Part shown: positions 1-64,000 of the stretch, piece after piece
How the letters are laid out: the number at the start of each line of letters is the position of its first letter
How positions within the stretch are numbered: position 1 is the stretch's first letter
NCBI RefSeq assembly: GCF_024448985.1
Contig: NZ_JAMOII010000001.1
Location: 1 to 64,000 of the forward strand
DNA: 64,000 nucleotides
Source: Stutzerimonas stutzeri
Lineage (GTDB): Bacteria > Pseudomonadota > Gammaproteobacteria > Pseudomonadales > Pseudomonadaceae
Direction: 5' to 3'
Made by a program: the position numbers and the translations under genes
The notes under the pieces: model-generated
What the model saw: only the letters and a program-made list of their open reading frames with translations
What the model was told of the DNA's origin: nothing
Databases searched by the model: none

Positions 1-136
1 ATGCGGCGTTCCTCGTCGCTTATTTGGAACACCAAACTTCACTCCTCGTTTCTTGCCTCGCGCAAAAACAGGCACCGGCGCGGCCGCGAACGAAACGTCA
101 ACAGACCCAAGGCCTGCCATTAGCTTAGACAGCCGA

Positions 137-1513
137 TCAGCGAGGAACGCTGGCGAGTGTTTCTTGGGCTTTGCGTTCGGCAAAGTAGGTGTTGGTCAGC
201 TTGACCACCACGGGGCTCAGCAGCAGCAGCGAGATCAGGTTCGGGATCGCCATCAGGCCGTTGAGGGTGTCGGCGACCAGCCAGGCGAAGTCCAGCTGGG
301 CCACCGCGCCGAAGGGCACTGCCAGTACCCAGACCACCCGGAATGGCCAGACGGCCTTGGTGCCCACCAGGAACTCCCAGCATTTCTCGCCGAAGTAGCT
401 CCAGCCGAGAATGGTGGTAAAGGCAAAGACCACCAGTGCGATGGTAAGGATGGCGCCGCCGAAACCGGGCATCGCTGATTCGAAGGCCGCCGCCGACAAT
501 GCTGCGCCGCTCTCGCCGCTGGTCCAGACGCCGGAGCAGATGATCGCCAGGCCGGTCATCGTGCAAATGATAATGGTGTCGATGAACGTGCCCAGCATGC
601 CGATCAGGCCGGAGCGAACCGGGCATTTGCTGGTGCCTGCGGCCTGGGCAATACCGGCGGTGCCGAGGCCTGCTTCGTTGGAAAAGATGCCGCGTGCCAC
701 GCCGAAGCGAATCGCCGCTATCACCGCCGCGCCGGCAAAGCCACCGGTGGCTGCCACCGGGTTGAAAGCGGATTCGAAGATCAGTGCGAACGCACCGGGA
801 ATGGCGTCGACGTTGACCACCAGTACCACCAGGGCGGCGATGATGTACGCCACGCACATGAAGGGCACCAGCGCCGCGGCGACTTTGCCGATGCGCTTGA
901 TGCCGCCGAGGATCACCAGGCCGACAATGGCCATCGATGCCACGCCAGTGAGCCACATCGGTACGCCGAAGGTCGTCTCCATCGCATGGGCCATGCTGTT
1001 GACCTGCACCATGTTGCCAATGCCGAAACCGGCCAGGCCGCCGAAGATGGCGAAGGCGCCGCCGAGCCACAGCCACTTCTTGCCCAGGCCGTTCTTGATG
1101 GCGTACATCGGGCCGCCAACGTGCTCGCCGCGGTCGTCCTTCTCGCGGTAATGCACCGCCAGCACTACTTCGCAGTATTTGGTCGCCATGCCCACCAGCG
1201 CCGTGCACCACATCCAGAACAGCGCACCCGGCCCGCCGAGGAAGATGGCAGTGGCGACGCCAGCGATATTGCCGGTCCCCACGGTCGCGGCCAGGCAGGT
1301 CATCAGTGCCTGGAACGGGCTGATTTCACCTTCGGCGCCGGGTTCATTCTTACGTCCCTGCCACAACAGGCGGAAGCCGCGTGGAATGGTGCGCCAAGGC
1401 ATGAACTTGAGGCTGATCATCAGGAACAGCCCGGTGCCTAAAACCAGCACCAGAGTCGGCGGCCCCCACACCAACGCGTTTAGTTCATTGACCAGATTAT
1501 TCAGAAATTCCAT
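137..1513 (-). CDS. AGCS-family sodium:alanine/glycine symporter
   Basis: This is a predicted inner-membrane sodium-coupled importer of alanine or glycine, 458 aa, the usual length for the AGCS family. The sequence is almost entirely hydrophobic helices. Residues 66-115 carry the family signature region, with TCLAATVGTGNIAGVA followed by GGPGALFWMW and the ATKYCEV segment. The ATG at 1513 is preceded on the minus strand by a GGAG-type ribosome site 6-7 nt away. The substrate cannot be read from sequence alone. The 5' side faces a 400-bp gap with three operator-like palindromes next to a TyrR/PhhR-type regulator gene, so amino-acid-responsive control is plausible but inferred. Confidence 0.9.
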   Translation of the reverse strand: MEFLNNLVNELNALVWGPPTLVLVLGTGLFLMISLKFMPWRTIPRGFRLLWQGRKNEPGAEGEISPFQALMTCLAATVGTGNIAGVATAIFLGGPGALFWMWCTALVGMATKYCEVVLAVHYREKDDRGEHVGGPMYAIKNGLGKKWLWLGGAFAIFGGLAGFGIGNMVQVNSMAHAMETTFGVPMWLTGVASMAIVGLVILGGIKRIGKVAAALVPFMCVAYIIAALVVLVVNVDAIPGAFALIFESAFNPVAATGGFAGAAVIAAIRFGVARGIFSNEAGLGTAGIAQAAGTSKCPVRSGLIGMLGTFIDTIIICTMTGLAIICSGVWTSGESGAALSAAAFESAMPGFGGAILTIALVVFAFTTILGWSYFGEKCWEFLVGTKAVWPFRVVWVLAVPFGAVAQLDFAWLVADTLNGLMAIPNLISLLLLSPVVVKLTNTYFAERKAQETLASVPR

Positions 1514-1735
1514 GTCGACTCCGTTTGTTCTTGTGGTTTACGGCATGTCGGTGTGCGAAAGACAAGGCACCCATCCGAGGTTCTGTTGGCAAGGTGCGCC
1601 CTGTTACCTGATGGACGGCACGGTCGCCATTCGGACCCGTTGCGGATAACAAGGCAATACGAGTGCCAGCTTTAAGGAAAGAGCTTGTTTATCAAAGGTT
1701 TATGAATATGCAGAAGCGCAGCTTTCGATTGTCTT

Positions 1736-1827
1736 GTATCGAATTCGATACAGGAGCTATGCCTAGCCTCGGTTTGTCGCTCTCAGACGTTCGTATCTAT
1801 TTCAATACGCTGTATCTGAATCAATAC
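1736..1827. promoter_or_regulatory. Three operator-like palindromes GTATC-N6-RATAC
   Basis: Three 16-bp inverted repeats lie at 1736-1751 (GTATCGAATTCGATAC), 1793-1808 (GTATCTATTTCAATAC) and 1812-1827 (GTATCTGAATCAATAC). The first extends to the perfect 18-bp TGTATC-N6-GATACA. This has the same geometry as TyrR boxes (TGTAAA-N6-TTTACA, G and C separated by 14 nt), though the bases differ. They lie in the otherwise empty gap 1514-1916 between the TyrR/PhhR-type gene and the upstream side of the AGCS symporter. The binding protein is inferred, not shown. Confidence 0.55.
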
Positions 1828-1916
1828 GGAATCTTCGGCAGATGGGCGCGCCGATGGGTTGATTGCGGACAGAAGGGAAAGGAGCGTTGTTTCCGACGGT
1901 GACGTTCACGGCAACC

Positions 1917-3452
1917 TCAGCCGTGCCCGCCGATACCGTATTTACGCAGGCGCATGGCGATGGCGCTGTGCGAGCTTTTCAGTCGGGCCGCCAGCAGCCT
2001 GGTGGAGGGGTAGCTGGCATAGAGCTTTTCCAGGATCGAACGTTCGAAAGTTTCCATGGCTTCGCTGAGGCTGGAGATTTCATCGTCCTGGCAGGCCAGC
2101 TTGGTGCGAGCGATATCCAGGTCGTCGAGGCCGATCATGCCGCTGTCGGACATCGCCGCGGCGCGGAAGATGATGTTCTGCAGTTGCCGCACGTTACCGG
2201 GCCAGGGATTGCCGAGCAGCACCGGGTAGGTCGAGGGGGCGAGCCGGCACGGCGGGCGCTGGATCTGCGTGCAGGCCTGCAGCAGGAAGTGCCGGGCCAG
2301 CGATAGGATATCTTCGCCGCGCTCGCGCAACGGTGGGACGTTCAGGTTGAGGACGTTGAGCCGGTAGAACAGGTCCTCGCGGAACGTCTCCTCGCCGACC
2401 AGCTGTTCCAGGTCGCGGTGAGTGGCGCTGAGGATGCGCACGTCGACGCGAATCTCGCGATCGCCACCGATACGCCGGAAGCTGCCCTCGCTGAGAAAGT
2501 GCATCAGCTTGGCCTGCAGGTAGGGCGACATCTCGGCGATCTCGTCGAGAAACACCGTGCCGCCGTTGGCCAGTTCCAGCAGGCCGGGTTTGCCGCTACG
2601 CTGGGATGCATGCGCGGCGCCTGGCGCATAGCCGAACAGTTCGCCATCGGCCTGGTTTTCCGCCACGGCCGCGCAGCTGAGCGTCAGAAAGGGCGCGTTG
2701 CTGCGCGGGCTGGCGGCGTGGCAGGCGCGGGCGACCAATTCCTTGCCGGTGCCGGTTTCGCCCTGGATCAGCAAGGGTGCATCGAGCGCCGCCACACGTT
2801 TGCCGCGGGCCTTGAGCGTGCGGATCGCCGGCGAATCGCCGAGCAGCGCATCGAAGCTCTCCGCATGGTGCGGGTGCAGCGCGGCCAGGCGCTCGCCCAG
2901 GCGGCTGGGTGCGTAGAGCGTGAGCAGGGCGCCGGCAGCCGGCTGAGAGCCGTCTGCCATGAGTGTTTCGGCGATCGGCATCACGTCGATTAGCAGGGAT
3001 TGGCCGTTGAAGATGATTTCGCGCATCGGCAGACGAAAGCCCTGCTCGAGCATAGCGGCCTGTAACTCTGGGGCTTCGAACAGCTCGCCGACGAATTGGC
3101 CTTCTGGGTCGAGCCCGACCAGGCTGATCAGCGCCGAGTTGGCCATGAGGATCTTGCCGTCGCCATCGACTGCCATCAGCGGGTCCGGCATGGCGTGCAG
3201 CAGCGCGTCGAGTTGCAGGCGTCGCTGCTGGCCGGGCAGCATGCCAACCACCTGGATGTCCTGCACGCCACGTACGCCGCGCAGCGCCTGGCGCAGCTCG
3301 TCGAGCACGTGCGCATCGATCGCCGGCGCGTCTATATAGACGTTGGGCGGCACCATTTCCACGGCATCGAGGTTCAGGTTGCGCGCCACTAGCAGGGCGA
3401 GCACCTCCTGGGTGATGCCGATGCGGTCGATGAAGGTAACGTGGATGCGCAT
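1917..3452 (-). CDS. phhR: TyrR/PhhR-type transcriptional regulator
   Basis: Predicted cytoplasmic regulator of aromatic amino-acid metabolism, 511 aa, with the TyrR domain order. An ACT domain covers about residues 1-70, a PAS domain about 78-190 and an AAA+ core about 205-430. Walker A is GETGTGKE at 231-238 and Walker B is FLDEIAEM at 301-308. A C-terminal TyrR-type helix-turn-helix lies near 485-508 ([22 protein letters not shown]). The loop that is GAFTGA in true sigma-54 activators reads GAAHAS here (278-283), so direct sigma-54 activation is doubtful, as in E. coli TyrR. The start at 3452 gives an intact ACT N-terminus. PhhR is the pseudomonad member of this family. The usual phhAB targets are not in the window, and the nearest candidate target is the AGCS symporter. 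Confidence 0.8.
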
Positions 3453-3524
3453 GCTGTTCGGGCCTCGGTCGAGGCCCGAAGTATGCCTGCTTGCCGGGCC
3501 GAAGGCATCGCCGGCGCAGCGTCG

Positions 3525-4463
3525 TTATCGGCTCGGTCCGCCCCAGGGTTTGGCTTCCAGGCTGTTGTGCACCGCCGTGGCTGCTTGGGCGGCCTGACCG
3601 ATGGCGACGCTCATCTGCTTCAGGCCCATGGTCACGTCGCCGATGGCATAGAGTCCGCGCATCGAGGTTTGTAGATGATCGTCGACCAGTACGCCGCCGG
3701 ACTCGTCGCAATCCACGCCCAATTGCAGGGCGAGATCCGAACGGAAACGCGCGCCAAGGCTGGGGTAGATGATGTCGAAATGGTGGACGTCGCCGTTGCA
3801 GGTGATCAGCTCGATGCCGGTCTCGCAAGGGCGCAGGGCTTCGACGCGATCGCTGATCAGGCGGATGTCGTAATGCTCGGCCAGGGCGATGGACTGATCG
3901 CAGGCATCCTGCTCGCCATGCACCACGACGGTGACGCGATCGCTGAAGGTGCGTAGGAACACGGCGTGGCCGATGGCGCACTCTGCTTCACCATAGACCG
4001 CGACGTTGTCCCCCTTTACCTCGTAGCCATCGCAGATGGCGCACAGACGCACTTTGCCTTCGGCAATGGCCTGCTCGACGTCGGGCATATCCGGCAGCGT
4101 GTCCTCGATACCGGTGGCGAGAATGATGCGCCGGGCCACACAGCTTCGATCGCCATAGCGCACGCTGAAGCCTTCCGCATGCGGCTCGATATGCTCGACC
4201 CGGCCGTGTTCGAGCCTGGCGCCGTAACCGCTGGCCTGCTCGCGCAACCTCACCAGCAGATCATTGCCGTTGATACCCGGCGGGAAGCCCGGGTAGTTGT
4301 GCGATCGCGGGATCCACGAGGCGCGGCTGGAACCGGCGTCGACCACCAGGCAGCTGCGCCGGAAGCGCGCCAGGTAAAGCGCTGCGGTCAGTCCACCCGG
4401 GCCGCCACCAATGATCAGGCAGTCGACAACCGTGGGTTGCGGGTTCGGAGAGCGTTGGTTCAT
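3525..4463 (-). CDS. Thioredoxin-reductase-like FAD/NAD(P) oxidoreductase
   Basis: This 312-aa protein (start chosen at 4463) has the fold order of bacterial thioredoxin reductases. An N-terminal FAD-binding motif [12 protein letters not shown] lies at residues 17-28. A redox CxxC (CAICDGY, Cys141 and Cys144) is embedded in the NAD(P) domain, and a C-terminal FAD segment AIGDVT is followed by an Ala-rich helix. Housekeeping TrxR carries CATC, so this is a divergent paralogue and the partner is unknown. An in-frame ATG exists at 4583, but the extra 40 residues look unlike the family N-terminus. No strong ribosome site decides between them. The gene stands alone, upstream of phhR on the same strand. 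Confidence 0.75.
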
Positions 4464-4612
4464 GGCATTGGCCGTTGGCTTTCTATTGCCAGTAGAAGTG
4501 CTTGGCTGCGTGAAAGTTCGGTCAGTCCGATAAATGCAATATGCCGTTTTGAGAGCTGGTTGGACTTCCTGCGCTTGTGTCATGTGCGCCTATGCCGAAA
4601 ACTTCCCCCTCT

Positions 4613-4646
4613 CGTGAAACACCGCTCTAGCATCGGTGTTTTCACG
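4613..4646. repeat. Inverted repeat (hairpin) in intergenic gap
   Basis: CGTGAAACACC at 4613-4623 pairs with GGTGTTTTCACG ending at 4646, with a one-base bulge and an 11-nt loop. There is no T-run after it on either strand, so it may be an operator or an RNA hairpin rather than a terminator. It lies between the divergent flavoprotein and TRAP genes. Confidence 0.4.
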
Positions 4647-4713
4647 ATCCTCATTCCAATAAAGGCCAGCCGCCGGCGCTCCGTTGCCGTGATGAGCGGG
4701 CCATTCACGTTGA

Positions 4714-5820
<1,107 letters not shown>

Positions 5821-5852
5821 GGCTGTTCCGTCCGTCGCCGTCGCGACGGACC

Positions 5853-6254
5853 TCACGACATCCGCTCGCCGGCATAGCACGTCGGCGAGCTCGGCGCACC
5901 GCGTCGCTCCAATTCTTCCTCCAGCCATTCTGCCAACACCCGCGCATTGTTCTGCTGCTCGTCGCGAGCGGCGTAGATCAGCGTCAGCGGGCCCTTCATG
6001 GCGATGTCCAACAATGGCCACCAGTGCTCTGGGTGGGCGGCCAACTCCTGGCGATAACGCTCACGAAAGGCATCGAAGCCCAACCCGTCATGCTTGAACG
6101 CTTGGCGCAGCGCAGCTGAGGGCGCCAGTTCCCGCAGCCAGTCGTCCAGTGCCAGGTTTTCCTTGCGCAGGCTTCGTGGCCAGAGACGGTCGACCAATAC
6201 GCGGTATCCATCGCGGGTTTCGCAGGCCTCATAGGCGCGTTTGCAGAGAATCAT
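5853..6254 (-). CDS. DUF488 (YeaO-like) protein
   Basis: Small soluble protein of 133 aa matching the DUF488 family. It has the N-terminal RVLVDRLWPRSLRKE segment, the central FRERYRQEL helix and a C-terminal TLIYAARDEQQNNA motif. The function of the family is not established. The ORF ends 33 nt from the convergent TRAP gene. A ribosome-site-like GGAGG lies 5' of the ATG at 6254 on the minus strand. Confidence 0.8.
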   Translation of the reverse strand: MILCKRAYEACETRDGYRVLVDRLWPRSLRKENLALDDWLRELAPSAALRQAFKHDGLGFDAFRERYRQELAAHPEHWWPLLDIAMKGPLTLIYAARDEQQNNARVLAEWLEEELERRGAPSSPTCYAGERMS

Positions 6255-6300
6255 CGCCTGCCTCCTAAGGTTTCAAAACGATGAGGGTTTAAAATACTTG

Positions 6301-6314
6301 TTGTTAGGTAACAA
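6301..6314. promoter_or_regulatory. Palindrome TTGTTA-GG-TAACAA
   Basis: A perfect 6+6 inverted repeat with 2-nt spacer lies in the AT-rich promoter region shared by the divergent DUF488 and glycine-zipper genes. It is operator-like, and the cognate regulator is unknown. Confidence 0.35.
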
Positions 6315-6437
6315 ATACCCTTTAGTGCTGGGTACAAATTACCTTTCTAGTTGCATCTTATTGATTTTAAAAGCTTAAAAAGCGGCACGCTTCGTGACTA
6401 AGAGCTAAGGAACATAACCTCTATCAAGGAGCATTAC

Positions 6438-6791
6438 ATGAAGAATCTAGCCGCTTTGGTTGCCGGTGCAATGTTGCTGACCAGTAGTACGCTGGCGGGT
6501 GCCGATGAGGTCGTGGAGATTCGCCAGGATCGAGTCGTGGGCGGCGGGTTTGGGGCGCTCAGTGGTTTCATGCTGGGCGCGGCAGCTGGACCAATCGGCG
6601 CGTTGTTTGGCGGTGGGCTGGGCTATTTCCTCGGTCAAGGGGCGCAGCAGGCGGCGGGGCTTGATCAGACGCTCTATGTGATTAAGGCCGAGGATGGCAG
6701 CCGCTCCCGAGTACGAACTTCGACGAACGGTTTCGTTGCCGGGCAGCAGGTGCAGCGTGACGGCGCCAACCTGACTGCGCTGAATCGCTGA
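6438..6791 (+). CDS. Exported glycine-zipper protein
   Basis: A 117-aa protein with a signal peptide (residues 1-22, cleavage after LAGA) followed by a glycine-zipper segment at about 36-70 (repeated GxxxG, as in GGGFGALSGFMLG). Such segments insert in or associate with the outer membrane. The C-terminal 40 residues are soluble and polar. The ATG at 6438 has an AAGGAG ribosome site 8 nt upstream. The promoter region is unusually AT-rich for the window. No specific role can be assigned. Confidence 0.75.
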   Translation: MKNLAALVAGAMLLTSSTLAGADEVVEIRQDRVVGGGFGALSGFMLGAAAGPIGALFGGGLGYFLGQGAQQAAGLDQTLYVIKAEDGSRSRVRTSTNGFVAGQQVQRDGANLTALNR

Positions 6792-6878
6792 GTATGGGTA
6801 GCCATTTCCGATGCCGTAAGCGACTACAGCGAAGCGGAGACAAATCCTAAACTGGCCGGCAGGAACGAAGGAGCCGCG

Positions 6879-7319
6879 ATGAGTTATTCCCTGCTGCATG
6901 TGATCCACCTGCTGGCGGCCATTTTCTTTATCGGCGCGCTATTCGTTGAGGTCTTGGTGCTTCATCAGGTTCGCCAGCAGATCGAACCGAATCTGATGCA
7001 GAGCGTTGATAAGGCCGTCGGTGCGCGCTTGAGAGTGGTGCTGCACTGGGTCGTGCTATTCGTCTATGGCGCCGGCATCGGTCTGGCCTGGCATCACCGC
7101 CATGCACTGGCCAATCCTCTTGCGAGCAGTTTCGCAACCTTGCTCTCGTTGAAAATCCTGCTGGCGATCGGTGTTTTCTTCACCTTCGGCATGGTCGCCA
7201 TGCTGTTGCGCAGCGGCCGCATGACGCCAGCGCGTTATCGGCGCATCCAATGGGCAATCTTCCTGCAGATGATCGGCATCGTGTTGCTGGCCAAAGCGAT
7301 GTTTTATCTGCACTGGTAG
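6879..7319 (+). CDS. Small four-helix membrane protein (CopD-like)
   Basis: A 146-aa integral membrane protein with four predicted transmembrane helices and conserved histidines near helix ends (H9, H10, H48, H145). It resembles the short CopD-like or YgaP-type membrane proteins in the databases. This is a guess from hydropathy and His placement, and copper binding is not shown. The start at 6879 follows GGAG 8 nt upstream. It probably stands alone or is weakly coupled to the gene upstream. Confidence 0.6.
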   Translation: MSYSLLHVIHLLAAIFFIGALFVEVLVLHQVRQQIEPNLMQSVDKAVGARLRVVLHWVVLFVYGAGIGLAWHHRHALANPLASSFATLLSLKILLAIGVFFTFGMVAMLLRSGRMTPARYRRIQWAIFLQMIGIVLLAKAMFYLHW

Positions 7320-7499
7320 TGACCCTTCGGTTACGCCTCCGGCTAACCAACGAGCGGCAGGCGGCGCCTGCTGCGTAGATGAAATGCTGGGTAGCAGCCA
7401 GAACCTAGATAGGTCGGGTTGCGCGAAACAGAGGGGGCTGCAGTAAGGGATGGCGGCGTCCCGCTTCAGCCGCCAGAACACCGCACATTCAAAATTTAC

Positions 7500-7521
7500 G
7501 GTGGGCTGAAGCCCACCCTAC
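7500..7521. repeat. Family A palindrome, copy 1
   Basis: Short form of the commonest local repeat, core GTGGGCTGAAGCCCAC followed by CCTAC. The same unit recurs about 15 times in intergenic DNA of this window, in short and long forms. Confidence 0.85.
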
Positions 7522-7648
7522 GAGCTGGTAGCCAGACCGTTGCGAATCCCGCAAGAACGATGCTCTGGTTTCGCGAGCAGGCTCGCGCGTCGCAGCCCCG
7601 CACCGTAAAAGGCCGAACAAGTTTGCCCCTACGACAATCATCGATGCC

Positions 7649-7670
7649 GTAGGGCTGAATTTATTCGGCC
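7649..7670. repeat. Family C palindrome, copy 1
   Basis: GTAGGGCTGAATTTATTCGG then CC. It belongs to a second palindrome family whose other copies lie at 23267-23288 and 51465-51596. Confidence 0.75.
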
Positions 7671-7898
7671 ATAGCTTTGTAGGATGGAATCGCCGAAGGC
7701 GCTTCCGTCGTTCACTGCGAAGAGGCGATGCTGAGGCAGGCCCTAGCAGGCCCTTCGCGCGCGGTAATGATTTCCGTCAAGGTCGGCGGCGCTTTTGATG
7801 GTGCTGATGACGGCCAATTCAGCCGCTGCACGCTCGTTGCCTTCGGCTCCGTGGCGTCTATGGTGACGGCATCGAATCCGGATCAGCAGAGGTACCGT

Positions 7899-9149
7899 AT
7901 GAATTTCGCCTACAGCCCGCGCGTGGAGGCGCTGCGCCAGCAGCTTCGTACCTTCATGGATCAGTACATCGTGCCGCGCATCGGTGCTTGGCATGAGGAG
8001 GTCGCCGCCGGCCAGTATCCGGTCTCGTTCATGGAGGACCTCAAAGCCCTGGCCCGTTCCGAGGGGCTGTGGAACCTGTTCCTGCCGTCGTTGCGCGAGG
8101 ATGAGCCGGGCATGGGCCTGAGCAATCTCGAATACGCGCCGCTGGCGGAAATCATGGGCCGCGTGCACTGGGCGTCCGAGGTGTTCAATTGCAACGCGCC
8201 GGACACCGGCAACATGGAGCTGCTGCACATGTTCGCCACGCCCGAGCAGCGCGAACGATGGCTCAAGCCGCTGCTCGAAGGCGAGATTCGCTCGGCGTTC
8301 GCCATGACCGAGCCGGACGTGCCGTCGTCGGATGCCACCAACATCCAGACGCTGATCCGCCGTGACGGTGACGACTACGTCATCAATGGCCGCAAGTGGT
8401 TCATCACCAACGCCTCGCATCCCAACTGCCGGCTGCTGATCGTGATGGGCAAGACCGATCCCGACGCGCAAACCCATCACCAGCAGAGCATGATCCTGGT
8501 GCCGTTCGACACGCCCGGCGTCGAGCTGGTGCGCAACATTCCGGTGATGAACCACCTCGCCCCGGAAGGCCACAGCGAGCTGCTGCTGAAAAACGTGCGG
8601 GTGCCGGCGCGCAACCTGCTGGGCAAGGAGGGCGACGGCTTCATGATGGCCCAGGCGCGCCTCGGGCCGGGGCGGATTCACCATTGCATGCGTTCGATCG
8701 GCATGGCCGAGCTGGCGCTGGAGCTGATGGTCGAGCGCTGCCAGGAGCGCAAGGCCTTCGGCAAATATCTACAGCAGTATTCCAACGTCGCCGACTGGAT
8801 CGCCGAGTCGCGCATAGAGATCGAGCAGGCGAGGCTGCTGGTGCTTAAGACCGCCTGGATGATCGACGAGGTGGGCGCCAAGGCGGCGCGCAAGGAGATT
8901 TCCATGATCAAGGCGCTGGTGCCGCGCATGCATACCCGCGTGGTCGATCGCGCGATCCAAGTCTACGGCGCCATGGGCCTGACACCCGATACCCCATTGG
9001 CTGACATGTGGACCGGTGGCCGCGCGCTGCGCTTCGCCGACGGTCCGGACCAAGTGCACCTGCGCAGCATCGCGAAGATGGAAATCAAGGCCAGCGAAGC
9101 GAATCGTGGTGCTACCGCGGCCTATCTCACGCCGCCTGGTCGACGCTGA
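7899..9149 (+). CDS. Acyl-CoA dehydrogenase family protein (ACAD10/11-like)
   Basis: Flavoprotein of 416 aa that oxidises an acyl-CoA at the alpha-beta position in a beta-oxidation-type step. The ATG at 7899 is chosen because AGAGG lies 6 nt upstream and the protein then begins at the normal N-terminal helix (FAYSPRVEALRQQL). The FAD/substrate motif AFAMTEPDVPSSDATN sits mid-protein. The C-terminal QVYGAMGLTPDTPLADMW segment with FADGPDQVH is typical of the ACAD10/11-like branch. There is no neighbouring beta-oxidation gene, and the substrate chain length is unknown. Confidence 0.85.
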   Translation: MNFAYSPRVEALRQQLRTFMDQYIVPRIGAWHEEVAAGQYPVSFMEDLKALARSEGLWNLFLPSLREDEPGMGLSNLEYAPLAEIMGRVHWASEVFNCNAPDTGNMELLHMFATPEQRERWLKPLLEGEIRSAFAMTEPDVPSSDATNIQTLIRRDGDDYVINGRKWFITNASHPNCRLLIVMGKTDPDAQTHHQQSMILVPFDTPGVELVRNIPVMNHLAPEGHSELLLKNVRVPARNLLGKEGDGFMMAQARLGPGRIHHCMRSIGMAELALELMVERCQERKAFGKYLQQYSNVADWIAESRIEIEQARLLVLKTAWMIDEVGAKAARKEISMIKALVPRMHTRVVDRAIQVYGAMGLTPDTPLADMWTGGRALRFADGPDQVHLRSIAKMEIKASEANRGATAAYLTPPGRR

Positions 9150-9164
9150 GTTTTTCATAAGCGC

Positions 9165-9361
9165 TTCGCCAGCAAGCTGGCTCCTACACTACGGATTTCG
9201 CTGAGCAACACCGCCGCGGCTGGCAGTTTCGTAGGAGCGAGCTCGCTCGCGAACGGGGCGGCATGGGGTTATCGGAATCGCCGTAAAAGCTTCGCCAGCA
9301 AGCTGGCTCCTACAAGACTGCAGGCCGTGCATTACCCGTAGGAGCGAGCTTGCTCGCGAAC
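9165..9361. repeat. REP-like (family B) cluster upstream of nosR
   Basis: Four REP-like units (9165-9187, 9231-9253, 9291-9313, 9338-9361) alternate between TTCGCCAGCAAGCTGGCTCC and the inverse type GTAGGAGCGAGCTCGCTCGC. They form two BIME-like pairs between the acyl-CoA dehydrogenase gene and the nosR promoter. They could protect the upstream mRNA 3' end or bind gyrase or IHF, as known for REP elements generally. Confidence 0.8.
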
Positions 9362-9421
9362 AGGCGCGGCGCGGGGCCGGCAGTGGCATGGCTCGATGGA
9401 ATCATTCTCCCGGGTTCAATC

Positions 9422-9435
9422 TTGATACCAATCAA
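9422..9435. promoter_or_regulatory. FNR/DNR box for nosR
   Basis: TTGATACCAATCAA is a perfect match to TTGAT-N4-ATCAA, centred 69 nt upstream of the nosR start. It fits activation of nosR by a DNR/ANR-type regulator under low oxygen and NO. Confidence 0.85.
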
Positions 9436-9497
9436 GGAGAGACGTCCGGCACCGCTCCTACTATGGCCCCCACATTCCGCAATGAAGTGGGCATGTC

Positions 9498-11675
9498 ATG
9501 CAGCCGCATCGTTATCTCACCATTGGCGCCAAGTGCGTATGGGAGCGAGGCTTCGTCCTGTTGCTGGCCTTGATGCTCTGCACCTTTACCTTGCAAGCCA
9601 AGGAATACGCAGCCGAACAGCAGCGCATCGAGCTGTTCTTTCCGAAGGCGACCCAGGTCTCCGAGCCCGAAGGGGTTTATCAGGTTCGAACCCTCAGCGA
9701 TGGCGAGGGCACCGTCTACGGCTACGCGTTCCAGAGCATCAACGTCACGGACATGCCGGCGTACTCCGGCAAGCCGATGAACATTCAAGTGTTGCTCGAC
9801 CGTGACGGCCTGATCGTCGATGCCTATGTACTGGAGCACCACGAGCCCATCCTGCTGATCGGTATTCCCGAGCAGAAGCTGCATGACTTCACCGCGAAAT
9901 ACGCCGGGGTCAAGGCCGATCAGCGTGTGGTGGTGGGACGTTCCAGCGACAAGAGCGCGGTGACCGTCGATGCCGTGACGGGCGCCACCGTGACGGTGAT
10001 GGTGGTCAACGAAATCGTCATGCGCTCGGCCCATGAAGTGGCAGCGTCCCTCGGCCTGGTCAAGAGCAACCTCGACGCCAGGCAGAAGCCGGCCATCGTC
10101 CGCGAAGACGTTTACCAGCCTGCCACCTGGGCGGAGCTGACCGGCAACGGCGCGATCCGTCGTTTGCATCTGACCAATGCCGATATCAATGAGGCCTTCA
10201 AGGGCACCGCAGCCGAAGGCATCGACGAGGCGCCCGCGGAGGACGTCGACGAGACCTTCATCGATCTCTACACCGCCCACCTGAACCCGCCGACCATCGG
10301 TCGCAACCTGTTGGGCGACAACCAGTACCGCTTCCTGATGCAAGACCTGAAGCCGGGCGAACACGCCATCGCCGTGCTGGGCAGCGGCGAATACTCCTTC
10401 AAAGGCTCGGGTTATGTGCGTGGCGGCATCTTCGATCGGGTGCAGGTACGCCAGTTCGGCAACATCCTCAGCTTCCGCGATCTGGACTATCAGCGGCTCA
10501 ACGATGTGTTCGCCGAGGGCATGCCGGAATTCAAGGAAATGGCGATCTTCATCATCCGCGAGCATGTCGGGTTCGATCCGGGCACGCCGTGGTCGCTGGA
10601 GCTGCTGGTGCGCCGCCAGACCGGTCCGGTGGACGGCATCTTCACCAGTTTCGAGCTGCCCTATCAGATTCCTGGAGACTATATCGAGCGCCCGCAGCCG
10701 ACCGCCGAGGAGCTGGCCGCCATCGAGGAAGCCAACCGGCCGATGTGGGTCAACATTTGGTACCAGAAGAGCTTCCAGATCGGCGTGATTCTGGTCGCGC
10801 TGGCGCTGCTGACGGTCATCCTGTTCATGCAGGACACCTTCGCCCGGCGTCCGCGCTTCCTGCGCATCCTGCGCCATGGCTATTTGATCTTCACCGTGGT
10901 GTTCATCGGCTGGTATGCCCTGGGGCAACTGTCGGTGGTCAACGTGCTGACCTTCGTCCACGCGCTGGTGCAGGACTTCCGCTGGGAGCTGTTCCTGACC
11001 GATCCGGTGATCTTCATCCTCTGGACGTTCACCGCCGCGAGCCTGCTGCTCTGGGGGCGCGGCGTGTTCTGCGGCTGGCTATGCCCCTTCGGCGCGCTGC
11101 AGGAGCTGATCAACGAGGCCGCACGCAAGCTGAAGATCCCCCAGTACGACGTGCCGTTCACCGTTCACGAGCGGCTCTGGGCGATCAAGTACATCGTGCT
11201 GCTGGTGCTGTTCGGCATCTCGCTGGAATCCATGACGATGGCCGAGAAGGCCGCCGAGGTGGAGCCATTCAAAACCGCGATCACGCTCAGGTTCGACCGT
11301 CAGTGGTGGTTCGTCGCCTACGCCGTGTTCCTGCTGGTGATCAACATTTTTACCCGCAAGGTCTTCTGCCGCTACGTCTGCCCGCTGGGCGCAGGGCTGG
11401 CGATCACTGGTCGCTTCCGCCTGTTCGACTGGCTCAAGCGGCGCAAGGAATGCGGCAACCCCTGCCAGCTCTGCGCCAACGAGTGCGAAGTGCAGGCAAT
11501 CCATCCGGATGGGCATATCAACCACAACGAATGCCACTACTGCCTGGATTGCCAGATGACCTACTTCAACGAAAACAAATGCCCACCGCTGATAGCGAAG
11601 AACAAACGCGCCGAGCGTGGCAAGAAAGCGCCGGCCGGGCCTCAGCTGATCCCCGTGCAAGTCGTGGAACCCTGA
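9498..11675 (+). CDS. nosR: NosR, membrane flavo-iron-sulfur protein for N2O reduction
   Basis: Polytopic inner-membrane protein of 725 aa needed for nosZ expression and for keeping nitrous oxide reductase active. It is thought to pass electrons to NosZ. The order is a signal/anchor helix (about 15-33), a periplasmic FMN-binding domain with the flavinylation motif TGAT at 161-164, then further membrane helices from about residue 430. Two CxxxCP motifs (CGWLCPFG and CRYVCPLG) follow, then a C-terminal ferredoxin-like 4Fe-4S region (CGNPCQLCANEC and CHYCLDC). The length matches known NosR proteins. It is the first gene of the nos operon, behind a perfect DNR box, and 56 nt separate it from nosZ. 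Confidence 0.97.
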   Translation: MQPHRYLTIGAKCVWERGFVLLLALMLCTFTLQAKEYAAEQQRIELFFPKATQVSEPEGVYQVRTLSDGEGTVYGYAFQSINVTDMPAYSGKPMNIQVLLDRDGLIVDAYVLEHHEPILLIGIPEQKLHDFTAKYAGVKADQRVVVGRSSDKSAVTVDAVTGATVTVMVVNEIVMRSAHEVAASLGLVKSNLDARQKPAIVREDVYQPATWAELTGNGAIRRLHLTNADINEAFKGTAAEGIDEAPAEDVDETFIDLYTAHLNPPTIGRNLLGDNQYRFLMQDLKPGEHAIAVLGSGEYSFKGSGYVRGGIFDRVQVRQFGNILSFRDLDYQRLNDVFAEGMPEFKEMAIFIIREHVGFDPGTPWSLELLVRRQTGPVDGIFTSFELPYQIPGDYIERPQPTAEELAAIEEANRPMWVNIWYQKSFQIGVILVALALLTVILFMQDTFARRPRFLRILRHGYLIFTVVFIGWYALGQLSVVNVLTFVHALVQDFRWELFLTDPVIFILWTFTAASLLLWGRGVFCGWLCPFGALQELINEAARKLKIPQYDVPFTVHERLWAIKYIVLLVLFGISLESMTMAEKAAEVEPFKTAITLRFDRQWWFVAYAVFLLVINIFTRKVFCRYVCPLGAGLAITGRFRLFDWLKRRKECGNPCQLCANECEVQAIHPDGHINHNECHYCLDCQMTYFNENKCPPLIAKNKRAERGKKAPAGPQLIPVQVVEP

Positions 11676-11731
11676 ACCAGACACAACCCTTCACTTGACT
11701 GTTGGAAGTACATCCCGAAAAGGAGCAGACC

Positions 11732-13633
11732 ATGAGCGACAAGGCAAAAGGTAACACCGAGGTGCTGGAAAAGAGCGGTCTGAGCCGCCGCGGCTTCCTG
11801 GGTGCGACTGCAGTGACCGGCGCGGCGGTTGCCGCCACGGCGTTTGGCGGCGCGGTGATGACCCGCGAAGCCTTCGCGGCTGCGGCGAAAGACGCAAAAT
11901 CGAAGATTCATGTGGGGCCTGGCGAGCTGGATGATTACTACGGCTTCTGGAGCGGTGGCCACCAGGGTGAGGTGCGCGTGATCGGGGTGCCGTCGATGCG
12001 CGAGCTGATGCGTATCCCGGTATTCAACGTCGACTCGGCCACCGGTTGGGGACTGACCAACGAAAGCCGCGCGATCATGGGCGAGAGCGCCAAGTACCTC
12101 AACGGTGACTGCCACCATCCGCATATCTCCATGACCGATGGCAAGTACGACGGCAAGTATCTGTTCATCAACGACAAGGCCAACAGCCGCGTGGCACGTA
12201 TCCGCCTCGATGTCATGAAGTGCGACAAGATGCTCACCGTGCCGAACGTCCAGGCGATCCACGGTCTGCGCCTGCAGAAAGTGCCGCACACCAAGTACGT
12301 GTTCGCCAACGCCGAGTTCGTGATTCCGCATCCCAACGACGGCAGCACCTTCGATATCAGCGGCGAAAACGCCTACACCATGTTCAACGTCATCGATGCG
12401 GAGAAGATGGAGATGGCCTTCCAGGTCATCGTCGACGGCAACCTGGATAACACCGATGCCGATTACACCGGACGTTTCGCCGCTTCCACCTGCTACAACT
12501 CGGAAAAGGCCTTCGACCTGGGCGGCATGATGCGCAACGAGCGCGACTGGGTTGTGGTCTTCGATATCCCTGCCATCGAGGCGGCGATCAAGGCCGGTGA
12601 CTTCATTACCCTCGGCGACTCCAAGGTGCCGGTGGTCAATGGCCGCGACGGGTCCAAGCTGACTCGCTACATCCCGGTACCGAAAAACCCCCACGGCTTG
12701 AACACCTCGCCGGACGGTAAATACTTCATCGCCAACGGCAAGCTTTCGCCGACAGCCACTATCATCGCCATCGACAAGCTGCCCGAGCTGTTCGACGGCA
12801 AGCTGGCCGATCCCCGCGATGTGGTCGTGGGCGAACCCGAGCTGGGTCTCGGTCCGCTGCACACCACCTTCGACGGTCGCGGTAACGGCTACACCACGCT
12901 GTTCATCGACAGCCAGGTGGTCAAGTGGAACCTGGAAGAGGCCGTGCGCGCGTACAAGGGCGAGAAGGTCAACTACATCAAGCAGAAGCTGGACGTTCAC
13001 TACCAGCCGGGGCACATCCATGCCTCGCTGACCGAAACCAGCGAAGCCGACGGAAAGTGGCTGATCGCCCTGTCGAAGTTCTCCAAGGATCGCTTCCTGC
13101 CGGTCGGCCCGCTGCATCCGGAAAACGACCAGTTGATCGACATTTCCGGCGACGAGATGAAGCTGGTGCACGACGGCCCGACCTATGCCGAGCCGCACGA
13201 CTGCATCCTGGTGCGCCGCGACCAGATCCGAACCAAGAAGATCTGGGACCGCAACGATCCGATGTTCGCCCCGACGGTGGAAATGGCCAAGAAGGACGGC
13301 GTCAATCTGGATACCGACAACAAGGTCGTCCGTGATGGCAACAAGGTGCGCGTCTACATGACCTCCATGGCGCCGGCGTACGGCATCACGGAGTTCACGG
13401 TGAAGCAGGGCAACGAAGTCACCGTGGTCATCACCAACATCGACCAGATTGAGGATGTCTCTCACGGCTTCGTCATGACCAACCACGGCGCGAGCATGGA
13501 GATCAGCCCGCAGCAGACATCTTCCATCACTTTTACGGCCGATAAGCCCGGCCTGCACTGGTACTACTGCAGCTGGTTCTGCCACGCGCTGCACATGGAA
13601 ATGGTCGGTCGCATGCTGGTCGAACCGGCGTAA
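11732..13633 (+). CDS. nosZ: NosZ, nitrous oxide reductase (clade I, Tat-exported)
   Basis: Periplasmic copper enzyme that reduces N2O to N2, 633 aa as precursor. The start at 11732 has AAGGAG 6 nt upstream. The twin-arginine signal LSRRGFLG (residues 17-24) and long n-region mark a clade I, Tat-dependent enzyme. The CuZ-binding DCHHPH motif begins the seven-bladed propeller. The C-terminal cupredoxin domain holds the CuA site: Cys613, Cys617, His621 and Met624 in [12 protein letters not shown], plus the SHGF histidine. It is followed by a REP array before nosD, and a tatA/E-like gene closes the operon. Confidence 0.98.
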
Positions 13634-13644
13634 GCGGAAGGCCA

Positions 13645-13812
13645 TTCGCGAGCAAGCTCGCTCCTACAGGGCGGACGGTGTACCGCCGGGTTTTGTAGGA
13701 GCCAGCTCGCTGGCGAACCAGGCGACGCTGCTGGCCCATTCGCGAGCCGGCCCGCGCTTACAGGACGGTGGTATGCCACCGAGGTTTTGTAGGAGCGAGC
13801 TCGCTCGCGAAC
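13645..13812. repeat. Tandem REP pair (two 74-nt BIME units) between nosZ and nosD
   Basis: Two tandem units at 13645-13718 and 13739-13812, with a 20-nt spacer. Each is an inverted REP (TTCGCGAGCAAGCTCGCTCC type), a 26-nt GC-rich linker that itself forms a small hairpin, and a direct REP (TGTAGGAGCGAGCTCGCTCG type). They sit inside the operon and could shield nosZ mRNA or reduce read-through to nosDFYL. Confidence 0.85.
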
Positions 13813-13872
13813 AGCGGACCAGCGACATTCGACAGCCGCACGATTGCCTGGAAACCGGAGAAGGTAAACGCA

Positions 13873-15180
13873 GTGCTCAGATTTCAGGTCACCCACCCGC
13901 TACCTCCCTTGGCACTCTCGATATTGCTATCGCTGCCCGGAGTCGCGCTGGCGGAACCGCAACCCATCACCTCGCTGCCCCTGGAGCAAGGAGACAACCG
14001 CTGGACGCTGCCCGCTGGCGAATACACCGGGCAATTTCTCATCGATCAGCCGCTGACGCTGCACTGTGCGCTCGGCGCGGTGATCGAGGCGCAGGGCCAG
14101 GGCAATGCGCTGACCATCCGCGCACCGCATGTGACTATCGACGGCTGCGAGCTGCGCGATTGGGGTCGCGATCTGACCAAGATGAACGCGGCGATCTTCA
14201 TCGAACCCAGCGCCACCGATGCGGTGATCCGTAACAACCGCTTGCAGGGGCCGGGGTTCGGTATCTGGGCCGATCGCAGCCAGAATCTGCTGATCGAAGG
14301 CAACCGGATCGAGGGCGACCTGAGCCTGCGCTCCCAGGACCGGGGCAACGGCATCCACCTGTTTTCCATCAAAGGTGCCCGGGTGCTCGACAACCATGTC
14401 TGGCATACGCGCGACGGCATCTACATCGACAACTCCAATGGCAACAGCATCGAGCGCAACCTGTTCGAGGATCTGCGCTACGGCGTGCATTACATGTTTT
14501 CCCACGAGAACCGGGTGATCGGCAACGTCACGCGCCGCACTCGCACCGGTTACGCGTTGATGCAGAGCCGCAAGCTGACCGTGATCGGCAACCGCTCCGA
14601 GCGGGATCAGAACTACGGCATCCTGATGAACTACATCACCTACTCGACGCTCAAGGACAACGTCGTCACCGACGTCGAGCGCGGCGACACCGGTGGCGAC
14701 AGCATGATCAGCGGCGGCGAGGGCAAGGCACTGTTCATTTACAACTCGCTGTTCAACACCATCGAGAGCAACCATTTCCTGCGCAGCGAAATGGGCATTC
14801 ACCTGACCGCAGGCTCGGAAAACAACCGCATCGTCGGCAATGCCTTCGTCGGCAACCAGCAGCAGGTCAAGTATGTCGCCGTGCGGACCCAGGAGTGGTC
14901 GGTCGAGGGGCGCGGCAACTACTGGAGCGACTACCTGGGCTGGGATCGCGACGACGACGGCCTCGGCGATATCGCCTACGAGCCCAACGACAATGTCGAC
15001 CGTCTGCTGTGGATGTATCCGCAGGTGCGGCTGCTGATGAACAGCCCCAGCATCGAAGTATTGCGCTGGGTACAACGCGCCTTTCCGGTGATCAAGTCGC
15101 CGGGCGTGCAGGACAGCCATCCACTGATGAAGCTGCCTACCGAAAAACTGTTGAAGTCAGACCAGGAACCCCTGTCATGA
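13873..15180 (+). CDS. nosD: NosD, periplasmic CuZ maturation protein
   Basis: Periplasmic right-handed beta-helix protein of 435 aa that acts with the NosFY transporter to supply sulfur for CuZ assembly on NosZ. A GTG start at 13873 is chosen: GGAGAAGG lies about 8 nt upstream, and the product then begins with a good signal peptide (LRFQVTHPL to GVALAEP). A longer ATG start at 13768 would put REP-encoded residues at the N-terminus. Repeated NxIxxN-type rungs (for example [27 protein letters not shown]) are the CASH/NosD repeats. The stop overlaps the nosF start (ATGA). Confidence 0.95.
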
Positions 15181-16103
15181 ATGCCGTTGAGATCAAGGGT
15201 GTCAGCCAGCGTTACGGCAACATGACCGTGTTGCACGATTTGAACCTGAACCTCGGCGAAGGCGAGGTACTGGGCCTGTTCGGCCATAACGGCGCCGGGA
15301 AGACCACCAGCATGAAGCTGATCCTCGGCCTGTTGCAGGCCAGCGAGGGGCTTGTCAGGGTGCTCGGTCGCGACCCGCGCACCAGCGATGTCCGTCGCCA
15401 GCTGGGCTATTTGCCGGAGAACGTCACCTTCTATCCGCAGCTGACTGGGCGCGAAACCCTGCGCCACTTTGCGCGCCTGAAGAGCACACCGCTGGGACAG
15501 GTGGATGATCTGCTGGAACAGGTCGGCCTGGCCCACGCCGCCGACCGCCGGGTGAAGACCTATTCCAAGGGCATGCGTCAGCGCCTCGGCCTGGCCCAGG
15601 CGGTACTCGGCGAACCGCGTTTGTTGCTGCTGGACGAACCCACTGTCGGCCTCGACCCCATCGCCACTCAGGACTTGTATCTGCTGGTCGACCGTCTGCG
15701 CCAGAGCGGCACCAGTGTGATCCTCTGCTCCCACGTATTGCCCGGCGTGGAGGCGCATATCAACCGCGCGGCGATTCTCGCCAAGGGCCGTCTGCAGGCC
15801 GTCGGCAGCCTGAAGCATCTGCGCAGCGAAGCCGGCCTGCCGGTGCGCATTCGCGCCAGCGGCCTCGCCAGGAGCGACGCCTGGCTGGAACGCTGGAACA
15901 CGGCCGGCCATGCGGCGCAGCGTCATGGCGAGGACGGGGTCGAGGTGGTCGCGATCAACGGCCACAAGCTGCCGTTGCTGCGCGAGCTGCTGGGTGAAAG
16001 CGAGCCGGATGACGTCGAGATCCACCAGCCATCGCTGGAGGATCTGTATCGCTACTACATGGGGCGCGCCGGAGATGTGCAGGCAGCGGAGGGCAAGGTA
16101 TGA
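15177..16103 (+). CDS. nosF: NosF, ABC transporter ATPase
   Basis: Cytoplasmic ATPase of the NosDFY complex, 308 aa. Walker A GHNGAGKT is at 36-43, the ABC signature reads [10 protein letters not shown], and Walker B with the next motif reads [12 protein letters not shown]. It powers export of the sulfur species for CuZ biogenesis, with NosY as permease. Both ends are translationally coupled: its ATG overlaps the nosD stop and its TGA overlaps the nosY ATG. Confidence 0.96.
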
Positions 16104-16927
16104 ACCAGGTCTGGAACATCGCTCGCAAGGAGCTCAGCGACGGCCTGCGCAACCGCTGGTTGCTGGCCATCAGCCTGTTGTTCGCTGTACTGGCCGTGGG
16201 TATAGCCTGGCTTGGCGCGGCCGCCTCGGGGCAGGTGGGGTTCACCTCGATCCCGGCAACCATCGCCAGCCTAGCGAGCCTCGCCACCTTCCTGATGCCG
16301 CTGATCGCGCTGCTGCTGGCCTATGACGCCATCGTCGGCGAGGACGAGGGCGGCACCCTGATGCTGCTGCTGACCTATCCCTTGGGCCGCGGCGAAATTC
16401 TGCTCGGCAAGTTCGTCGGCCACGGGTTGATTCTCGCGCTGGCGGTGCTGATCGGCTTTGGCGGCGCCGCGCTGGCCATCGCCGTGCTGGTCGAGGATAT
16501 CGAGCTGGGGCTGCTGCTCTGGGCCTTCGGCCGTTTCATGATCTCGTCAACGCTGCTGGGCTGGGTGTTCCTGGCGATGGCCTACGTGCTCAGCGGCAAG
16601 GTCAACGAGAAATCCAGTGCCGCCGGCCTGGCGCTGGGCATCTGGTTCCTGTTCGTGCTGGTGTTCGATCTGGTGTTGCTGGCCCTGCTGGTGCTCAGCG
16701 AAGGCAAGTTCAGCCCTGAATTGCTGCCCTGGTTGCTGCTGCTCAACCCCGCCGATATCTACCGGCTGATCAACCTGTCCGGTTTCGAGGGTGGCAACGC
16801 CATGGGCGTGCTGTCGCTGGGCAGCGAACTGCCGGTGCCCGGCGCGGTGCTCTGGCTGTGCCTGTTGGCCTGGGTCGGGGCGTCGCTGCTGCTGGCCTAT
16901 GGCATCTTCCGCCGTCGGCTGACCTGA
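16100..16927 (+). CDS. nosY: NosY, ABC transporter permease
   Basis: Six-helix inner-membrane permease of 275 aa, partner of NosF. The N-terminus ([19 protein letters not shown]) is the usual coupling-helix region of ABC-2 permeases, followed by evenly spaced hydrophobic segments and a short basic C-terminus (FRRRLT). It overlaps nosF by 4 nt, and 23 nt separate it from nosL. Confidence 0.95.
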
Positions 16928-16950
16928 TTTCCTCCGTTAAAGGAACTGCA

Positions 16951-17505
16951 ATGATGAATGCGTTATACGTACAGGCTTCTCGAGCGTTGGTTGCCATCTT
17001 GCTGCTGGCTTTGGCCGGCTGTAATGAATCCGAGCAGGTGGAGCAGGTTCTGGAACCGGTCGCTTTCCATGCCGACGATGAGTGCCATGTCTGCGGCATG
17101 GTCATCGCTGACTTTCCCGGTCCAAAGGGGCAGGCGGTCGAGAAGGGCGGAGTGCGCAAGTTCTGCTCCACGGCGGAGATGCTCGGCTGGTGGCTGCAGC
17201 CGGAGAACCGCGTGCTGAACGCCAAACTGTACGTTCACGACATGGGGCGCAGCAGCTGGGAACAACCGAATGATGAATATCTGATCGATGCCACCAGCGC
17301 TTATTACGTGGCCGGAACTGGGCTCAAAGGCGCGATGGGTGCGGTACTGGCGACGTTCGCTGAGGAGGCGGCCGCGCAGAAGCTGGCCGCCGAACAGGGC
17401 GGGCGGGTATTGCGCTTCGAGGAGATCGATCAGTCGGTGCTTCAACAGTCCTCAGGCATGCATCAGCACATGTCGGATCACCACAACGCTCACGCCGGTC
17501 ATTAG
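16951..17505 (+). CDS. nosL: NosL, copper-binding lipoprotein
   Basis: Periplasm-facing lipoprotein of 184 aa that delivers Cu(I) to apo-NosZ. The lipobox LAGC places the lipidated Cys at 24. The metal site is the conserved ECHVCGM motif (Cys45, Cys48, Met50). A His-rich tail ends the protein. AAAGGA precedes the ATG at 16951; a second ATG follows directly at 16954. Confidence 0.95.
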
Positions 17506-17530
17506 GCCGGCTAACAAGAGGTATAGAAAA

Positions 17531-17713
17531 ATGATGGGTATCAGCATTTGGCAGCTTCTGATCGTGTTGCTGATCGTGGTGATGCTGTTCGGTACCAAGC
17601 GCCTGCGCGGCCTTGGTTCGGACTTGGGCGGCGCCATCAGTGGCTTTCGTAAATCCATGAGTGATGGGGAAAGCGCAACGCAGGGGGATGCGGTTAAGCA
17701 GGAGTTGAAATAG
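17531..17713 (+). CDS. tatE: TatA/TatE-type Tat translocase subunit
   Basis: A 60-aa protein with the TatA/E plan: one N-terminal transmembrane helix (residues 3-19), the [15 protein letters not shown] hinge and amphipathic helix, and a short charged tail. As the last gene of the nos operon it probably supports Tat export of NosZ, which has a twin-arginine signal. AGAGG lies 9-10 nt before the ATG at 17531. A tatE-like gene in this place is known in P. stutzeri. Confidence 0.9.
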
Positions 17714-17820
17714 GTTTTTCGTATTTCAGCGGCATGGTTGCTGGGCGCTGGGCTGGCAAGTTGGGATGTGTTGAATGATGTTTTGGGTTTATAAGCGCTT
17801 ATCGAGTTGCTTGATGGCTT

Positions 17821-18356
17821 GGTTTCGCCCTGCTGGGCGAGTCACTTTTTTCAATCGCGAAAAAAGTAACCAAAAACGCTTGCCCCTGCATCCGGCCCTG
17901 CGCTTCGCTCCGGGTCCGTTCGCTCCATCGCCGCTCCGAGGGTCGCCGTACAAGGGCCATCCATGGCCCATTACGGCTATCGCCGCATCCATGCGGCTCG
18001 CCCCTCTGCGCAACGATTCCGCTCACCCTTCTGATGGGGCGTTTCGCGTCGCCTGTTAGGCCGTGCATGTGAACAAGCAAAGCGCTTTGCTTCTATCGCT
18101 GCTAGAGAACTTCCAGACGACTCGGTCCCGAGTCCCCCTTCAGGAGGCCGAGCGAAGGCGCTGCGCAGGGGACGAGCGGCATGGATGCCGCGAGAGGCTT
18201 AAAGGGCCATGGATGGCCCTTGTAAGCCGGGCCCCGGAGCGGCGCCGGAGCGAGGGAAGTTTTGCGAAGCAAAACCCGGATGTTGGGGTGGCCTTCTTTT
18301 TGGTTCCTTTTTCTTGGCCAAACAAGAAAAAGGGACTCGCCCAGCAGGGCGAAACC
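17821..18356. repeat. 536-bp imperfect inverted-repeat element
   Basis: The ends match as inverted repeats: 17821-17850 (starting GGTTTCGCCCTGCTGGGCGA) pairs with 18327-18356, with two mismatches in 30 nt. The arms keep pairing inward: AAAAAAGTAACCAAAA with the inverse near 18295-18312, the block around CAAGGGCCATCCATGGCCC (17951-17969) with 18206-18226, and CGCATCCATGCGGCTCG with 18177-18195. Together they form one giant imperfect palindrome with a loop near 18010-18150. Small ORFs inside mirror each other and are not credible genes. No transposase is present. It looks like a non-autonomous repeated element. The rest of the gap 17714-18723 holds nothing else recognised, apart from the DNR box at 18589. 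Confidence 0.8.
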
Positions 18357-18588
18357 TGAAGTGTCAGCACGCTCGGTAATAGCCCTGATCTCCAAAGTGC
18401 AAGCTTAAACGAGCTGGCAGTATCACCTGCCCGTCCGATACCAATCTTTGTCCCCCGGAAAGCGCGATGAACCTGAAATAAGCGGCACGGCTGACGTCAC
18501 GCTCACGCACGGGAACCCCAACCTGACGCCCCTGCGTCCGGGCCCTGAAGCCTGCCAATCGTCGGCACCGAGGCGGCTCGGCAAAAAG

Positions 18589-18602
18589 ATGATCGCAATC
18601 AA
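18589..18602. promoter_or_regulatory. FNR/DNR-type box for nnrS
   Basis: ATGATCGCAATCAA matches TTGAT-N4-ATCAA at 9 of 10 positions, centred about 128 nt upstream of the nnrS start codon. Confidence 0.7.
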
Positions 18603-18723
18603 GTCTGTCGGAGCCTTCTAACCTGTAGAAAGTAATCCTGGCTCCGCGATATCGGAGCGATCACGGTTCTGCCCGGCAGACTTCATCCCGCCGGGCGGAC
18701 ACGAAGAAGATCAGGAGGCCTTT

Positions 18724-19914
18724 GTGCAAGTAATCGATCGGCGAAAAGCCCTGAGTATCCCGCCTCTGTGGCGGCTCGCCTTTCGCCCGTTTTTTCTCGC
18801 CGGCAGCCTCTTCGCCATGCTCGCGATTCCGCTCTGGGTCGCCACCTGGACCGGCATCTGGCCCGGTTTCCAGCCAACCGGCGGCTGGTTGTCCTGGCAT
18901 CGCCACGAAATGCTGTTCGGTTTCGCCATGGCGATCGTCGCCGGTTTCCTGCTCACTGCGGGGCAAACCTGGACCGGCCAACCCGGCGTTTCCGGCAATA
19001 AGTTGATGGCACTGGCCGCCGTCTGGCTGCTGGCGCGGCTGGGCTGGCTGTTCGGCCTGCCGCTGGCGCTGGTGGTCCCGCTGGACTTGCTATTCATGCT
19101 CGGCGTGACCGGGCTGATGGCGCGCATGCTCTGGGTGGTCCGGCAGAAGCGCAACTACCCGATCGTCGCGGTACTTACGCTGATGATCGGCGCCGACGTG
19201 CTGGTGCTTTGCGGTATTGCCCAAGGCAATGACGGATTGCAGCGCCAAGGCATCCTCGCCGGGCTGTGGCTGGTGGCGGCGCTGATGGCGATCATTGGCG
19301 GGCGGGTGATTCCCTTCTTCACGCAGCGCGGCCTCGGCCACACCGAAGCCGTGAAACCCTGGGTCTGGCTGGACGTGGCTCTGCTGGTCGGCACCGGCCT
19401 GATCGCCGTGCTCTATGCCGCAGGCGTCGCGCTGCAACAGCACCTGTTGATCGGCGTGTTGTTCCTGGCCATCGCCACCGGCCACCTGCTGCGGCTGGTG
19501 CGCTGGTACGACGGCGGCATCTGGCGCGTGCCGCTGCTCTGGTCACTGCACGTGGCGATGCTCTGGCTGGTGGTCGCAGCGGCGGGGCTGGCGCTGTGGA
19601 ATTTCGGCTTGCTGAGCAGCTCCAGCCCTTCGTTGCATGCGCTGTCGGTGGGCTCCATGAGCGGCCTGATTCTAGCGATGATCGCGCGCGTCACGCTTGG
19701 CCACACCGGGCGCCCGTTGCAGCTGCCGAGTGGCATCGTCGGTGCCTTCGTGCTGTTCAACCTCGGGGCGGCCTCGCGGGTGTTCCTTTCCGGCCAGTGG
19801 CCGGTGACGGGCCTTTGGCTGGCAGCGATCTGCTGGGCGCTGGCCTTCGCGCTCTACGTCTGGCGTTACGCGCCGATGCTGCTGAGTGCACGGGTCGACG
19901 GCCATCCGGGCTGA
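18724..19914 (+). CDS. nnrS: NnrS family heme/copper membrane protein
   Basis: Integral membrane protein of 396 aa with about twelve predicted helices, belonging to the NnrS family. Members protect against NO stress and bind heme and copper. The N-terminal PLWRLAFRPFFLAGSLFA segment, the WHRHEMLFGFAMAIVAGFLLTA motif with conserved histidines, and IIGGRVIPFFTQRG are family hallmarks. The start is GTG at 18724 with AGGAGG 6 nt upstream. A DNR-type box upstream places it in the denitrification regulon. Confidence 0.93.
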   Translation: MQVIDRRKALSIPPLWRLAFRPFFLAGSLFAMLAIPLWVATWTGIWPGFQPTGGWLSWHRHEMLFGFAMAIVAGFLLTAGQTWTGQPGVSGNKLMALAAVWLLARLGWLFGLPLALVVPLDLLFMLGVTGLMARMLWVVRQKRNYPIVAVLTLMIGADVLVLCGIAQGNDGLQRQGILAGLWLVAALMAIIGGRVIPFFTQRGLGHTEAVKPWVWLDVALLVGTGLIAVLYAAGVALQQHLLIGVLFLAIATGHLLRLVRWYDGGIWRVPLLWSLHVAMLWLVVAAAGLALWNFGLLSSSSPSLHALSVGSMSGLILAMIARVTLGHTGRPLQLPSGIVGAFVLFNLGAASRVFLSGQWPVTGLWLAAICWALAFALYVWRYAPMLLSARVDGHPG

Positions 19915-20025
19915 TATCTCCTTACCAGGCACTGCCCGCTTATTCATTCAACAGAGAAAACGCTGCCTGCCCAAATCCGGGACGGGCAGCCTGCGGCTCG
20001 GCGGACGCCGGCATCGGAGATGATG

Positions 20026-20769
20026 ATGAAAAACGAGTTCAAAGACCGCCTGGCAGTCGTCACCGGCGCCAGCTCGGGGATCGGTCTGGCGCTGTGCACG
20101 GCGCTGCTGCAGCGTGGTGCTCGAGTGCTAGCCCTGTCGCGCACGCTCGGCGGCCTCGGGCAATTGATCGAAACCTATCCCGAGCACCTGCACTGGATCG
20201 CCGGCGACGTGACGTCTGCGGACGATCTGGCCGCGTTGCGGTGCCGCGCGGCGGAACTCGGCCCGGTGGATTATCTGGTGCCGAACGCCGGCATCGCCGA
20301 GCTGGGCGATAGCCTCGACATGGCCTGCTTCGATCGGCAATGGACCGTCAACGGCGCCGGTGCGCTGAACACCCTGGCCGCGCTGCGCACCGAGCTGGCC
20401 AAGCCGGCGTCGGTGGTCTTCATCGGTACCTTTCTGGCGCGTGGGACCTTCCCCGGCCTCGCCGCCTATATCGCCAGCAAGGCCGCGCTGATCGCCCAGG
20501 CGCGCACCCTGGCGGTGGAATTCGCGCCGCTGGATGTGCGCATCAACGTTGTTTCGCCGGGCCCGACCGCGACGGCGATCTGGGGCTCGCTGGGGTTAGC
20601 CGACGAGCAGCTCGAGCAGGTCGCCGAAGGCGTGAGCAAACGGCTGCTACCGGGGCACTTTCTCGAGTCGGCGGCGGTCGCCAACGTCATCCTGTTCCAG
20701 CTGTCGCAGGGTGCCCGTGGCGTTTACGGTCAGGACTGGGTCGTCGACAACGGTTACACCATCAACTGA
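20026..20769 (+). CDS. Short-chain dehydrogenase/reductase
   Basis: A 247-aa Rossmann-fold oxidoreductase. The cofactor motif TGASSGIG is at 13-20, NAG at 87-89 and the catalytic YIASK at 148-152. The residue 13 positions before the catalytic Tyr, normally Ser, is Thr135 here (FIGTF), an uncommon substitution. Three ATGs sit in tandem at 20020-20028. The third gives the best spacing to the GGAG upstream. The substrate is unknown. It lies between nnrS and a soluble chemoreceptor, all on the same strand with short gaps. Confidence 0.8.
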
Positions 20770-20783
20770 TCGCGAGGCCGACG

Positions 20784-21899
20784 ATGTTCAAATGGAAGCG
20801 GACCGCGCAGGACCTTCAGCAACAACGCGATGCTCTGCAGCGGACCTGCACCGACCAGGCTGCGCGTATCGCGGCGCTGGAAAAGCAGTTGGCGGCGGCG
20901 AATGCGGAGAGCGCCGCGGGTAAACGCCAGCTGGACTATTACCGTGGCGTGGCCGGTAACCTGGTGCGCTTCAGCGATTCGGTAGCGCACCTGGGCGACT
21001 CGTTCGAATACCTCACGGGCCGGCTCGGTGATAACCGCGATCGCGCGGAGCAAGTCGCCAACGCGGCGCTGAGCAACCAGCAGCATTTCGGCGAGCTGCG
21101 CAGCAAGGCCGTCGACATGGAAAGCGGGCTCAATGAGGCTTCACACAAGGTCGACACCCTCGCGCAGCGCTCGCAGGAAATCAACGGCATCGTCGACCTC
21201 ATCAGCGGCATCGCCAGTCAGACCAACCTGCTCGCGCTCAATGCCGCCATCGAGGCGGCGCGGGCCGGGAAGTCCGGTCGCGGCTTCGCCGTGGTCGCCG
21301 GTGAGGTTCGAACGCTGGCGGAAAAGACCGCACTGGCTACCGCCGACATCGTGCGCAAGATTGCCGAAGTCCAGCGCGAGATCGCTCATGTGCATGACTA
21401 CATCCAGCTGCAGGGCGAACTGGCCCAGGGCTTCAGCCGAACCACCGAACGTGCCGTCGCGGCCATGCGAGAGCTTCATCAACTGGCGGGCGCCATGCGT
21501 CAGGGCATCGAGCATTCATCGTTCCGTGCCGGCGTCGAATTGGCCAACCTCGATGAGCTGTCGCTGAAGTTCGTCGTCTATAACCATGTGCTCGGCTCGG
21601 GTGACCCAAGGCTGTCGGCTCTGCCCAGCGAGCGCGAGTGTCGCTTCGGGCGCTGGTATTACGCCCAGAGCAATCGAGACATGCACCGGCTGCAGCAGTT
21701 TCAGCAGATCGAGCGGCCCCATATGGCCGTGCATCATCAAGGGCAGCAAGCGCTCGATGCGTTCGGCCGGCATGCGTTGGAAGATACGCTTACGTATTTG
21801 AGCAGGATGGAGGAGGCCAACCTGGAGGTGATGCGCATTGTCGCGGCGCTGATCCGAGCGCATGAAAAGGCCGCTCAGCCGGTGACCGAGGCGTCATAA
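20784..21899 (+). CDS. Soluble chemoreceptor with C-terminal CZB domain
   Basis: A 371-aa methyl-accepting protein with no transmembrane helix. An N-terminal coiled coil (about 5-60) leads into the MCP signalling hairpin with the highly conserved tip [17 protein letters not shown]. The C-terminal chemoreceptor zinc-binding (CZB) domain is marked by [16 protein letters not shown] and HMAVHHQG, supplying the His-Cys-His-His zinc ligands. Family members such as H. pylori TlpD sense zinc, hypochlorous acid or redox state from the cytoplasm. It starts 14 nt after the SDR stop, so the two are probably co-transcribed. Confidence 0.88.
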
Positions 21900-22105
21900 C
21901 GGGACCGAGACGGCCTGCTCATGCGTTTGCTGCAAAAATATTGCAGCTGCAATCCAATACTATTCATTGGCGATGCGTTGGCGGCGCATCGACAATGTCG
22001 CGCGCCATATGACAGGTGCGACTTTCAGCGCGCCGGTCTACCGTCACACAGCTAGCAGCGCGCGCCGCTGGCTGGCGAAACAACCTCCCAACCAAAGCAG
22101 AAACA

Positions 22106-23245
22106 ATGCAAGAACGCCTTCTCGACTGGTGCCGGTCTTTTGCGCCCGCGCCATTGTCCGCGCGTCCCGCTGAATGGTTGCGCGCCGCGCTGGGTATCGG
22201 CCTGGCACTGCTGGTGACGATACCCGTCAGTGCCTGGATATTCGGCGCCTCGATCGCCCTGCCTCTCGCGGCACCGGCAGCCGCATCGGCGGTGCTGGTG
22301 TTCGTCGCGTCGTCGAGCCCTTTTGCCCAGCCATGGTCGGTGCTGGCCGGCAACCTGTTCGCGACCGCGATCGGCGTGGCGCTGGGTGTCAGTGACGTGC
22401 CCATCGCGACCGCCGCGGGTCTGGCCGGAGCGTTGGCGATCTTCTGTCTGTTCGGCCTGCGCTGTCTGCATCCGCCGGGGGCGGCGCTGGCGCTGGTCGC
22501 GGTGGTGGGCAGCCCGGAAATTCATGCGTACGGTTTTCAACTGCTCTATCCGGTGGCGTTCAACTCGGCTTTGTTGATCGCGGTTGCGCTGATCTACAAC
22601 AACCTCAGCGGGCATGCCTACCCGAAGCCGCGCCCGCAGAAGGGCAACACCCATCACACACAGGACGCACTGCCCAGCGAGCGTATGAGCTTCAGCGAGG
22701 ATGACGTCGAGCGTGCGCTGGCCGACTTTGGCGAATACGTGGACGTCACGCGCGACGACCTTGCGCAGCTGATCAAGCAGACCGAAAAGCATGCCTTGCG
22801 ACGCAGCATGGGCGAGATCACCGCAGCCGACATCATGTCCCGCGACCTTTACTGGGGCACACCGGACTGTTCGATCCAGCGCGCTTGGCAGACCCTGCGC
22901 GAGCACCGTCTGCATTCGATGCCGGTGCTGCAGGCTGACAGCCACAAACTGGTGGGCATCGTGACCCTGGTCGACCTGCTCAAACACTTCCGTCCCGCGT
23001 CTGCGCGCATCAACTTCGGGCAGCTGAAGTTTCTTCGCGGCGTGCAACTTCGCGCGATCATGAGCAGCCCGGTGGTCTCGGTGACCGAAGACACGCACAT
23101 GGTCGACCTGGTGTTCCTTTTGTCCGACCGGGGGCTGCACTGCTTACCGGTGGTGGACGACGAACAGCGCTTGGTAGGCATGATCACCCAGACCGATCTG
23201 ATCGCCGCGCTCTATCGAAACTGGCTCAAGCACCTGCCTGACTAG
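22106..23245 (+). CDS. HPP-family membrane protein with CBS pair
   Basis: A 379-aa protein. The first about 170 residues form an HPP transmembrane domain of four to five helices (FGASIALPLAAPAAASAVLVF, PPGAALALVAVVG). A hydrophilic linker leads to two tandem CBS domains (about 255-375: ADIMSRDLYWGTPDCSIQ to IMSSPVVSVTEDTHMVD and MITQTDLIAAL). HPP proteins have been implicated in nitrite transport in some phototrophs. CBS pairs bind adenine nucleotides, so a nucleotide-gated transporter is plausible. The ATG at 22106 is preceded by AAGCAGAAAC, a weak ribosome site. Confidence 0.85.
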   Translation: MQERLLDWCRSFAPAPLSARPAEWLRAALGIGLALLVTIPVSAWIFGASIALPLAAPAAASAVLVFVASSSPFAQPWSVLAGNLFATAIGVALGVSDVPIATAAGLAGALAIFCLFGLRCLHPPGAALALVAVVGSPEIHAYGFQLLYPVAFNSALLIAVALIYNNLSGHAYPKPRPQKGNTHHTQDALPSERMSFSEDDVERALADFGEYVDVTRDDLAQLIKQTEKHALRRSMGEITAADIMSRDLYWGTPDCSIQRAWQTLREHRLHSMPVLQADSHKLVGIVTLVDLLKHFRPASARINFGQLKFLRGVQLRAIMSSPVVSVTEDTHMVDLVFLLSDRGLHCLPVVDDEQRLVGMITQTDLIAALYRNWLKHLPD

Positions 23246-23266
23246 GCGTGATGCCTGGAGACCTGC

Positions 23267-23288
23267 GGCCGAATAAATTCGGCCCTAC
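23267..23288. repeat. Family C palindrome, copy 2
   Basis: GGCCGAATAAATTCGGCC followed by CTAC lies between the convergent HPP-CBS and LysR genes. It may double as a bidirectional terminator stem. Confidence 0.75.
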
Positions 23289-23309
23289 GGAGGGTGGGGT
23301 GGCTGGCGC

Positions 23310-24170
23310 TCAGATCTGGTAGTTCCAGCGCGACCAGTCGTAATCGTCCTCGGCCACCTCGCGCAGCAACTCGATCGCCTTGAACAAGGCGGGTGACTGC
23401 GCCGCGCGCGCATACACCAGATAGACGGGATAGCTGAATTCCGGCGCGTGCTCGACGCGTTTGAGAACACCTTCGTCCAGATAGCGCTGCACCACCCGCG
23501 TGCGGAAGTAGCCGCGACCACCACACTGCATCAGGTACTGCAGGGCCAGCGGGCCCAGGCTGAACGATATTGCTGTGCGGATGTGGCCCGGCAGCGCGAG
23601 GTCGTGCTGTTGGCGGAACGCGGGGCCCCAATCCACGTAGACGTAGGGCTCCGCGATGCTGCAGTGCTCCACCTGGATCAGCTTTTCTTCCAGCAGCTGC
23701 TCGACCTGCAGGCCCGGCCAGTATTCGGGTTGATGCACCAGCGCCGCGTCCAGCGCGCCGAGGTCGAGTTGCTTCTGCAATGCGATCCCACTGTCCACTT
23801 CGTTGCGAAGCGCGTGATCCGGCATTTCCTGGCGCAGGCGCTGGGCCCAGGCGAGCATCAGCGGGTTGCACAGACTCACCTCGGCACCGAGCGACAGCAG
23901 ATTGTCGAAACCGCGCGGCAACGGCAGATCTCGCCGCGCGGTTTCCCAGGTCTGCACCAGCTGCGTGGCATAGGTGACGAAGCGCTCGCCATCACTGGTC
24001 AACCGCGCGCCGGCACGGTTGCGTATGAACAGCCGACAGCCGAGCTGCGTTTCCAGACTGCGCACCCGCGCGGTCACCGCCGTTTGCGTGATGTGCAGCC
24101 TTTCAGCAGTGGCCACAAAGCTGCCACTGCGAATGATCTCGAGAAAGGTACGGGCGAGATCGATATCCAT
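23310..24170 (-). CDS. LysR-family transcriptional regulator
   Basis: A 286-aa regulator with an N-terminal winged helix-turn-helix (FVATAERLHITQTAVTARVRSLETQLGCRLF) and a LysR substrate-binding C-terminal domain. It is slightly shorter than the usual 300 aa. No divergent target gene is adjacent, because the 5' side abuts an IS110 element, so its original neighbour may have been displaced. The effector is unknown. Confidence 0.88.
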   Translation of the reverse strand: MDIDLARTFLEIIRSGSFVATAERLHITQTAVTARVRSLETQLGCRLFIRNRAGARLTSDGERFVTYATQLVQTWETARRDLPLPRGFDNLLSLGAEVSLCNPLMLAWAQRLRQEMPDHALRNEVDSGIALQKQLDLGALDAALVHQPEYWPGLQVEQLLEEKLIQVEHCSIAEPYVYVDWGPAFRQQHDLALPGHIRTAISFSLGPLALQYLMQCGGRGYFRTRVVQRYLDEGVLKRVEHAPEFSYPVYLVYARAAQSPALFKAIELLREVAEDDYDWSRWNYQI

Positions 24171-24318
24171 GGAATGCTCGTATCAGAAAAATTGTTATGA
24201 GAGCACTTTTGGATGAGAAGCTGAAGATATAAGCAATAAGAGCGCTGGCGTAGGGCGGGCCGGCCTAATTCGATGCTCCCTTGGCGAATCCACCTGTTGC
24301 CAACGCTATGAAAACACC

Positions 24319-24340
24319 GGTGGGCTGAAGCCCACCCTAC
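24319..24340. repeat. Family A palindrome flanking the IS element, left copy
   Basis: GTGGGCTGAAGCCCACCCTA unit in plus orientation, directly abutting the 3' end of the IS110 element. Confidence 0.85.
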
Positions 24341-24375
24341 GGTATCGTCCAAGCCTGTAGATACCGTCTTACTCC

Positions 24376-25347
24376 CTAGTGAGCAAGAGCCAGTTTTGGA
24401 TCAAAAGGCTGGTTCGATTTCAGCACTCCATAAGCGATGTGCAATAACTTACGCATCGCTGCACAGACGATCTGTTTGCCGGTCTTGCCGCGGGCTTTGA
24501 GGCGGTCACGTAAGGCGCTGATGGCTGCGTTGTGCTTGAGTGAGCTCACGGCTGGCATATAGAGCCCAGCCCTCAGACGAGACGAGCCTGTCCGGGAGAT
24601 GCGCGTCTGGCCCTTAAAGGTGCCGGACTCCTGCAGCCTGGGGTTCAGCCCGGCAGAGGCAGTGATCGCGCGTGAGCTGGCGAAGCGTAAGGGGTCGCCG
24701 AGCTCGGCCAGCAATAAAGCTGCTGACCGTTCGCCGATACCATCGATGCTGGTCAGCAGGTCGCGTTTGTTGCGCAGGTCCGGGTCATCATCGATATGGT
24801 CTCGGATCGCTTTGAGCGTTTCGGTGATTTGCCGATCGACGTGTTGAAGCACCGAGTGGATCGAGGCCTGCACGCTGGTATCGGCAATCTCCAGACGGTT
24901 GCGCTCCATCTGCTGGATATCCTGTAGATCCTCCAAGCGGCGCACCAATGCTTTGAGGCGGCGGATGGCGTGAGGCTCGGGCTGCCAAGCCCGCAGCTCA
25001 TCCTGATGCCGCTCGCCATACTCGGCAATGAGCTTGGCATCAACCTTGTCGGTCTTCACGCGCTGCAGTTGGCTGCGAGCGTAGTAGGCAACCTGGGCCG
25101 GATTCAGGACACAGACGCGATACCCCTTGCCGTGCAACCACTGCGCTAACGCTTCGTGGTAGGTGCCGGTCGCTTCCATAACGATCCAGGCCTCAAGGCC
25201 GCTGTGCTTGGCCAGCCACTGCATCAGCGTTTCGAAACCGGCTGCATCATTGGCCAGTTTGGCCTTGGTGCGGTACTTGCCGTTGGTCTGCAGGGTGGCG
25301 ATATCGAACGTGCGCTTGGCGATATCAATGCCGATGATGCAGGGCAT
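24376..25347 (-). CDS. IS110-family DEDD transposase
   Basis: A 323-aa recombinase. The N-terminal RuvC-like DEDD domain shows GIDIAKRTFD, MEATGTYHEALA and KTDKVDAKLIAEYG as the acidic catalytic motifs. The C-terminal domain has the helix-hairpin-helix IDGIGERSAALLLAELGD and the serine region ASAGLNPRLQESG with ISRTGSSRLRAGLY. It appears intact. An AAGGAG-type ribosome site precedes the ATG at 25347. Confidence 0.92.
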   Translation of the reverse strand: MPCIIGIDIAKRTFDIATLQTNGKYRTKAKLANDAAGFETLMQWLAKHSGLEAWIVMEATGTYHEALAQWLHGKGYRVCVLNPAQVAYYARSQLQRVKTDKVDAKLIAEYGERHQDELRAWQPEPHAIRRLKALVRRLEDLQDIQQMERNRLEIADTSVQASIHSVLQHVDRQITETLKAIRDHIDDDPDLRNKRDLLTSIDGIGERSAALLLAELGDPLRFASSRAITASAGLNPRLQESGTFKGQTRISRTGSSRLRAGLYMPAVSSLKHNAAISALRDRLKARGKTGKQIVCAAMRKLLHIAYGVLKSNQPFDPKLALAH

Positions 25348-25582
25348 GAGAACTCCTTGTGCTGATTCAAAACGATCATCACTGCACTCAGCTCAACCTT
25401 GTGGATGCGAGCTCTCGCCAACGGCGGGCTCTGGATACCGTTCGAGCTGTTCGAGTGAGTGTGGAAGGCCGAAGCGCTATCTACGTCGCAGGCTCGCGGC
25501 CTCAGGGTGGGCACGGCTTCCGACCTTCCCCCGATGATCAGTCGGGAACTATCACCCCAAATGGTGTGGTAGTCGAGATACA
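25348..25582 (-). ncRNA. Candidate bridge RNA region of the IS110 element
   Basis: Non-coding DNA upstream of the transposase, where IS110-group elements encode their bridge RNA. It contains several inverted repeats (for example CCGAC/GTCGG at 25520-25545). At 25504-25512 it has AGGGTGGGC, which equals nine bases of the flanking target palindrome. That suggests a target-binding loop. Structure and ends are not resolved here. Confidence 0.45.
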
Positions 25583-25602
25583 AGGGTGGGCTTCAGCCCA
25601 CC
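25583..25602. repeat. Family A palindrome flanking the IS element, right copy
   Basis: Inverse orientation relative to the left copy (core GTGGGCTTCAGCCCAC). The pair forms a tail-to-tail BIME-like arrangement interrupted by the IS. Confidence 0.85.
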
Positions 25603-25712
25603 AAAAACGAGGTACCGGGATCACACGGACGGGCTGAATCGAAACGCCGTCCGACAACGTCACGGTTTCTCGCCCAGCTTTCCATCCTTCAGCGCTTTTT
25701 CGTCTTTCGCTT

Positions 25713-27233
25713 TCAATGCGATGTCCCTTCGGCGAACTCGATCTTGTTGCCGACGTTGTACTTGCCCGAGGGTTTGTTCATCGGGATGCGCTTGATCTCC
25801 TCCAGGGTATCGCTGTCATAGACGATCAGCGCGCCGTCGGTGTCCCAGACGCTGAGCAGCAGGTGCTCGCCGTCCTTGGTGAACTCGACATGTGCGGCGT
25901 TCTTGCCGGGCATCGGGCGCAGGGTGTGGGCGACTTCCAGGGTCTGTTTGTCGATCAGGTGCACGGCATCGTTGTTGGGGCCAAAGAACACATCGGTCCA
26001 GGCGTACTTCGAATGCTCGTGGCTGCGCATGAAGAAGCCTGGACCTTCGGTGGGAATCTCCTTGATCAGCTCCCAGCTGTTCATGTCGAGCACCGAGATC
26101 AGGCCCTTGCTGACGTTCGGGGTGGCGAACACCCAGTCGCCGCCGCGTTTCCAGTAGATGCCCGAACCGAGGTGCGGCATGCCGGGCAGAGGGATGTCGG
26201 TGACCGCCTTGCCTGTATCCAAATCGATCACCTGGCCGCCGTGGGCCTTGCGCGAGGTGGCGAGCAGGTGACGGTAGTCGGGTGTGAAGGAGAAATCATC
26301 GAGAAAGTCCGCGGCTTCGATGCGTCGCGGCACGAAGTCCGGTTCGCCGGCGTAGGACAGTTCCCAGGCTTCCTTCACGTCCTTCAGCGCGACCACGAAG
26401 CTGTCGCGCGGTGGTGCGGTGTACACGGCGCTGACCCGTGATGGCGTGCCGGCCAGGCCCACCGCGGGTATGTGCTTGACCAGCGACAGGTCGCGGGCAT
26501 CGAGCAGCACCAGATTGCCCGGCAGGTAGTTGCCCACCAGCACCCAGCGGCCATCGTTGCTCACGGCCAGGTTGCGGGTGTTCAGCCCAGCGCGGACTTC
26601 GGCGACCATCGTCAGGTTATGTAGGTCGTAGACGCTGACCCAGCCATCGCGCGAGGCGAAGTAGACGAAGCGCCCGTCGGGGGAGAATTTCGGTCCGCCG
26701 TGCAGGGCGAAATGCGAGGGGAAGTTGGCCAGCTCCTCGAAGCGATCACCGTCGAGAATGCGGACATGATGGTTCCCGGCCTCGACCACGACGAACAGGT
26801 TGAGCGGATCGGCGCCGTGCTGCGGACTGTCGGGCAGCTGGGTAACGTCCGCCAGTATCCGGTGGCTGGCGCGAATGTCGGCATCGCTCCAGGTCGGCGG
26901 TACGGCGGAAGGCCGATAGAGGTAGCTGACCAGACTGTCGATCTGCGCCTCGTCGAGCACCGTCGCATAGGCCGCCATTTGGCTGGCCGGACGGCCGTTC
27001 CGGATGACCTTGCGCGCCTCGTCCGACTTGATCCGCCCCAGGCTTTCCGGCAACAGCGCGGGGCCGGCACCACCGAGGCGATCGACGCCATGGCAGCTCT
27101 GGCAGTGCTGCTGGTAGAGCGCATGGGCATCGGTTGCCTCGGCGGCAGCGGCGCGTGGAATCGCCATGTCGAGCGCGACGAAGGTGGCGGCGGGCAGGGC
27201 GGCGGCGACCAATAACGTAGCAATCAGCCGCAT
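25713..27233 (-). CDS. nirN: NirN, c-type cytochrome / heme d1 protein
   Basis: Periplasmic dihydro-heme d1 dehydrogenase, 506 aa, paralogous to NirS. It carries out the final step of heme d1 synthesis and hands the cofactor to NirS. A signal peptide covers about residues 1-31. One c-type heme motif CQSCH is at Cys44, Cys47 and His48. An eight-bladed cytochrome d1 propeller follows, with conserved histidines in SHFALHGGP and [12 protein letters not shown]. It overlaps the 3' end of nirE by 10 nt. It is the last gene of the leftward nirJEN unit and is followed by the IS110 locus. Confidence 0.95.
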
Positions 27234-28060
27234 AGGGCCTCCGATTGTCTGGCGACTTCACTGCGCAGGCGCGCGGGATACTCGACCTGCCGGCCTTCGA
27301 ACAGTCCGACCACCTTGCCGATCACGGTCAGCGTGGGCGGCGTCAGCTGTTGTTCCTCGGCCATGCTCGGCAACTGCTTGAGTGTGCAACGCACCACCTG
27401 CTGATCGCGGCGAGTGCCATTGCCAATCAGCGCGGCAGGCGTATCCACCGGCAGGCCGGCGGCGATCAGGTTGCGCGAGATTTCGCCGAGGCTGGCCAGC
27501 CCCATGTAGAACACCAGGGTCTGGTTGCCTTCGGCCAAGGCCGTCCAGGGCAAGTGCAGCTCGCCGTTCTCCTGCAGGTGGCCGGTGATGAACTGGCAGG
27601 AATGAGCCAGATCGCGGTGCGTCAGGGGGATTCCCGCATAGGTACTGCAGCCGGCGGCAGCGGTGATGCCCGGCACCACCTGGCAGTCGATGCCGTGTTC
27701 GAGCAGGAATTCCAGTTCTTCGGCGCCACGGCCGAAGATGAAGGGATCGCCGCCCTTCAGGCGCACCACGCGCTTGTCCTGCCGCGCCAGGTCCACCAGC
27801 AACTGATTGATGTGCGGCTGCGGCAGGCTGTGGTAGCCGCTGGTCTTGCCGACGTAATGGAGGCTGCAGATATCCGGCAGCAGGTCCATGAGGTCCTTGC
27901 TGACCAGACGGTCGTAAACCACCGCATCGGCCTGCTGCAGCAGGCACCAGGCGCGCAAGGTGAGCAGGCCCGGGTCGCCAGGGCCGGCACCGACCAGGGC
28001 AACTTCACCAGGGGCGAATGCGGCGCTCAGCGAAGCGGGGAGTGTGATTGGCTGGTCCAT
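27224..28060 (-). CDS. nirE: NirE, uroporphyrinogen-III C-methyltransferase
   Basis: Cytoplasmic SAM-dependent enzyme (SUMT) of 278 aa making precorrin-2 for heme d1. Family motifs are [35 protein letters not shown] and [12 protein letters not shown]. The start at 28060 is preferred over 28081 because CAGGAG lies 6 nt upstream of it. Heme d1 clusters carry their own SUMT rather than relying on CysG. Confidence 0.95.
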
Positions 28061-28139
28061 GCGGACTCCTGTGTTTCTCATCAGGTTGACGGTTGCGCTT
28101 GGCTGAGTACGGTTCTGACGACCGCTGGGTGTTGCTGAT

Positions 28140-29333
28140 TTACAGGGCGCTGATTTCCACGCTGGGAATGCGCAAGGGAAGCGGCAGACCGATTTCCTCG
28201 TCGCTCAGGTAGCAGCCGGGATCTTCCGCCCACAGGTCACCGGAGGCCCAGGCGCGGGTGCGGGTGTTGCCGTTGCAGATCGGCAGCCAGCGGCATTCGG
28301 CGCAGCGCCCACCCACGGCGCGAGGGTGCTGGCGCAGTTCGCGCAGCAGCGGTTCGGGCTTGTCCAGCCAGAGTTCGCGGAAGCTCTGTCGGCGCACGTT
28401 GCCGACGGTGTGCTGCCACCAGTAGGTATCGGGATGCACATCGCCGATGTTGTCGATGTTGGCGATACCGTTGCCCGAGGCGTTGCCGCCCCAGGCGCGC
28501 AGCATCTGCTCCAGACGGTCGCGATGCTGCGGCAGAAGCTCCTCGACCCATTGGAGCAGCAGGATCGCATCGGCGTCGTTGTTGCCACTGACGAAGTCGG
28601 TCTCGCGGCCGTTCTGCACGTCGTCCCAGGCCTGTTCGAACAGCTGGCGCATGGCGTCGCGGGTCATCTGGTGGTGGGCGTCGGCCTTACGGCTGCGCTT
28701 GCCACGCCCGCTGTAGTTCAGGTGCGAGAGATAGAACTTCTGCACGTCATGCTCGCGCATCAGCTCCAGCAGGGCGGGCAACTGTGGATAGTTGTTCTGC
28801 GTCAGGGTGGTGCGCAACCCGACGCGAATGCCGTGCTGGCGGCACAGGTCGATGGCGTGCATCGAGGCGACGAAGCTGCCCTTGAGCTGGCGCCATTCGT
28901 CATGCACCGCCTCCAGCCCATCGATGCTGATGCCGACATAGTCGTACTTCGCCGCAGCCACCTGCTCGATGTTGCCCTCGTCGATCAACGTGCCGTTGGT
29001 CGACAGCGCCACGAAAAAGCCCTTTTCGCGGGCGTAGGCCGAGAGCTCGAAGATGTCGTCCCGCAGCAGCGGCTCGCCACCGGAGAGGATCAGCACGCGC
29101 ACACCGGCGTCGTGCAGATCGTCGATCACCTTCAGGGCTTCGGCCGTATCCAGCTCATCGCGAAATTCGCTGTCGGCGGAGGTGGCGTAGCAGTGCTTGC
29201 AGGTCAGGTTGCAGCGCCGCAGCAGGTTCCAGATGACTACCGGCGGGCGGGTTCCCTGTGTGCCTCGTGCACCGAGCACCGGGCCGGAATCCGGGCGGGC
29301 CAGGGCACGCAGGTAATGGCTGATTCTCAACAT
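28140..29333 (-). CDS. nirJ: NirJ, radical SAM heme d1 biosynthesis protein
   Basis: Radical SAM enzyme of 397 aa that replaces propionates by oxo groups on the tetrapyrrole during heme d1 synthesis. The 4Fe-4S motif CNLTCKHC is at Cys41, Cys45 and Cys48. A C-terminal SPASM-like cluster ([13 protein letters not shown] to [10 protein letters not shown]) holds auxiliary cysteines. The ATG at 29333 follows GAGGAG 8 nt upstream, while the upstream extension lacks family sequence. It has its own DNR-type box at 29411-29424, important because an insertion separates it from nirH. Confidence 0.95.
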
Positions 29334-29410
29334 CGGGCGTCTCCTCAGGAAGCGGCGGCTTCGTGGGTGAATCGATGGCTGCAGCATTACCGAGGTGGGG
29401 TGGCCGGTCC

Positions 29411-29424
29411 TTGATCCGAAACAA
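29411..29424. promoter_or_regulatory. FNR/DNR-type box for nirJEN
   Basis: TTGATCCGAAACAA matches the consensus at 9 of 10 positions, centred 84 nt upstream of nirJ. It would allow nirJEN expression independent of the nirS promoter. Confidence 0.6.
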
Positions 29425-29471
29425 ATAAAGGGGTGGTAGCGCGAGAGGCTGGTGACCGGATCATGGCAGAC

Positions 29472-29493
29472 GTAGGGTGGGCTTCAGCCCACC
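29472..29493. repeat. Family A palindrome
   Basis: Short-form copy in the 29334-29646 gap. A decayed partner (CTGGGCTGAAGCGGAGCGCC) follows at about 29520. Confidence 0.8.
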
Positions 29494-29646
29494 GTAATCG
29501 CCGACGGCGCGGTGTCCTGCTGGGCTGAAGCGGAGCGCCTCGGGGACCAAGCTGCGATGCTTGCGGGTTGCAACGAGACTGCCGTCAAACCCTGTAAAAG
29601 GCCGCTTCGCATAGACTGCCGCTCCTTGACCGCTGAGGGGTGATCC

Positions 29647-29877
29647 ATGGATATCGGAGAGTTCGTTGCGCTGTACTGCCTGAACAGCCTGTTCTGGAAA
29701 TGGATCATCAGTTGGGGTGGCGCGCACTGGCTCGAGGGCTGGAAAGCCATGGCCTTTCTGGAGTGGTTCGCCTGGCCATGGAACGCCGAGCAGATTCGGC
29801 TCTATGCGGTCGTGATGTGGGGCTTTACCACGCTGTTTTTCGTGGTTGGCCTGTTCAAGCCCGAATGGCGGTTCTGA
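29647..29877 (+). CDS. Small hypothetical membrane protein
   Basis: A 76-aa tryptophan-rich protein with two hydrophobic segments (about 8-24 and 54-70), the second ending in FKPEWRF. A GAGGGG ribosome site sits 6 nt before the ATG. Codon use is like the neighbouring high-GC genes, unlike the AT-rich genes further on. Not recognised. It probably forms a unit with the next gene, which shares the strand and ends in a clear terminator. Confidence 0.55.
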   Translation: MDIGEFVALYCLNSLFWKWIISWGGAHWLEGWKAMAFLEWFAWPWNAEQIRLYAVVMWGFTTLFFVVGLFKPEWRF

Positions 29878-29892
29878 CAGGCTCGTGGCTGC

Positions 29893-30120
29893 GTGGAATT
29901 TCTAATCAGCATGCTCGTGCAATGCCTCGGTTATGTGGTTTCCGAGCTGATTCTGAGCACCTTCTTCTTTTTCTGCGGCTGGCCAGTGGTCCGGCTTTTC
30001 ACGCTGGGCCGTTACCCGACGCACCTCCGACCGGATGGCTCGCGAGCAGACACCTACGTGTGCTGTGTCGGGTTGGTGGTGTTATGTCTGCTGCTCCTGG
30101 CGCTGTGCAGCCAGTTCTGA
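29893..30120 (+). CDS. Small hypothetical membrane protein
   Basis: A 75-aa protein with a GTG start and two hydrophobic helices (about 3-36 and 55-72), cysteine-rich in the second. It starts 16 nt after the preceding gene and is followed after 25 nt by a rho-independent terminator, which supports expression. No family recognised. Confidence 0.5.
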   Translation: MEFLISMLVQCLGYVVSELILSTFFFFCGWPVVRLFTLGRYPTHLRPDGSRADTYVCCVGLVVLCLLLLALCSQF

Positions 30121-30145
30121 CTCAGTGACGTGTCGCTGACTAGCG

Positions 30146-30174
30146 CCGGTTGCCTACGTGCAACCGGTCTTTCT
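30146..30174 (+). terminator. Rho-independent terminator
   Basis: A perfect 8-bp stem CCGGTTGC/GCAACCGG with 6-nt loop is followed by TCTTTCT on the plus strand. It ends the two small plus-strand genes and lies against the attC-like site. Confidence 0.75.
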
Positions 30175-30181
30175 CCACAGA

Positions 30182-30234
30182 CGAAAAATTAAGCCGTGCC
30201 GCGAAGCGGTATCGGTTTGAATGAATTGTTAGGT
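30182..30234 (-). other. Integron attC-like site
   Basis: Read on the minus strand it begins with the core-site sequence ACCTAAC (consensus RYYYAAC). It continues with AATTCATTCAAACCGA, the stem-loop ACCGCTTCGCGGC and CGGCTTAATT, closely resembling the 59-base element of aadA-type cassettes. The stop codon of the 154-aa gene lies in the core (CCTAAC), typical for cassettes. The distal core (GTTRRRY) is degenerate (GTCTGTG), so the site may be inactive. Confidence 0.7.
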
Positions 30235-30693
30235 GCGTTTACGACGTTGCACCGAAATCTGCTGCGTAATCCGACGATTGATCTTGCGCTTCCACTCAAG
30301 CTGTTTTTCGGAGAGCTTACGCTTTAGGCGGGTGCTAACCAAAAAGTCGTATTCAGTGTCATAGATATAGCCCATTTTTCGGCCAAGCTCGATGACGTCA
30401 AGGTTTGCGTTTGCATATGAATCCTTCGCAATGCGCTTCAGGCCGTCGAACAAGTTGCCAGTGTCGATCCCAAGGAAGCGATTGATGCAAACGTTTCCAA
30501 CGTAGGTCGATTCGCCTGTGATGCGATTTGTTATGTAGCAGTGCTCCTTGATCTCTTGCCCGCAGGGGCAGTGGTCGAACACTTCCGTGATCTCAACACT
30601 TACCAAGTCCCACTCAGTACGGGCTGTCTCAAACTTGTCTGACCGTGAGAGTGGGAGTATGTGGGCTTTTAGTTTTTCGAAATTGTGTTCCAC
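30229..30693 (-). CDS. Hypothetical protein, probable integron-type cassette gene
   Basis: A 154-aa soluble basic protein with a GTG start at 30693 and GGAGA 5 nt upstream. A cysteine cluster CPCGQEIKEHCYI with a later Cys (NVCINRFLG) could bind a metal. The C-terminus is a charged helix (RLKRKLSEKQLEWKRKINRR). GC content is visibly lower than in flanking nir genes. Its stop codon is embedded in the attC-like site. No function recognised. Confidence 0.6.
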   Translation of the reverse strand: MEHNFEKLKAHILPLSRSDKFETARTEWDLVSVEITEVFDHCPCGQEIKEHCYITNRITGESTYVGNVCINRFLGIDTGNLFDGLKRIAKDSYANANLDVIELGRKMGYIYDTEYDFLVSTRLKRKLSEKQLEWKRKINRRITQQISVQRRKRT

Positions 30694-30709
30694 AGTGTTC
30701 TCCGATACG

Positions 30710-30784
30710 CACTTATCGCTTCAATAACCGGCGCAGCTTTGCTGCGTCGGCGCCAAAGGCTCGAAGTTGATTTATTTTAGGGCT
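30710..30784 (-). other. Second, degenerate attC-like hairpin between cassette genes
   Basis: On the minus strand the interval between the two AT-richer genes holds the imperfect hairpin CGACGCAGC-AAA-GCTGCGCCG. Outer arms pair weakly (ATCAACTTCG with TGAAGCGAT). This is the general shape of an attC site, but no clear terminal core (GTTRRRY) is visible. Confidence 0.35.
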
Positions 30785-31456
30785 TTATACTCCAACCAAT
30801 GACTCTCTTGTTTCACCGAATTTTTCACTGACTTCTTTGGCTGCATCAAGAGTTACCTTGTTAATGACTGTCTTGGTGGAGTAATGGTTGCCGTATACAT
30901 CGAATACCTTGATCTTTATCGTCATTCTATTGTTGCGTGTTTTGGGTAGATAATCACCCCAAGACTCATCTTGTTCAAAATAGACAACTCCGTTACACCT
31001 TTTTCCCTCAAGCAAATAGGTATCAATTTGGTTGTTCGTAAGCTGGTTTCTTTGCATAAGAAACGGGAAAACCTTTGAGTCTTTTCCAAGTTTCATGACG
31101 AAGTCAGATTTTGAAACTGTAATTTCTTTAAGCCAGAACCAACGAAATGGGATGGAGTGGTTTTTCGATCTGTAGCCTACGTAAATAAACTTTATGTCAG
31201 TCGGCGCACTGCCAATATTTGTGATGGACAGATAAAGTGAAATAGCAGTCCGATGTGTTTTATGCCCGTTCCATGTTCTAGACGTATCAAACGAAGCACA
31301 AAATGTTGGCCCCTGTAGGACCTCTATCTTTAGCTCTGGCTTTCGTTTCAGCGCTTTAAAAACTCCAGATATCCAGCCCAAAAATAAAGTTGCCAAAAAT
31401 AAGACAAGAGCTAGAAAGCCTGAGTTTTCATTTGTCCAATTGATTATATGTTCCAT
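30785..31456 (-). CDS. Hypothetical membrane-anchored protein, probable cassette gene
   Basis: A 223-aa protein with one N-terminal transmembrane helix (about 14-31, LALVLFLATLFLGWISGVF) and a soluble beta-rich C-terminal domain. Base composition is strongly AT-shifted compared with the nir genes on both sides. The gene has the same orientation as nirH and nirJ. No family recognised. With the next gene and the attC-like sites it looks horizontally acquired. Confidence 0.6.
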   Translation of the reverse strand: MEHIINWTNENSGFLALVLFLATLFLGWISGVFKALKRKPELKIEVLQGPTFCASFDTSRTWNGHKTHRTAISLYLSITNIGSAPTDIKFIYVGYRSKNHSIPFRWFWLKEITVSKSDFVMKLGKDSKVFPFLMQRNQLTNNQIDTYLLEGKRCNGVVYFEQDESWGDYLPKTRNNRMTIKIKVFDVYGNHYSTKTVINKVTLDAAKEVSEKFGETRESLVGV

Positions 31457-31839
31457 AAACTCAGTTGCTTGTGAGCCCTAACAGTAATTGGATGGAATTT
31501 CACCCTAATGCATAACAACGTGTATAACTGCGCTCGCCCTGCTTGCGCTAGGCCCAGAACTTTCTCTTCTCGAAGCTCTACCGCGCACTCTGCCCGATCT
31601 CCCATATTGGCTTAACCTTCTTTTCCAGACAGCGGCTCACTGTCGGCACACGAAACAATTCGTACCGGTACGGTGGCCATTCGAGGTGGTAAGGGAGGAG
31701 TATGAGTTGAAGTCACGCAACGATCCCGATTTGAGTTTTGGGTCGAAGCTACTATTTTGACATCATTATTGTCCAGCCTACGGAAGTTGAGGTGGCGTAG
31801 AAATGAATCTGGACTTGGCTGCAGGCGCTGGCTCTGCGG
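31457..31839. other. Gene-free interval with core-site-like motifs
   Basis: Between nirH and the first AT-rich gene. On the minus strand it holds GTTGTTATGC (around 31508-31517) and CTGTTAGGGC (around 31477-31486), resembling integron core sites. A GC-rich imperfect repeat GCGCAAGCAGGGCGAGCGC precedes the first. No gene supported. Confidence 0.4.
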
Positions 31840-32340
31840 TTACACCCGCAACCCCGTCTTCTTCAATATCCGGCTGCTCACCAGCATCTCGTCCCCCCGG
31901 CACGCTTCGCCAAGCAGTTGGCGAATCTGTGCGCGGTAATCTTCGATCTCCTCGGCGCTGCGCCCATGCACCATGGCGAACAGGTTGTAGCGCCAGCCGT
32001 CGCGGCGGGGGCGGCGGTAGCAGTGGCTGACGAAGGGTTGTGAGCCGAGCAGTGGACCGAGGCGGGGGAGGTGGGCGTCGTCCACGTCCCACACGGTCAT
32101 TCCGTTGTGCTTGTAGCCCAGGCGGTAGTGGTTGGGTACGGCGGCGATGCGGCGGATGGCGCCGTCGTCCTGTAGCTGGCGCAGTAGGTCAAGCACGGCG
32201 TCTTCGTCGAGGTCCAGGCGCTCGCCGATCCATGCCCAGGGATTGTCCACCAGCGGCAAGCCCGACTGGGTGAGTTCCACCAGGCGGCGCACCAGGTCGG
32301 GATCAAGCCGGCCATCAAATCGAGAAATGCAGGCCGACAT
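31840..32340 (-). CDS. nirH: NirH, siroheme decarboxylase subunit
   Basis: A 166-aa Lrp/AsnC-like protein acting with NirD, NirL and NirG to decarboxylate siroheme to 12,18-didecarboxysiroheme in heme d1 synthesis. It has the helix-turn-helix-like N-terminus (LVELTQSGLPLVDNPWAWIGERL) and the AsnC-like core VSHCYRRPRRDGWRYNLFAMVHG with the conserved His and Arg. It overlaps nirG by 26 nt. It is the last nir gene before the AT-rich insertion. Confidence 0.93.
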   Translation of the reverse strand: MSACISRFDGRLDPDLVRRLVELTQSGLPLVDNPWAWIGERLDLDEDAVLDLLRQLQDDGAIRRIAAVPNHYRLGYKHNGMTVWDVDDAHLPRLGPLLGSQPFVSHCYRRPRRDGWRYNLFAMVHGRSAEEIEDYRAQIRQLLGEACRGDEMLVSSRILKKTGLRV

Positions 32341-32758
32341 GGTAGGTCTCCTCCTTGGGCAGGTTGAGTACCGGCAGGCCGGTCTGTGATTCGATGTGGG
32401 CAATGGTCTCGGCAATGCCTTCGGGTGTCGCGCAGCCCAGTACGAACCACATGTTCCACTCATGTTCGCGGCGGTAGTTGTGGGCGACTTCCGGCAGGGC
32501 GTCGAGGATGGCGACCACCGCGTCGAAGCGTTCTTCCGGCACCGATAGCGCCGCCAGGGTGAAAGCACCGCCGAGGCGATCTATGTCGAACATGGGGCCG
32601 AAGCGGGTCAGGGTGCCGTCGTCCAGCAGCGCCTGAACCCGCGCACGCAGGGTGTGCGGATCACTTTCCAACTCGTCGGCCAGCGCCTGCCAGGGCTGCT
32701 TTACCAGCGGCAGGCCATGTTGCAGGCGGTTTATGAGTTTGCGGTCGAGATCATCCAT
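32315..32758 (-). CDS. nirG: NirG, siroheme decarboxylase subunit
   Basis: A 147-aa Lrp/AsnC-like member of the NirDLGH complex. Hallmarks are [40 protein letters not shown] and [18 protein letters not shown]. The start at 32758 lies inside the nirL 3' end (8-nt overlap), consistent with translational coupling. Confidence 0.93.
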
Positions 32759-33266
32759 GGGCTTGCTCGGCCGTGACGGACGGGGCATAGCGGCCACCGC
32801 ACTGCTTGAAGGCTCGGGTGCTGAACAGCAACCGGTGCGGCACTTCGCTCAATCCGTGTTCGGCCAGCAGGTTTTCGATCAGCTGGCAGACCTGTTCGCG
32901 CTCGCGGCCGTGGACCATGCAGAACAGGTTGTAGGGCCAGTCCGGCAGGCGGCGCGGGCGCTGGTAACAGAGGTTGATGCCGGCGGCCTGGCCGAGACGT
33001 CGGCCGACTTCGTCGACCTGATCGTCGGCGATGTCCAGCACCAGCATGGCATTGGCGCGAAAACCCAGCGCGCGATGCTTGAGCACCAGGCCGACGCGGC
33101 GAAACAGCCCGTCCTCGCTCCAGTGCCGGACCTGTTCGAGCACTGCCTGTTCGCTGGCACCGATGCGTTCGGCCAGCATCCGATAAGGACGGGCGGCAAG
33201 CGGCAGGCCCGCTTCGAGCAGGCTGCGCAGCTGCATGGCCTGCGAGTGGTCGAGGGTGCCGGTCAT
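32751..33266 (-). CDS. nirL: NirL, siroheme decarboxylase subunit
   Basis: A 171-aa member of the same complex. It shows [21 protein letters not shown] and [26 protein letters not shown]. The ATG at 33266 overlaps the nirD stop (ATGA), which fixes the start. The Arg-rich and His positions match NirH, its closer paralogue, as is usual in the D/G versus L/H pairing. Confidence 0.93.
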
Positions 33267-33721
33267 GGCGCATCTCCAATGGGAAAGCCAAGGTCGATGC
33301 GGTAGGCGCATTCCATCGGCAGGTCCAGCGGCGTGAGGCCGGTTTCCGCCTCGATCTGCGCCAGCAGGGCGTCCAGGTGCGCGCGGTCAGGGCCGGTGAC
33401 CACGAACCAGAGGTTGTAGTCATGCTCGCGCAGGTAGTTGTGGTTGACCTCGGGGTAGCTGTTGATACGCGCCGCCACGGCTTCGAGGCGATTGGTCGGC
33501 ACGGCCAGTGCCACCAGGGTGCTGGCGCCGGCGCGGCTGTGCTCGAAAACCGGGCCGATTCGGGAAAGCCCGCCGCTGCGTTCCAGCTGCTCAAGGCTGG
33601 CGAGGATTTCTTGTTCGCTGCACTCCAGCGCCTCGGCCATGGCGCGGTAGGGTTCGGCGCACAGCGGCATGCCGTGCTGGAAGCGGTCGATCAGGCGGCG
33701 GCTGAGGCTGTCCAGTTGCAT
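33263..33721 (-). CDS. nirD: NirD, siroheme decarboxylase subunit
   Basis: A 152-aa Lrp/AsnC-like subunit closest to NirG. It contains [43 protein letters not shown] and [18 protein letters not shown]. One base separates its start from the nirF stop, and its stop overlaps the nirL start. Confidence 0.93.
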
Positions 33722-33722
33722 G

Positions 33723-34897
33723 TCACAACCCCGTCTCGTGGGCGCGGCTGCTGAAGAAGATGCCGCTCGGGCTTTCCGCCGGCAGGCGCTTGAGCAGTTT
33801 CAGCGTGTAGGGGTCCCAGACCTGAATTTCGCCGCCGTCGCGCACCGACAGCCAGAGCTGGTCGCCGCGCGCGGTGAACTCCATGTGCAACACGGCAGGG
33901 CCGGGCTCCAGGGTGGCGATGATGTCGTGGGTTTCGCTGTCGATGACCTGAATCTTGCCGTTGTCCGGATGGGCGAAGTTGACCCAGATCTGCCGCGCAT
34001 CGGGGCGCGCCATGACGAAGATCGGCTGGCCGGCGACGTCGATGGCACCGGTCTGTTGCCAGTTCTCGCTGTCCATTACCAGCACGCGATGCTGGCCGAT
34101 GGCGGGCACGAAGGTCTGGTTGCCGGCCACGGTCCAGCCTTCCAGGTGCGGCATCTTATAGACCGGCAGTTTCTGCTGGCCACGGCCGTAGCCGTCGAGG
34201 ATGCGTTCGACGCCGCGCTCGGGGTGCCAGAGGTCGAGCTTGGCCATGCCGTCCTCGCCGAACAGGCCTGCGATGTAGTAACGACCCTCCGGCGTGAGCA
34301 GCGCATCGTAGGGCTGGTTGCCGATGTTCTCGAAACGGCTGATCTGCGGCGTGCGGCTCTGGCTGAAGTCCAGCAGCCAGGTTTCGCCGGTATCGAACAG
34401 GCTATAGATGAAGCGTTGGCCCGGTACGTCGGTGACGCCCACCACGCGGGAATTGCGGCTGCCGTCGGCCAGCGGCGTGGCGGGAATGTCGGCGATCTGC
34501 TCCAGGGTCTTGGCGTCGAAGACCTTGACGCCGCCCGGCTCGTAGTTGCCCACGGCGATCAGACTGCCGTCCTGACTGATGGCGCCGCCGATGCTGTTGC
34601 CGCCCTGGATCAGGCGCTTGTCGATGCGCTGGCGCAGCAGGTCGACTTTGGTCAGCCCGCCGTCGCGGCCGAAGACATAGGCGAAGCGCTGGTCGCGGGA
34701 AAACACCACCGACGCGTGGGACAGGTCGCCCAGCCCCTCGATGCGCGCCAGGCTGCTCATGCGCTGCTCTCGATCAGTTGCAGGCTGCCGGTGGCGCGTT
34801 CCACCACCACGCCCAGGTCGCCGGTGCCGCGCAGGGGTTGTTGCGCGCAGGCGCAAAGCAGGCCGGCCGCAGCCAGCAGCAGGAAGGGACGGATCAT
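33723..34897 (-). CDS. nirF: NirF, heme d1 biosynthesis (apparent frameshift)
   Basis: NirF is a cytochrome d1-like propeller protein needed for heme d1 assembly. Here it is read in two frames. The first, 34897-34757, encodes 46 aa: a lipoprotein signal (LLCAC lipobox) and the first mature residues ending LQLIESSA, then TGA. The second, 34760-33723, encodes 345 aa of typical NirF (SSLARIEGLGDLSHASVVFS onward, with the YGRGQQKLPVYKMPHLEG region). Adding one base near 34762 restores a single 391-aa ORF of normal length. Without it, only reinitiation at the overlapping ATGA could make the body, and that product would lack the export signal. The 5' end overlaps nirC (ATGA) as expected. Confidence 0.85.
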
Positions 34898-35235
34898 GGC
34901 TTTGGATATCCTTCGAGAAGCAGATCGACCAGCCAGACGATGTCCTGCTCGTCGAGCAGGGCATTCCAGCCGGGCATGGCGGTGCCGGGTCTTCCGTGGG
35001 TCACGGTGGCGATGAGGCTTTCGCGGGGTTTGCCGGCCAGTGCGTCGCGGGTGATGGCGGGGCCGAGGCCGCCGGTCATGCGCAGGCCGTGACAGGAACC
35101 GCAGTCCTGCACGAGAAGGTGTTCGAGTTGAGCCTGGCGTTCGGCATCAGGTGCCGCGGCCAGGGCTGCGGGAATCAGGAGGAGGGACGCCAGGGCGAGC
35201 CCCAAACGTGATACTGCGTGTCGGGACACTGTCAT
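34894..35235 (-). CDS. nirC: NirC, c-type cytochrome
   Basis: Periplasmic monoheme cytochrome of 113 aa. A signal peptide covers about 1-27. The heme motif CGSCH is at Cys45, Cys48 and His49, with a distal Met in GTAMPGW. In related clusters it donates electrons to NirS or to heme d1 maturation. GGAGG lies 7 nt upstream of the ATG. Confidence 0.93.
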   Translation of the reverse strand: MTVSRHAVSRLGLALASLLLIPAALAAAPDAERQAQLEHLLVQDCGSCHGLRMTGGLGPAITRDALAGKPRESLIATVTHGRPGTAMPGWNALLDEQDIVWLVDLLLEGYPKP

Positions 35236-35256
35236 GACGTCCTCCAGGACGCTAGG

Positions 35257-35571
35257 TTACTTCTGGCTAAGAACCCACTCGGCGAGGATCTTGGCTTCTT
35301 CTTCGGTTACAGCGTTTGGCGGCATCGGGATCGGACCCCAGACGCCCTGGCTGCCGTTCTTGATGTGGCCGGCAAGCAGGTCGGCTGCGCCTTCCTGGCC
35401 CGCGTATTTGGCGGCGACTTCCTTGAATGCCGGGCCAACCAGCTTGTCATCGATGCTGTGGCAGGCTGCGCAAGGCTTGCTCTTGAACAGCGCTTCGCCG
35501 TCCTGAGCAATCGCCGGTTGCAGCATCAGCGCGCCGCCCAGGGCGAGCAATGGAACTAGGATTTTCTTCAT
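35257..35571 (-). CDS. nirM: NirM, cytochrome c551
   Basis: Electron donor to cytochrome cd1, 104 aa with signal peptide (1-22). The heme motif CAACH is at Cys34, Cys37 and His38, and the axial Met83 is in the IPMPPN loop, the classic c551 layout. The gene directly follows nirS with no nirT or nirB between them, unlike some P. stutzeri strains. A stable hairpin lies in the nirS-nirM gap. Confidence 0.95.
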
Positions 35572-35592
35572 CAGTATTTCCTCAAGGCTAAT

Positions 35593-35616
35593 GGGGAGGA
35601 TCTTGACGTCCTCCCC
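35593..35616 (-). other. Stem-loop between nirS and nirM
   Basis: A perfect 8-bp stem GGGGAGGA/TCCTCCCC with an 8-nt loop and no T-run downstream. It is likely an mRNA processing or stabilising hairpin that keeps nirS transcripts abundant over downstream genes, rather than a full terminator. Confidence 0.6.
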
Positions 35617-35626
35617 GGTTTGACAC

Positions 35627-37372
<1,746 letters not shown>

Positions 37373-37449
37373 CTAATGACGGCGATGTGGCAGTTCCCGG
37401 GGCTTGCTGTGCGCGGTTTGCATCCTAGAGAGAGCCGCTGCGAATGCGC

Positions 37450-37463
37450 TTGATGGCAATCAA
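37450..37463. promoter_or_regulatory. FNR/DNR box for nirS
   Basis: TTGATGGCAATCAA is a perfect half-site match on both arms, centred 120 nt upstream of the nirS start in the nirS-nirQ divergent region. Confidence 0.85.
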
Positions 37464-37552
37464 GAGTGCCCACGGGATGGGCCAGACGTGACGTCGTGTC
37501 GCGGGGAGATACCGGCAAATTGCTAGCCAAAAGCGGCCATTTCTCTCCGAGC

Positions 37553-37566
37553 TTGACCGTAATCAA
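37553..37566. promoter_or_regulatory. FNR/DNR box for nirQ
   Basis: TTGACCGTAATCAA matches at 9 of 10 positions, centred 97 nt upstream of nirQ. With the box at 37450 it gives each divergent operon its own site. Confidence 0.75.
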
Positions 37567-37656
37567 GCTTCGCCGGCGGATGGCTTGAGAGGGCAGGGTG
37601 TGGCGGGTAGTTTGGTGGGCAGATGAATAACCAACTGCCGCAGTGAGGTATTGCCA

Positions 37657-38463
37657 ATGAACGCGCCCGAGAATCTTGTCGGTGTGCCCGATGCGCCGTT
37701 CTATCAATCGCTGGGTAACGAAGAGGCGCTCTTCGAGCAGGCCTGGCGTCACGGCATGCCGGTGCTGATCAAGGGCCCGACCGGCTGCGGCAAGACCCGG
37801 TTCGTACAGTACATGGCGCATCGTCTTAATCTGCCGCTATACACCGTGGCCTGTCACGACGATTTATCCGCCGCCGACCTGGTCGGTCGCCATCTCATCG
37901 GCGCTCAGGGCACCTGGTGGCAGGACGGCCCGCTGACCCGCGCGGTGCGCGAGGGTGGCATTTGCTATCTCGATGAGGTGGTCGAAGCGCGGCAGGACAC
38001 CGCCGTGGTGCTGCACCCGCTGGCTGACGATCGCCGCGAACTGTTCATCGAACGCACAGGTGAAGCACTGAAGGCGCCGCCGGGCTTCATGTTGGTGGTC
38101 AGCTACAACCCCGGTTACCAGAACCTGCTCAAGGGCATGAAGCCCAGCACCCGGCAGCGCTTCGTCGCCATGCGTTTCGATTACCCATCGGCTGCCGAGG
38201 AACAGCGCATCGTCGCCAACGAGGCGCAGGTGGATGCCGCCCTGGCCGCGCAGGTGGTCAAGCTCGGGCAGGCATTGCGTCGCCTCGAACAGCATGATCT
38301 GGAGGAAGTCGCCTCGACCCGCCTGCTGATCTTTACCGCACGCATGATCCGTTCCGGTATGAGCCCGCGCGAGGCCTGCATGGCGTGCCTCGCCGAGCCG
38401 CTGTCGGATGATCCGCAAACCGTAGCCGCTTTGATGGATGTGGTCGATGTCCACTTCGCATGA
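37657..38463 (+). CDS. nirQ: NirQ/NorQ, MoxR-type AAA+ ATPase
   Basis: Cytoplasmic AAA+ protein of 268 aa that, with NorD, activates NO reductase by metal insertion or remodelling. Walker A is KGPTGCGKT (39-47), Walker B-like is ICYLDEVVEA, and VSYNPGYQ is sensor-like. The ATG at 37657 has GAGG 7 nt upstream. The end overlaps the next gene, indicating an operon. Confidence 0.94.
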   Translation: MNAPENLVGVPDAPFYQSLGNEEALFEQAWRHGMPVLIKGPTGCGKTRFVQYMAHRLNLPLYTVACHDDLSAADLVGRHLIGAQGTWWQDGPLTRAVREGGICYLDEVVEARQDTAVVLHPLADDRRELFIERTGEALKAPPGFMLVVSYNPGYQNLLKGMKPSTRQRFVAMRFDYPSAAEEQRIVANEAQVDAALAAQVVKLGQALRRLEQHDLEEVASTRLLIFTARMIRSGMSPREACMACLAEPLSDDPQTVAALMDVVDVHFA

Positions 38464-39034
38464 ACACCCCGCCCTGAGGAGCCGCCGGCTGCCGGGCGAT
38501 CTGGCGATGTGGTTCTTCATCCTCGCCGAGCTGACGGTTTTCGCCATCCTGATCCTGGCGTTCGCCGTCACTCAATTACTAAACGCCGAGACGTTTCGCG
38601 AAAGCCGCGCGGCGCTGGACAGCTCCATCGGGCTGGCGCTGACGTTGAGCCTGCTGACCTCCGGTCTGCTTGCCGCGCTGGCGGTGGAGCAGGTGCGCAT
38701 GGATCGGCCACGTCGCGCGGCGGCGTTGCTGTTGGCGGCGCTGGTGACGTCCTGCGTCTACGTGGTGCTCAAACTCAACGAGTACAGCCACCTGTCCGGG
38801 CTGGGTCTGGGACTCGAACACAGCACCTTCTTCACGCTTTACTGGATTCTGACCGGCTTTCATTTCCTCCACGTATTGCTGGGGATGGTGATCCTCGGCT
38901 GGATGGCCGAGCGGTGTCGTCGGCGGGCCTATACCGCGCGTGACTGCGCCGGGTTGGAATCCGGCGTGCTCTATTGGCACATGGTGGATGTGGTCTGGGT
39001 GGTGCTGTTTCCGCTGGTCTACGTGATCAACTGA
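38447..39034 (+). CDS. norE: NorE/NirO-like cytochrome oxidase subunit III family protein
   Basis: Membrane protein of 195 aa with five predicted helices, resembling heme-copper oxidase subunit III (DLAMWFFILAEL at the N-terminus, TLYWILTGFHFLHVLLGM, WHMVDVVWVVLFPLVYV at the end). In denitrifiers this gene (nirO in P. stutzeri, norE elsewhere) supports full NO reductase activity. It overlaps nirQ by 17 nt. An ATG 9 nt further upstream is also possible. Confidence 0.88.
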   Translation: MSTSHEHPALRSRRLPGDLAMWFFILAELTVFAILILAFAVTQLLNAETFRESRAALDSSIGLALTLSLLTSGLLAALAVEQVRMDRPRRAAALLLAALVTSCVYVVLKLNEYSHLSGLGLGLEHSTFFTLYWILTGFHFLHVLLGMVILGWMAERCRRRAYTARDCAGLESGVLYWHMVDVVWVVLFPLVYVIN

Positions 39035-39044
39035 CGAGGTCGTG

Positions 39045-39293
39045 ATGTCTGCTTCGAATGTGCTGATTGTTTGCTGGCTAGCGCTGGCCGCACTGTCCAC
39101 GGCTACGGTGGTGCTCGGCAACGCCGGTTCGACCTTGCTGCTCGCTGCGGCGGTATTGGTCATCGCATTGCTGAAAGGCTGGGTGATCACCGAACGCTTC
39201 ATGGAAATGTGCCACGCCCCCGTCATGTGGCGCTTGCTGATGCTCGGCTGGCCGCTGGTGATGGTGGTTGGGGTGATTCTGACGTTGGTTTGA
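39045..39293 (+). CDS. norF: NorF/NirP-like small membrane protein
   Basis: An 82-aa protein with three hydrophobic segments and the KGWVITERFMEMCHAP motif of the cytochrome oxidase subunit IV-like NorF family (nirP in P. stutzeri). It starts 10 nt after norE, with a GAGG ribosome site. It probably assists NO reductase maturation or activity. Confidence 0.85.
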   Translation: MSASNVLIVCWLALAALSTATVVLGNAGSTLLLAAAVLVIALLKGWVITERFMEMCHAPVMWRLLMLGWPLVMVVGVILTLV

Positions 39294-40103
39294 GTTGTGC
39301 CAGGCCGGGCATTGGAAGCTCGCGCTCTGGTGGGCTGAAGCCCACCCTACGGTCCGGTTTCTGGCTGAAGCGAGCAGGGTGGGCCGGGCGGCGTTCCGCT
39401 TCAGCCCACCGATATCAGCACTCTTGATCGTCCCCATGCTCCGCATAGGCGCGTTGCGCTGGGCGCTCTGTGTCCGTTTTCAGTACTCCCGCGCACCAGT
39501 GCCGTGCCGGATGCGTTCTCACGGCGCGTGGGCCGCTCTCTGGTGGGCTGAAGCCCACCCTACAGCCCTGCGGTTTGCCACGCGGGAGCATGGGAACGAT
39601 CAATGCTGCGGTATTCCCGTACCGGAGCAGTCTCCTCCCCCGGCACTTTGTCTGGGTTAGAACGCGATGGTTTTCGGGGAGTGGGTTAGGGTCAGGGGAA
39701 GCTCGGAGCATTCTCTTTCCTTCCAAACGGTTTCAGCGAGGTAGGGTGGGCTTCAGCCCACCGATACCGGCAATAGCCTGTACTGCTGCGTCTTTTTACT
39801 CCGGCTCAACCTTCGTCTGCCCGTTTTGCATGGGTATCGGTAAAGCCCACCTACAAGACTGGAGACGAAAAGCTCTTGGTTGCCCACACCGGAGCAGTCC
39901 CCTCTCCCCGGCAGTTTGTCCCGATTAGAGCGCGGTGTTTTTTGGGGAGAGGGTTAGGGTGAGGGGCTGCCCTTGTTGCCCTGCACCGTCCCCCAAACAA
40001 ACGCCAAAGTGCTATTTCAACCTTCGATCCAGCCCCTGCCGTGCTCTCAACGCTGCCCCTATACGCCTCATCTAAACCCGACTAAAACGTTTGGTCTTTT
40101 TTC
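39294..40103. repeat. Repeat-filled interval upstream of norC
   Basis: No gene supported. Family A short palindromes lie at 39329-39350, 39542-39563 and 39741-39762, with a long-form copy at 39376-39410. An 82-bp direct repeat occurs at 39621-39702 and 39888-39970, both starting ACCGGAGCAG and ending in GGGTTAGGGT-type sequence, with an internal stem CCCCTCTCCCC versus GGGGAGAGGG. This is the largest repeat cluster in the window. Confidence 0.8.
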
Positions 40104-40117
40104 TTGATTACCATCAA
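40104..40117. promoter_or_regulatory. FNR/DNR box for norCB
   Basis: TTGATTACCATCAA, perfect half sites, centred 66 nt upstream of the norC start. Confidence 0.85.
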
Positions 40118-40175
40118 GCAGGTTTAGATAGCTGCCTTCTTAAACTGGCCACGCCAACGCCATGAGGAGGCGACC

Positions 40176-40616
40176 ATGTCCGAGACCTTTACCAAGGGGA
40201 TGGCCAGGAATATTTACTTCGGGGGAAGCGTGTTCTTCTTCCTGGTATTCCTAGGCCTGACCTATCACACAGAACAAACCTTCCCAGAACGAACGAATGC
40301 ATCGGAATTGACCGAGGCGGTAGTGCGCGGAAAAGAGGTCTGGGAAAACAACAACTGCATCGGCTGCCACAGCCTGCTGGGCGAAGGTGCTTACTTCGCG
40401 CCGGAGCTGGGCAATGTCTTTGTTCGTCGTGGCGAAGATGCGGCGTTCAAGCCCTTCCTGGCCGCCTGGATGAAGGCGCAGCCGCTGGGCGCCCCGGGAC
40501 GCCGCGCGATGCCGCAATTCAACCTGAGCGAGCAGGAAGTCGACGATCTGGCGGAGTTCCTCAAATGGACTTCGAAGATCGATACCAACAACTGGCCGCC
40601 AAACAAGGAGGGCTAA
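40176..40616 (+). CDS. norC: NorC, NO reductase cytochrome c subunit
   Basis: Membrane-anchored c-type cytochrome, 146 aa. One N-terminal helix (about 12-30) anchors a periplasmic domain with CIGCH (Cys61, Cys64, His65) and a distal Met in RRAMPQF. It receives electrons for NorB. GAGGAGG-type sequence precedes the ATG. Three bases separate it from norB. Confidence 0.97.
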   Translation: MSETFTKGMARNIYFGGSVFFFLVFLGLTYHTEQTFPERTNASELTEAVVRGKEVWENNNCIGCHSLLGEGAYFAPELGNVFVRRGEDAAFKPFLAAWMKAQPLGAPGRRAMPQFNLSEQEVDDLAEFLKWTSKIDTNNWPPNKEG

Positions 40617-42047
<1,431 letters not shown>

Positions 42048-42067
42048 GACTAACCGCAAGATGAACG

Positions 42068-42102
42068 ACGGCCCGGCTGACTCCAGCGGGCCGTTGTTGT
42101 TT
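42068..42102 (+). terminator. Intra-operon terminator between norB and norD
   Basis: An 8-bp perfect stem ACGGCCCG/CGGGCCGT with an 11-nt loop is followed by TGTTGTTT. It lies in the 79-nt norB-norD gap and would lower norD transcription relative to norCB, or mark a separate norD transcript. Confidence 0.7.
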
Positions 42103-42126
42103 ATACACTGCGCTACGGAGTCGCAA

Positions 42127-43971
42127 ATGGCCTTTACCATCGAAGTCGAGGAGTGGGTTGGCAGTGTCTGGCACCGTTTCATCACCCGCCGCGCCAGTCC
42201 CGATTTTCCCGAGGCGTGCGTCGAGCTGGAAAGCATGCGGCGACCCCTGTCAGTCCTGTTCCGCGCCATGGGCGGCGCCAGCGGTATCGGCGTCGAAGCC
42301 GCCAACGCCCGCGACATGATGCTGCGCCGCGACCTGCTGCAACAGGTCGCCGGCACCTGCAAGCAACTGCCGGTCGCCTGGTGCGACGCAAGCAATCTGC
42401 GTCTGCCGCAACGCCTTGCGGTCTACCCGGACGTTTCACTCAATCAGGATCTGTATCGCTGGCTGGCGCTGCTCGCGGCGCAAGCGGGCGAGATGCGCCA
42501 CTGGGCGCGTGACAACCAGCGCTGGGCCCAATCGATTCTCCAGCGCTTCCCCGCCATGCGGCCGCGCTACGAGCGGCTGGTCGAGGCACACCTTCAACTG
42601 CGTCCCGATCCGGCCACGCTGCCGCGCGCCGAGGCCGCACTGGAACGCGCGCTGTGTCAGGCGTTGCGCGAGCCAGGTAGTGTCGAGCAGTTTCCCCGCA
42701 GCGAAGTGGCGCCCTGGCCGCTGCCGATGTGGCTGTACCCGGCCGAAAACCTCGGCGTGCCGCAAGCCACCGAGCTGGGCGAGGAAGACCAGGACAACAC
42801 TCTTCAGGCACCGCCTACCGAGCAGAAAGGCATGCGCAAACGCGCCAAGCGGGTCGAAGAAACCACCGGCAAGGGCGGCCTGATGCTGTTTCGCCTGGAG
42901 AATCTGTTCAGCTGGTCCGAGCACGTCGAGCTGGATCGCCAGGGCGATGACAGCGAAAACGAGGACGCCTCGCGCGTCGCCGAGGATCTCGATGAAATCG
43001 CCATGTCGCGCCAGCGCATGCGCAAGGGTGGTGGCCTCAAGCTGCACCTCGATCTGCCGCCGTCGGACGTGGACGACATTCCACTGGGCGATGGCATCAA
43101 ATTGCCGGAGTGGGACTATCGCAAGCAGCGCCTGCAGAATGATTTCGTCAGCCTGCAGATGATGCTGCCGCGCGGCTCGGAGCCCAGGGGCCTGCCGCTG
43201 CGGCTGAGCCCGCTGGCGCGCAAGCTGCGCCGGCAATTCGAGAATCTGCGCAATGACCGTCAATGGCTGCGCGGCCAGCCGCAAGGCTCCGAGCTGGACA
43301 TGCAGGCGTGGCTGGATTTCCACGTCGAGCGTCAGCATGGCCAGTGCGCTGAGCGCGGGTTGTTCATGGAGCAGCGGCAGAACCGTCGTGACCTGGCCTG
43401 TCTGCTGCTGGCGGATCTGTCGATGTCTACCGATGCGCACCTGGATGACGAGCACAAGGTGATCGACGTCATCACCGACAGCCTGCTGCTGTTCGGCGAG
43501 GCGCTCTCGGCGGTCGGCGATGAGTTCGCGCTGTACGGCTTCTCCTCGCTGCGCAGGCAGCAGGTGCGCATGCAAGAACTCAAGAGCTTCAAACAACGCT
43601 ACGGCGACGACACCCGCGGGCGTATCCAGGCGCTCAAGCCCGGCTATTACACGCGCATGGGCGCGGCGATTCGCCAGGCCACCGAGCTGCTCGGCAATTG
43701 CAAGCAACGGCGCAAGCTGCTGTTGCTGGTTACCGACGGCAAGCCCAACGACCTGGATTTGTATGAGGGTCGCTATGGCGTCGAAGATACGCGCCAAGCG
43801 GTACTCGAAGCCCGGCGCCAGGGCCTGGTGCCGTTCTGCATCACCATCGACCAGGAAGCTGGCGATTACTTGCCGTACATGTTCGGCGCCAACGGCTACA
43901 CCCTGATCAAGGAACCGCAACAACTGCCGTTCCGCCTGCCGCAGCTGTACAAGCAGTTGACGAAGGGGTGA
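42127..43971 (+). CDS. norD: NorD, VWA-domain NO reductase activation protein
   Basis: A 614-aa protein that works with NirQ to activate NO reductase. It has a large N-terminal helical region, an acidic middle section (ELGEEDQDN, GDDSENEDASRVAEDLDE) and a C-terminal von Willebrand A domain with the MIDAS motif DLSMST and the later LLVTDGKPND. The start at 42127 is chosen by CGGAG 8 nt upstream. An in-frame ATG at 42061 lies before the terminator hairpin. Confidence 0.94.
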   Translation: MAFTIEVEEWVGSVWHRFITRRASPDFPEACVELESMRRPLSVLFRAMGGASGIGVEAANARDMMLRRDLLQQVAGTCKQLPVAWCDASNLRLPQRLAVYPDVSLNQDLYRWLALLAAQAGEMRHWARDNQRWAQSILQRFPAMRPRYERLVEAHLQLRPDPATLPRAEAALERALCQALREPGSVEQFPRSEVAPWPLPMWLYPAENLGVPQATELGEEDQDNTLQAPPTEQKGMRKRAKRVEETTGKGGLMLFRLENLFSWSEHVELDRQGDDSENEDASRVAEDLDEIAMSRQRMRKGGGLKLHLDLPPSDVDDIPLGDGIKLPEWDYRKQRLQNDFVSLQMMLPRGSEPRGLPLRLSPLARKLRRQFENLRNDRQWLRGQPQGSELDMQAWLDFHVERQHGQCAERGLFMEQRQNRRDLACLLLADLSMSTDAHLDDEHKVIDVITDSLLLFGEALSAVGDEFALYGFSSLRRQQVRMQELKSFKQRYGDDTRGRIQALKPGYYTRMGAAIRQATELLGNCKQRRKLLLLVTDGKPNDLDLYEGRYGVEDTRQAVLEARRQGLVPFCITIDQEAGDYLPYMFGANGYTLIKEPQQLPFRLPQLYKQLTKG

Positions 43972-44059
43972 AGGGGCAAGTTGGAATTAAAAGCTGGATG
44001 GCGGCTTTGAGAGCCGTGGTGTTCCGCTTCGGCCCGGTGTTGCCGGGCTTGGTGGGCTT

Positions 44060-44169
44060 GGTGGGCTGAAGCCCACCCTACCGGATCGTGCAGAGTAATC
44101 CCGTAGTCTCGTAGGGTGGGCTTCAGCCCACCAGCCTGTTCACCGGGCGGCGCTCCGCTTCAGCCCACC
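44060..44169. repeat. Intact family A palindrome pair plus partial long copy
   Basis: A short-form copy at 44060-44081 and an inverse short-form copy at 44111-44132 are followed by a truncated long-form copy at 44139-44169, all between the convergent norD and dnrP. The tail-to-tail pair with a 29-nt spacer is the arrangement that the IS110 element interrupts at 24.3-25.6 kb. Confidence 0.8.
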
Positions 44170-44184
44170 ATTCCCGCTTCCCCG

Positions 44185-44376
44185 CTAGAAAAGATTTCGC
44201 GGCAGCCAGACGATCATTGCCGCGCAGAAGACGGTGAGCCCAATACAGAACCAGAAGAACTTGCGTTGGCGGCGCTCGCCGGCGGTATCGGCGTGCGCGG
44301 GGAGGGGCATGCCGCAGTGGCTGCACTCGGCTTCTTTCGGTGGGTTGGGTTGCTGGCAGTACAGGCACAGGGGCAT
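44185..44376 (-). CDS. dnrP: DnrP, small zinc-ribbon membrane protein
   Basis: A 63-aa protein. An N-terminal zinc ribbon has two CxxC pairs (CLYC at 4-7 and CSHC at 18-21), and a single C-terminal transmembrane helix follows (about 41-57). DnrP is known from P. stutzeri and P. aeruginosa denitrification regions and its role is undefined. The start at 44376 removes an unrelated upstream extension. It has its own DNR-type box 56-69 nt upstream, between it and dnrD. Confidence 0.8.
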   Translation of the reverse strand: MPLCLYCQQPNPPKEAECSHCGMPLPAHADTAGERRQRKFFWFCIGLTVFCAAMIVWLPRNLF

Positions 44377-44431
44377 GGCGGCGTCCTCGTTACGTCGGGT
44401 CCAGCTTGCCACGCGTGGCGGTCGATTGAGG

Positions 44432-44445
44432 TTGACCGCAATCAA
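44432..44445. promoter_or_regulatory. FNR/DNR box for dnrP
   Basis: TTGACCGCAATCAA, 9 of 10 matches, located between the dnrD stop and the dnrP start. Confidence 0.75.
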
Positions 44446-44496
44446 CCGCCGGATAAACCGCTGGCCCAGCCGGACGGGCACGGGGCGCAGCTCCGA

Positions 44497-45180
44497 TCAC
44501 TCGAATTGTTCGAGGCGCTGGGGGTCGAGAATGGTGATCTGCCGGCCGTCCTGGGTGATGATCCCTTCGTCGATCAGGCGGCGGATGATCCGCGAAAAGG
44601 TCTCCGGCTGGATCGACAGGTGGCCGGCGATCAGTTGCTTGGCCATCGGCAGCTCGAAGCTGTTGCCGTCGCCCTTCAATCGCGCCAGCTGGGTCATCAG
44701 GTAGCGCACCACGCGGTGGGTGGCGTTCTTCAGCGACAGCGTTTCGATCTCGTTGATGCGCTGGTGCAGCCGCACGCTCAGCTTGCCGAGCAGGGCGAAG
44801 GACAGCTTTTGGTTCGCTTCCAGCAGGCGCATGTAGGCCGTGTTGGAGAACCGATAGACCTGGCTCGGACAAACGGCCTGGGCCGAGGCGACGTAGTTGG
44901 GCGTATCCATAAGCATCATCGCTTCGGCAAAGGTCTGGCGATTGCCTATCACCTCGAAAACCTTTTCCTGACCGTCCGGGGTCAGGCGGTAGATCTTGAT
45001 CGCGCCGGAAATCACGAAGTAGAACGAGTGAGCCGGTTCGCCCTGATGAAAGAGGTTGTCGCCCTTGTCGAGATTGAGCAGTTGGCTGGCGCTCATCAGT
45101 TCGTCCATTTGTTCGTCGTTTAGCGGTTCGAACAGATGGTGGCTACGGAGAATCTGGTTGTGTACGCGATGAAGCACCAT
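44497..45180 (-). CDS. dnrD: DnrD, Dnr-type NO-responsive Crp/Fnr regulator
   Basis: A 227-aa regulator, the same length as P. aeruginosa Dnr. A cyclic-nucleotide-like N-terminal domain (LFHQGEPAHSFYFVISGAIKIYRL) senses NO through heme. The HTH carries IQPETFSRIIRRL, an FNR-type recognition helix (E-SR) suited to TTGAT half sites. There are no N-terminal FNR cysteines, so it is not an oxygen-sensing Fe-S FNR. The start MVLHRVHNQ at 45180 has AGGA 8 nt upstream. It is the likely activator of the boxes in front of nirS, norC, nosR and others. Confidence 0.92.
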   Translation of the reverse strand: MVLHRVHNQILRSHHLFEPLNDEQMDELMSASQLLNLDKGDNLFHQGEPAHSFYFVISGAIKIYRLTPDGQEKVFEVIGNRQTFAEAMMLMDTPNYVASAQAVCPSQVYRFSNTAYMRLLEANQKLSFALLGKLSVRLHQRINEIETLSLKNATHRVVRYLMTQLARLKGDGNSFELPMAKQLIAGHLSIQPETFSRIIRRLIDEGIITQDGRQITILDPQRLEQFE

Positions 45181-45343
45181 GCAAGACATCCTGTTTTCTA
45201 ATAATTGGCCATCCGCAACCTGCCTGCTTGAGGCGGTAACGCGGCGCTGATTCGGTACTGAGCCTAGCGCAGCCGCATGGCTCGAGTATTGATGCAGGCC
45301 AGTGTTCAGGTCGTACGGCGCTGGCGCTGCATCGTGGATCGTT

Positions 45344-45859
45344 TCAATGATCGGCTGTTGCCGATTCGCTCCAATGCGGCGCGGCGAACACGTCGGGGTA
45401 GCGTTGCAGCGTAGCCAGAACGAGCTGCGCGCCCTGTTCCTTCTCAGCAGTTTCGGCCAGCGCCTTGGCGCCCTTGAGCAAATCGGCCAGCAGGCCATGC
45501 AGCGCGGCATCGGCTTGCTCGGACAGCTCGCAGTTGGCGATCAGAAACGAGACGTTGTCTTCGACCGCGGTCTGCAGCTGCTTCGCCGCCTGTGCATCGA
45601 TCGGTCGTGCCGAGCCGTCCGGCAATACGCCCTCCGCCGCGTCACGCAGTTGCGTCATGCCTTTGCGCAAGGCGGCGTCGGTCGGCCATTTCTGATCGTT
45701 GATGGACGGTGCTGCTGCTAAGTGCCTGTCATGGTCGTGATTGTGAGGGGCAGCGGCTTGTGCGCTGTCCACGACCAGATCGAGTGCCACGCCGCTGGCC
45801 AATGCCAGCATGGACGCCATGGCCACGCCCCATGCCAAAGGTTGGATAACTGCTTTCAT
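45344..45859 (-). CDS. dnrO: DnrO-like exported protein
   Basis: A 171-aa exported protein. A signal peptide (about 1-36, ending AQAAA) is followed by a His/Asp-rich stretch HNHDHDRH and a helical domain (LRKGMTQLRDAAEGV to LQTAVEDNVSFLIANC). The position directly downstream of dnrN (20 nt) corresponds to dnrO of P. stutzeri. The symbol rests on that synteny. The His-rich motif suggests metal binding, but no function is established. Confidence 0.65.
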   Translation of the reverse strand: MKAVIQPLAWGVAMASMLALASGVALDLVVDSAQAAAPHNHDHDRHLAAAPSINDQKWPTDAALRKGMTQLRDAAEGVLPDGSARPIDAQAAKQLQTAVEDNVSFLIANCELSEQADAALHGLLADLLKGAKALAETAEKEQGAQLVLATLQRYPDVFAAPHWSESATADH

Positions 45860-45878
45860 ATCGCCTCCGATGCCTGAC

Positions 45879-46550
45879 TCAGTGCGCCGCTGCGTTGGTG
45901 AACAGGATGTTGTTTTCCAGATGGATGTGCTGCATCAGGTCGTTGCGCAGCTCTTCCAGTCCCCGATAGAGCGCGCGCCAGGTGTTGCAGGCGTTCGCCG
46001 GCGGGGTGATGTCGTGGGTCAGCTCGGCCAGGCGCTCTAGTGCGGCACCGTGCTGATCGTGCTCGTAGCGCATCACGGCGATCGGGCCCTGGGTCTGCGG
46101 CAGCTGGATATTGCGTCGCAGCATCGGGAAGAGGATCTGCTCTTCCTTGAGCATGTGGCTTTCGAGTTCCTGTTGCATGGTCCACAGGTGCTCGGCGAGA
46201 CCGGTCGGGCAGTCCGCCTTGTTGCCATGCACCTGCTCGACGCGGCTGGCCAGGCGGATCAATTCGGGGAACTGTTCGCGATGGCGTTCATGAAAGCGTT
46301 CGAGAAGATGATCGATGAGAGTGTCGGCCGGCTCGCTCCGCCAATCCGGTTCGTCCGTCGGAGTGCTCTGCAGCGCGGCGAGTTCGTCTGCGATGGCCTC
46401 TGCATCGAGGCTGCGCTGCTGGGCTGCATCGCGTAGCGGGGTGTTGCCACCGCAGCAGAAATCCAGCTTGTACTGGCGAAACACGCGTGTGGCGCCAGGA
46501 ATGAGGCAGGCCAGGCTGCCCAGGGTTTGCTCGGTAAGCGCGGTGGTCAT
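45879..46550 (-). CDS. dnrN: DnrN (YtfE/ScdA/RIC), di-iron nitrosative-stress repair protein
   Basis: Cytoplasmic di-iron protein of 223 aa of the RIC family, which repairs Fe-S centres damaged by NO. An N-terminal ScdA domain has the DFCCGGNTPL motif. A hemerythrin-like domain follows, with iron ligands in LIDHLLERFHERHREQF, HMLKEEQILFP, EHDQHG and MQHIHLENNILF. It is transcribed divergently from norR from a sigma-54-type promoter at 46597-46611. Confidence 0.93.
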   Translation of the reverse strand: MTTALTEQTLGSLACLIPGATRVFRQYKLDFCCGGNTPLRDAAQQRSLDAEAIADELAALQSTPTDEPDWRSEPADTLIDHLLERFHERHREQFPELIRLASRVEQVHGNKADCPTGLAEHLWTMQQELESHMLKEEQILFPMLRRNIQLPQTQGPIAVMRYEHDQHGAALERLAELTHDITPPANACNTWRALYRGLEELRNDLMQHIHLENNILFTNAAAH

Positions 46551-46596
46551 GGCAATGTTCCGTGTGGGTTGGCTGGGTTAGGTTGACGGAACTAGC

Positions 46597-46611
46597 GCAA
46601 GCCTTGTGCCA
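46597..46611 (-). promoter_or_regulatory. Sigma-54 promoter of dnrN
   Basis: On the minus strand TGGCACAAGGCTTGC is a full -24/-12 match (TGGCAC-N5-TTGC, GG and GC 10 nt apart). The predicted start lies about 35 nt before the dnrN ATG. Confidence 0.85.
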
Positions 46612-46652
46612 TGACGCAACTCGTTGATTTCTGGTTTGAAAAAAATCGCCCT

Positions 46653-46708
46653 GGTGAAATTGACCTGAGCGGTTTAGGGTTTAAAAAACCTTGAGGGTAT
46701 TTGTAACC
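46653..46708. promoter_or_regulatory. Three NorR enhancer sites GGT-N7-ACC
   Basis: GGTGAAATTGACC (46653-46665), GGTTTAAAAAACC (46678-46690) and GGTATTTGTAACC (46696-46708) all fit GT-N7-AC, the NorR recognition rule. They lie 42-97 nt upstream of the dnrN -24 element and reach the norR start codon, so autoregulation is possible. Confidence 0.8.
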
Positions 46709-48238
46709 ATGATGGAAGAAGCGCTGCTTGCCGACCTCGTTACCGAATTGCCGAATGCAGTTCGCCTGCAACGGCTGGTGCATACGCTGCATGAGCGTTT
46801 TCGCTGTGGTGCGGTGGTGCTGCTGCGCCTGGACGAAGACACGTTGCGCCCGTTGGCGGCGGTGGGGCTGGTGCAGGAAGCGCTTGGCCGACGCTTCGTC
46901 GTGGCCCAGCATCCGCGGCTCGCCGCCATTCTTTCGCAGCGCGAGCCCGCTTGGTTCGAGCCCGACAGTCGTTTGCCCGATCCCTACGACGGCCTGCTCG
47001 ACGAGCACGTCGGCGAGCCCTTGCCAGTGCACGACTGCATGGGTGTCAGTCTGTTCATTGAGGGCAAGCTGTGGGGTGCGCTGACCCTCGATGCGCTGCA
47101 CGCCGGCACCTTCGATGACGATGCGCGACGCGACCTGCAGCGCTATGCGCTGGTGATCGAGGCGGCGATCCGCATCACCCGGCTGGAACATGAAAATCGC
47201 GGTCTGCGCCTGTCCCGCAGCGATGTGCTGGAAACTACGCAGGTGCCGGGCGATGGCGAAATTCTAGGGCAGAGCCAAGTGATCGCCGACCTGCTGCGCG
47301 AGCTGGAAGTGGTCGCCGACTCCGAGCTGCCGGTGCTGCTGCTGGGCGAGACCGGCGTCGGTAAAGAGCTGTTCGCCCGCTGGCTGCATCGCCATTCGCG
47401 GCGTCGGAACAAGCCGCTGGTGCTGGTCAATTGCGCCGCATTGCCCGAATCGTTGGCTGAAAGCGAGCTGTTCGGTCATGTCAAAGGCGCGTTCTCCGGC
47501 GCGACTACCGATCGGCCTGGCCGTTTCGACGCAGCCAACGGCGGCACCCTGTTGCTCGACGAAGTGGGCGAGCTGCCGCTGGTCGTTCAGGCCAAGCTGT
47601 TGCGCACCCTGCAGAACGGCGAGATTCAGAGACTCGGCGCGGACAAGCCGCGTCAGGTCGACGTGCGGATCATCGCCGCAACCAACCGTAACCTGCGCGA
47701 GAGCGTGCGTGACGGGCACTTTCGCGCCGATCTCTATCATCGCCTGTCGGTCTATCCAGCGCCGATCCCGCCGCTGCGTGAGCGCGGCAACGATGTGCTG
47801 ATACTGGCCGGTTATTTCCTCGAACTGAACCGCGCCCGGTTGGGCCTGCGCAGCATGCGTCTGTCTCCCGCTGCGGAACGCGCCTTGCTGGGCTATGCCT
47901 GGCCAGGCAACGTGCGCGAACTGGAACACGTGATCAGTCGCGCGGCGCTGCGGCTACTCAGTCGTGGGGCTTCGCGCAGCGAAATTCTCACGCTGGAGCC
48001 CGACCTACTCGACCTGGACAGCACGCAGTCCGCCTCGCTCGTGCCGGTCGCCGATACCCAGCCGTTACCGACCGAAGCCGAAATCGTCTCGCTTCGCGAA
48101 GCCGTCGATAACGCCCAGCGCCAAGCCATCGTTCGCGCGCTGGAAGCCAGTGGTGAGAACTGGGCGAAGGCAGCACGGCTGCTCGAAGTGGATTCCAGCA
48201 ACCTGCACAAGCTGGCAAGGCGGCTGAAACTGAAGTAA
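46709..48238 (+). CDS. norR: NorR, NO-sensing sigma-54 activator
   Basis: A 509-aa enhancer-binding protein. An N-terminal GAF domain (about 1-165) binds NO through non-heme iron. The AAA+ domain has Walker A GETGVGKE, the sigma-54 contact loop GAFSGA (canonical GAFTGA) and LLLDEVGELP. The C-terminal Fis-type HTH reads NWAKAARLLEVDSSNLHKLARRL. The start at 46709 or 46712 is uncertain: the GAGGG upstream is far (about 12 nt). It sits divergent to dnrN with three cognate-type sites between them. Confidence 0.92.
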   Translation: MMEEALLADLVTELPNAVRLQRLVHTLHERFRCGAVVLLRLDEDTLRPLAAVGLVQEALGRRFVVAQHPRLAAILSQREPAWFEPDSRLPDPYDGLLDEHVGEPLPVHDCMGVSLFIEGKLWGALTLDALHAGTFDDDARRDLQRYALVIEAAIRITRLEHENRGLRLSRSDVLETTQVPGDGEILGQSQVIADLLRELEVVADSELPVLLLGETGVGKELFARWLHRHSRRRNKPLVLVNCAALPESLAESELFGHVKGAFSGATTDRPGRFDAANGGTLLLDEVGELPLVVQAKLLRTLQNGEIQRLGADKPRQVDVRIIAATNRNLRESVRDGHFRADLYHRLSVYPAPIPPLRERGNDVLILAGYFLELNRARLGLRSMRLSPAAERALLGYAWPGNVRELEHVISRAALRLLSRGASRSEILTLEPDLLDLDSTQSASLVPVADTQPLPTEAEIVSLREAVDNAQRQAIVRALEASGENWAKAARLLEVDSSNLHKLARRLKLK

Positions 48239-48342
48239 GCGCAGGGGACTGAAGACATTTGAAAGCCGTGTGTCGCTTGGTGTGAATGGGTGAGCCATCA
48301 CAAGGGTCTACCACCCATCACTCAACGAGACGAGGACACGAC

Positions 48343-48552
48343 ATGGCTCTGGATCAAGAAGCGTTCGAAGCGTTGCTGTCGGAAGTACGGGTGCATGCTG
48401 ATCGCGCGGCCAGCGAAAACGACCCTCAGCACTACCGCGCCGCCTTCGAAGCCAGCCTCAAGGCCATGCAGTTGCTGGCCGATGAGTCCGGCGCCTGGCG
48501 ACAAATGGTGGCGCGCGCCACCGAAGAATTCGAGGGCGACGAGGGGATCTAG
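48343..48552 (+). CDS. Small acidic hypothetical protein
   Basis: A 69-aa acidic helical protein (DQEAFEALLSEVRVHADRA). GAGG lies 9 nt upstream of the ATG. No family recognised. It lies 104 nt downstream of norR on the same strand and may be read through from it. Confidence 0.5.
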   Translation: MALDQEAFEALLSEVRVHADRAASENDPQHYRAAFEASLKAMQLLADESGAWRQMVARATEEFEGDEGI

Positions 48553-48615
48553 CGAAGCACGAGGCTGAACTGTGCACTTGCATATGTGCGCCCTGTCACA
48601 CCCGCGTCGCCCGGA

Positions 48616-48911
48616 TGTAGGAACGGGCATGCTCGCGAAGCCCTTGAGTTCCGGTTCGCGAGCAAGCTCGCTCCTACCGGTCAGCCGTAGGCGGGTGCAA
48701 TCCGCCGAGCAGAGTTGAAGTCCCTTGAATCTAGCGGTTTCACCCGCCCTGCGATTTGGTATGCCACGCGCAAGCCGTGTACATGTGTACTAGACAGCCG
48801 GTCGACACACCTGTTTGGTGGGCTGAAACGGAGCGCCGCCCGGCCCACCCTACGGGTCAGGAACAGCGCAGACTTCGAGCCACTGCCTTGTAGGGTGGGC
48901 TTCAGCCCACC
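48616..48911. repeat. REP pair and family A palindromes upstream of ubiU
   Basis: A REP-like pair lies at 48616-48639 and 48655-48677 (TTCGCGAGCAAGCTCGCTCC). A family A long-form copy at 48817-48853 and an inverse short-form copy at 48890-48911 follow. No gene is supported in 48553-49110. Confidence 0.8.
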
Positions 48912-48990
48912 AGCGGTGCCAAGTCGGAATGAATTCCGCCCTACAAAGCACATGCCGATGAATCATCCGTACTGCCGCGCCGCGGCCACC

Positions 48991-49004
48991 TTGACCTTCA
49001 TCAA
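48991..49004. promoter_or_regulatory. FNR/DNR box for ubiUVT
   Basis: TTGACCTTCATCAA, 9 of 10 matches, centred about 113 nt upstream of ubiU. It fits anaerobic expression of oxygen-independent ubiquinone synthesis. Confidence 0.7.
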
Positions 49005-49110
49005 TGCTGACCTCCGGTCGGCTACCTAGACTGCCGGCTTTCCGTCCTCCCAGGGCGGGCGCCATAGCCACTGGCACGGCGCGCATGTATTCGAATGTCT
49101 AGGAGTTGCC

Positions 49111-50106
49111 ATGCACCTGGTCTGCCCGGCAGGAAGTCTGCCCGCGCTGAAGGCCGCCGTCCAGCAGGGCGCCGATGCCATCTATGTCGGTTTTCGAGAC
49201 GACACCAATGCCCGCCATTTCGCCGGTCTCAATCTGGATGAGAAGCAGCTCGACAAGGGCTTACAGCTGATCCGCGAGAAGCGCCGACAGCTCTACGTCG
49301 CCGTCAATACCTATGCCCAGCCGGACGGCTGGTCGCGCTGGCAGCGTGCGGTGGATCAGGCTGCCGATCTGGGTGTCGACGCGCTGATCGCTGCCGACCC
49401 CGGTGTGCTGGGCTATGCCGCCACGCGTCATCCGCAGCTCAATCTGCATCTGTCCGTTCAAGGCTCGGCAACCAACGCTGCGGCGCTGGCTTTCTATCAA
49501 CAGCGCTACAACATCAAGCGCGCCGTATTGCCACGGGTTTTGTCGCTCAAACAGGTCAAGCAGGTCGCGGCCAGCAGCCCGGTGCCGATCGAGGTCTTCG
49601 CCTTTGGCAGCCTGTGCATCATGGCCGAGGGCCGTTGTCATCTGTCTTCGTATCTCACCGGCGAGTCGCCGAACCTGTGCGGGGTCTGCTCGCCAGCCAA
49701 GGCGGTGCGCTGGAGCGAGGAGCCCGAAGGCTTGACCTCGCGGCTGAACAATGTGCTGATCGATCGCTACGCCGAAGGCGAATCGGCCGGTTATCCGACG
49801 CTGTGCAAGGGCCGCTTCATGGTCAATGGCGAGCGCTTCCATGCGCTGGAAGAGCCCACCAGCCTGAACACCCTCGACCTGATTCCCGAACTCGCCAGCA
49901 TCGGCGTCACTGCGATGAAGATCGAAGGCCGCCAGCGCAGCCCGGCTTATGTCGAGCAGGTCACCCGGGTCTGGCGCGCGGCGCTGGACTCCTACCTGCA
50001 GGCCCCCCAGCGTTATGCCGTCCAACCTGGGTGGCGCGAGGTGCTCGATGGCCTCTCCGAGGGCTCGCAAACGACGCTCGGCGCCTACCACCGGGCCTGG
50101 CAATGA
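49111..50106 (+). CDS. ubiU: UbiU, O2-independent ubiquinone hydroxylase subunit
   Basis: U32-peptidase-like 4Fe-4S protein of 331 aa. It forms a heterodimer with UbiV and hydroxylates the ubiquinone ring without oxygen. Cluster ligand candidates Cys169, Cys176, Cys193 and Cys232 fall at the positions reported for E. coli UbiU (SLCIMAEGRCHLSS, CGVCSPAK, TLCKGRF). The genes stand in the usual order ubiU-ubiV-ubiT, with 14 nt before the ubiV start. Confidence 0.94.
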   Translation: MHLVCPAGSLPALKAAVQQGADAIYVGFRDDTNARHFAGLNLDEKQLDKGLQLIREKRRQLYVAVNTYAQPDGWSRWQRAVDQAADLGVDALIAADPGVLGYAATRHPQLNLHLSVQGSATNAAALAFYQQRYNIKRAVLPRVLSLKQVKQVAASSPVPIEVFAFGSLCIMAEGRCHLSSYLTGESPNLCGVCSPAKAVRWSEEPEGLTSRLNNVLIDRYAEGESAGYPTLCKGRFMVNGERFHALEEPTSLNTLDLIPELASIGVTAMKIEGRQRSPAYVEQVTRVWRAALDSYLQAPQRYAVQPGWREVLDGLSEGSQTTLGAYHRAWQ

Positions 50107-50120
50107 ACGAGGAGCCAACC

Positions 50121-51011
50121 ATGAAACTCAGCCTCGGCCCCGTGCTGTTTTACTGGGATCGCCAGCGCACGCTGGAATTTTATGCCGACATGGCCAGCGC
50201 GCCGCTGGATGTCATCTATCTGGGCGAGACCGTCTGCTCCAAGCGCCGTGATATGGGACTGGATGACTGGATCGGGCTGGCGCGCGAGCTAGCCCAGCAG
50301 TCGACGGCGCAACTGGTGCTGTCCGGTCTCACGCTGGTCGAGGCGGCGTCCGAGCTGTCCAGCTTGCGCCGGCTCTGCGACAACGGCGAGCTGCTGGTGG
50401 AGGCCAACGACCTGGGCGCGGTGCATTACCTGTCCGAAAAGGGCCTGCCTTTCGTCGGCGGTCCGGCATTGAATCTCTATAACGGCCATGCCCTGGCCGA
50501 ACTGGTCAGGAGCGGCATGCAGCGCTGGGTTCCGCCGGTGGAAATCTCCGGCGCGATGATCAGGGATGCACGGGCGCAGCTGTCCCAGCTCGAGGTGCCA
50601 ATACCGGAAATCGAAATCTTCGCTTACGGCCACCTACCGCTGGCCTACTCGGCGCGCTGCTTCACCGCCCGCGCGGAAAACCGGCCGAAGGATGACTGCC
50701 AGTTCTGCTGCCAGAACTACCCCGAAGGTATTCCGTTGCTGAGCCAGGAAGGCGAGGCGCTATTCACCATCAACGGTATCCAGACCATGTCGGCGTCGGT
50801 CAGCAATTTACTGGCGGACTATCCGGCACTGGTCGACAGCGGCGCCGACCTGTTGCGTCTGAGCCCGCGCGCATCGGGCATGACTGAGGTCATCGCGGCC
50901 TTCGATGCGGTGCGTAAGGGTGGCCTGCCGCCGCTGGCGGTCGAAGGTTGCAACGGCTACTGGCATGGCCAGCCGGGCATGCTGCGCGCAGAGGAAGCCG
51001 GTCTATGCTGA
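50121..51011 (+). CDS. ubiV: UbiV, O2-independent ubiquinone hydroxylase subunit
   Basis: A 296-aa partner of UbiU with its own 4Fe-4S cluster. Cys39 (ETVCSKRRDMG), Cys180, Cys193 and Cys197 (SARCFTARAENRPKDDCQFC region) match the known ligands. The start at 50121 has GAGGAG 7 nt upstream, and an upstream in-frame ATG (50103) is less likely. The 3' end overlaps ubiT by 7 nt. Confidence 0.94.
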   Translation: MKLSLGPVLFYWDRQRTLEFYADMASAPLDVIYLGETVCSKRRDMGLDDWIGLARELAQQSTAQLVLSGLTLVEAASELSSLRRLCDNGELLVEANDLGAVHYLSEKGLPFVGGPALNLYNGHALAELVRSGMQRWVPPVEISGAMIRDARAQLSQLEVPIPEIEIFAYGHLPLAYSARCFTARAENRPKDDCQFCCQNYPEGIPLLSQEGEALFTINGIQTMSASVSNLLADYPALVDSGADLLRLSPRASGMTEVIAAFDAVRKGGLPPLAVEGCNGYWHGQPGMLRAEEAGLC

Positions 51012-51499
51012 AGCCCCACGCGCGTCTGATGAAACTGGGTGAGCACCTGTTGCCGCTAGCAGCACGGACGCCGTTCATGCTGCAACGGATCGCGCTGGAA
51101 CGCAGTCTCAACCAGCTGTTTGCCGAGCCGCTGGCCGATGACGCCTTCGAGGCATTGGAGGGTCGCTGGATGCGCCTGGAGGTCGTCGACCTCAAGCTGG
51201 CCTGGTGTCTGAGCTGCGACCGGCGGAGGCTGCGCATCGCCGAACAGGCGCCGGTTCAGGTCACTATCCGCGGCAACTGGCGGGAGTTTTTGCTGCTGGC
51301 TAGCCGTCAGGAAGATCCGGACACGCTGTTCTTCCGTCGTCGGCTGGTGATCGAGGGCGACACCGAGCTGGGGCTAGCGATCAAGAATCTGATCGACAGC
51401 CTGGACCCGGATCTGCTGCCGCCCTGGCTTTGGAAATTCCTGCAAGGGGCCGGCGCTCAAGCTCGTAGTGCCGAATTCATTCGGCCGCAGGTTTTGTGA
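51005..51499 (+). CDS. ubiT: UbiT, SCP2-domain ubiquinone accessory protein
   Basis: A 164-aa lipid-binding SCP2-domain protein needed for anaerobic ubiquinone synthesis. The SCP2 core spans residues 35-140 (LNQLFAEPLADDAFEALEGRWMRLEV to IEGDTELGLAIKNLIDSLD). The last about 12 residues (RSAEFIRPQVL) are encoded by an intergenic family C palindrome that supplies the stop codon, so the native C-terminus has probably been replaced. Confidence 0.88.
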   Translation: MLKPHARLMKLGEHLLPLAARTPFMLQRIALERSLNQLFAEPLADDAFEALEGRWMRLEVVDLKLAWCLSCDRRRLRIAEQAPVQVTIRGNWREFLLLASRQEDPDTLFFRRRLVIEGDTELGLAIKNLIDSLDPDLLPPWLWKFLQGAGAQARSAEFIRPQVL

Positions 51500-51632
51500 A
51501 TGCCGACAAGTTCGGCCCTACGGGAAGGACGGGGCCGTCGAAAGTGCTGTGGAGCTTCTGGAGCGCTCAAGCTCGTAGGGCCGAATTTATTCGGCCGTGG
51601 ACTTTGTGATGGCCGAATGAGTTCTGCTAGAC
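51454..51632. repeat. Family C palindromes in a degenerate 70-bp tandem repeat
   Basis: Palindromes at 51465-51486, 51501-51521 and 51575-51596 (GCCGAATTTATTCGGC type) are followed by a decayed copy near 51609. The block from GCGCTCAAGCTCGTAG at about 51454 repeats from about 51563. The first copy overlaps the ubiT 3' end and the second touches the stop of the convergent DGC gene. Confidence 0.75.
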
Positions 51633-52022
51633 CGAATACAGCCGCGGCCGCGGCTTCATGCGGTCGCTGGCGATGATGCTGCGTATGTCCTCGAACAGCG
51701 CATCGGCTTCCGCCTCGGAGCAGTCTTCACGATAGCGCTTGCGCAGGCCGTAGCTGCTGAGGGTGATGTGCACGTCGGCGATCACGTCGTGCTGCGCCAG
51801 ACAGGCGCGTGCGCAATGCAGCGGGCAGCCGTCGATAGCCAGAATCGGCCGGCCTGAGTTGGCCTTGTTGACCAGCGAACTGACCCGTCCACCGACACCG
51901 GCAATGCAGGACATCTCCGCCAGCCCGGCGCGATCGAGACGCACCGCGAGGGTATTGGCCAGCTGTGCCACGTTGGAGCAACCCGAGCAGGAATAGACCA
52001 GCGGGAGTAGGGGCGTCGACAT
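51627..52022 (-). CDS. DGC-domain cysteine-rich protein
   Basis: A 131-aa protein with the zinc- or iron-sulfur-binding DGC pattern: CSGC (Cys12, Cys15), Cys39 in EMSCIAGVGG and IDGCPLHC (Cys66, Cys70). The family's function is undefined. The start at 52022 follows GGAGA 6-7 nt upstream. A DNR-type box 59-72 nt upstream suggests anaerobic induction. It lies downstream of and on the same strand as the DNR-type regulator gene. Confidence 0.8.
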   Translation of the reverse strand: MSTPLLPLVYSCSGCSNVAQLANTLAVRLDRAGLAEMSCIAGVGGRVSSLVNKANSGRPILAIDGCPLHCARACLAQHDVIADVHITLSSYGLRKRYREDCSEAEADALFEDIRSIIASDRMKPRPRLYSV

Positions 52023-52080
52023 CGCGTTCTCCAGTTCTGTAGGGCGATCGGCAGTATCCCGGCTGGGGTGGCCAGCGCAT

Positions 52081-52094
52081 TTGACGATCATCAA
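52081..52094. promoter_or_regulatory. FNR/DNR-type box for the DGC gene
   Basis: TTGACGATCATCAA, 9 of 10 matches, centred 66 nt upstream of the DGC-domain gene. Confidence 0.7.
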
Positions 52095-52117
52095 GACCTG
52101 AGGCGATCGGCCACAGG

Positions 52118-52795
52118 TCACTCCTGGTAGGCGGCCAGGCCCTGGCTGTTGAGGATCTCGATGCGCCGACGTTGCACGCTGATCATTCCCGACTCGATCA
52201 AGCGGTGCAGGATGCGCGAAAAGGTCTCCGGCTGGATGCCCAGCTTGGACGCGATCAGACGCTTGGGTACGTCGAGGGTGACCACGCCGCTGTCGTCCTC
52301 TTGCGACTGGTAGAGAAAGCGCACTACGCGGTGGCTGGCGTTGGCCAACGTCAGGGTGTCGATCTCGTTCATGCGCTGGTGCAGGCGGATGCTCAGGGTG
52401 GCGAGGATGTCGAGACAGATGCTCGGGTGCTCTTCGAGCATCCGCCGGTAATGCTGGCCGTGCAGGCTGGCGACGAGGCTGGCCTTGAGCGCCGTGGCAC
52501 TGACCGGGTAGTTCGGCGTGCCGGTGAACAGCAGCGCTTCGGCGAAGGATTCACCGCCGCGGATCACTTCCACCAGCTTTTCCTGGCCGTCGCAGACCAC
52601 GCGATGCAGCTTCACCTGGCCGCTGAACAGGAAATAGAAACGCTCGGCCTTGTCGCCCTGGTGAAACAGCGAGGCGCCGGCCGACAGTCGCTTGAGATTG
52701 GCCGATGCACAAACCTCCTGCAGAGCCGCCTCCGGCAGGCGGCTGAACAAGTGGTGGCGGCGAAGCTCCGCAACAAGTGATGTTTCGCTGAGCAT
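52118..52795 (-). CDS. dnrS: DNR-type Crp/Fnr regulator (DnrS-like)
   Basis: A 225-aa regulator with sensor domain LFHQGDKAERFYFLFSGQVKLHRV and recognition helix IQPETFSRILHRL, near-identical to that of DnrD. The N-terminus lacks the four Fe-S cysteines of FNR/ANR, so it is a Dnr-subfamily protein. P. stutzeri has several such paralogues. The symbol dnrS rests on my recollection that dnrS neighbours the anaerobic ribonucleotide reductase gene, as here. The signal it senses is not established. Confidence 0.75.
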   Translation of the reverse strand: MLSETSLVAELRRHHLFSRLPEAALQEVCASANLKRLSAGASLFHQGDKAERFYFLFSGQVKLHRVVCDGQEKLVEVIRGGESFAEALLFTGTPNYPVSATALKASLVASLHGQHYRRMLEEHPSICLDILATLSIRLHQRMNEIDTLTLANASHRVVRFLYQSQEDDSGVVTLDVPKRLIASKLGIQPETFSRILHRLIESGMISVQRRRIEILNSQGLAAYQE

Positions 52796-52930
52796 GGTTC
52801 CTCCGCCGGTACGAGTCCGGGAATGTTCGAGATTGCATCCTATGAGCCTGGGTCATGCCGCTTCCTTGATCACGGACAAGATCCCCGCCCGAGGACCGAA
52901 CCGTCGTCCCTTTTGAAAAAACACTGAGGC

Positions 52931-52950
52931 GAATTGACGATGGTCAATTC
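52931..52950. promoter_or_regulatory. FNR-like 20-bp palindrome upstream of nrdD
   Basis: GAATTGACGATGGTCAATTC is a perfect 20-bp inverted repeat with core TTGAC-N4-GTCAA, 82-101 nt before nrdD in the divergent dnrS-nrdD region. It is probably a DNR/ANR site, possibly serving both genes. Confidence 0.7.
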
Positions 52951-53031
52951 GCTTCCAGCCTCAATTCTCTACATTTTCATCATCTTGTGTTCTTGGTTGT
53001 TTTTTTTACTACATATGGTGTTGGAGGCATG

Positions 53032-55044
53032 ATGCCTGGGGTTGAGAAGAGGGGGCGACCCGTCTCGCTACGCAAGCGTGACGGACGGCTGGTGGCGTTC
53101 GAACTGGACAAGATCGGCGCAGCAATCGAGGCGGCGGGCCTCGCTACCGGTGAGTTCGATTCGGCCGTTGCCCAGACGCTGGCTGCGCAGGTGCTGACGC
53201 GGTTGCCGCAACGCGTGGTCGAAGTGGAGCAGGCGCAGGATGCCGTCGAGCGGGTGCTGATGGAGGCTGGGTATTACGCAACGGCGCGCGCCTATATCGT
53301 CTATCGCGAGCGTCATGACCGGCTGCGTCGCGACCGCAAGGCCATCGTCGATGTCGCCTCCTCGATGAACGAGTACCTGTCGCGTGAGGACTGGCGCGTG
53401 CGGGCCAACGCCAACCAGGGCTATTCGCTGGGCGGGCTGATTCTCAACGTATCCGGCAAGGTCACTGCCAATTACTGGCTGGACGAGGTCTACAGCGCCG
53501 AGATCGGCACTGCGCATCGCGAGGGCGACCTGCATATCCATGACCTCGACATGCTCGCCGGCTACTGCGCCGGTTGGTCGCTGCGTTCGCTGCTCAACGA
53601 GGGTTTCAATGGCATTCCCGGGCGGGTCGAGGCCGGGCCGCCGAGGCATCTCTCCAGCGCGCTGGGGCAGATGGTCAATTTCCTAGGCACGCTGCAGAAC
53701 GAGTGGGCCGGCGCCCAGGCGTTCAGCTCCTTCGATACCTATTTGGCGCCTTTCGTGCGCAAGGACAACCTGAGCTATGGCGAGATCCGCCAGGCGATCC
53801 AGGAGTTCATCTACAACCTCAACGTGCCGTCGCGCTGGGGCACGCAGACGCCCTTCACCAACCTGACCTTCGACTGGGTCTGCCCGGAGGATTTGCGCGA
53901 GCAGGTCCCTTACATCGGCGGCGAGGAGATGCCCTTCGCCTATGGCGATCTGCAGGCTGAGATGGAGCTGATCAACCGCGCCTATATAGAAGTCATGCAG
54001 GCCGGTGACGGCCTGGGTCGGGTGTTCACCTTCCCGATCCCGACCTACAACATCACCCACGACTTTCCCTGGGATAGCGAAAACGCCGACCGCCTGTTCG
54101 AGGTGACGGCACGCTACGGCCTGCCGTATTTCCAGAACTTCCTTAATTCGGACATGCAGCCCAACCAGGTGCGTTCCATGTGCTGTCGCTTGCAGCTGGA
54201 CGTGCGCGAGCTGCTCAAGCGTGGCGGCGGGCTGTTCGGGTCCGCCGAGCAGACCGGCTCGCTGGGGGTGGTGACCATCAACTGCGCGCGCCTGGGCTAC
54301 CTGCATCAGGGTGACCGCCGCGGGTTGTACGAGCACCTCGATGCGCTGCTTGAGATGGCCAAGGAAAGTCTCGAGGTCAAGCGCAAGGTCATCCAGCATC
54401 ACATGGATGCAGGGCTCTACCCCTACACCAAGCGGTACCTGGGCACGTTGCGCAATCACTTTTCCACCATCGGCGTGAACGGCCTGCACGAGATGGTGCG
54501 CAACTTCACCGAGGACGCCGAAGGCCTGCAAACGCCGGCCGGTCGTGCTCTGGCCATCGAGCTGCTGGACCATGTGCGGGCGGTGCTGGTGCGCTTCCAG
54601 GAGGAAACCGGCCACCTCTACAACCTGGAGGCGACGCCGGCCGAAGGCACGACCTACCGCTTCGCCAAGGAAGACCGCAAGCGCTTCCCGGACATCCTGC
54701 AGGCGGGCACGGCCGAGGCGCCGTATTACACCAACTCCTCGCAGCTGCCGGTGGGCTTTACCGACGACCCGTTCGAGGCGCTGCAACTGCAGGACGAACT
54801 GCAGACCAAGTACACCGGCGGCACCGTGCTGCACCTGTACATGGCCGAACAGATTTCGTCGGCCCAGGCCTGCAAGAACCTGGTGCGCAAGGCGCTCGGA
54901 CGTTTTCGTCTGCCTTACCTGACGATCACCCCGACCTTCTCGATCTGTCCGGTGCACGGCTACCTGAGCGGGGAGCATGAGTTCTGCCCGAAATGCGATG
55001 AGGCGCTGCTGGCCAAACAGACCAGCTGCGCCTGCCCGACTTGA
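53032..55044 (+). CDS. nrdD: NrdD, class III ribonucleotide reductase catalytic chain lacking its glycyl-radical loop
   Basis: Oxygen-sensitive ribonucleoside-triphosphate reductase, 670 aa. An N-terminal ATP-cone (about 5-95: SLRKRDGRLVAFELDKIGAA) precedes the alpha-beta barrel (EGDLHIHDLDMLAGYCAGWSL, SMCCRLQLDVREL, LGVVTINCARLGY). The C-terminus reaches the zinc site (ICPVHGYLSGEHEFCPKC, Cys639, Cys652, Cys655) and then stops after ACPT. The glycyl-radical segment normally following is missing here and is encoded by the next gene. GGAGG lies 4 nt before the ATG at 53032; another ATG sits at 53029. Confidence 0.92.
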   Translation: MPGVEKRGRPVSLRKRDGRLVAFELDKIGAAIEAAGLATGEFDSAVAQTLAAQVLTRLPQRVVEVEQAQDAVERVLMEAGYYATARAYIVYRERHDRLRRDRKAIVDVASSMNEYLSREDWRVRANANQGYSLGGLILNVSGKVTANYWLDEVYSAEIGTAHREGDLHIHDLDMLAGYCAGWSLRSLLNEGFNGIPGRVEAGPPRHLSSALGQMVNFLGTLQNEWAGAQAFSSFDTYLAPFVRKDNLSYGEIRQAIQEFIYNLNVPSRWGTQTPFTNLTFDWVCPEDLREQVPYIGGEEMPFAYGDLQAEMELINRAYIEVMQAGDGLGRVFTFPIPTYNITHDFPWDSENADRLFEVTARYGLPYFQNFLNSDMQPNQVRSMCCRLQLDVRELLKRGGGLFGSAEQTGSLGVVTINCARLGYLHQGDRRGLYEHLDALLEMAKESLEVKRKVIQHHMDAGLYPYTKRYLGTLRNHFSTIGVNGLHEMVRNFTEDAEGLQTPAGRALAIELLDHVRAVLVRFQEETGHLYNLEATPAEGTTYRFAKEDRKRFPDILQAGTAEAPYYTNSSQLPVGFTDDPFEALQLQDELQTKYTGGTVLHLYMAEQISSAQACKNLVRKALGRFRLPYLTITPTFSICPVHGYLSGEHEFCPKCDEALLAKQTSCACPT

Positions 55045-55046
55045 CT

Positions 55047-55123
55047 TGTAGGAGCGGGGGGACGCCGAGTCCTTGTCCGCGAAATAGGCGCACCTCGCGG
55101 CTCGCGAGCGAGCGCGCTGCTAC
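55047..55123. repeat. Degenerate REP pair between the two nrdD parts
   Basis: TGTAGGAGCGG... and an inverted partner ending GCGCGCTGCTAC form a decayed BIME in the 115-nt gap separating the NrdD main chain from the glycyl-radical gene. Confidence 0.6.
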
Positions 55124-55159
55124 GAATGTTTCACCCATCCGTTACTCAAGGAGCGATAT

Positions 55160-55321
55160 ATGAAAGCAACTCAACTGCCCGAAGCCCAACGCCAGCGCTG
55201 TGAAGTCTGGACCCGTGTCATGGGCTATCACCGCCCGGTTGCCGCGTTCAATCCCGGCAAGCAGTCCGAGCATCGCGAGCGCACTCATTTCACTGAGCAG
55301 GCGGCTGGGTTGGCGCGTTAG
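55160..55321 (+). CDS. Separate glycyl-radical subunit of NrdD
   Basis: A 53-aa protein with the complete C-terminal NrdD signature: CEVWTRVMGYHRPVAAFNPG followed by KQSEHRERTHF. Gly22 in RVMGYH is the residue that would carry the radical made by NrdG. A strong AAGGAG sits 6 nt before the ATG, and the gene lies 115 nt after nrdD, in another frame, and 2 nt before nrdG. Expression as an independent peptide is therefore likely, reminiscent of stand-alone glycyl-radical proteins such as YfiD/GrcA. It was too short for routine gene callers to be sure of. Confidence 0.85.
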   Translation: MKATQLPEAQRQRCEVWTRVMGYHRPVAAFNPGKQSEHRERTHFTEQAAGLAR

Positions 55322-55323
55322 CT

Positions 55324-56019
55324 ATGGGTGCTGCGCTACGGATTGGGGGGCTGGTCCCCCTGACCACTCTGGATTTTCCCGATCACCTGGCCTGCGTGCT
55401 GTTCTGCCAGGGCTGCGGCTGGCGCTGCCGTTACTGCCACAACCCGCAGCTGATCCCGACCTGCGGCGCCGAGGAACACCGCTGGGATGATGTGCTGGGG
55501 TTTCTCGAACAACGTGTCGGACTGCTCGAAGCGGTGGTCTTCAGCGGCGGCGAGCCTACCCTGCAATTGGCGCTGCCGGATGCCATCGATCAGGTGCGCG
55601 CGCTGGGATTCAAGGTCGGCCTGCATAGTGCCGGTATCAAGCCGAAGCTGTTCCGTCAGGTGTTGCCGCTGGTGGATTGGGTAGGCTTCGATATCAAGGC
55701 GCTGCCCGAACACGGCCCGATGATCACGGGTGTCGAAGGCAGTGGCGCAGCCAACTGGAAAAGTCTTGAGCACCTGTTGGAAAGTGAGGTCGCCCATGAA
55801 TGCCGTACCACGGTGCATTGGCACCTGTTCGATGCCGAGCGCCTGCTGGACATGGCCCAACGCTTGAGGGCGCTGGGCGTCGATCGTTTCGCCGTGCAAT
55901 GCGTGCGCACCGCACGGATGCTCGACGAGAGCCTGCCTGACAGCCGCGCACCCCATGATCAGCTGCGTCTATGGGAGCGCCTGGGCAAGCTGTTTCCATC
56001 ATTCGTATTGCGCGGTTGA
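55324..56019 (+). CDS. nrdG: NrdG, anaerobic ribonucleotide reductase activase
   Basis: Radical SAM enzyme of 231 aa that generates the glycyl radical on NrdD. The 4Fe-4S motif is CGWRCRYC within FCQGCGWRCRYCHNP, followed by VVFSGGEPTLQ and the SAM-binding strand. It starts 2 nt after the small glycyl-radical gene, so the two are translationally linked. Confidence 0.93.
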   Translation: MGAALRIGGLVPLTTLDFPDHLACVLFCQGCGWRCRYCHNPQLIPTCGAEEHRWDDVLGFLEQRVGLLEAVVFSGGEPTLQLALPDAIDQVRALGFKVGLHSAGIKPKLFRQVLPLVDWVGFDIKALPEHGPMITGVEGSGAANWKSLEHLLESEVAHECRTTVHWHLFDAERLLDMAQRLRALGVDRFAVQCVRTARMLDESLPDSRAPHDQLRLWERLGKLFPSFVLRG

Positions 56020-56387
56020 GCAGGCGCCTTATCGGTGTATGACGCGTAGGGTGCGCTTCGCGCACCGCCACCTCGTACAAGCTTGTTGGCGGAGCGCAAG
56101 GCATCGGTGGGCTGAAACGGAACGCCGCCCGGCCCACCCTACGGCGATGGCGCAGCGGCGATGGGGGCGGTGGCGTTCTGCTTCCACCATGTCAGGCCTG
56201 CAAAGACAGGCTGCCCCAAATTGCAGATGCCAGCCGTAGCCCGCAGGGTGCGCTCCGCGCACCAAGAATCTTGTACGAGATGCCCGGGAGCGCACCCTAC
56301 GAGCAGGTGGGCTTCCGCAGTGTAGGGTGGGCCGGGCGGCGTTCCGTTTCAGCCCACCAAATAATGGCTACAGGCCGGCTCGTCTCT
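56020..56387. repeat. Repeat-rich interval after nrdG
   Basis: Long-form family A palindromes lie at 56105-56141 and 56322-56358 in inverse orientation. Related GTAGGGTGCGCTTCGCGCAC-type palindromes lie near 56046-56066 and 56242-56262. No gene supported. Confidence 0.7.
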
Positions 56388-56645
56388 CAGCTCCAGCCCC
56401 AGAACTGCAGGTACCAGCCGTAGCCAACAGCAGTGCCCAGGCCCACACAGGCAAAGACGAGCAGTCGGCGCAGGCCGTGGGCGCCGTGACGGCTGATCAC
56501 CTGTTCGAGCGGCCAGAAGATGTTGCGATCGACCAGCCATTCGGCGTCGGTCTGCTTGAGCGAAATGAACCAGGAGCTGACCGTCCACTGGAAGCGCCCA
56601 TCGTCAGCCCGATCATGCTGAACAACAGCGTACTGTCCCAACGAT
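56388..56645 (-). pseudogene. Degenerate, internally deleted copy of the ftrD-like 3' end
   Basis: This stretch aligns by eye to the 3' part of the gene at 57043-58419. It has the C-terminal segment (LTAFACVSLGTAVVGYGWYL-like), then after a deletion of about 340 bp the segment FWPLE...DRDIFWPLE/AEWLVD/FQWTVS-like. Frameshifts break it. It is a partial duplication in decay. Confidence 0.7.
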
Positions 56646-56682
56646 CCTGTTGCGGCCGCTCGCCGACGATGGCATTCGGACG

Positions 56683-56918
56683 TCATCGTGTATCCGTCGG
56701 AGCAGCACCAAGGAAAATCTGATTGAGTGCCGCGGCCGTTGGTGAGTCTGGAAAAGCATCGAACCGGCCATTTGCCAGAGCCTGAGCTGCGTTATGAAAG
56801 CCATTCCATGCCGCGCGTGCCAAAGCTCCGCCAACGCTGATTCGTCTGACGCCCAGTTCCGATAGCTCGCTCACCGTTAGTTCACTATTCCAACCAATCA
56901 GTATGTTGACGGAGACCG
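56683..56918 (-). pseudogene. Remnant of an isocitrate lyase/PEP mutase family gene
   Basis: The minus strand encodes VNILIGW-then LTVSELSELGVRRISVGGALARAAW and GRFDAFPDSPTAAALNQIF, the conserved C-terminal end of PEP mutase/isocitrate-lyase-like proteins. The rest of the gene is absent, replaced by palindromic repeats. Confidence 0.6.
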
Positions 56919-56928
56919 TTGCGGTATC

Positions 56929-57008
56929 GGTGGGCTGAAGCCCACCCTACAGGTGAGCACGTAGCCGCAAAGTAGGGTGGGTTGGGCGGCGTTCCGTTTC
57001 AGCCCACC
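56929..57008. repeat. Family A short and long copies
   Basis: A short form at 56929-56950 and an inverse long form at 56972-57008 lie directly next to the 3' end of the ftrD-like gene. Confidence 0.8.
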
Positions 57009-57042
57009 CCTCTATGCCAGGGCGCACAGGCCCGCGCCGAGC

Positions 57043-58419
57043 TCAGCTCCAGCCCCAGAACTGCAGATACCAGCCATAGCCGACGACCGCGGTGCCCAGG
57101 CTCACGCAGGCAAAGGCGGTCAGGCGGCGCAGGCCGTTGGCGCCGTGGCGGCTGATGACGTTCCAGGCCAGGTACAGACTCCAGGCAATGGCACCGGCCA
57201 GAAGCAGTGCGCGAGTTGGCTGCGCCCAGGCGAGGATGAAGCCTTCGTAGCGAAGCAGTTTGATGGTGGTCGCCGACAGGCCGAGAAACAGCCCGGCGCC
57301 GCCGAGCGGCGTCAATGTCAGCGCCAGATGGTGGAATAGGTTGTCGCCCCGCTTCATCAGCCGTACCGCGCCGCGCAGCAGCAACCAGAGTGCACCGCCG
57401 ATCACCAGCGAGCTGGCGCCGATATAAGTCAGGATCGCCGCGCCATCGAGCCAGCTGAAGGCATCATTGGCCTGCGGATAGTGCGTCAGCAGCCACCAGG
57501 GCGCGTTGGCTTCGAGCGGCCAGAAGATGTCGCGATCGACCAGCCATTCGGCGGCGGCCTGCTTGAGCGTGATGAACCAAGGGCTGACTGTCCACTGGAA
57601 GGCGCCCATCGCCAGTCCGATCATACCGAACAGCAGCAGCGTGCTATCCCAGTGCCCGTTCTGCGCCTGGTTGCCGACGATAAGGATTTCCTCGTTGGGC
57701 GATCGAGCGGCGAGGGCGACAGCGCCACGCTGGCCGCTGCAACGGCCGCAGGCATGGCATTCGCTGTTGCCCCGCATGCGGCGGATGTCGATCAGCGGGG
57801 CGCAGTTAGGCGTGGCCAGCCGCGGCCCCTGATTGGCCTGCCAGCGCTCTTCGTCGACCTTGTAGTGGACCGGTGCGAGACGCGCCAGCAGGTTGAACAC
57901 GCCGCTCACCGGGCATAGATGCTTGCACCAGACGCGCTTGCCGCGGCCATAAAGAAAACCGACCAGCATCGCCGCGACCGTTGAGCCGCCGAGAATCAGT
58001 GCTGCGGCTCGGCCATAGTCATAAACGCTGATCAGCTGACCGTAGACGGTCGTCAGCACGAAGGCGATGGTCGGCCAGCCGCTCCAGCGAATCCATTGCG
58101 GGGTGCGCTTGTTCAACCCGCGCCAGCTGATCCATTCGCTGAGCGAGCCCTCCGGGCAAAGCACGCCGCACCAGAGGCGGCCGAAAAACACCATCGACAG
58201 CAGCACGAAGGGCCACCACAGCCCCCAGAACAGGAACTGGGCGAACACCGTAATGTTGTCGAGCATGCGCGCCTCCGAAGGCGGCAGCGAAAGAACGGCA
58301 GGCACCAACAGTAGGACAAGATAAAAACCGACCACCAGCCACTGGATCAGTCGGATGGCCTTGGCATGCTGGCGCAGCAGATCGCCGATGCGCGCCAGCC
58401 AGGGAGCGTTGGTGATCAT
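57043..58419 (-). CDS. FtrD-like 4Fe-4S membrane protein
   Basis: Polytopic inner-membrane iron-sulfur protein of 458 aa related to the C-terminal halves of NosR and CcoG. It has membrane helices, CxxxCP motifs (LWCGVLCPEGSLSEW and VWCKHLCPVSG), CHACGRC as a further cluster site, and more C-terminal helices. Beside an FTR1 permease, a cupredoxin and a P19-like protein it fits FtrD, the electron-transfer component of the FtrABCD ferrous-iron uptake system. It overlaps the FTR1 gene by 4 nt. Confidence 0.85.
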   Translation of the reverse strand: MITNAPWLARIGDLLRQHAKAIRLIQWLVVGFYLVLLLVPAVLSLPPSEARMLDNITVFAQFLFWGLWWPFVLLSMVFFGRLWCGVLCPEGSLSEWISWRGLNKRTPQWIRWSGWPTIAFVLTTVYGQLISVYDYGRAAALILGGSTVAAMLVGFLYGRGKRVWCKHLCPVSGVFNLLARLAPVHYKVDEERWQANQGPRLATPNCAPLIDIRRMRGNSECHACGRCSGQRGAVALAARSPNEEILIVGNQAQNGHWDSTLLLFGMIGLAMGAFQWTVSPWFITLKQAAAEWLVDRDIFWPLEANAPWWLLTHYPQANDAFSWLDGAAILTYIGASSLVIGGALWLLLRGAVRLMKRGDNLFHHLALTLTPLGGAGLFLGLSATTIKLLRYEGFILAWAQPTRALLLAGAIAWSLYLAWNVISRHGANGLRRLTAFACVSLGTAVVGYGWYLQFWGWS

Positions 58420-59273
58420 GCGGTGCGAGCCTCCAGACGAGCCTCCGGTTTCGGTCGCAACCAGGCCCAGACCGCCAGCCAGTATAACCCCATCAGCACC
58501 ACGGCGGCCAGCGACGGCATGGCGCGGTAGCCTGTGAGTCCCGCAACGGTGCTACCCAGAGTGCCGCCGTCATCGAGCAGGGCGGAGGTGTCCCACAGCG
58601 GATCGCCGAAAACTGTATAGAGCACTTCCGGCACTTCCATGCCCATCAGCTGACCGCTGAAACGGTCGAGCCCGGCCATGAGCAGGGCCGCACCGAGCAG
58701 CAACAACAGGGCTTCGCTGACCTTGAAGAAACGCTTCCAGGAAAACAGCCGGCTGCCGGCTTGCAGCGCGGCGTAGCTGAGAAGCGCCAGGACGAAACCG
58801 AGCACGCCGCCGATGACGAAGCTCATCAGGTCCGTACCTTGCTGCTGATGGCCGATGCCATAGAGGAACACCACCGTCTCGCTACCCTCGCGGGCCACGG
58901 CGAGCATCGCCAGCACCAGCAGGCCGACGCCGCTGCCCTGGGTCAGGTGTGCGCTGGCGCCTTCGATCAGGCTGCGCTTGAGGTCGCGCCCGTGGTGGTG
59001 CATCCAGCCGACCATCTGCAGGATCAGCAGGCTGGCCGCCAGCAGCATGGCGCACTGGAACCATTCGCCCGCTGGGCCGGCCAGCCAGTCGCCAGCGCTG
59101 AGAATGCCCCAAGCCAGGAGTGTCGCCAGGCCAAGCCCGGCGGCCACGCCACCCCAGAGCATGCGCAACGCGTGGCGGTTATCCGGTTGCTGGCTCAGCC
59201 AGGCATGCAGAATGCCGATGACTAACAGGGCCTCGACGCTTTCGCGCCAGACGATGAACATGGATTGGCCCAT
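58416..59273 (-). CDS. FTR1-family iron permease (FtrC/EfeU-like)
   Basis: Seven-helix permease of 285 aa with the two REXXE iron-binding motifs of the FTR1 family (WRESVEALL at about 9-17 and AREGSETVVF near 126-135). It imports iron after oxidation in the periplasm. It is part of the leftward ftrABCD-like operon. Confidence 0.92.
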   Translation of the reverse strand: MGQSMFIVWRESVEALLVIGILHAWLSQQPDNRHALRMLWGGVAAGLGLATLLAWGILSAGDWLAGPAGEWFQCAMLLAASLLILQMVGWMHHHGRDLKRSLIEGASAHLTQGSGVGLLVLAMLAVAREGSETVVFLYGIGHQQQGTDLMSFVIGGVLGFVLALLSYAALQAGSRLFSWKRFFKVSEALLLLLGAALLMAGLDRFSGQLMGMEVPEVLYTVFGDPLWDTSALLDDGGTLGSTVAGLTGYRAMPSLAAVVLMGLYWLAVWAWLRPKPEARLEARTA

Positions 59274-59347
59274 GGCGCTTCTCCTGTTGGGTGGCCTGGA
59301 GGCGGTTCGGTTTCGCTATCGAGACTGCCGCCTACAGACCACAGGGA

Positions 59348-59680
59348 CTACTTGGCGATGATTTCCCCTTCGGGAAGATCCATGTGGAACTCGTCGAAGA
59401 AGGGGTAACGGCCCGGTTTCAGAGGGTGTATCACGACGAACGAAGTGACGCCGGACGAGAGGACCTTTTCCACTCGCAGCGGTGTGCTCTCGAATTCGGT
59501 GGGGCCGCTGCCGGCGTTGTTGATGACGATTTTGAAGCGTTGCCGGGCCGGCACCTCGAGAGTTACCGGCTCGAAATGGCCGTCGCGGATGGTCAGCTCG
59601 TAGGTAGGCAAGCCGGCCTGGGCGCCGCCGGCAAAGCCGACGACGAACAGGGGCAGCAGGTGGAACAGGACGCGTCGCAT
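59348..59680 (-). CDS. Periplasmic cupredoxin-like protein (FtrB-like)
   Basis: A 110-aa exported protein with a signal peptide (about 1-23) and a cupredoxin-like beta barrel (FEPVTLEVPARQRFKIVINNAG to KPGRYPFFDEFHMDLPEG). FtrB-type proteins are proposed to oxidise Fe(II) with copper. The ATG at 59680 has GGAGG 5 nt upstream, and a TTG start 18 nt earlier is less likely. Confidence 0.85.
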   Translation of the reverse strand: MRRVLFHLLPLFVVGFAGGAQAGLPTYELTIRDGHFEPVTLEVPARQRFKIVINNAGSGPTEFESTPLRVEKVLSSGVTSFVVIHPLKPGRYPFFDEFHMDLPEGEIIAK

Positions 59681-59694
59681 GGCTGGCCTCCGGC

Positions 59695-60228
59695 TCAATA
59701 GCCGCCTTTCTTACCGATGCCTGCGTAGGTGAACTCGTAGTTCAGCTCGCAGCGTTCGAACCAGGGCGCGACGCCGGTTTCCTTGTCGACGTGGCGGCCG
59801 AACACGGCGTGACCGCCGCCCGGCGGCAGGATGGTGAAGGTCAGCTGGTACTTACCGGGTCCCATCAGCTTGACGTTGTCGCCGTAATGCGGACCGTCGT
59901 TGGCAACCATCGCGTGGAAGTCGCCTTCGATCTTCTCGTCTGAGCCTTTCTTGCTCAGTGAGTATTTGATGTTCAGGTAGGGCACGAAGCTGCCTTCCTG
60001 CCAGCCGTTGCGATTGTCTTCGGTGGCGGCAATGTCGGCTTCCAAATGGACGTCGGATTCGGCTGTGGCGCGCATCATGCCGGTCGGCTCCATTTCCACC
60101 GGCTGCAGGTACACCGCGCCGACTTCCATGCCGCCGCATTGCTGCGGTTCACCGATGGGGTATTCCTTGGCTTGGGCGAGGGGAGTCAGCACCAGCGATG
60201 CGATGGCGAGGGTAACGGAAATACGCAT
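59695..60228 (-). CDS. Periplasmic iron-binding protein, P19/FtrA (Tpd) family
   Basis: A 177-aa exported protein of the P19/Tp34 family, which binds iron with a copper cofactor and delivers it to the FTR1 permease. A signal peptide covers about 1-20. The metal motif region is GEPQQCGGMEVGAVYL with MEPTGMM, and later HAMVANDGPHYGDN and GHAVFGRHVD. The start at 60228 follows GGAGG. First gene of the operon, behind a Fur-box-like site. Confidence 0.9.
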   Translation of the reverse strand: MRISVTLAIASLVLTPLAQAKEYPIGEPQQCGGMEVGAVYLQPVEMEPTGMMRATAESDVHLEADIAATEDNRNGWQEGSFVPYLNIKYSLSKKGSDEKIEGDFHAMVANDGPHYGDNVKLMGPGKYQLTFTILPPGGGHAVFGRHVDKETGVAPWFERCELNYEFTYAGIGKKGGY

Positions 60229-60287
60229 GTAGCCTCCGGAAAGGGCGTTTGGATGACAGTCCAAGGTTCGCATTTGCGGCGGTTAAC

Positions 60288-60306
60288 GATAATGATTCGC
60301 GTCAAT
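60288..60306. promoter_or_regulatory. Fur-box-like site upstream of the iron operon
   Basis: GATAATGATTCGCGTCAAT matches the first nine bases of the 19-bp Fur consensus exactly and about 13 of 19 overall. It lies 60-78 nt upstream of the P19-like gene. Confidence 0.65.
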
Positions 60307-60537
60307 TTTGAACGAAATGATTTGTTACGTATAGGCCGGTTTCGCTACCGTCACGCTGTTCGGAAGGCTCAAGCGCGCAGGTGACGTGGGCTAGCAGCAT
60401 CCCGCTGCGTTGAGTTGTCACACCCAATGCGGGCCGACATTCAATGCTTCGCGCTGGCCGCTGAGCTCGCGCTCGAAAAATTTCTACGTGCTCTCCGAGG
60501 CGCGGCCTACCATGTGCTTTTCGAGTCAGGGGAGCCT

Positions 60538-61947
60538 ATGCAAACCGTTGTGCTGGACGCCCGAACCGCCCGAGTACTGCCTTGGCTGGTCGCCATCGCG
60601 TTTTTCATGCAGACCCTCGACGGCACCATCCTCAACACCGCGTTGCCGGCCATGGCGCGCGACCTCGCCGAGGACCCGCTGCGCATGCAAGGCGTGGTCA
60701 TCGCCTACATGCTCACTGTGGCGCTGTTGATACCGGCGTCGGGCTGGTTGGCGGATCGCTTCGGCAGCCGGCGGATATTTTTCTCGGCGATCCTGTTGTT
60801 CACGCTTGGCTCGTTGCTTTGCGCGATGAGCGTGAGCTTCAACCAGTTGGTGATGTCGCGTGTGGTGCAGGCCGTTGGCGGCGCGTTGATGTTGCCGGTC
60901 GGGCGGCTGGTCGTGTTGCGTGCCTATCCACGCAGCGAGTTCGTGCGCGTCATGACGTTCATCGCCCTGCCGGGCATGGTCGGTCCGTTGATGGGCCCGA
61001 CCCTTGGCGGCTGGCTAGTGGAATATGCCTCGTGGCACTGGATATTCCTGATCAACCTGCCGGTCGGCCTGATCGGCTGCATAGCCGCGTTTCGCTTCAT
61101 GCCCGATCTGAAGAGCGACGAGCGAATACGCTTCGATACCTTCGGCTTCCTGCTGTTCGGTAGCGCAATGGTGCTGATCACCATCGCGCTCGAAGGGCTC
61201 GGCGATATGCACATGCCGCACGCGCGCGTCCTGCTGCTCATGGTAATCGGCACGGCCTGCCTGACCGCGTACTGGTTGCGCGCCGGGCATGTCGATAAGC
61301 CGCTGTTCAGCCCGGCACTGTTTCGCGTCCGAAGCTTTGCCGTCGGCATTTTCGGCAACCTGTTCGCGCGTTTGGGGAGTGGGGCCTTGCCTTTCATGCT
61401 GCCGTTGTTGCTGCAGGTGGCGTTGGGTTATTCGCCGGCGCAGGCGGGCATGCTCATGATCCCATTGGCGCTCGGTGCCATGCTCATCAAACCCTTGGCC
61501 AAGCCGCTGATAGACCGTCTCGGCTATCGACGCATCTTGATCGGCAATACCCTGCTGCTAGGCTCGCTGATTGCCAGCCTCGCGACGATCGATACGAACA
61601 CCCCGATGGTTCTTCTCTTGCTGCACCTGAGCCTAATCGGCATGGTCAACTCCATGCAGTTCACCGCCATGAACACCGTGACCCTGGTCGGGTTGAGCAA
61701 CCAGAACGCCAGCAGCGGCAACAGCCTGCTATCGGTGGTGGTGCAGTTGTCGATGAGCCTGGGTGTCGCTTCGGCGGGTGCGCTGCTGGGCGGCTTCACC
61801 GTGCCCGGAGCCGATGGGGAGGCCGTGCTGCGGGCATTTCATCTGACTTTTCTGTGCATCGGTGCGATGTCGATGCTGGCTGCATCGCTGTTCTCTCAGC
61901 TAGACAGCAAGCGGGTCATGGCCGCCCGACTCATTGATGATGAATGA
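60538..61947 (+). CDS. MFS multidrug exporter, DHA2 family (MdtD-like)
   Basis: A 469-aa transporter, the length of MdtD, with about 14 helices. Motif A is GWLADRFGSRRIF, and motif C-like GPLMGPTLGGWLVE follows. The N-terminus DARTARVLPWLVAIAFFMQTLDGTILNTALP is typical for DHA2. The ATG at 60538 has GGGGAG 4-5 nt upstream, which decides against the long upstream extension. Substrates unknown. Confidence 0.88.
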   Translation: MQTVVLDARTARVLPWLVAIAFFMQTLDGTILNTALPAMARDLAEDPLRMQGVVIAYMLTVALLIPASGWLADRFGSRRIFFSAILLFTLGSLLCAMSVSFNQLVMSRVVQAVGGALMLPVGRLVVLRAYPRSEFVRVMTFIALPGMVGPLMGPTLGGWLVEYASWHWIFLINLPVGLIGCIAAFRFMPDLKSDERIRFDTFGFLLFGSAMVLITIALEGLGDMHMPHARVLLLMVIGTACLTAYWLRAGHVDKPLFSPALFRVRSFAVGIFGNLFARLGSGALPFMLPLLLQVALGYSPAQAGMLMIPLALGAMLIKPLAKPLIDRLGYRRILIGNTLLLGSLIASLATIDTNTPMVLLLLHLSLIGMVNSMQFTAMNTVTLVGLSNQNASSGNSLLSVVVQLSMSLGVASAGALLGGFTVPGADGEAVLRAFHLTFLCIGAMSMLAASLFSQLDSKRVMAARLIDDE

Positions 61948-61959
61948 CGGAGGGTCAGA

Positions 61960-62172
61960 TCAACCAATGCACAGATCGGCTTCCTCTTCCTCCGGCATCT
62001 CATCCGTCACGATCACCCGCGCGTGATAGCAATCTTCATCCTCCATGCGCAGGCCGAAGTAACGGGTGTCATTGGCATCCCAGAACGCTTCGACCTGATC
62101 CATCGTGGCGGCCTCGAGAAGGACCTCCAGGCTGTGTTCCAGGACGATCGTATAGAGTTTTTCAGCAGACAT
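61960..62172 (-). CDS. Small acidic hypothetical protein
   Basis: A 70-aa acidic protein (SAEKLYTIVLEHSLEVLLEAAT, ending in DEMPEEEEADLCIG), convergent with the MFS gene. Conserved-looking but unrecognised. Confidence 0.5.
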   Translation of the reverse strand: MSAEKLYTIVLEHSLEVLLEAATMDQVEAFWDANDTRYFGLRMEDEDCYHARVIVTDEMPEEEEADLCIG

Positions 62173-62514
62173 GATCAACAGGCTCGCGCTCGATTCGGGA
62201 CAGTGGCTGCGCCATTGCAGCGGTGATGTCATTCTGACAGCTAACGGCTTAACCACAGCGCCCACTCATCGCCTTCCTGTTGTCATCCGCTGAACGGTTG
62301 ATGTGTCACAGCCTTGCTGATGAGCAGCCAGAGCCATTGAACGGACTCATGTCTCGACGCCTCGCCGGACCAGGCCGGCGGCGCCTCGGTTTCGCGCTCG
62401 GGCTTGTCGTTCAACGCCTCTTCTTCGGAGCCGAGCAGCTCATTGGTCGACTTCTGCACTAGACGTGCGGTAGTCAGTCCGAGCACGCATGGCATGCTGG
62501 TCGCGCCCTCGCTG
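62173..62514. other. Gene-free interval
   Basis: Between the small acidic gene and the chemoreceptor stop. Open frames are short with atypical composition. No repeat of families A-C is visible. Confidence 0.6.
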
Positions 62515-64000
62515 TTAAAGTTTAAAGCTTCCCATTTGACGGTTGAGGTCGTCGGCAAGGCGGGTCAGCTCCTTGCAGTCTTGGAGGCAGCTCTGCACGT
62601 CGGCGGCCGTCGAGTGTGCTAGTTCAGCGATGCCATGTACGTTGCGGTTGATTTCCTCGGTCACCGAGCTCTGCTCTTCGGTGGCAGTGGCGACTTGAGT
62701 GTTCATGTCGCTGATGCGCTCGATCTGATCGGTAATCGCGGCAAGTGAGCGGCTCGTGCGCTGACTCGCTTCTACGCCAATGCCTGTGGCTTTCTGCCCT
62801 GACTGCATTGAGTTGACAGCCGCTTCAGCAACTTTTTGCAGGCTCACTGTCATCTGCTGGATTTCGTCGGTCGACGCCTGGGTCCGGCTCGCCAGTGTCC
62901 GGACCTCATCGGCAACCACAGCGAAGCCGCGTCCCATTTCACCGGCTCGAGCCGCCTCGATGGCCGCGTTTAGCGCCAGCAAATTGGTTCGCTCGGAAAT
63001 GCCACGGATCACAGAAAGTACTTGGTCGATAGAGGCGACTTGGGCGGCCAACTCGGCTACGGTCCCTGCGGCACTGCCGATCTCATCGGACATGTGCTCG
63101 ATATGCGTGACGGAGTGCCCGACCTCCTGCCTCGCTACAGTCGCTTCGCTATGAGCAAGTTGCGAGGCGTCTGCCGCCTGGTTGGCATTCTGGGCGATTT
63201 CCTGCACGGTGAGGCCCATCTCGTTAACGGCGGTGGCCACCATGTCGGTCATCTCTTGCTGACGGCCCGAGCGCTTAGCAGTGTCACCTACCACCCGCGC
63301 CACTTGTACCACTGCGCTGCGCAGCTGTTCGCTGGTGGCAAGTACGTCACCAATCAAGGTGCGCTGGCCAGCAAGAAAACGGTTGAATCCGCGGGCCAGA
63401 TCGCCTAGTTCGTCGGCACGGCTGTCGTCTAGCCGGCGAGTCAGGTCGCCGCCTCCGCCACCTATCTCAACCAGTGCGGCTGTAACCTGACGGATGGGCT
63501 TGGCCAATCCGCGAGCAAGTAGCACGACCAGGCCGAGCGAAAGTAGTGCGATAGCCAAGCCGATAGCGCTAGTCATCCATAGCGTGCGTTGGGTTTCGGA
63601 GTAGATCTCTGCCTCCGGCACCTCGCTAACCAGCGTCCATCCGAGGCTTTCGATCGGTTGCGCCAGCGCTATAAACGTCTCGCCGCTACGCTCGAAGCGC
63701 ACCGCCTTGCCGCTATTGGCAACCAGAGCTATCGCCGCTTCTGGACTGGTCAGTGTCGAGAGGTCTATCGCGTCATTGTGCTCGGCCTGAGGATGCACTT
63801 TTATCCGGGCGTCCCTGCCAACGAGATAGACGTGCCCACGCTCGCCGAACTGGAACCCTTTAACCATATCCGAGAGGCTCGCCAGGCTGTAGCCCAGGCC
63901 GGCAACACCCAGCGTCTTGCCATTGGCGCTGATGCGCTGGTTAACGAATAGCGTAGGTAAGCGTGACGCTTTATCGATGTCGACTTCAGCGCGCCGCTCA
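62515..64000 (-). CDS. Methyl-accepting chemotaxis protein (N-terminus beyond window)
   Basis: At least 495 codons, open to the window end. The visible part starts inside a periplasmic Cache-type ligand domain ([18 protein letters not shown] to [13 protein letters not shown]). A transmembrane helix ([20 protein letters not shown]), a HAMP domain ([23 protein letters not shown]) and a standard MCP hairpin with the tip [20 protein letters not shown] follow. There is no C-terminal pentapeptide. Ligand unknown. Confidence 0.92.

Follow-up and report, generated by a model that had tools for sequence, protein, structure and literature searches.

A predicted two-chain class III ribonucleotide reductase of Stutzerimonas stutzeri and lone relatives of its glycyl-radical peptide in virus contigs

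In a stretch of 64,000 nucleotides from the genome of Stutzerimonas stutzeri (hereafter the window), the class III ribonucleotide reductase NrdD is encoded in two pieces, a main chain that stops shortly after its zinc-site motif and a protein of 53 residues that carries the glycyl loop. It is very likely that this locus provides a working two-chain enzyme whose radical would sit on a docked small protein. A reading of the letters without database searches (the sequence-only reading) had proposed such a division, and homology, co-occurrence in the genus, conservation across Proteobacteria and purifying selection now all speak for it. In the available text of previous studies, the radical glycine of described class III enzymes is located on the catalytic chain (PMC11226230, PMC4493059, PMC4009431). 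Neither a comparable two-chain class III enzyme nor a lone NrdD glycyl peptide was found in the searched literature, which was partial and largely outside subscription journals.

The nrdD main chain (53032..55044, plus strand; supported by ORF, Pfam and NCBIfam evidence) has 670 amino acids and ends in TGA. It contains an ATP cone at residues 14-97 (PF03477, 72.2 bits) and the NRDD catalytic core at residues 126-657 (PF13597, 582.6 bits), from which the glycyl loop is absent. Close to its C-terminus lies the sequence motif C-x2-H-x9-C-x2-C (54946..54996, plus strand), which probably binds zinc and aligns with about residues 594-608 of the Thermotoga maritima enzyme (TmNrdD); the chain ends with ...CPVHGYLSGEHEFCPKCDEALLAKQTSCACPT, and the stop lies 15 residues past the final CxxC. 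An intergenic gap of 115 nt follows (55045..55159). Inside it is a repeat with six matches in the genome counting itself, the copies elsewhere being partial, which is expected of true intergenic space; we take this repeat to resemble a REP element. The gap also holds a Shine-Dalgarno sequence, AAGGAG (55148..55153, plus strand), six bases before the ATG of the separate glycyl-radical peptide gene (55160..55321, plus strand; ORF and PF13597). The peptide, MKATQLPEAQRQRCEVWTRVMGYHRPVAAFNPGKQSEHRERTHFTEQAAGLAR, is out of frame relative to NrdD, and its Gly22 (codon 55223..55225, plus strand; motif RVMGYH) is the predicted radical glycine, the counterpart of TmNrdD Gly621 in the alignment to structure 4coi. 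Two bases past the peptide stop begins nrdG (55324..56019, plus strand), whose product of 231 amino acids is a radical-SAM activase of the NrdG2 type (NCBIfam TIGR02495, 213.5 bits, cut-off 131.15). Thus, the statements of the sequence-only reading that NrdD ends after its zinc site, and that the RVMGYH loop is a 53-residue protein with its own ribosome site directly before nrdG, were both borne out. A box found by motif search, TTGACGATGGTCAA (52934..52947, plus strand), is located 84 bases upstream of the nrdD start; eight boxes of this type were observed in the window versus 0.11 expected by shuffling, and the regulator is presumably ANR, FNR or DNR. The three genes form one apparent operon behind this single FNR-type box.

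The two products divide one protein family between them. Of the 562 positions of PF13597, the main chain covers 2-529 and the peptide 531-562 (34.3 bits, cut-off 26.2), and both exceed the curated Pfam cut-off. NrdD reached 1132.6 bits against NF006126 (NCBIfam); its best matches were class III models, and membership in class II (NrdJab) was rejected. NrdD aligns to residues 104-612 of 4coi and the peptide profile to residues 612-645, with Gly22 on Gly621, the radical glycine of TmNrdD in the accessible part of PMC4493059. The peptide alignment is weak by itself (E 0.01), as expected for about 33 residues compared with solved NrdDs. Taken together, the two alignments locate the cut after the zinc site and ahead of the buried glycyl loop. 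In the S. stutzeri genome (99.98% complete, 52 contigs) no other NrdD was detected besides these two PF13597 matches, and the search thus found no second full-length nrdD of the kind that would make the window copy a pseudogene. The PFL-type glycyl radical domain (PF01228) was also not found in this genome, so there is none for the peptide to serve.

To examine the constancy of the split, 56 genomes of the genus, including that of the window, were surveyed. The NrdD core and a separate peptide were both found in 45 genomes and neither of them in 11; one of the 45 (G032) has an additional single-chain NrdD. Beyond the loci examined by ORF analysis, this count is based on two separate profile matches per genome. 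By ORF analysis, all of 80 GTDB loci and of 30 loci from the genus (L003-L032, which include the window's locus as L003) were split, 110 in total, and none showed one uninterrupted ORF. The GTDB loci were the best 80 of 568 relatives, chosen by their likeness to the peptide and with P. aeruginosa absent; hence they inform on the constancy of the split within this group and not on its frequency in bacteria at large. The distance from the NrdD stop to the peptide varied from -26 to +413 nt in 79 GTDB loci (in L072 a stop inside the NrdD match makes the value of +874 an artefact), and the peptide frame relative to NrdD was spread 22/28/30 over the 80 loci, which excludes read-through or programmed frameshifting as a general explanation. 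An SD-like motif precedes the peptide in 75 of the 80 relatives. The uncorrected pN/pS of the host peptides was 0.142 (34 codons, 81 peptides, 1406 pairs with pS <0.6), and the peptide is under purifying selection. We also considered whether Cys pairs in the new NrdD tail might have a redox role, and abandoned the idea, as only 21 of 71 tails have at least two Cys after CxxC.

These data leave almost no probability for a decayed or misread gene, that is, a sequencing error, a frameshift, a pseudogene or a recoded single chain. Split genes are often errors, and in 16 of the 80 GTDB loci, as in G200 and G1015, the peptide lies in frame behind a single stop. However, a stop separates core and peptide in all four of G200, G010, G034 and G1015, every analysed locus is split at variable spacing and in all three frames, most peptides have a ribosome site of their own and are conserved by selection, and a separate peptide was present in each of the 45 genus genomes that have the core. 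Splitting by an intron or intein was rejected as well, judging from the shortness of the gap. In phages, according to the excerpt of PMC3653736, nrdD can be interrupted by an intron, an intein or a homing endonuclease; such genes likewise have more than one coding region, and in the present case the break precedes the glycyl loop. The 115 nt gap has a repeat and no endonuclease-sized ORF, and in some relatives the two genes overlap.

The split group spans Gamma-, Beta- and Alphaproteobacteria. PF13597 matched in 57 of 398 Pseudomonadota genomes, with 15 split, 41 single-chain and one match (G389) that was too weak to be assigned to either form. Within the window's class, 33 of 369 genomes were over the NF006126 cut-off, and the 30 loci analysed, including the window's own and leaving out G771, G577 and G748, comprised 25 split, 4 single-chain and one cut by a contig end. 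Among 190 genomes of the class to which G431 belongs, 25 had a PF13597 match (17 split, 8 single-chain or partial). The nrd locus of Cupriavidus necator H16 also has the two-chain form. The nrdDG genes of this organism are reported, in the available text of PMC2864759, to be essential for complete denitrification; it is therefore most likely that the two-chain form works in cells.

A quick phylogenetic tree of 89 NrdDs (with a few duplicate rows) placed the 72 rows labelled split within one group of 75 (SH-aLRT 96). The three remaining members of that group (L146, L149 and L198) are single chains that join the same two parts, the core and the glycyl peptide, and appear re-fused. Another quick tree, with 77 rows and with most long branches and L139 removed, required four changes; it retains L177 and carries a warning of long branches that meet. 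A single clade for all split rows was not rejected in this tree (p-AU 0.796), so that one old fission followed by a few re-fusions is a fair reading, though not proof. Another NrdD type, RRITGYLVGTLDRFNN, is likewise split at a like place in L139 (G416) and L142 (G349), where NrdD stops with TAG past CxxC and a peptide of 60 residues follows behind AAAGGG. We take this split to be probably a second, independent event. As re-fused and ordinary single-chain NrdDs exist, an NrdD can evidently do without a separate chain.

Peptides outnumber NrdDs in four genomes of G431's class, with four peptide copies in G801 and two each in G861, G878 and G858, the second copy of G858 being below the cut-off; several genomes with extra peptides are fragmented, and small contigs may be misbinned. 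Some of the extra copies are found next to genes typical of mobile elements, such as an integrase and an endolysin (L212), a tail-collar gene (L216) or a relaxase (L208), and L210 adjoins genes for a zincin peptidase and a Toprim protein. Neither L209 nor L214 is linked to NrdD, and clear mobile hallmarks were absent from their stretches. In L218, the sole peptide found in the genome is on a contig separate from that of NrdD. The copies of L212 and L214 are 86% and 90% identical, respectively, to the operon peptide of the same genome. When 34 operon peptides were compared, the own-genome one was nearest for four of the six extras (L208, L209, L212 and L214), and ranked 6 for L210 and 18 for L216, the latter being below the Pfam cut-off for PF13597. 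By eye, a small gene neighbouring L210 resembles one beside the relaxase of L208.

Stand-alone glycyl peptides were also detected in virus contigs. A scan of IMG/VR with the host peptide alignment as query gave 185 relatives, of which 80 were kept, and L216 as query gave another 5. In none of these 85 loci of the first type was an NrdD or NrdG ORF found by HMM in the retrieved flanks, whose lengths vary (at least 5 kb on both sides in 26). One locus (L284) has a long open frame across the peptide, without NrdD homology. Full-length searches of 45 of the 85 virus records gave a single PF13597 match in 44 and none in one; all 44 matches fell within positions 513-562, and 39 were over the cut-off. 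As virus records may be fragments, NrdD could lie beyond the contig. Phage-type genes were found near the peptide in L228, L262, L244 and L293, and weakly in L305. Of six first-type peptides examined, five, the window peptide among them and L216 being the exception, match PHROG 4132 ('unknown function', 179 positions) at positions 114-155 or nearly so. In 84 viral sequences, R-x-M-G-Y and the later R-P, N, G-K, E and R are conserved at 97-100%, a figure that stems in part from the search patterns and the alignment anchor, notably in the M-G-Y core. The pN/pS of the viral peptides (0.39; 425 pairs, 84 sequences) indicates constraint, less than in hosts. Extra Cys-rich N-terminal modules are present in some of them (8 of 85 by pattern).

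The L139 peptide type gave a similar picture: among 288 IMG/VR relatives, 80 were kept, of which 65 were alone in the retrieved flanks, 5 had an NrdD core and 10 were single-chain. In those five, the core stops short of the loop and the peptide follows 54 nt to about 1.9 kb downstream. Of the 65 lone records, 44 were searched whole and 43 had the glycyl loop only (507-562), with 38 of the 44 over the cut-off; the G1097 virus record has the glycyl loop and an NrdD core in two pieces. These records, too, may be fragments with NrdD beyond the contig. Within about 3 kb of peptides of this type, for example, an endolysin is encoded at L339, a terminase at L317, and both a DNA methyltransferase and a PAPS reductase at L314. 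All three L139-type peptides examined match the end of PHROG 487, which is NrdD-like. Among INPHARED phages no stand-alone peptide was found; the only match of the window peptide was a gene of the ANMV-1 virus that carries the annotation anaerobic reductase, and two of three viral queries gave one further record, MT835493, with a single-chain NrdD. By eye, this NrdD has a C-terminal extension that looks glutaredoxin-like.

How the two-chain enzyme would operate can be outlined from its relatives. In the proposed mechanism, NrdG would install a glycyl radical on Gly22 of the peptide, the peptide would dock on the truncated NrdD just past the zinc site with its loop reaching into the catalytic barrel, and the docked loop would generate the thiyl radical of the active site. 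That the peptide docks, acquires the radical and can dissociate is in each case an inference. The accessible text of PMC11226230 describes a C-terminal domain of a class III enzyme that is ordered or mobile depending on the nucleotide bound, which would make a detachable version physically plausible. According to the parts of PMC2795772, PMC3019208 and PMC4390871 available, oxygen cuts the chain of a radical enzyme, and a separate peptide would then confine the damage to a cheap part. The chances appear about even that an oxygen-cut part of 53 residues is replaced instead of an enzyme of 670 residues, and that phages and mobile elements carry the spare; such a spare might keep anaerobic dNTP synthesis running in the infected host. 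The sequence-only reading had suggested a dissociable, perhaps replaceable, radical subunit like YfiD, which we regard as a bold but supported inference by analogy. The lone peptides of virus and mobile contigs, together with the two extra copies of 86% and 90% identity, strengthen the reading of an exchangeable subunit.

Three further explanations have to be weighed against an exchangeable subunit. One is that the gene was broken accidentally with no functional consequence, the two products forming a permanent complex in which nothing is exchanged or repaired. This is a serious possibility, although we consider it less probable than not: one old event may suffice for all split rows, re-fused members exist, and the peptide has stayed within 25 nt of nrdG in 62 of the 78 GTDB relatives with a placed nrdG. 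On the other hand, the lone peptides with no NrdD in reach in many virus contigs, the two extra copies of 86% and 90% identity to the operon peptide of their own genome, and the independent split of a second NrdD type speak against it. The lone viral peptides might instead be decoys or inhibitors that occupy the NrdD or NrdG of the host. Their weaker constraint (0.39 vs 0.14 in hosts) and the Cys-rich modules would suit such a role, which nevertheless seems unlikely, considering that the core residues of the loop are almost invariant (in part through the search itself), that two extra copies are near-identical to operon peptides, and that the split NrdD core is itself found on 5 of 80 virus contigs. 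Somewhat less probable still is a mainly regulatory role of the separate chain, in which expression of the peptide would act as a switch on NrdD and so determine how much enzyme is active. The peptide's own ribosome site in most relatives is in line with this explanation, and so is L220, where the peptide lies beside nrdG and NrdD is about 9 kb away, so that the peptide tracks nrdG and not nrdD; the single FNR-type box before nrdD, behind which the window peptide lies in one apparent operon, speaks against it.

Compared with known class III enzymes such as those of T. maritima (4coi) and P. copri (8p23), the system described here has the ATP cone, the core, the zinc-site motif, a glycyl loop and an adjacent NrdG activase in common, whereas the zinc-site motif and the loop are on different proteins here and on the same chain there. 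An enzyme in two chains from adjacent genes recalls NrdJa/NrdJb of P. aeruginosa, described as a split class II enzyme in the available text of PMC9669993 and PMC4009431; that enzyme differs in being B12-dependent, and no glycyl radical site is split off. GrcA/YfiD of Escherichia coli and Y06I of phage T4, which act as spare parts when pyruvate formate-lyase has been cleaved by oxygen, are also small stand-alone glycyl-loop proteins, one of them phage-borne. Unlike GrcA/YfiD, which is an addition to a full-length enzyme, the peptide of the split hosts is the sole glycyl loop. Membership in the YfiD/GrcA family was rejected, as the window peptide matches PF13597 and, below threshold, DUF6191, and not PF01228; eight viral or mobile peptides likewise gave no PF01228 match and PF13597 only.

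Only two spare parts have been validated, both for pyruvate formate-lyase, and others may exist, according to the accessible portion of PMC8683613; the virus peptides bear on its question of whether there are spare parts for glycyl radical enzymes beyond pyruvate formate-lyase. Our most far-reaching proposal, which we hold tentatively and at slightly less than even chance, is that the NrdD glycyl domain is a mobile, exchangeable protein cofactor whose phage copies re-arm oxygen-cleaved or depleted host NrdD. It would be a permanent separate subunit in Proteobacteria, and phage spares would perhaps also serve hosts with a single-chain NrdD. If so, GrcA/YfiD would be joined by a second spare-part system, one acting on the enzyme that supplies DNA precursors, and PHROG 4132 would gain a function. 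The radical subunit of a two-chain form could be handled separately from the enzyme, be it for activation, damage, replacement or assay, so that oxygen damage to a class III enzyme and its repair become accessible to direct tests. An NrdD that is judged dead for want of a glycine in its C-terminus would probably be misjudged in many Proteobacteria.

With regard to plasmids and annotation, 29 plasmid records matched the peptide. Six were examined, of which five were split (Thiothrix, Bradyrhizobium, C. metallidurans, P. denitrificans and C. necator H16) and that of Actinomyces oris was single-chain. In three annotated split records among these plasmid loci, RefSeq names the small gene nrdD; the gene is thus annotated in those records and its oddity unflagged, and the name tells only that the small gene was recognised, saying nothing on its function. 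The NrdD of the Thiothrix plasmid is itself spread over two frames.

On the virus contigs L310, L313, L318, L355 and L386, all from loci with the second peptide type, NrdD is split in that its core stops ahead of the glycyl loop, and the peptide is encoded 54 nt to ~1.9 kb 3' of this core. Among the 85 IMG/VR virus loci with the first peptide type, glycyl peptides bearing a Cys-rich N-terminal module were identified in eight cases by pattern and in four more by eye (L231-L233, L236, L237, L249, L250, L253-L255, L257 and L265). This module is possibly a zinc site of the peptide's own. Phage MT835493 (locus L309, positions 6009-8438) encodes NrdD as a single chain, which is extended at its C-terminus by a segment resembling glutaredoxin on visual inspection.

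Among the host loci, L198 (genome G937) contains a single 879-codon frame comprising both NrdD and the peptide, with a long C-terminal extension, and in L220 (genome G365) nrdG keeps the peptide beside it and nrdD lies ~9 kb off. In the Ventosimonas MAG locus L072, the NrdD copy may be broken or misassembled because a stop is present inside the core of the NrdD match. At two loci with stand-alone glycyl peptides, an AbiLi/AbiLii-matching pair with AAA_21 and RloB domains was observed shortly downstream of the peptide (L209:3726-5969 and L216:1827-4280).

In the 64-kb window, we found eight boxes of the motif TTGAYNNNNRTCAA, which we take to be of FNR/ANR type (positions 9422, 37450, 37553, 40104, 44432, 48991, 52081 and 52934), versus 0.11 expected by shuffling. 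Based on this excess, the stretch may represent an anaerobic gene region. Two minus-strand genes are oriented divergently from nrdD, encoding a Crp-like regulator (52118-52795; cNMP_binding and HTH_Crp_2 domains) and a DGC-domain protein (51627-52121).
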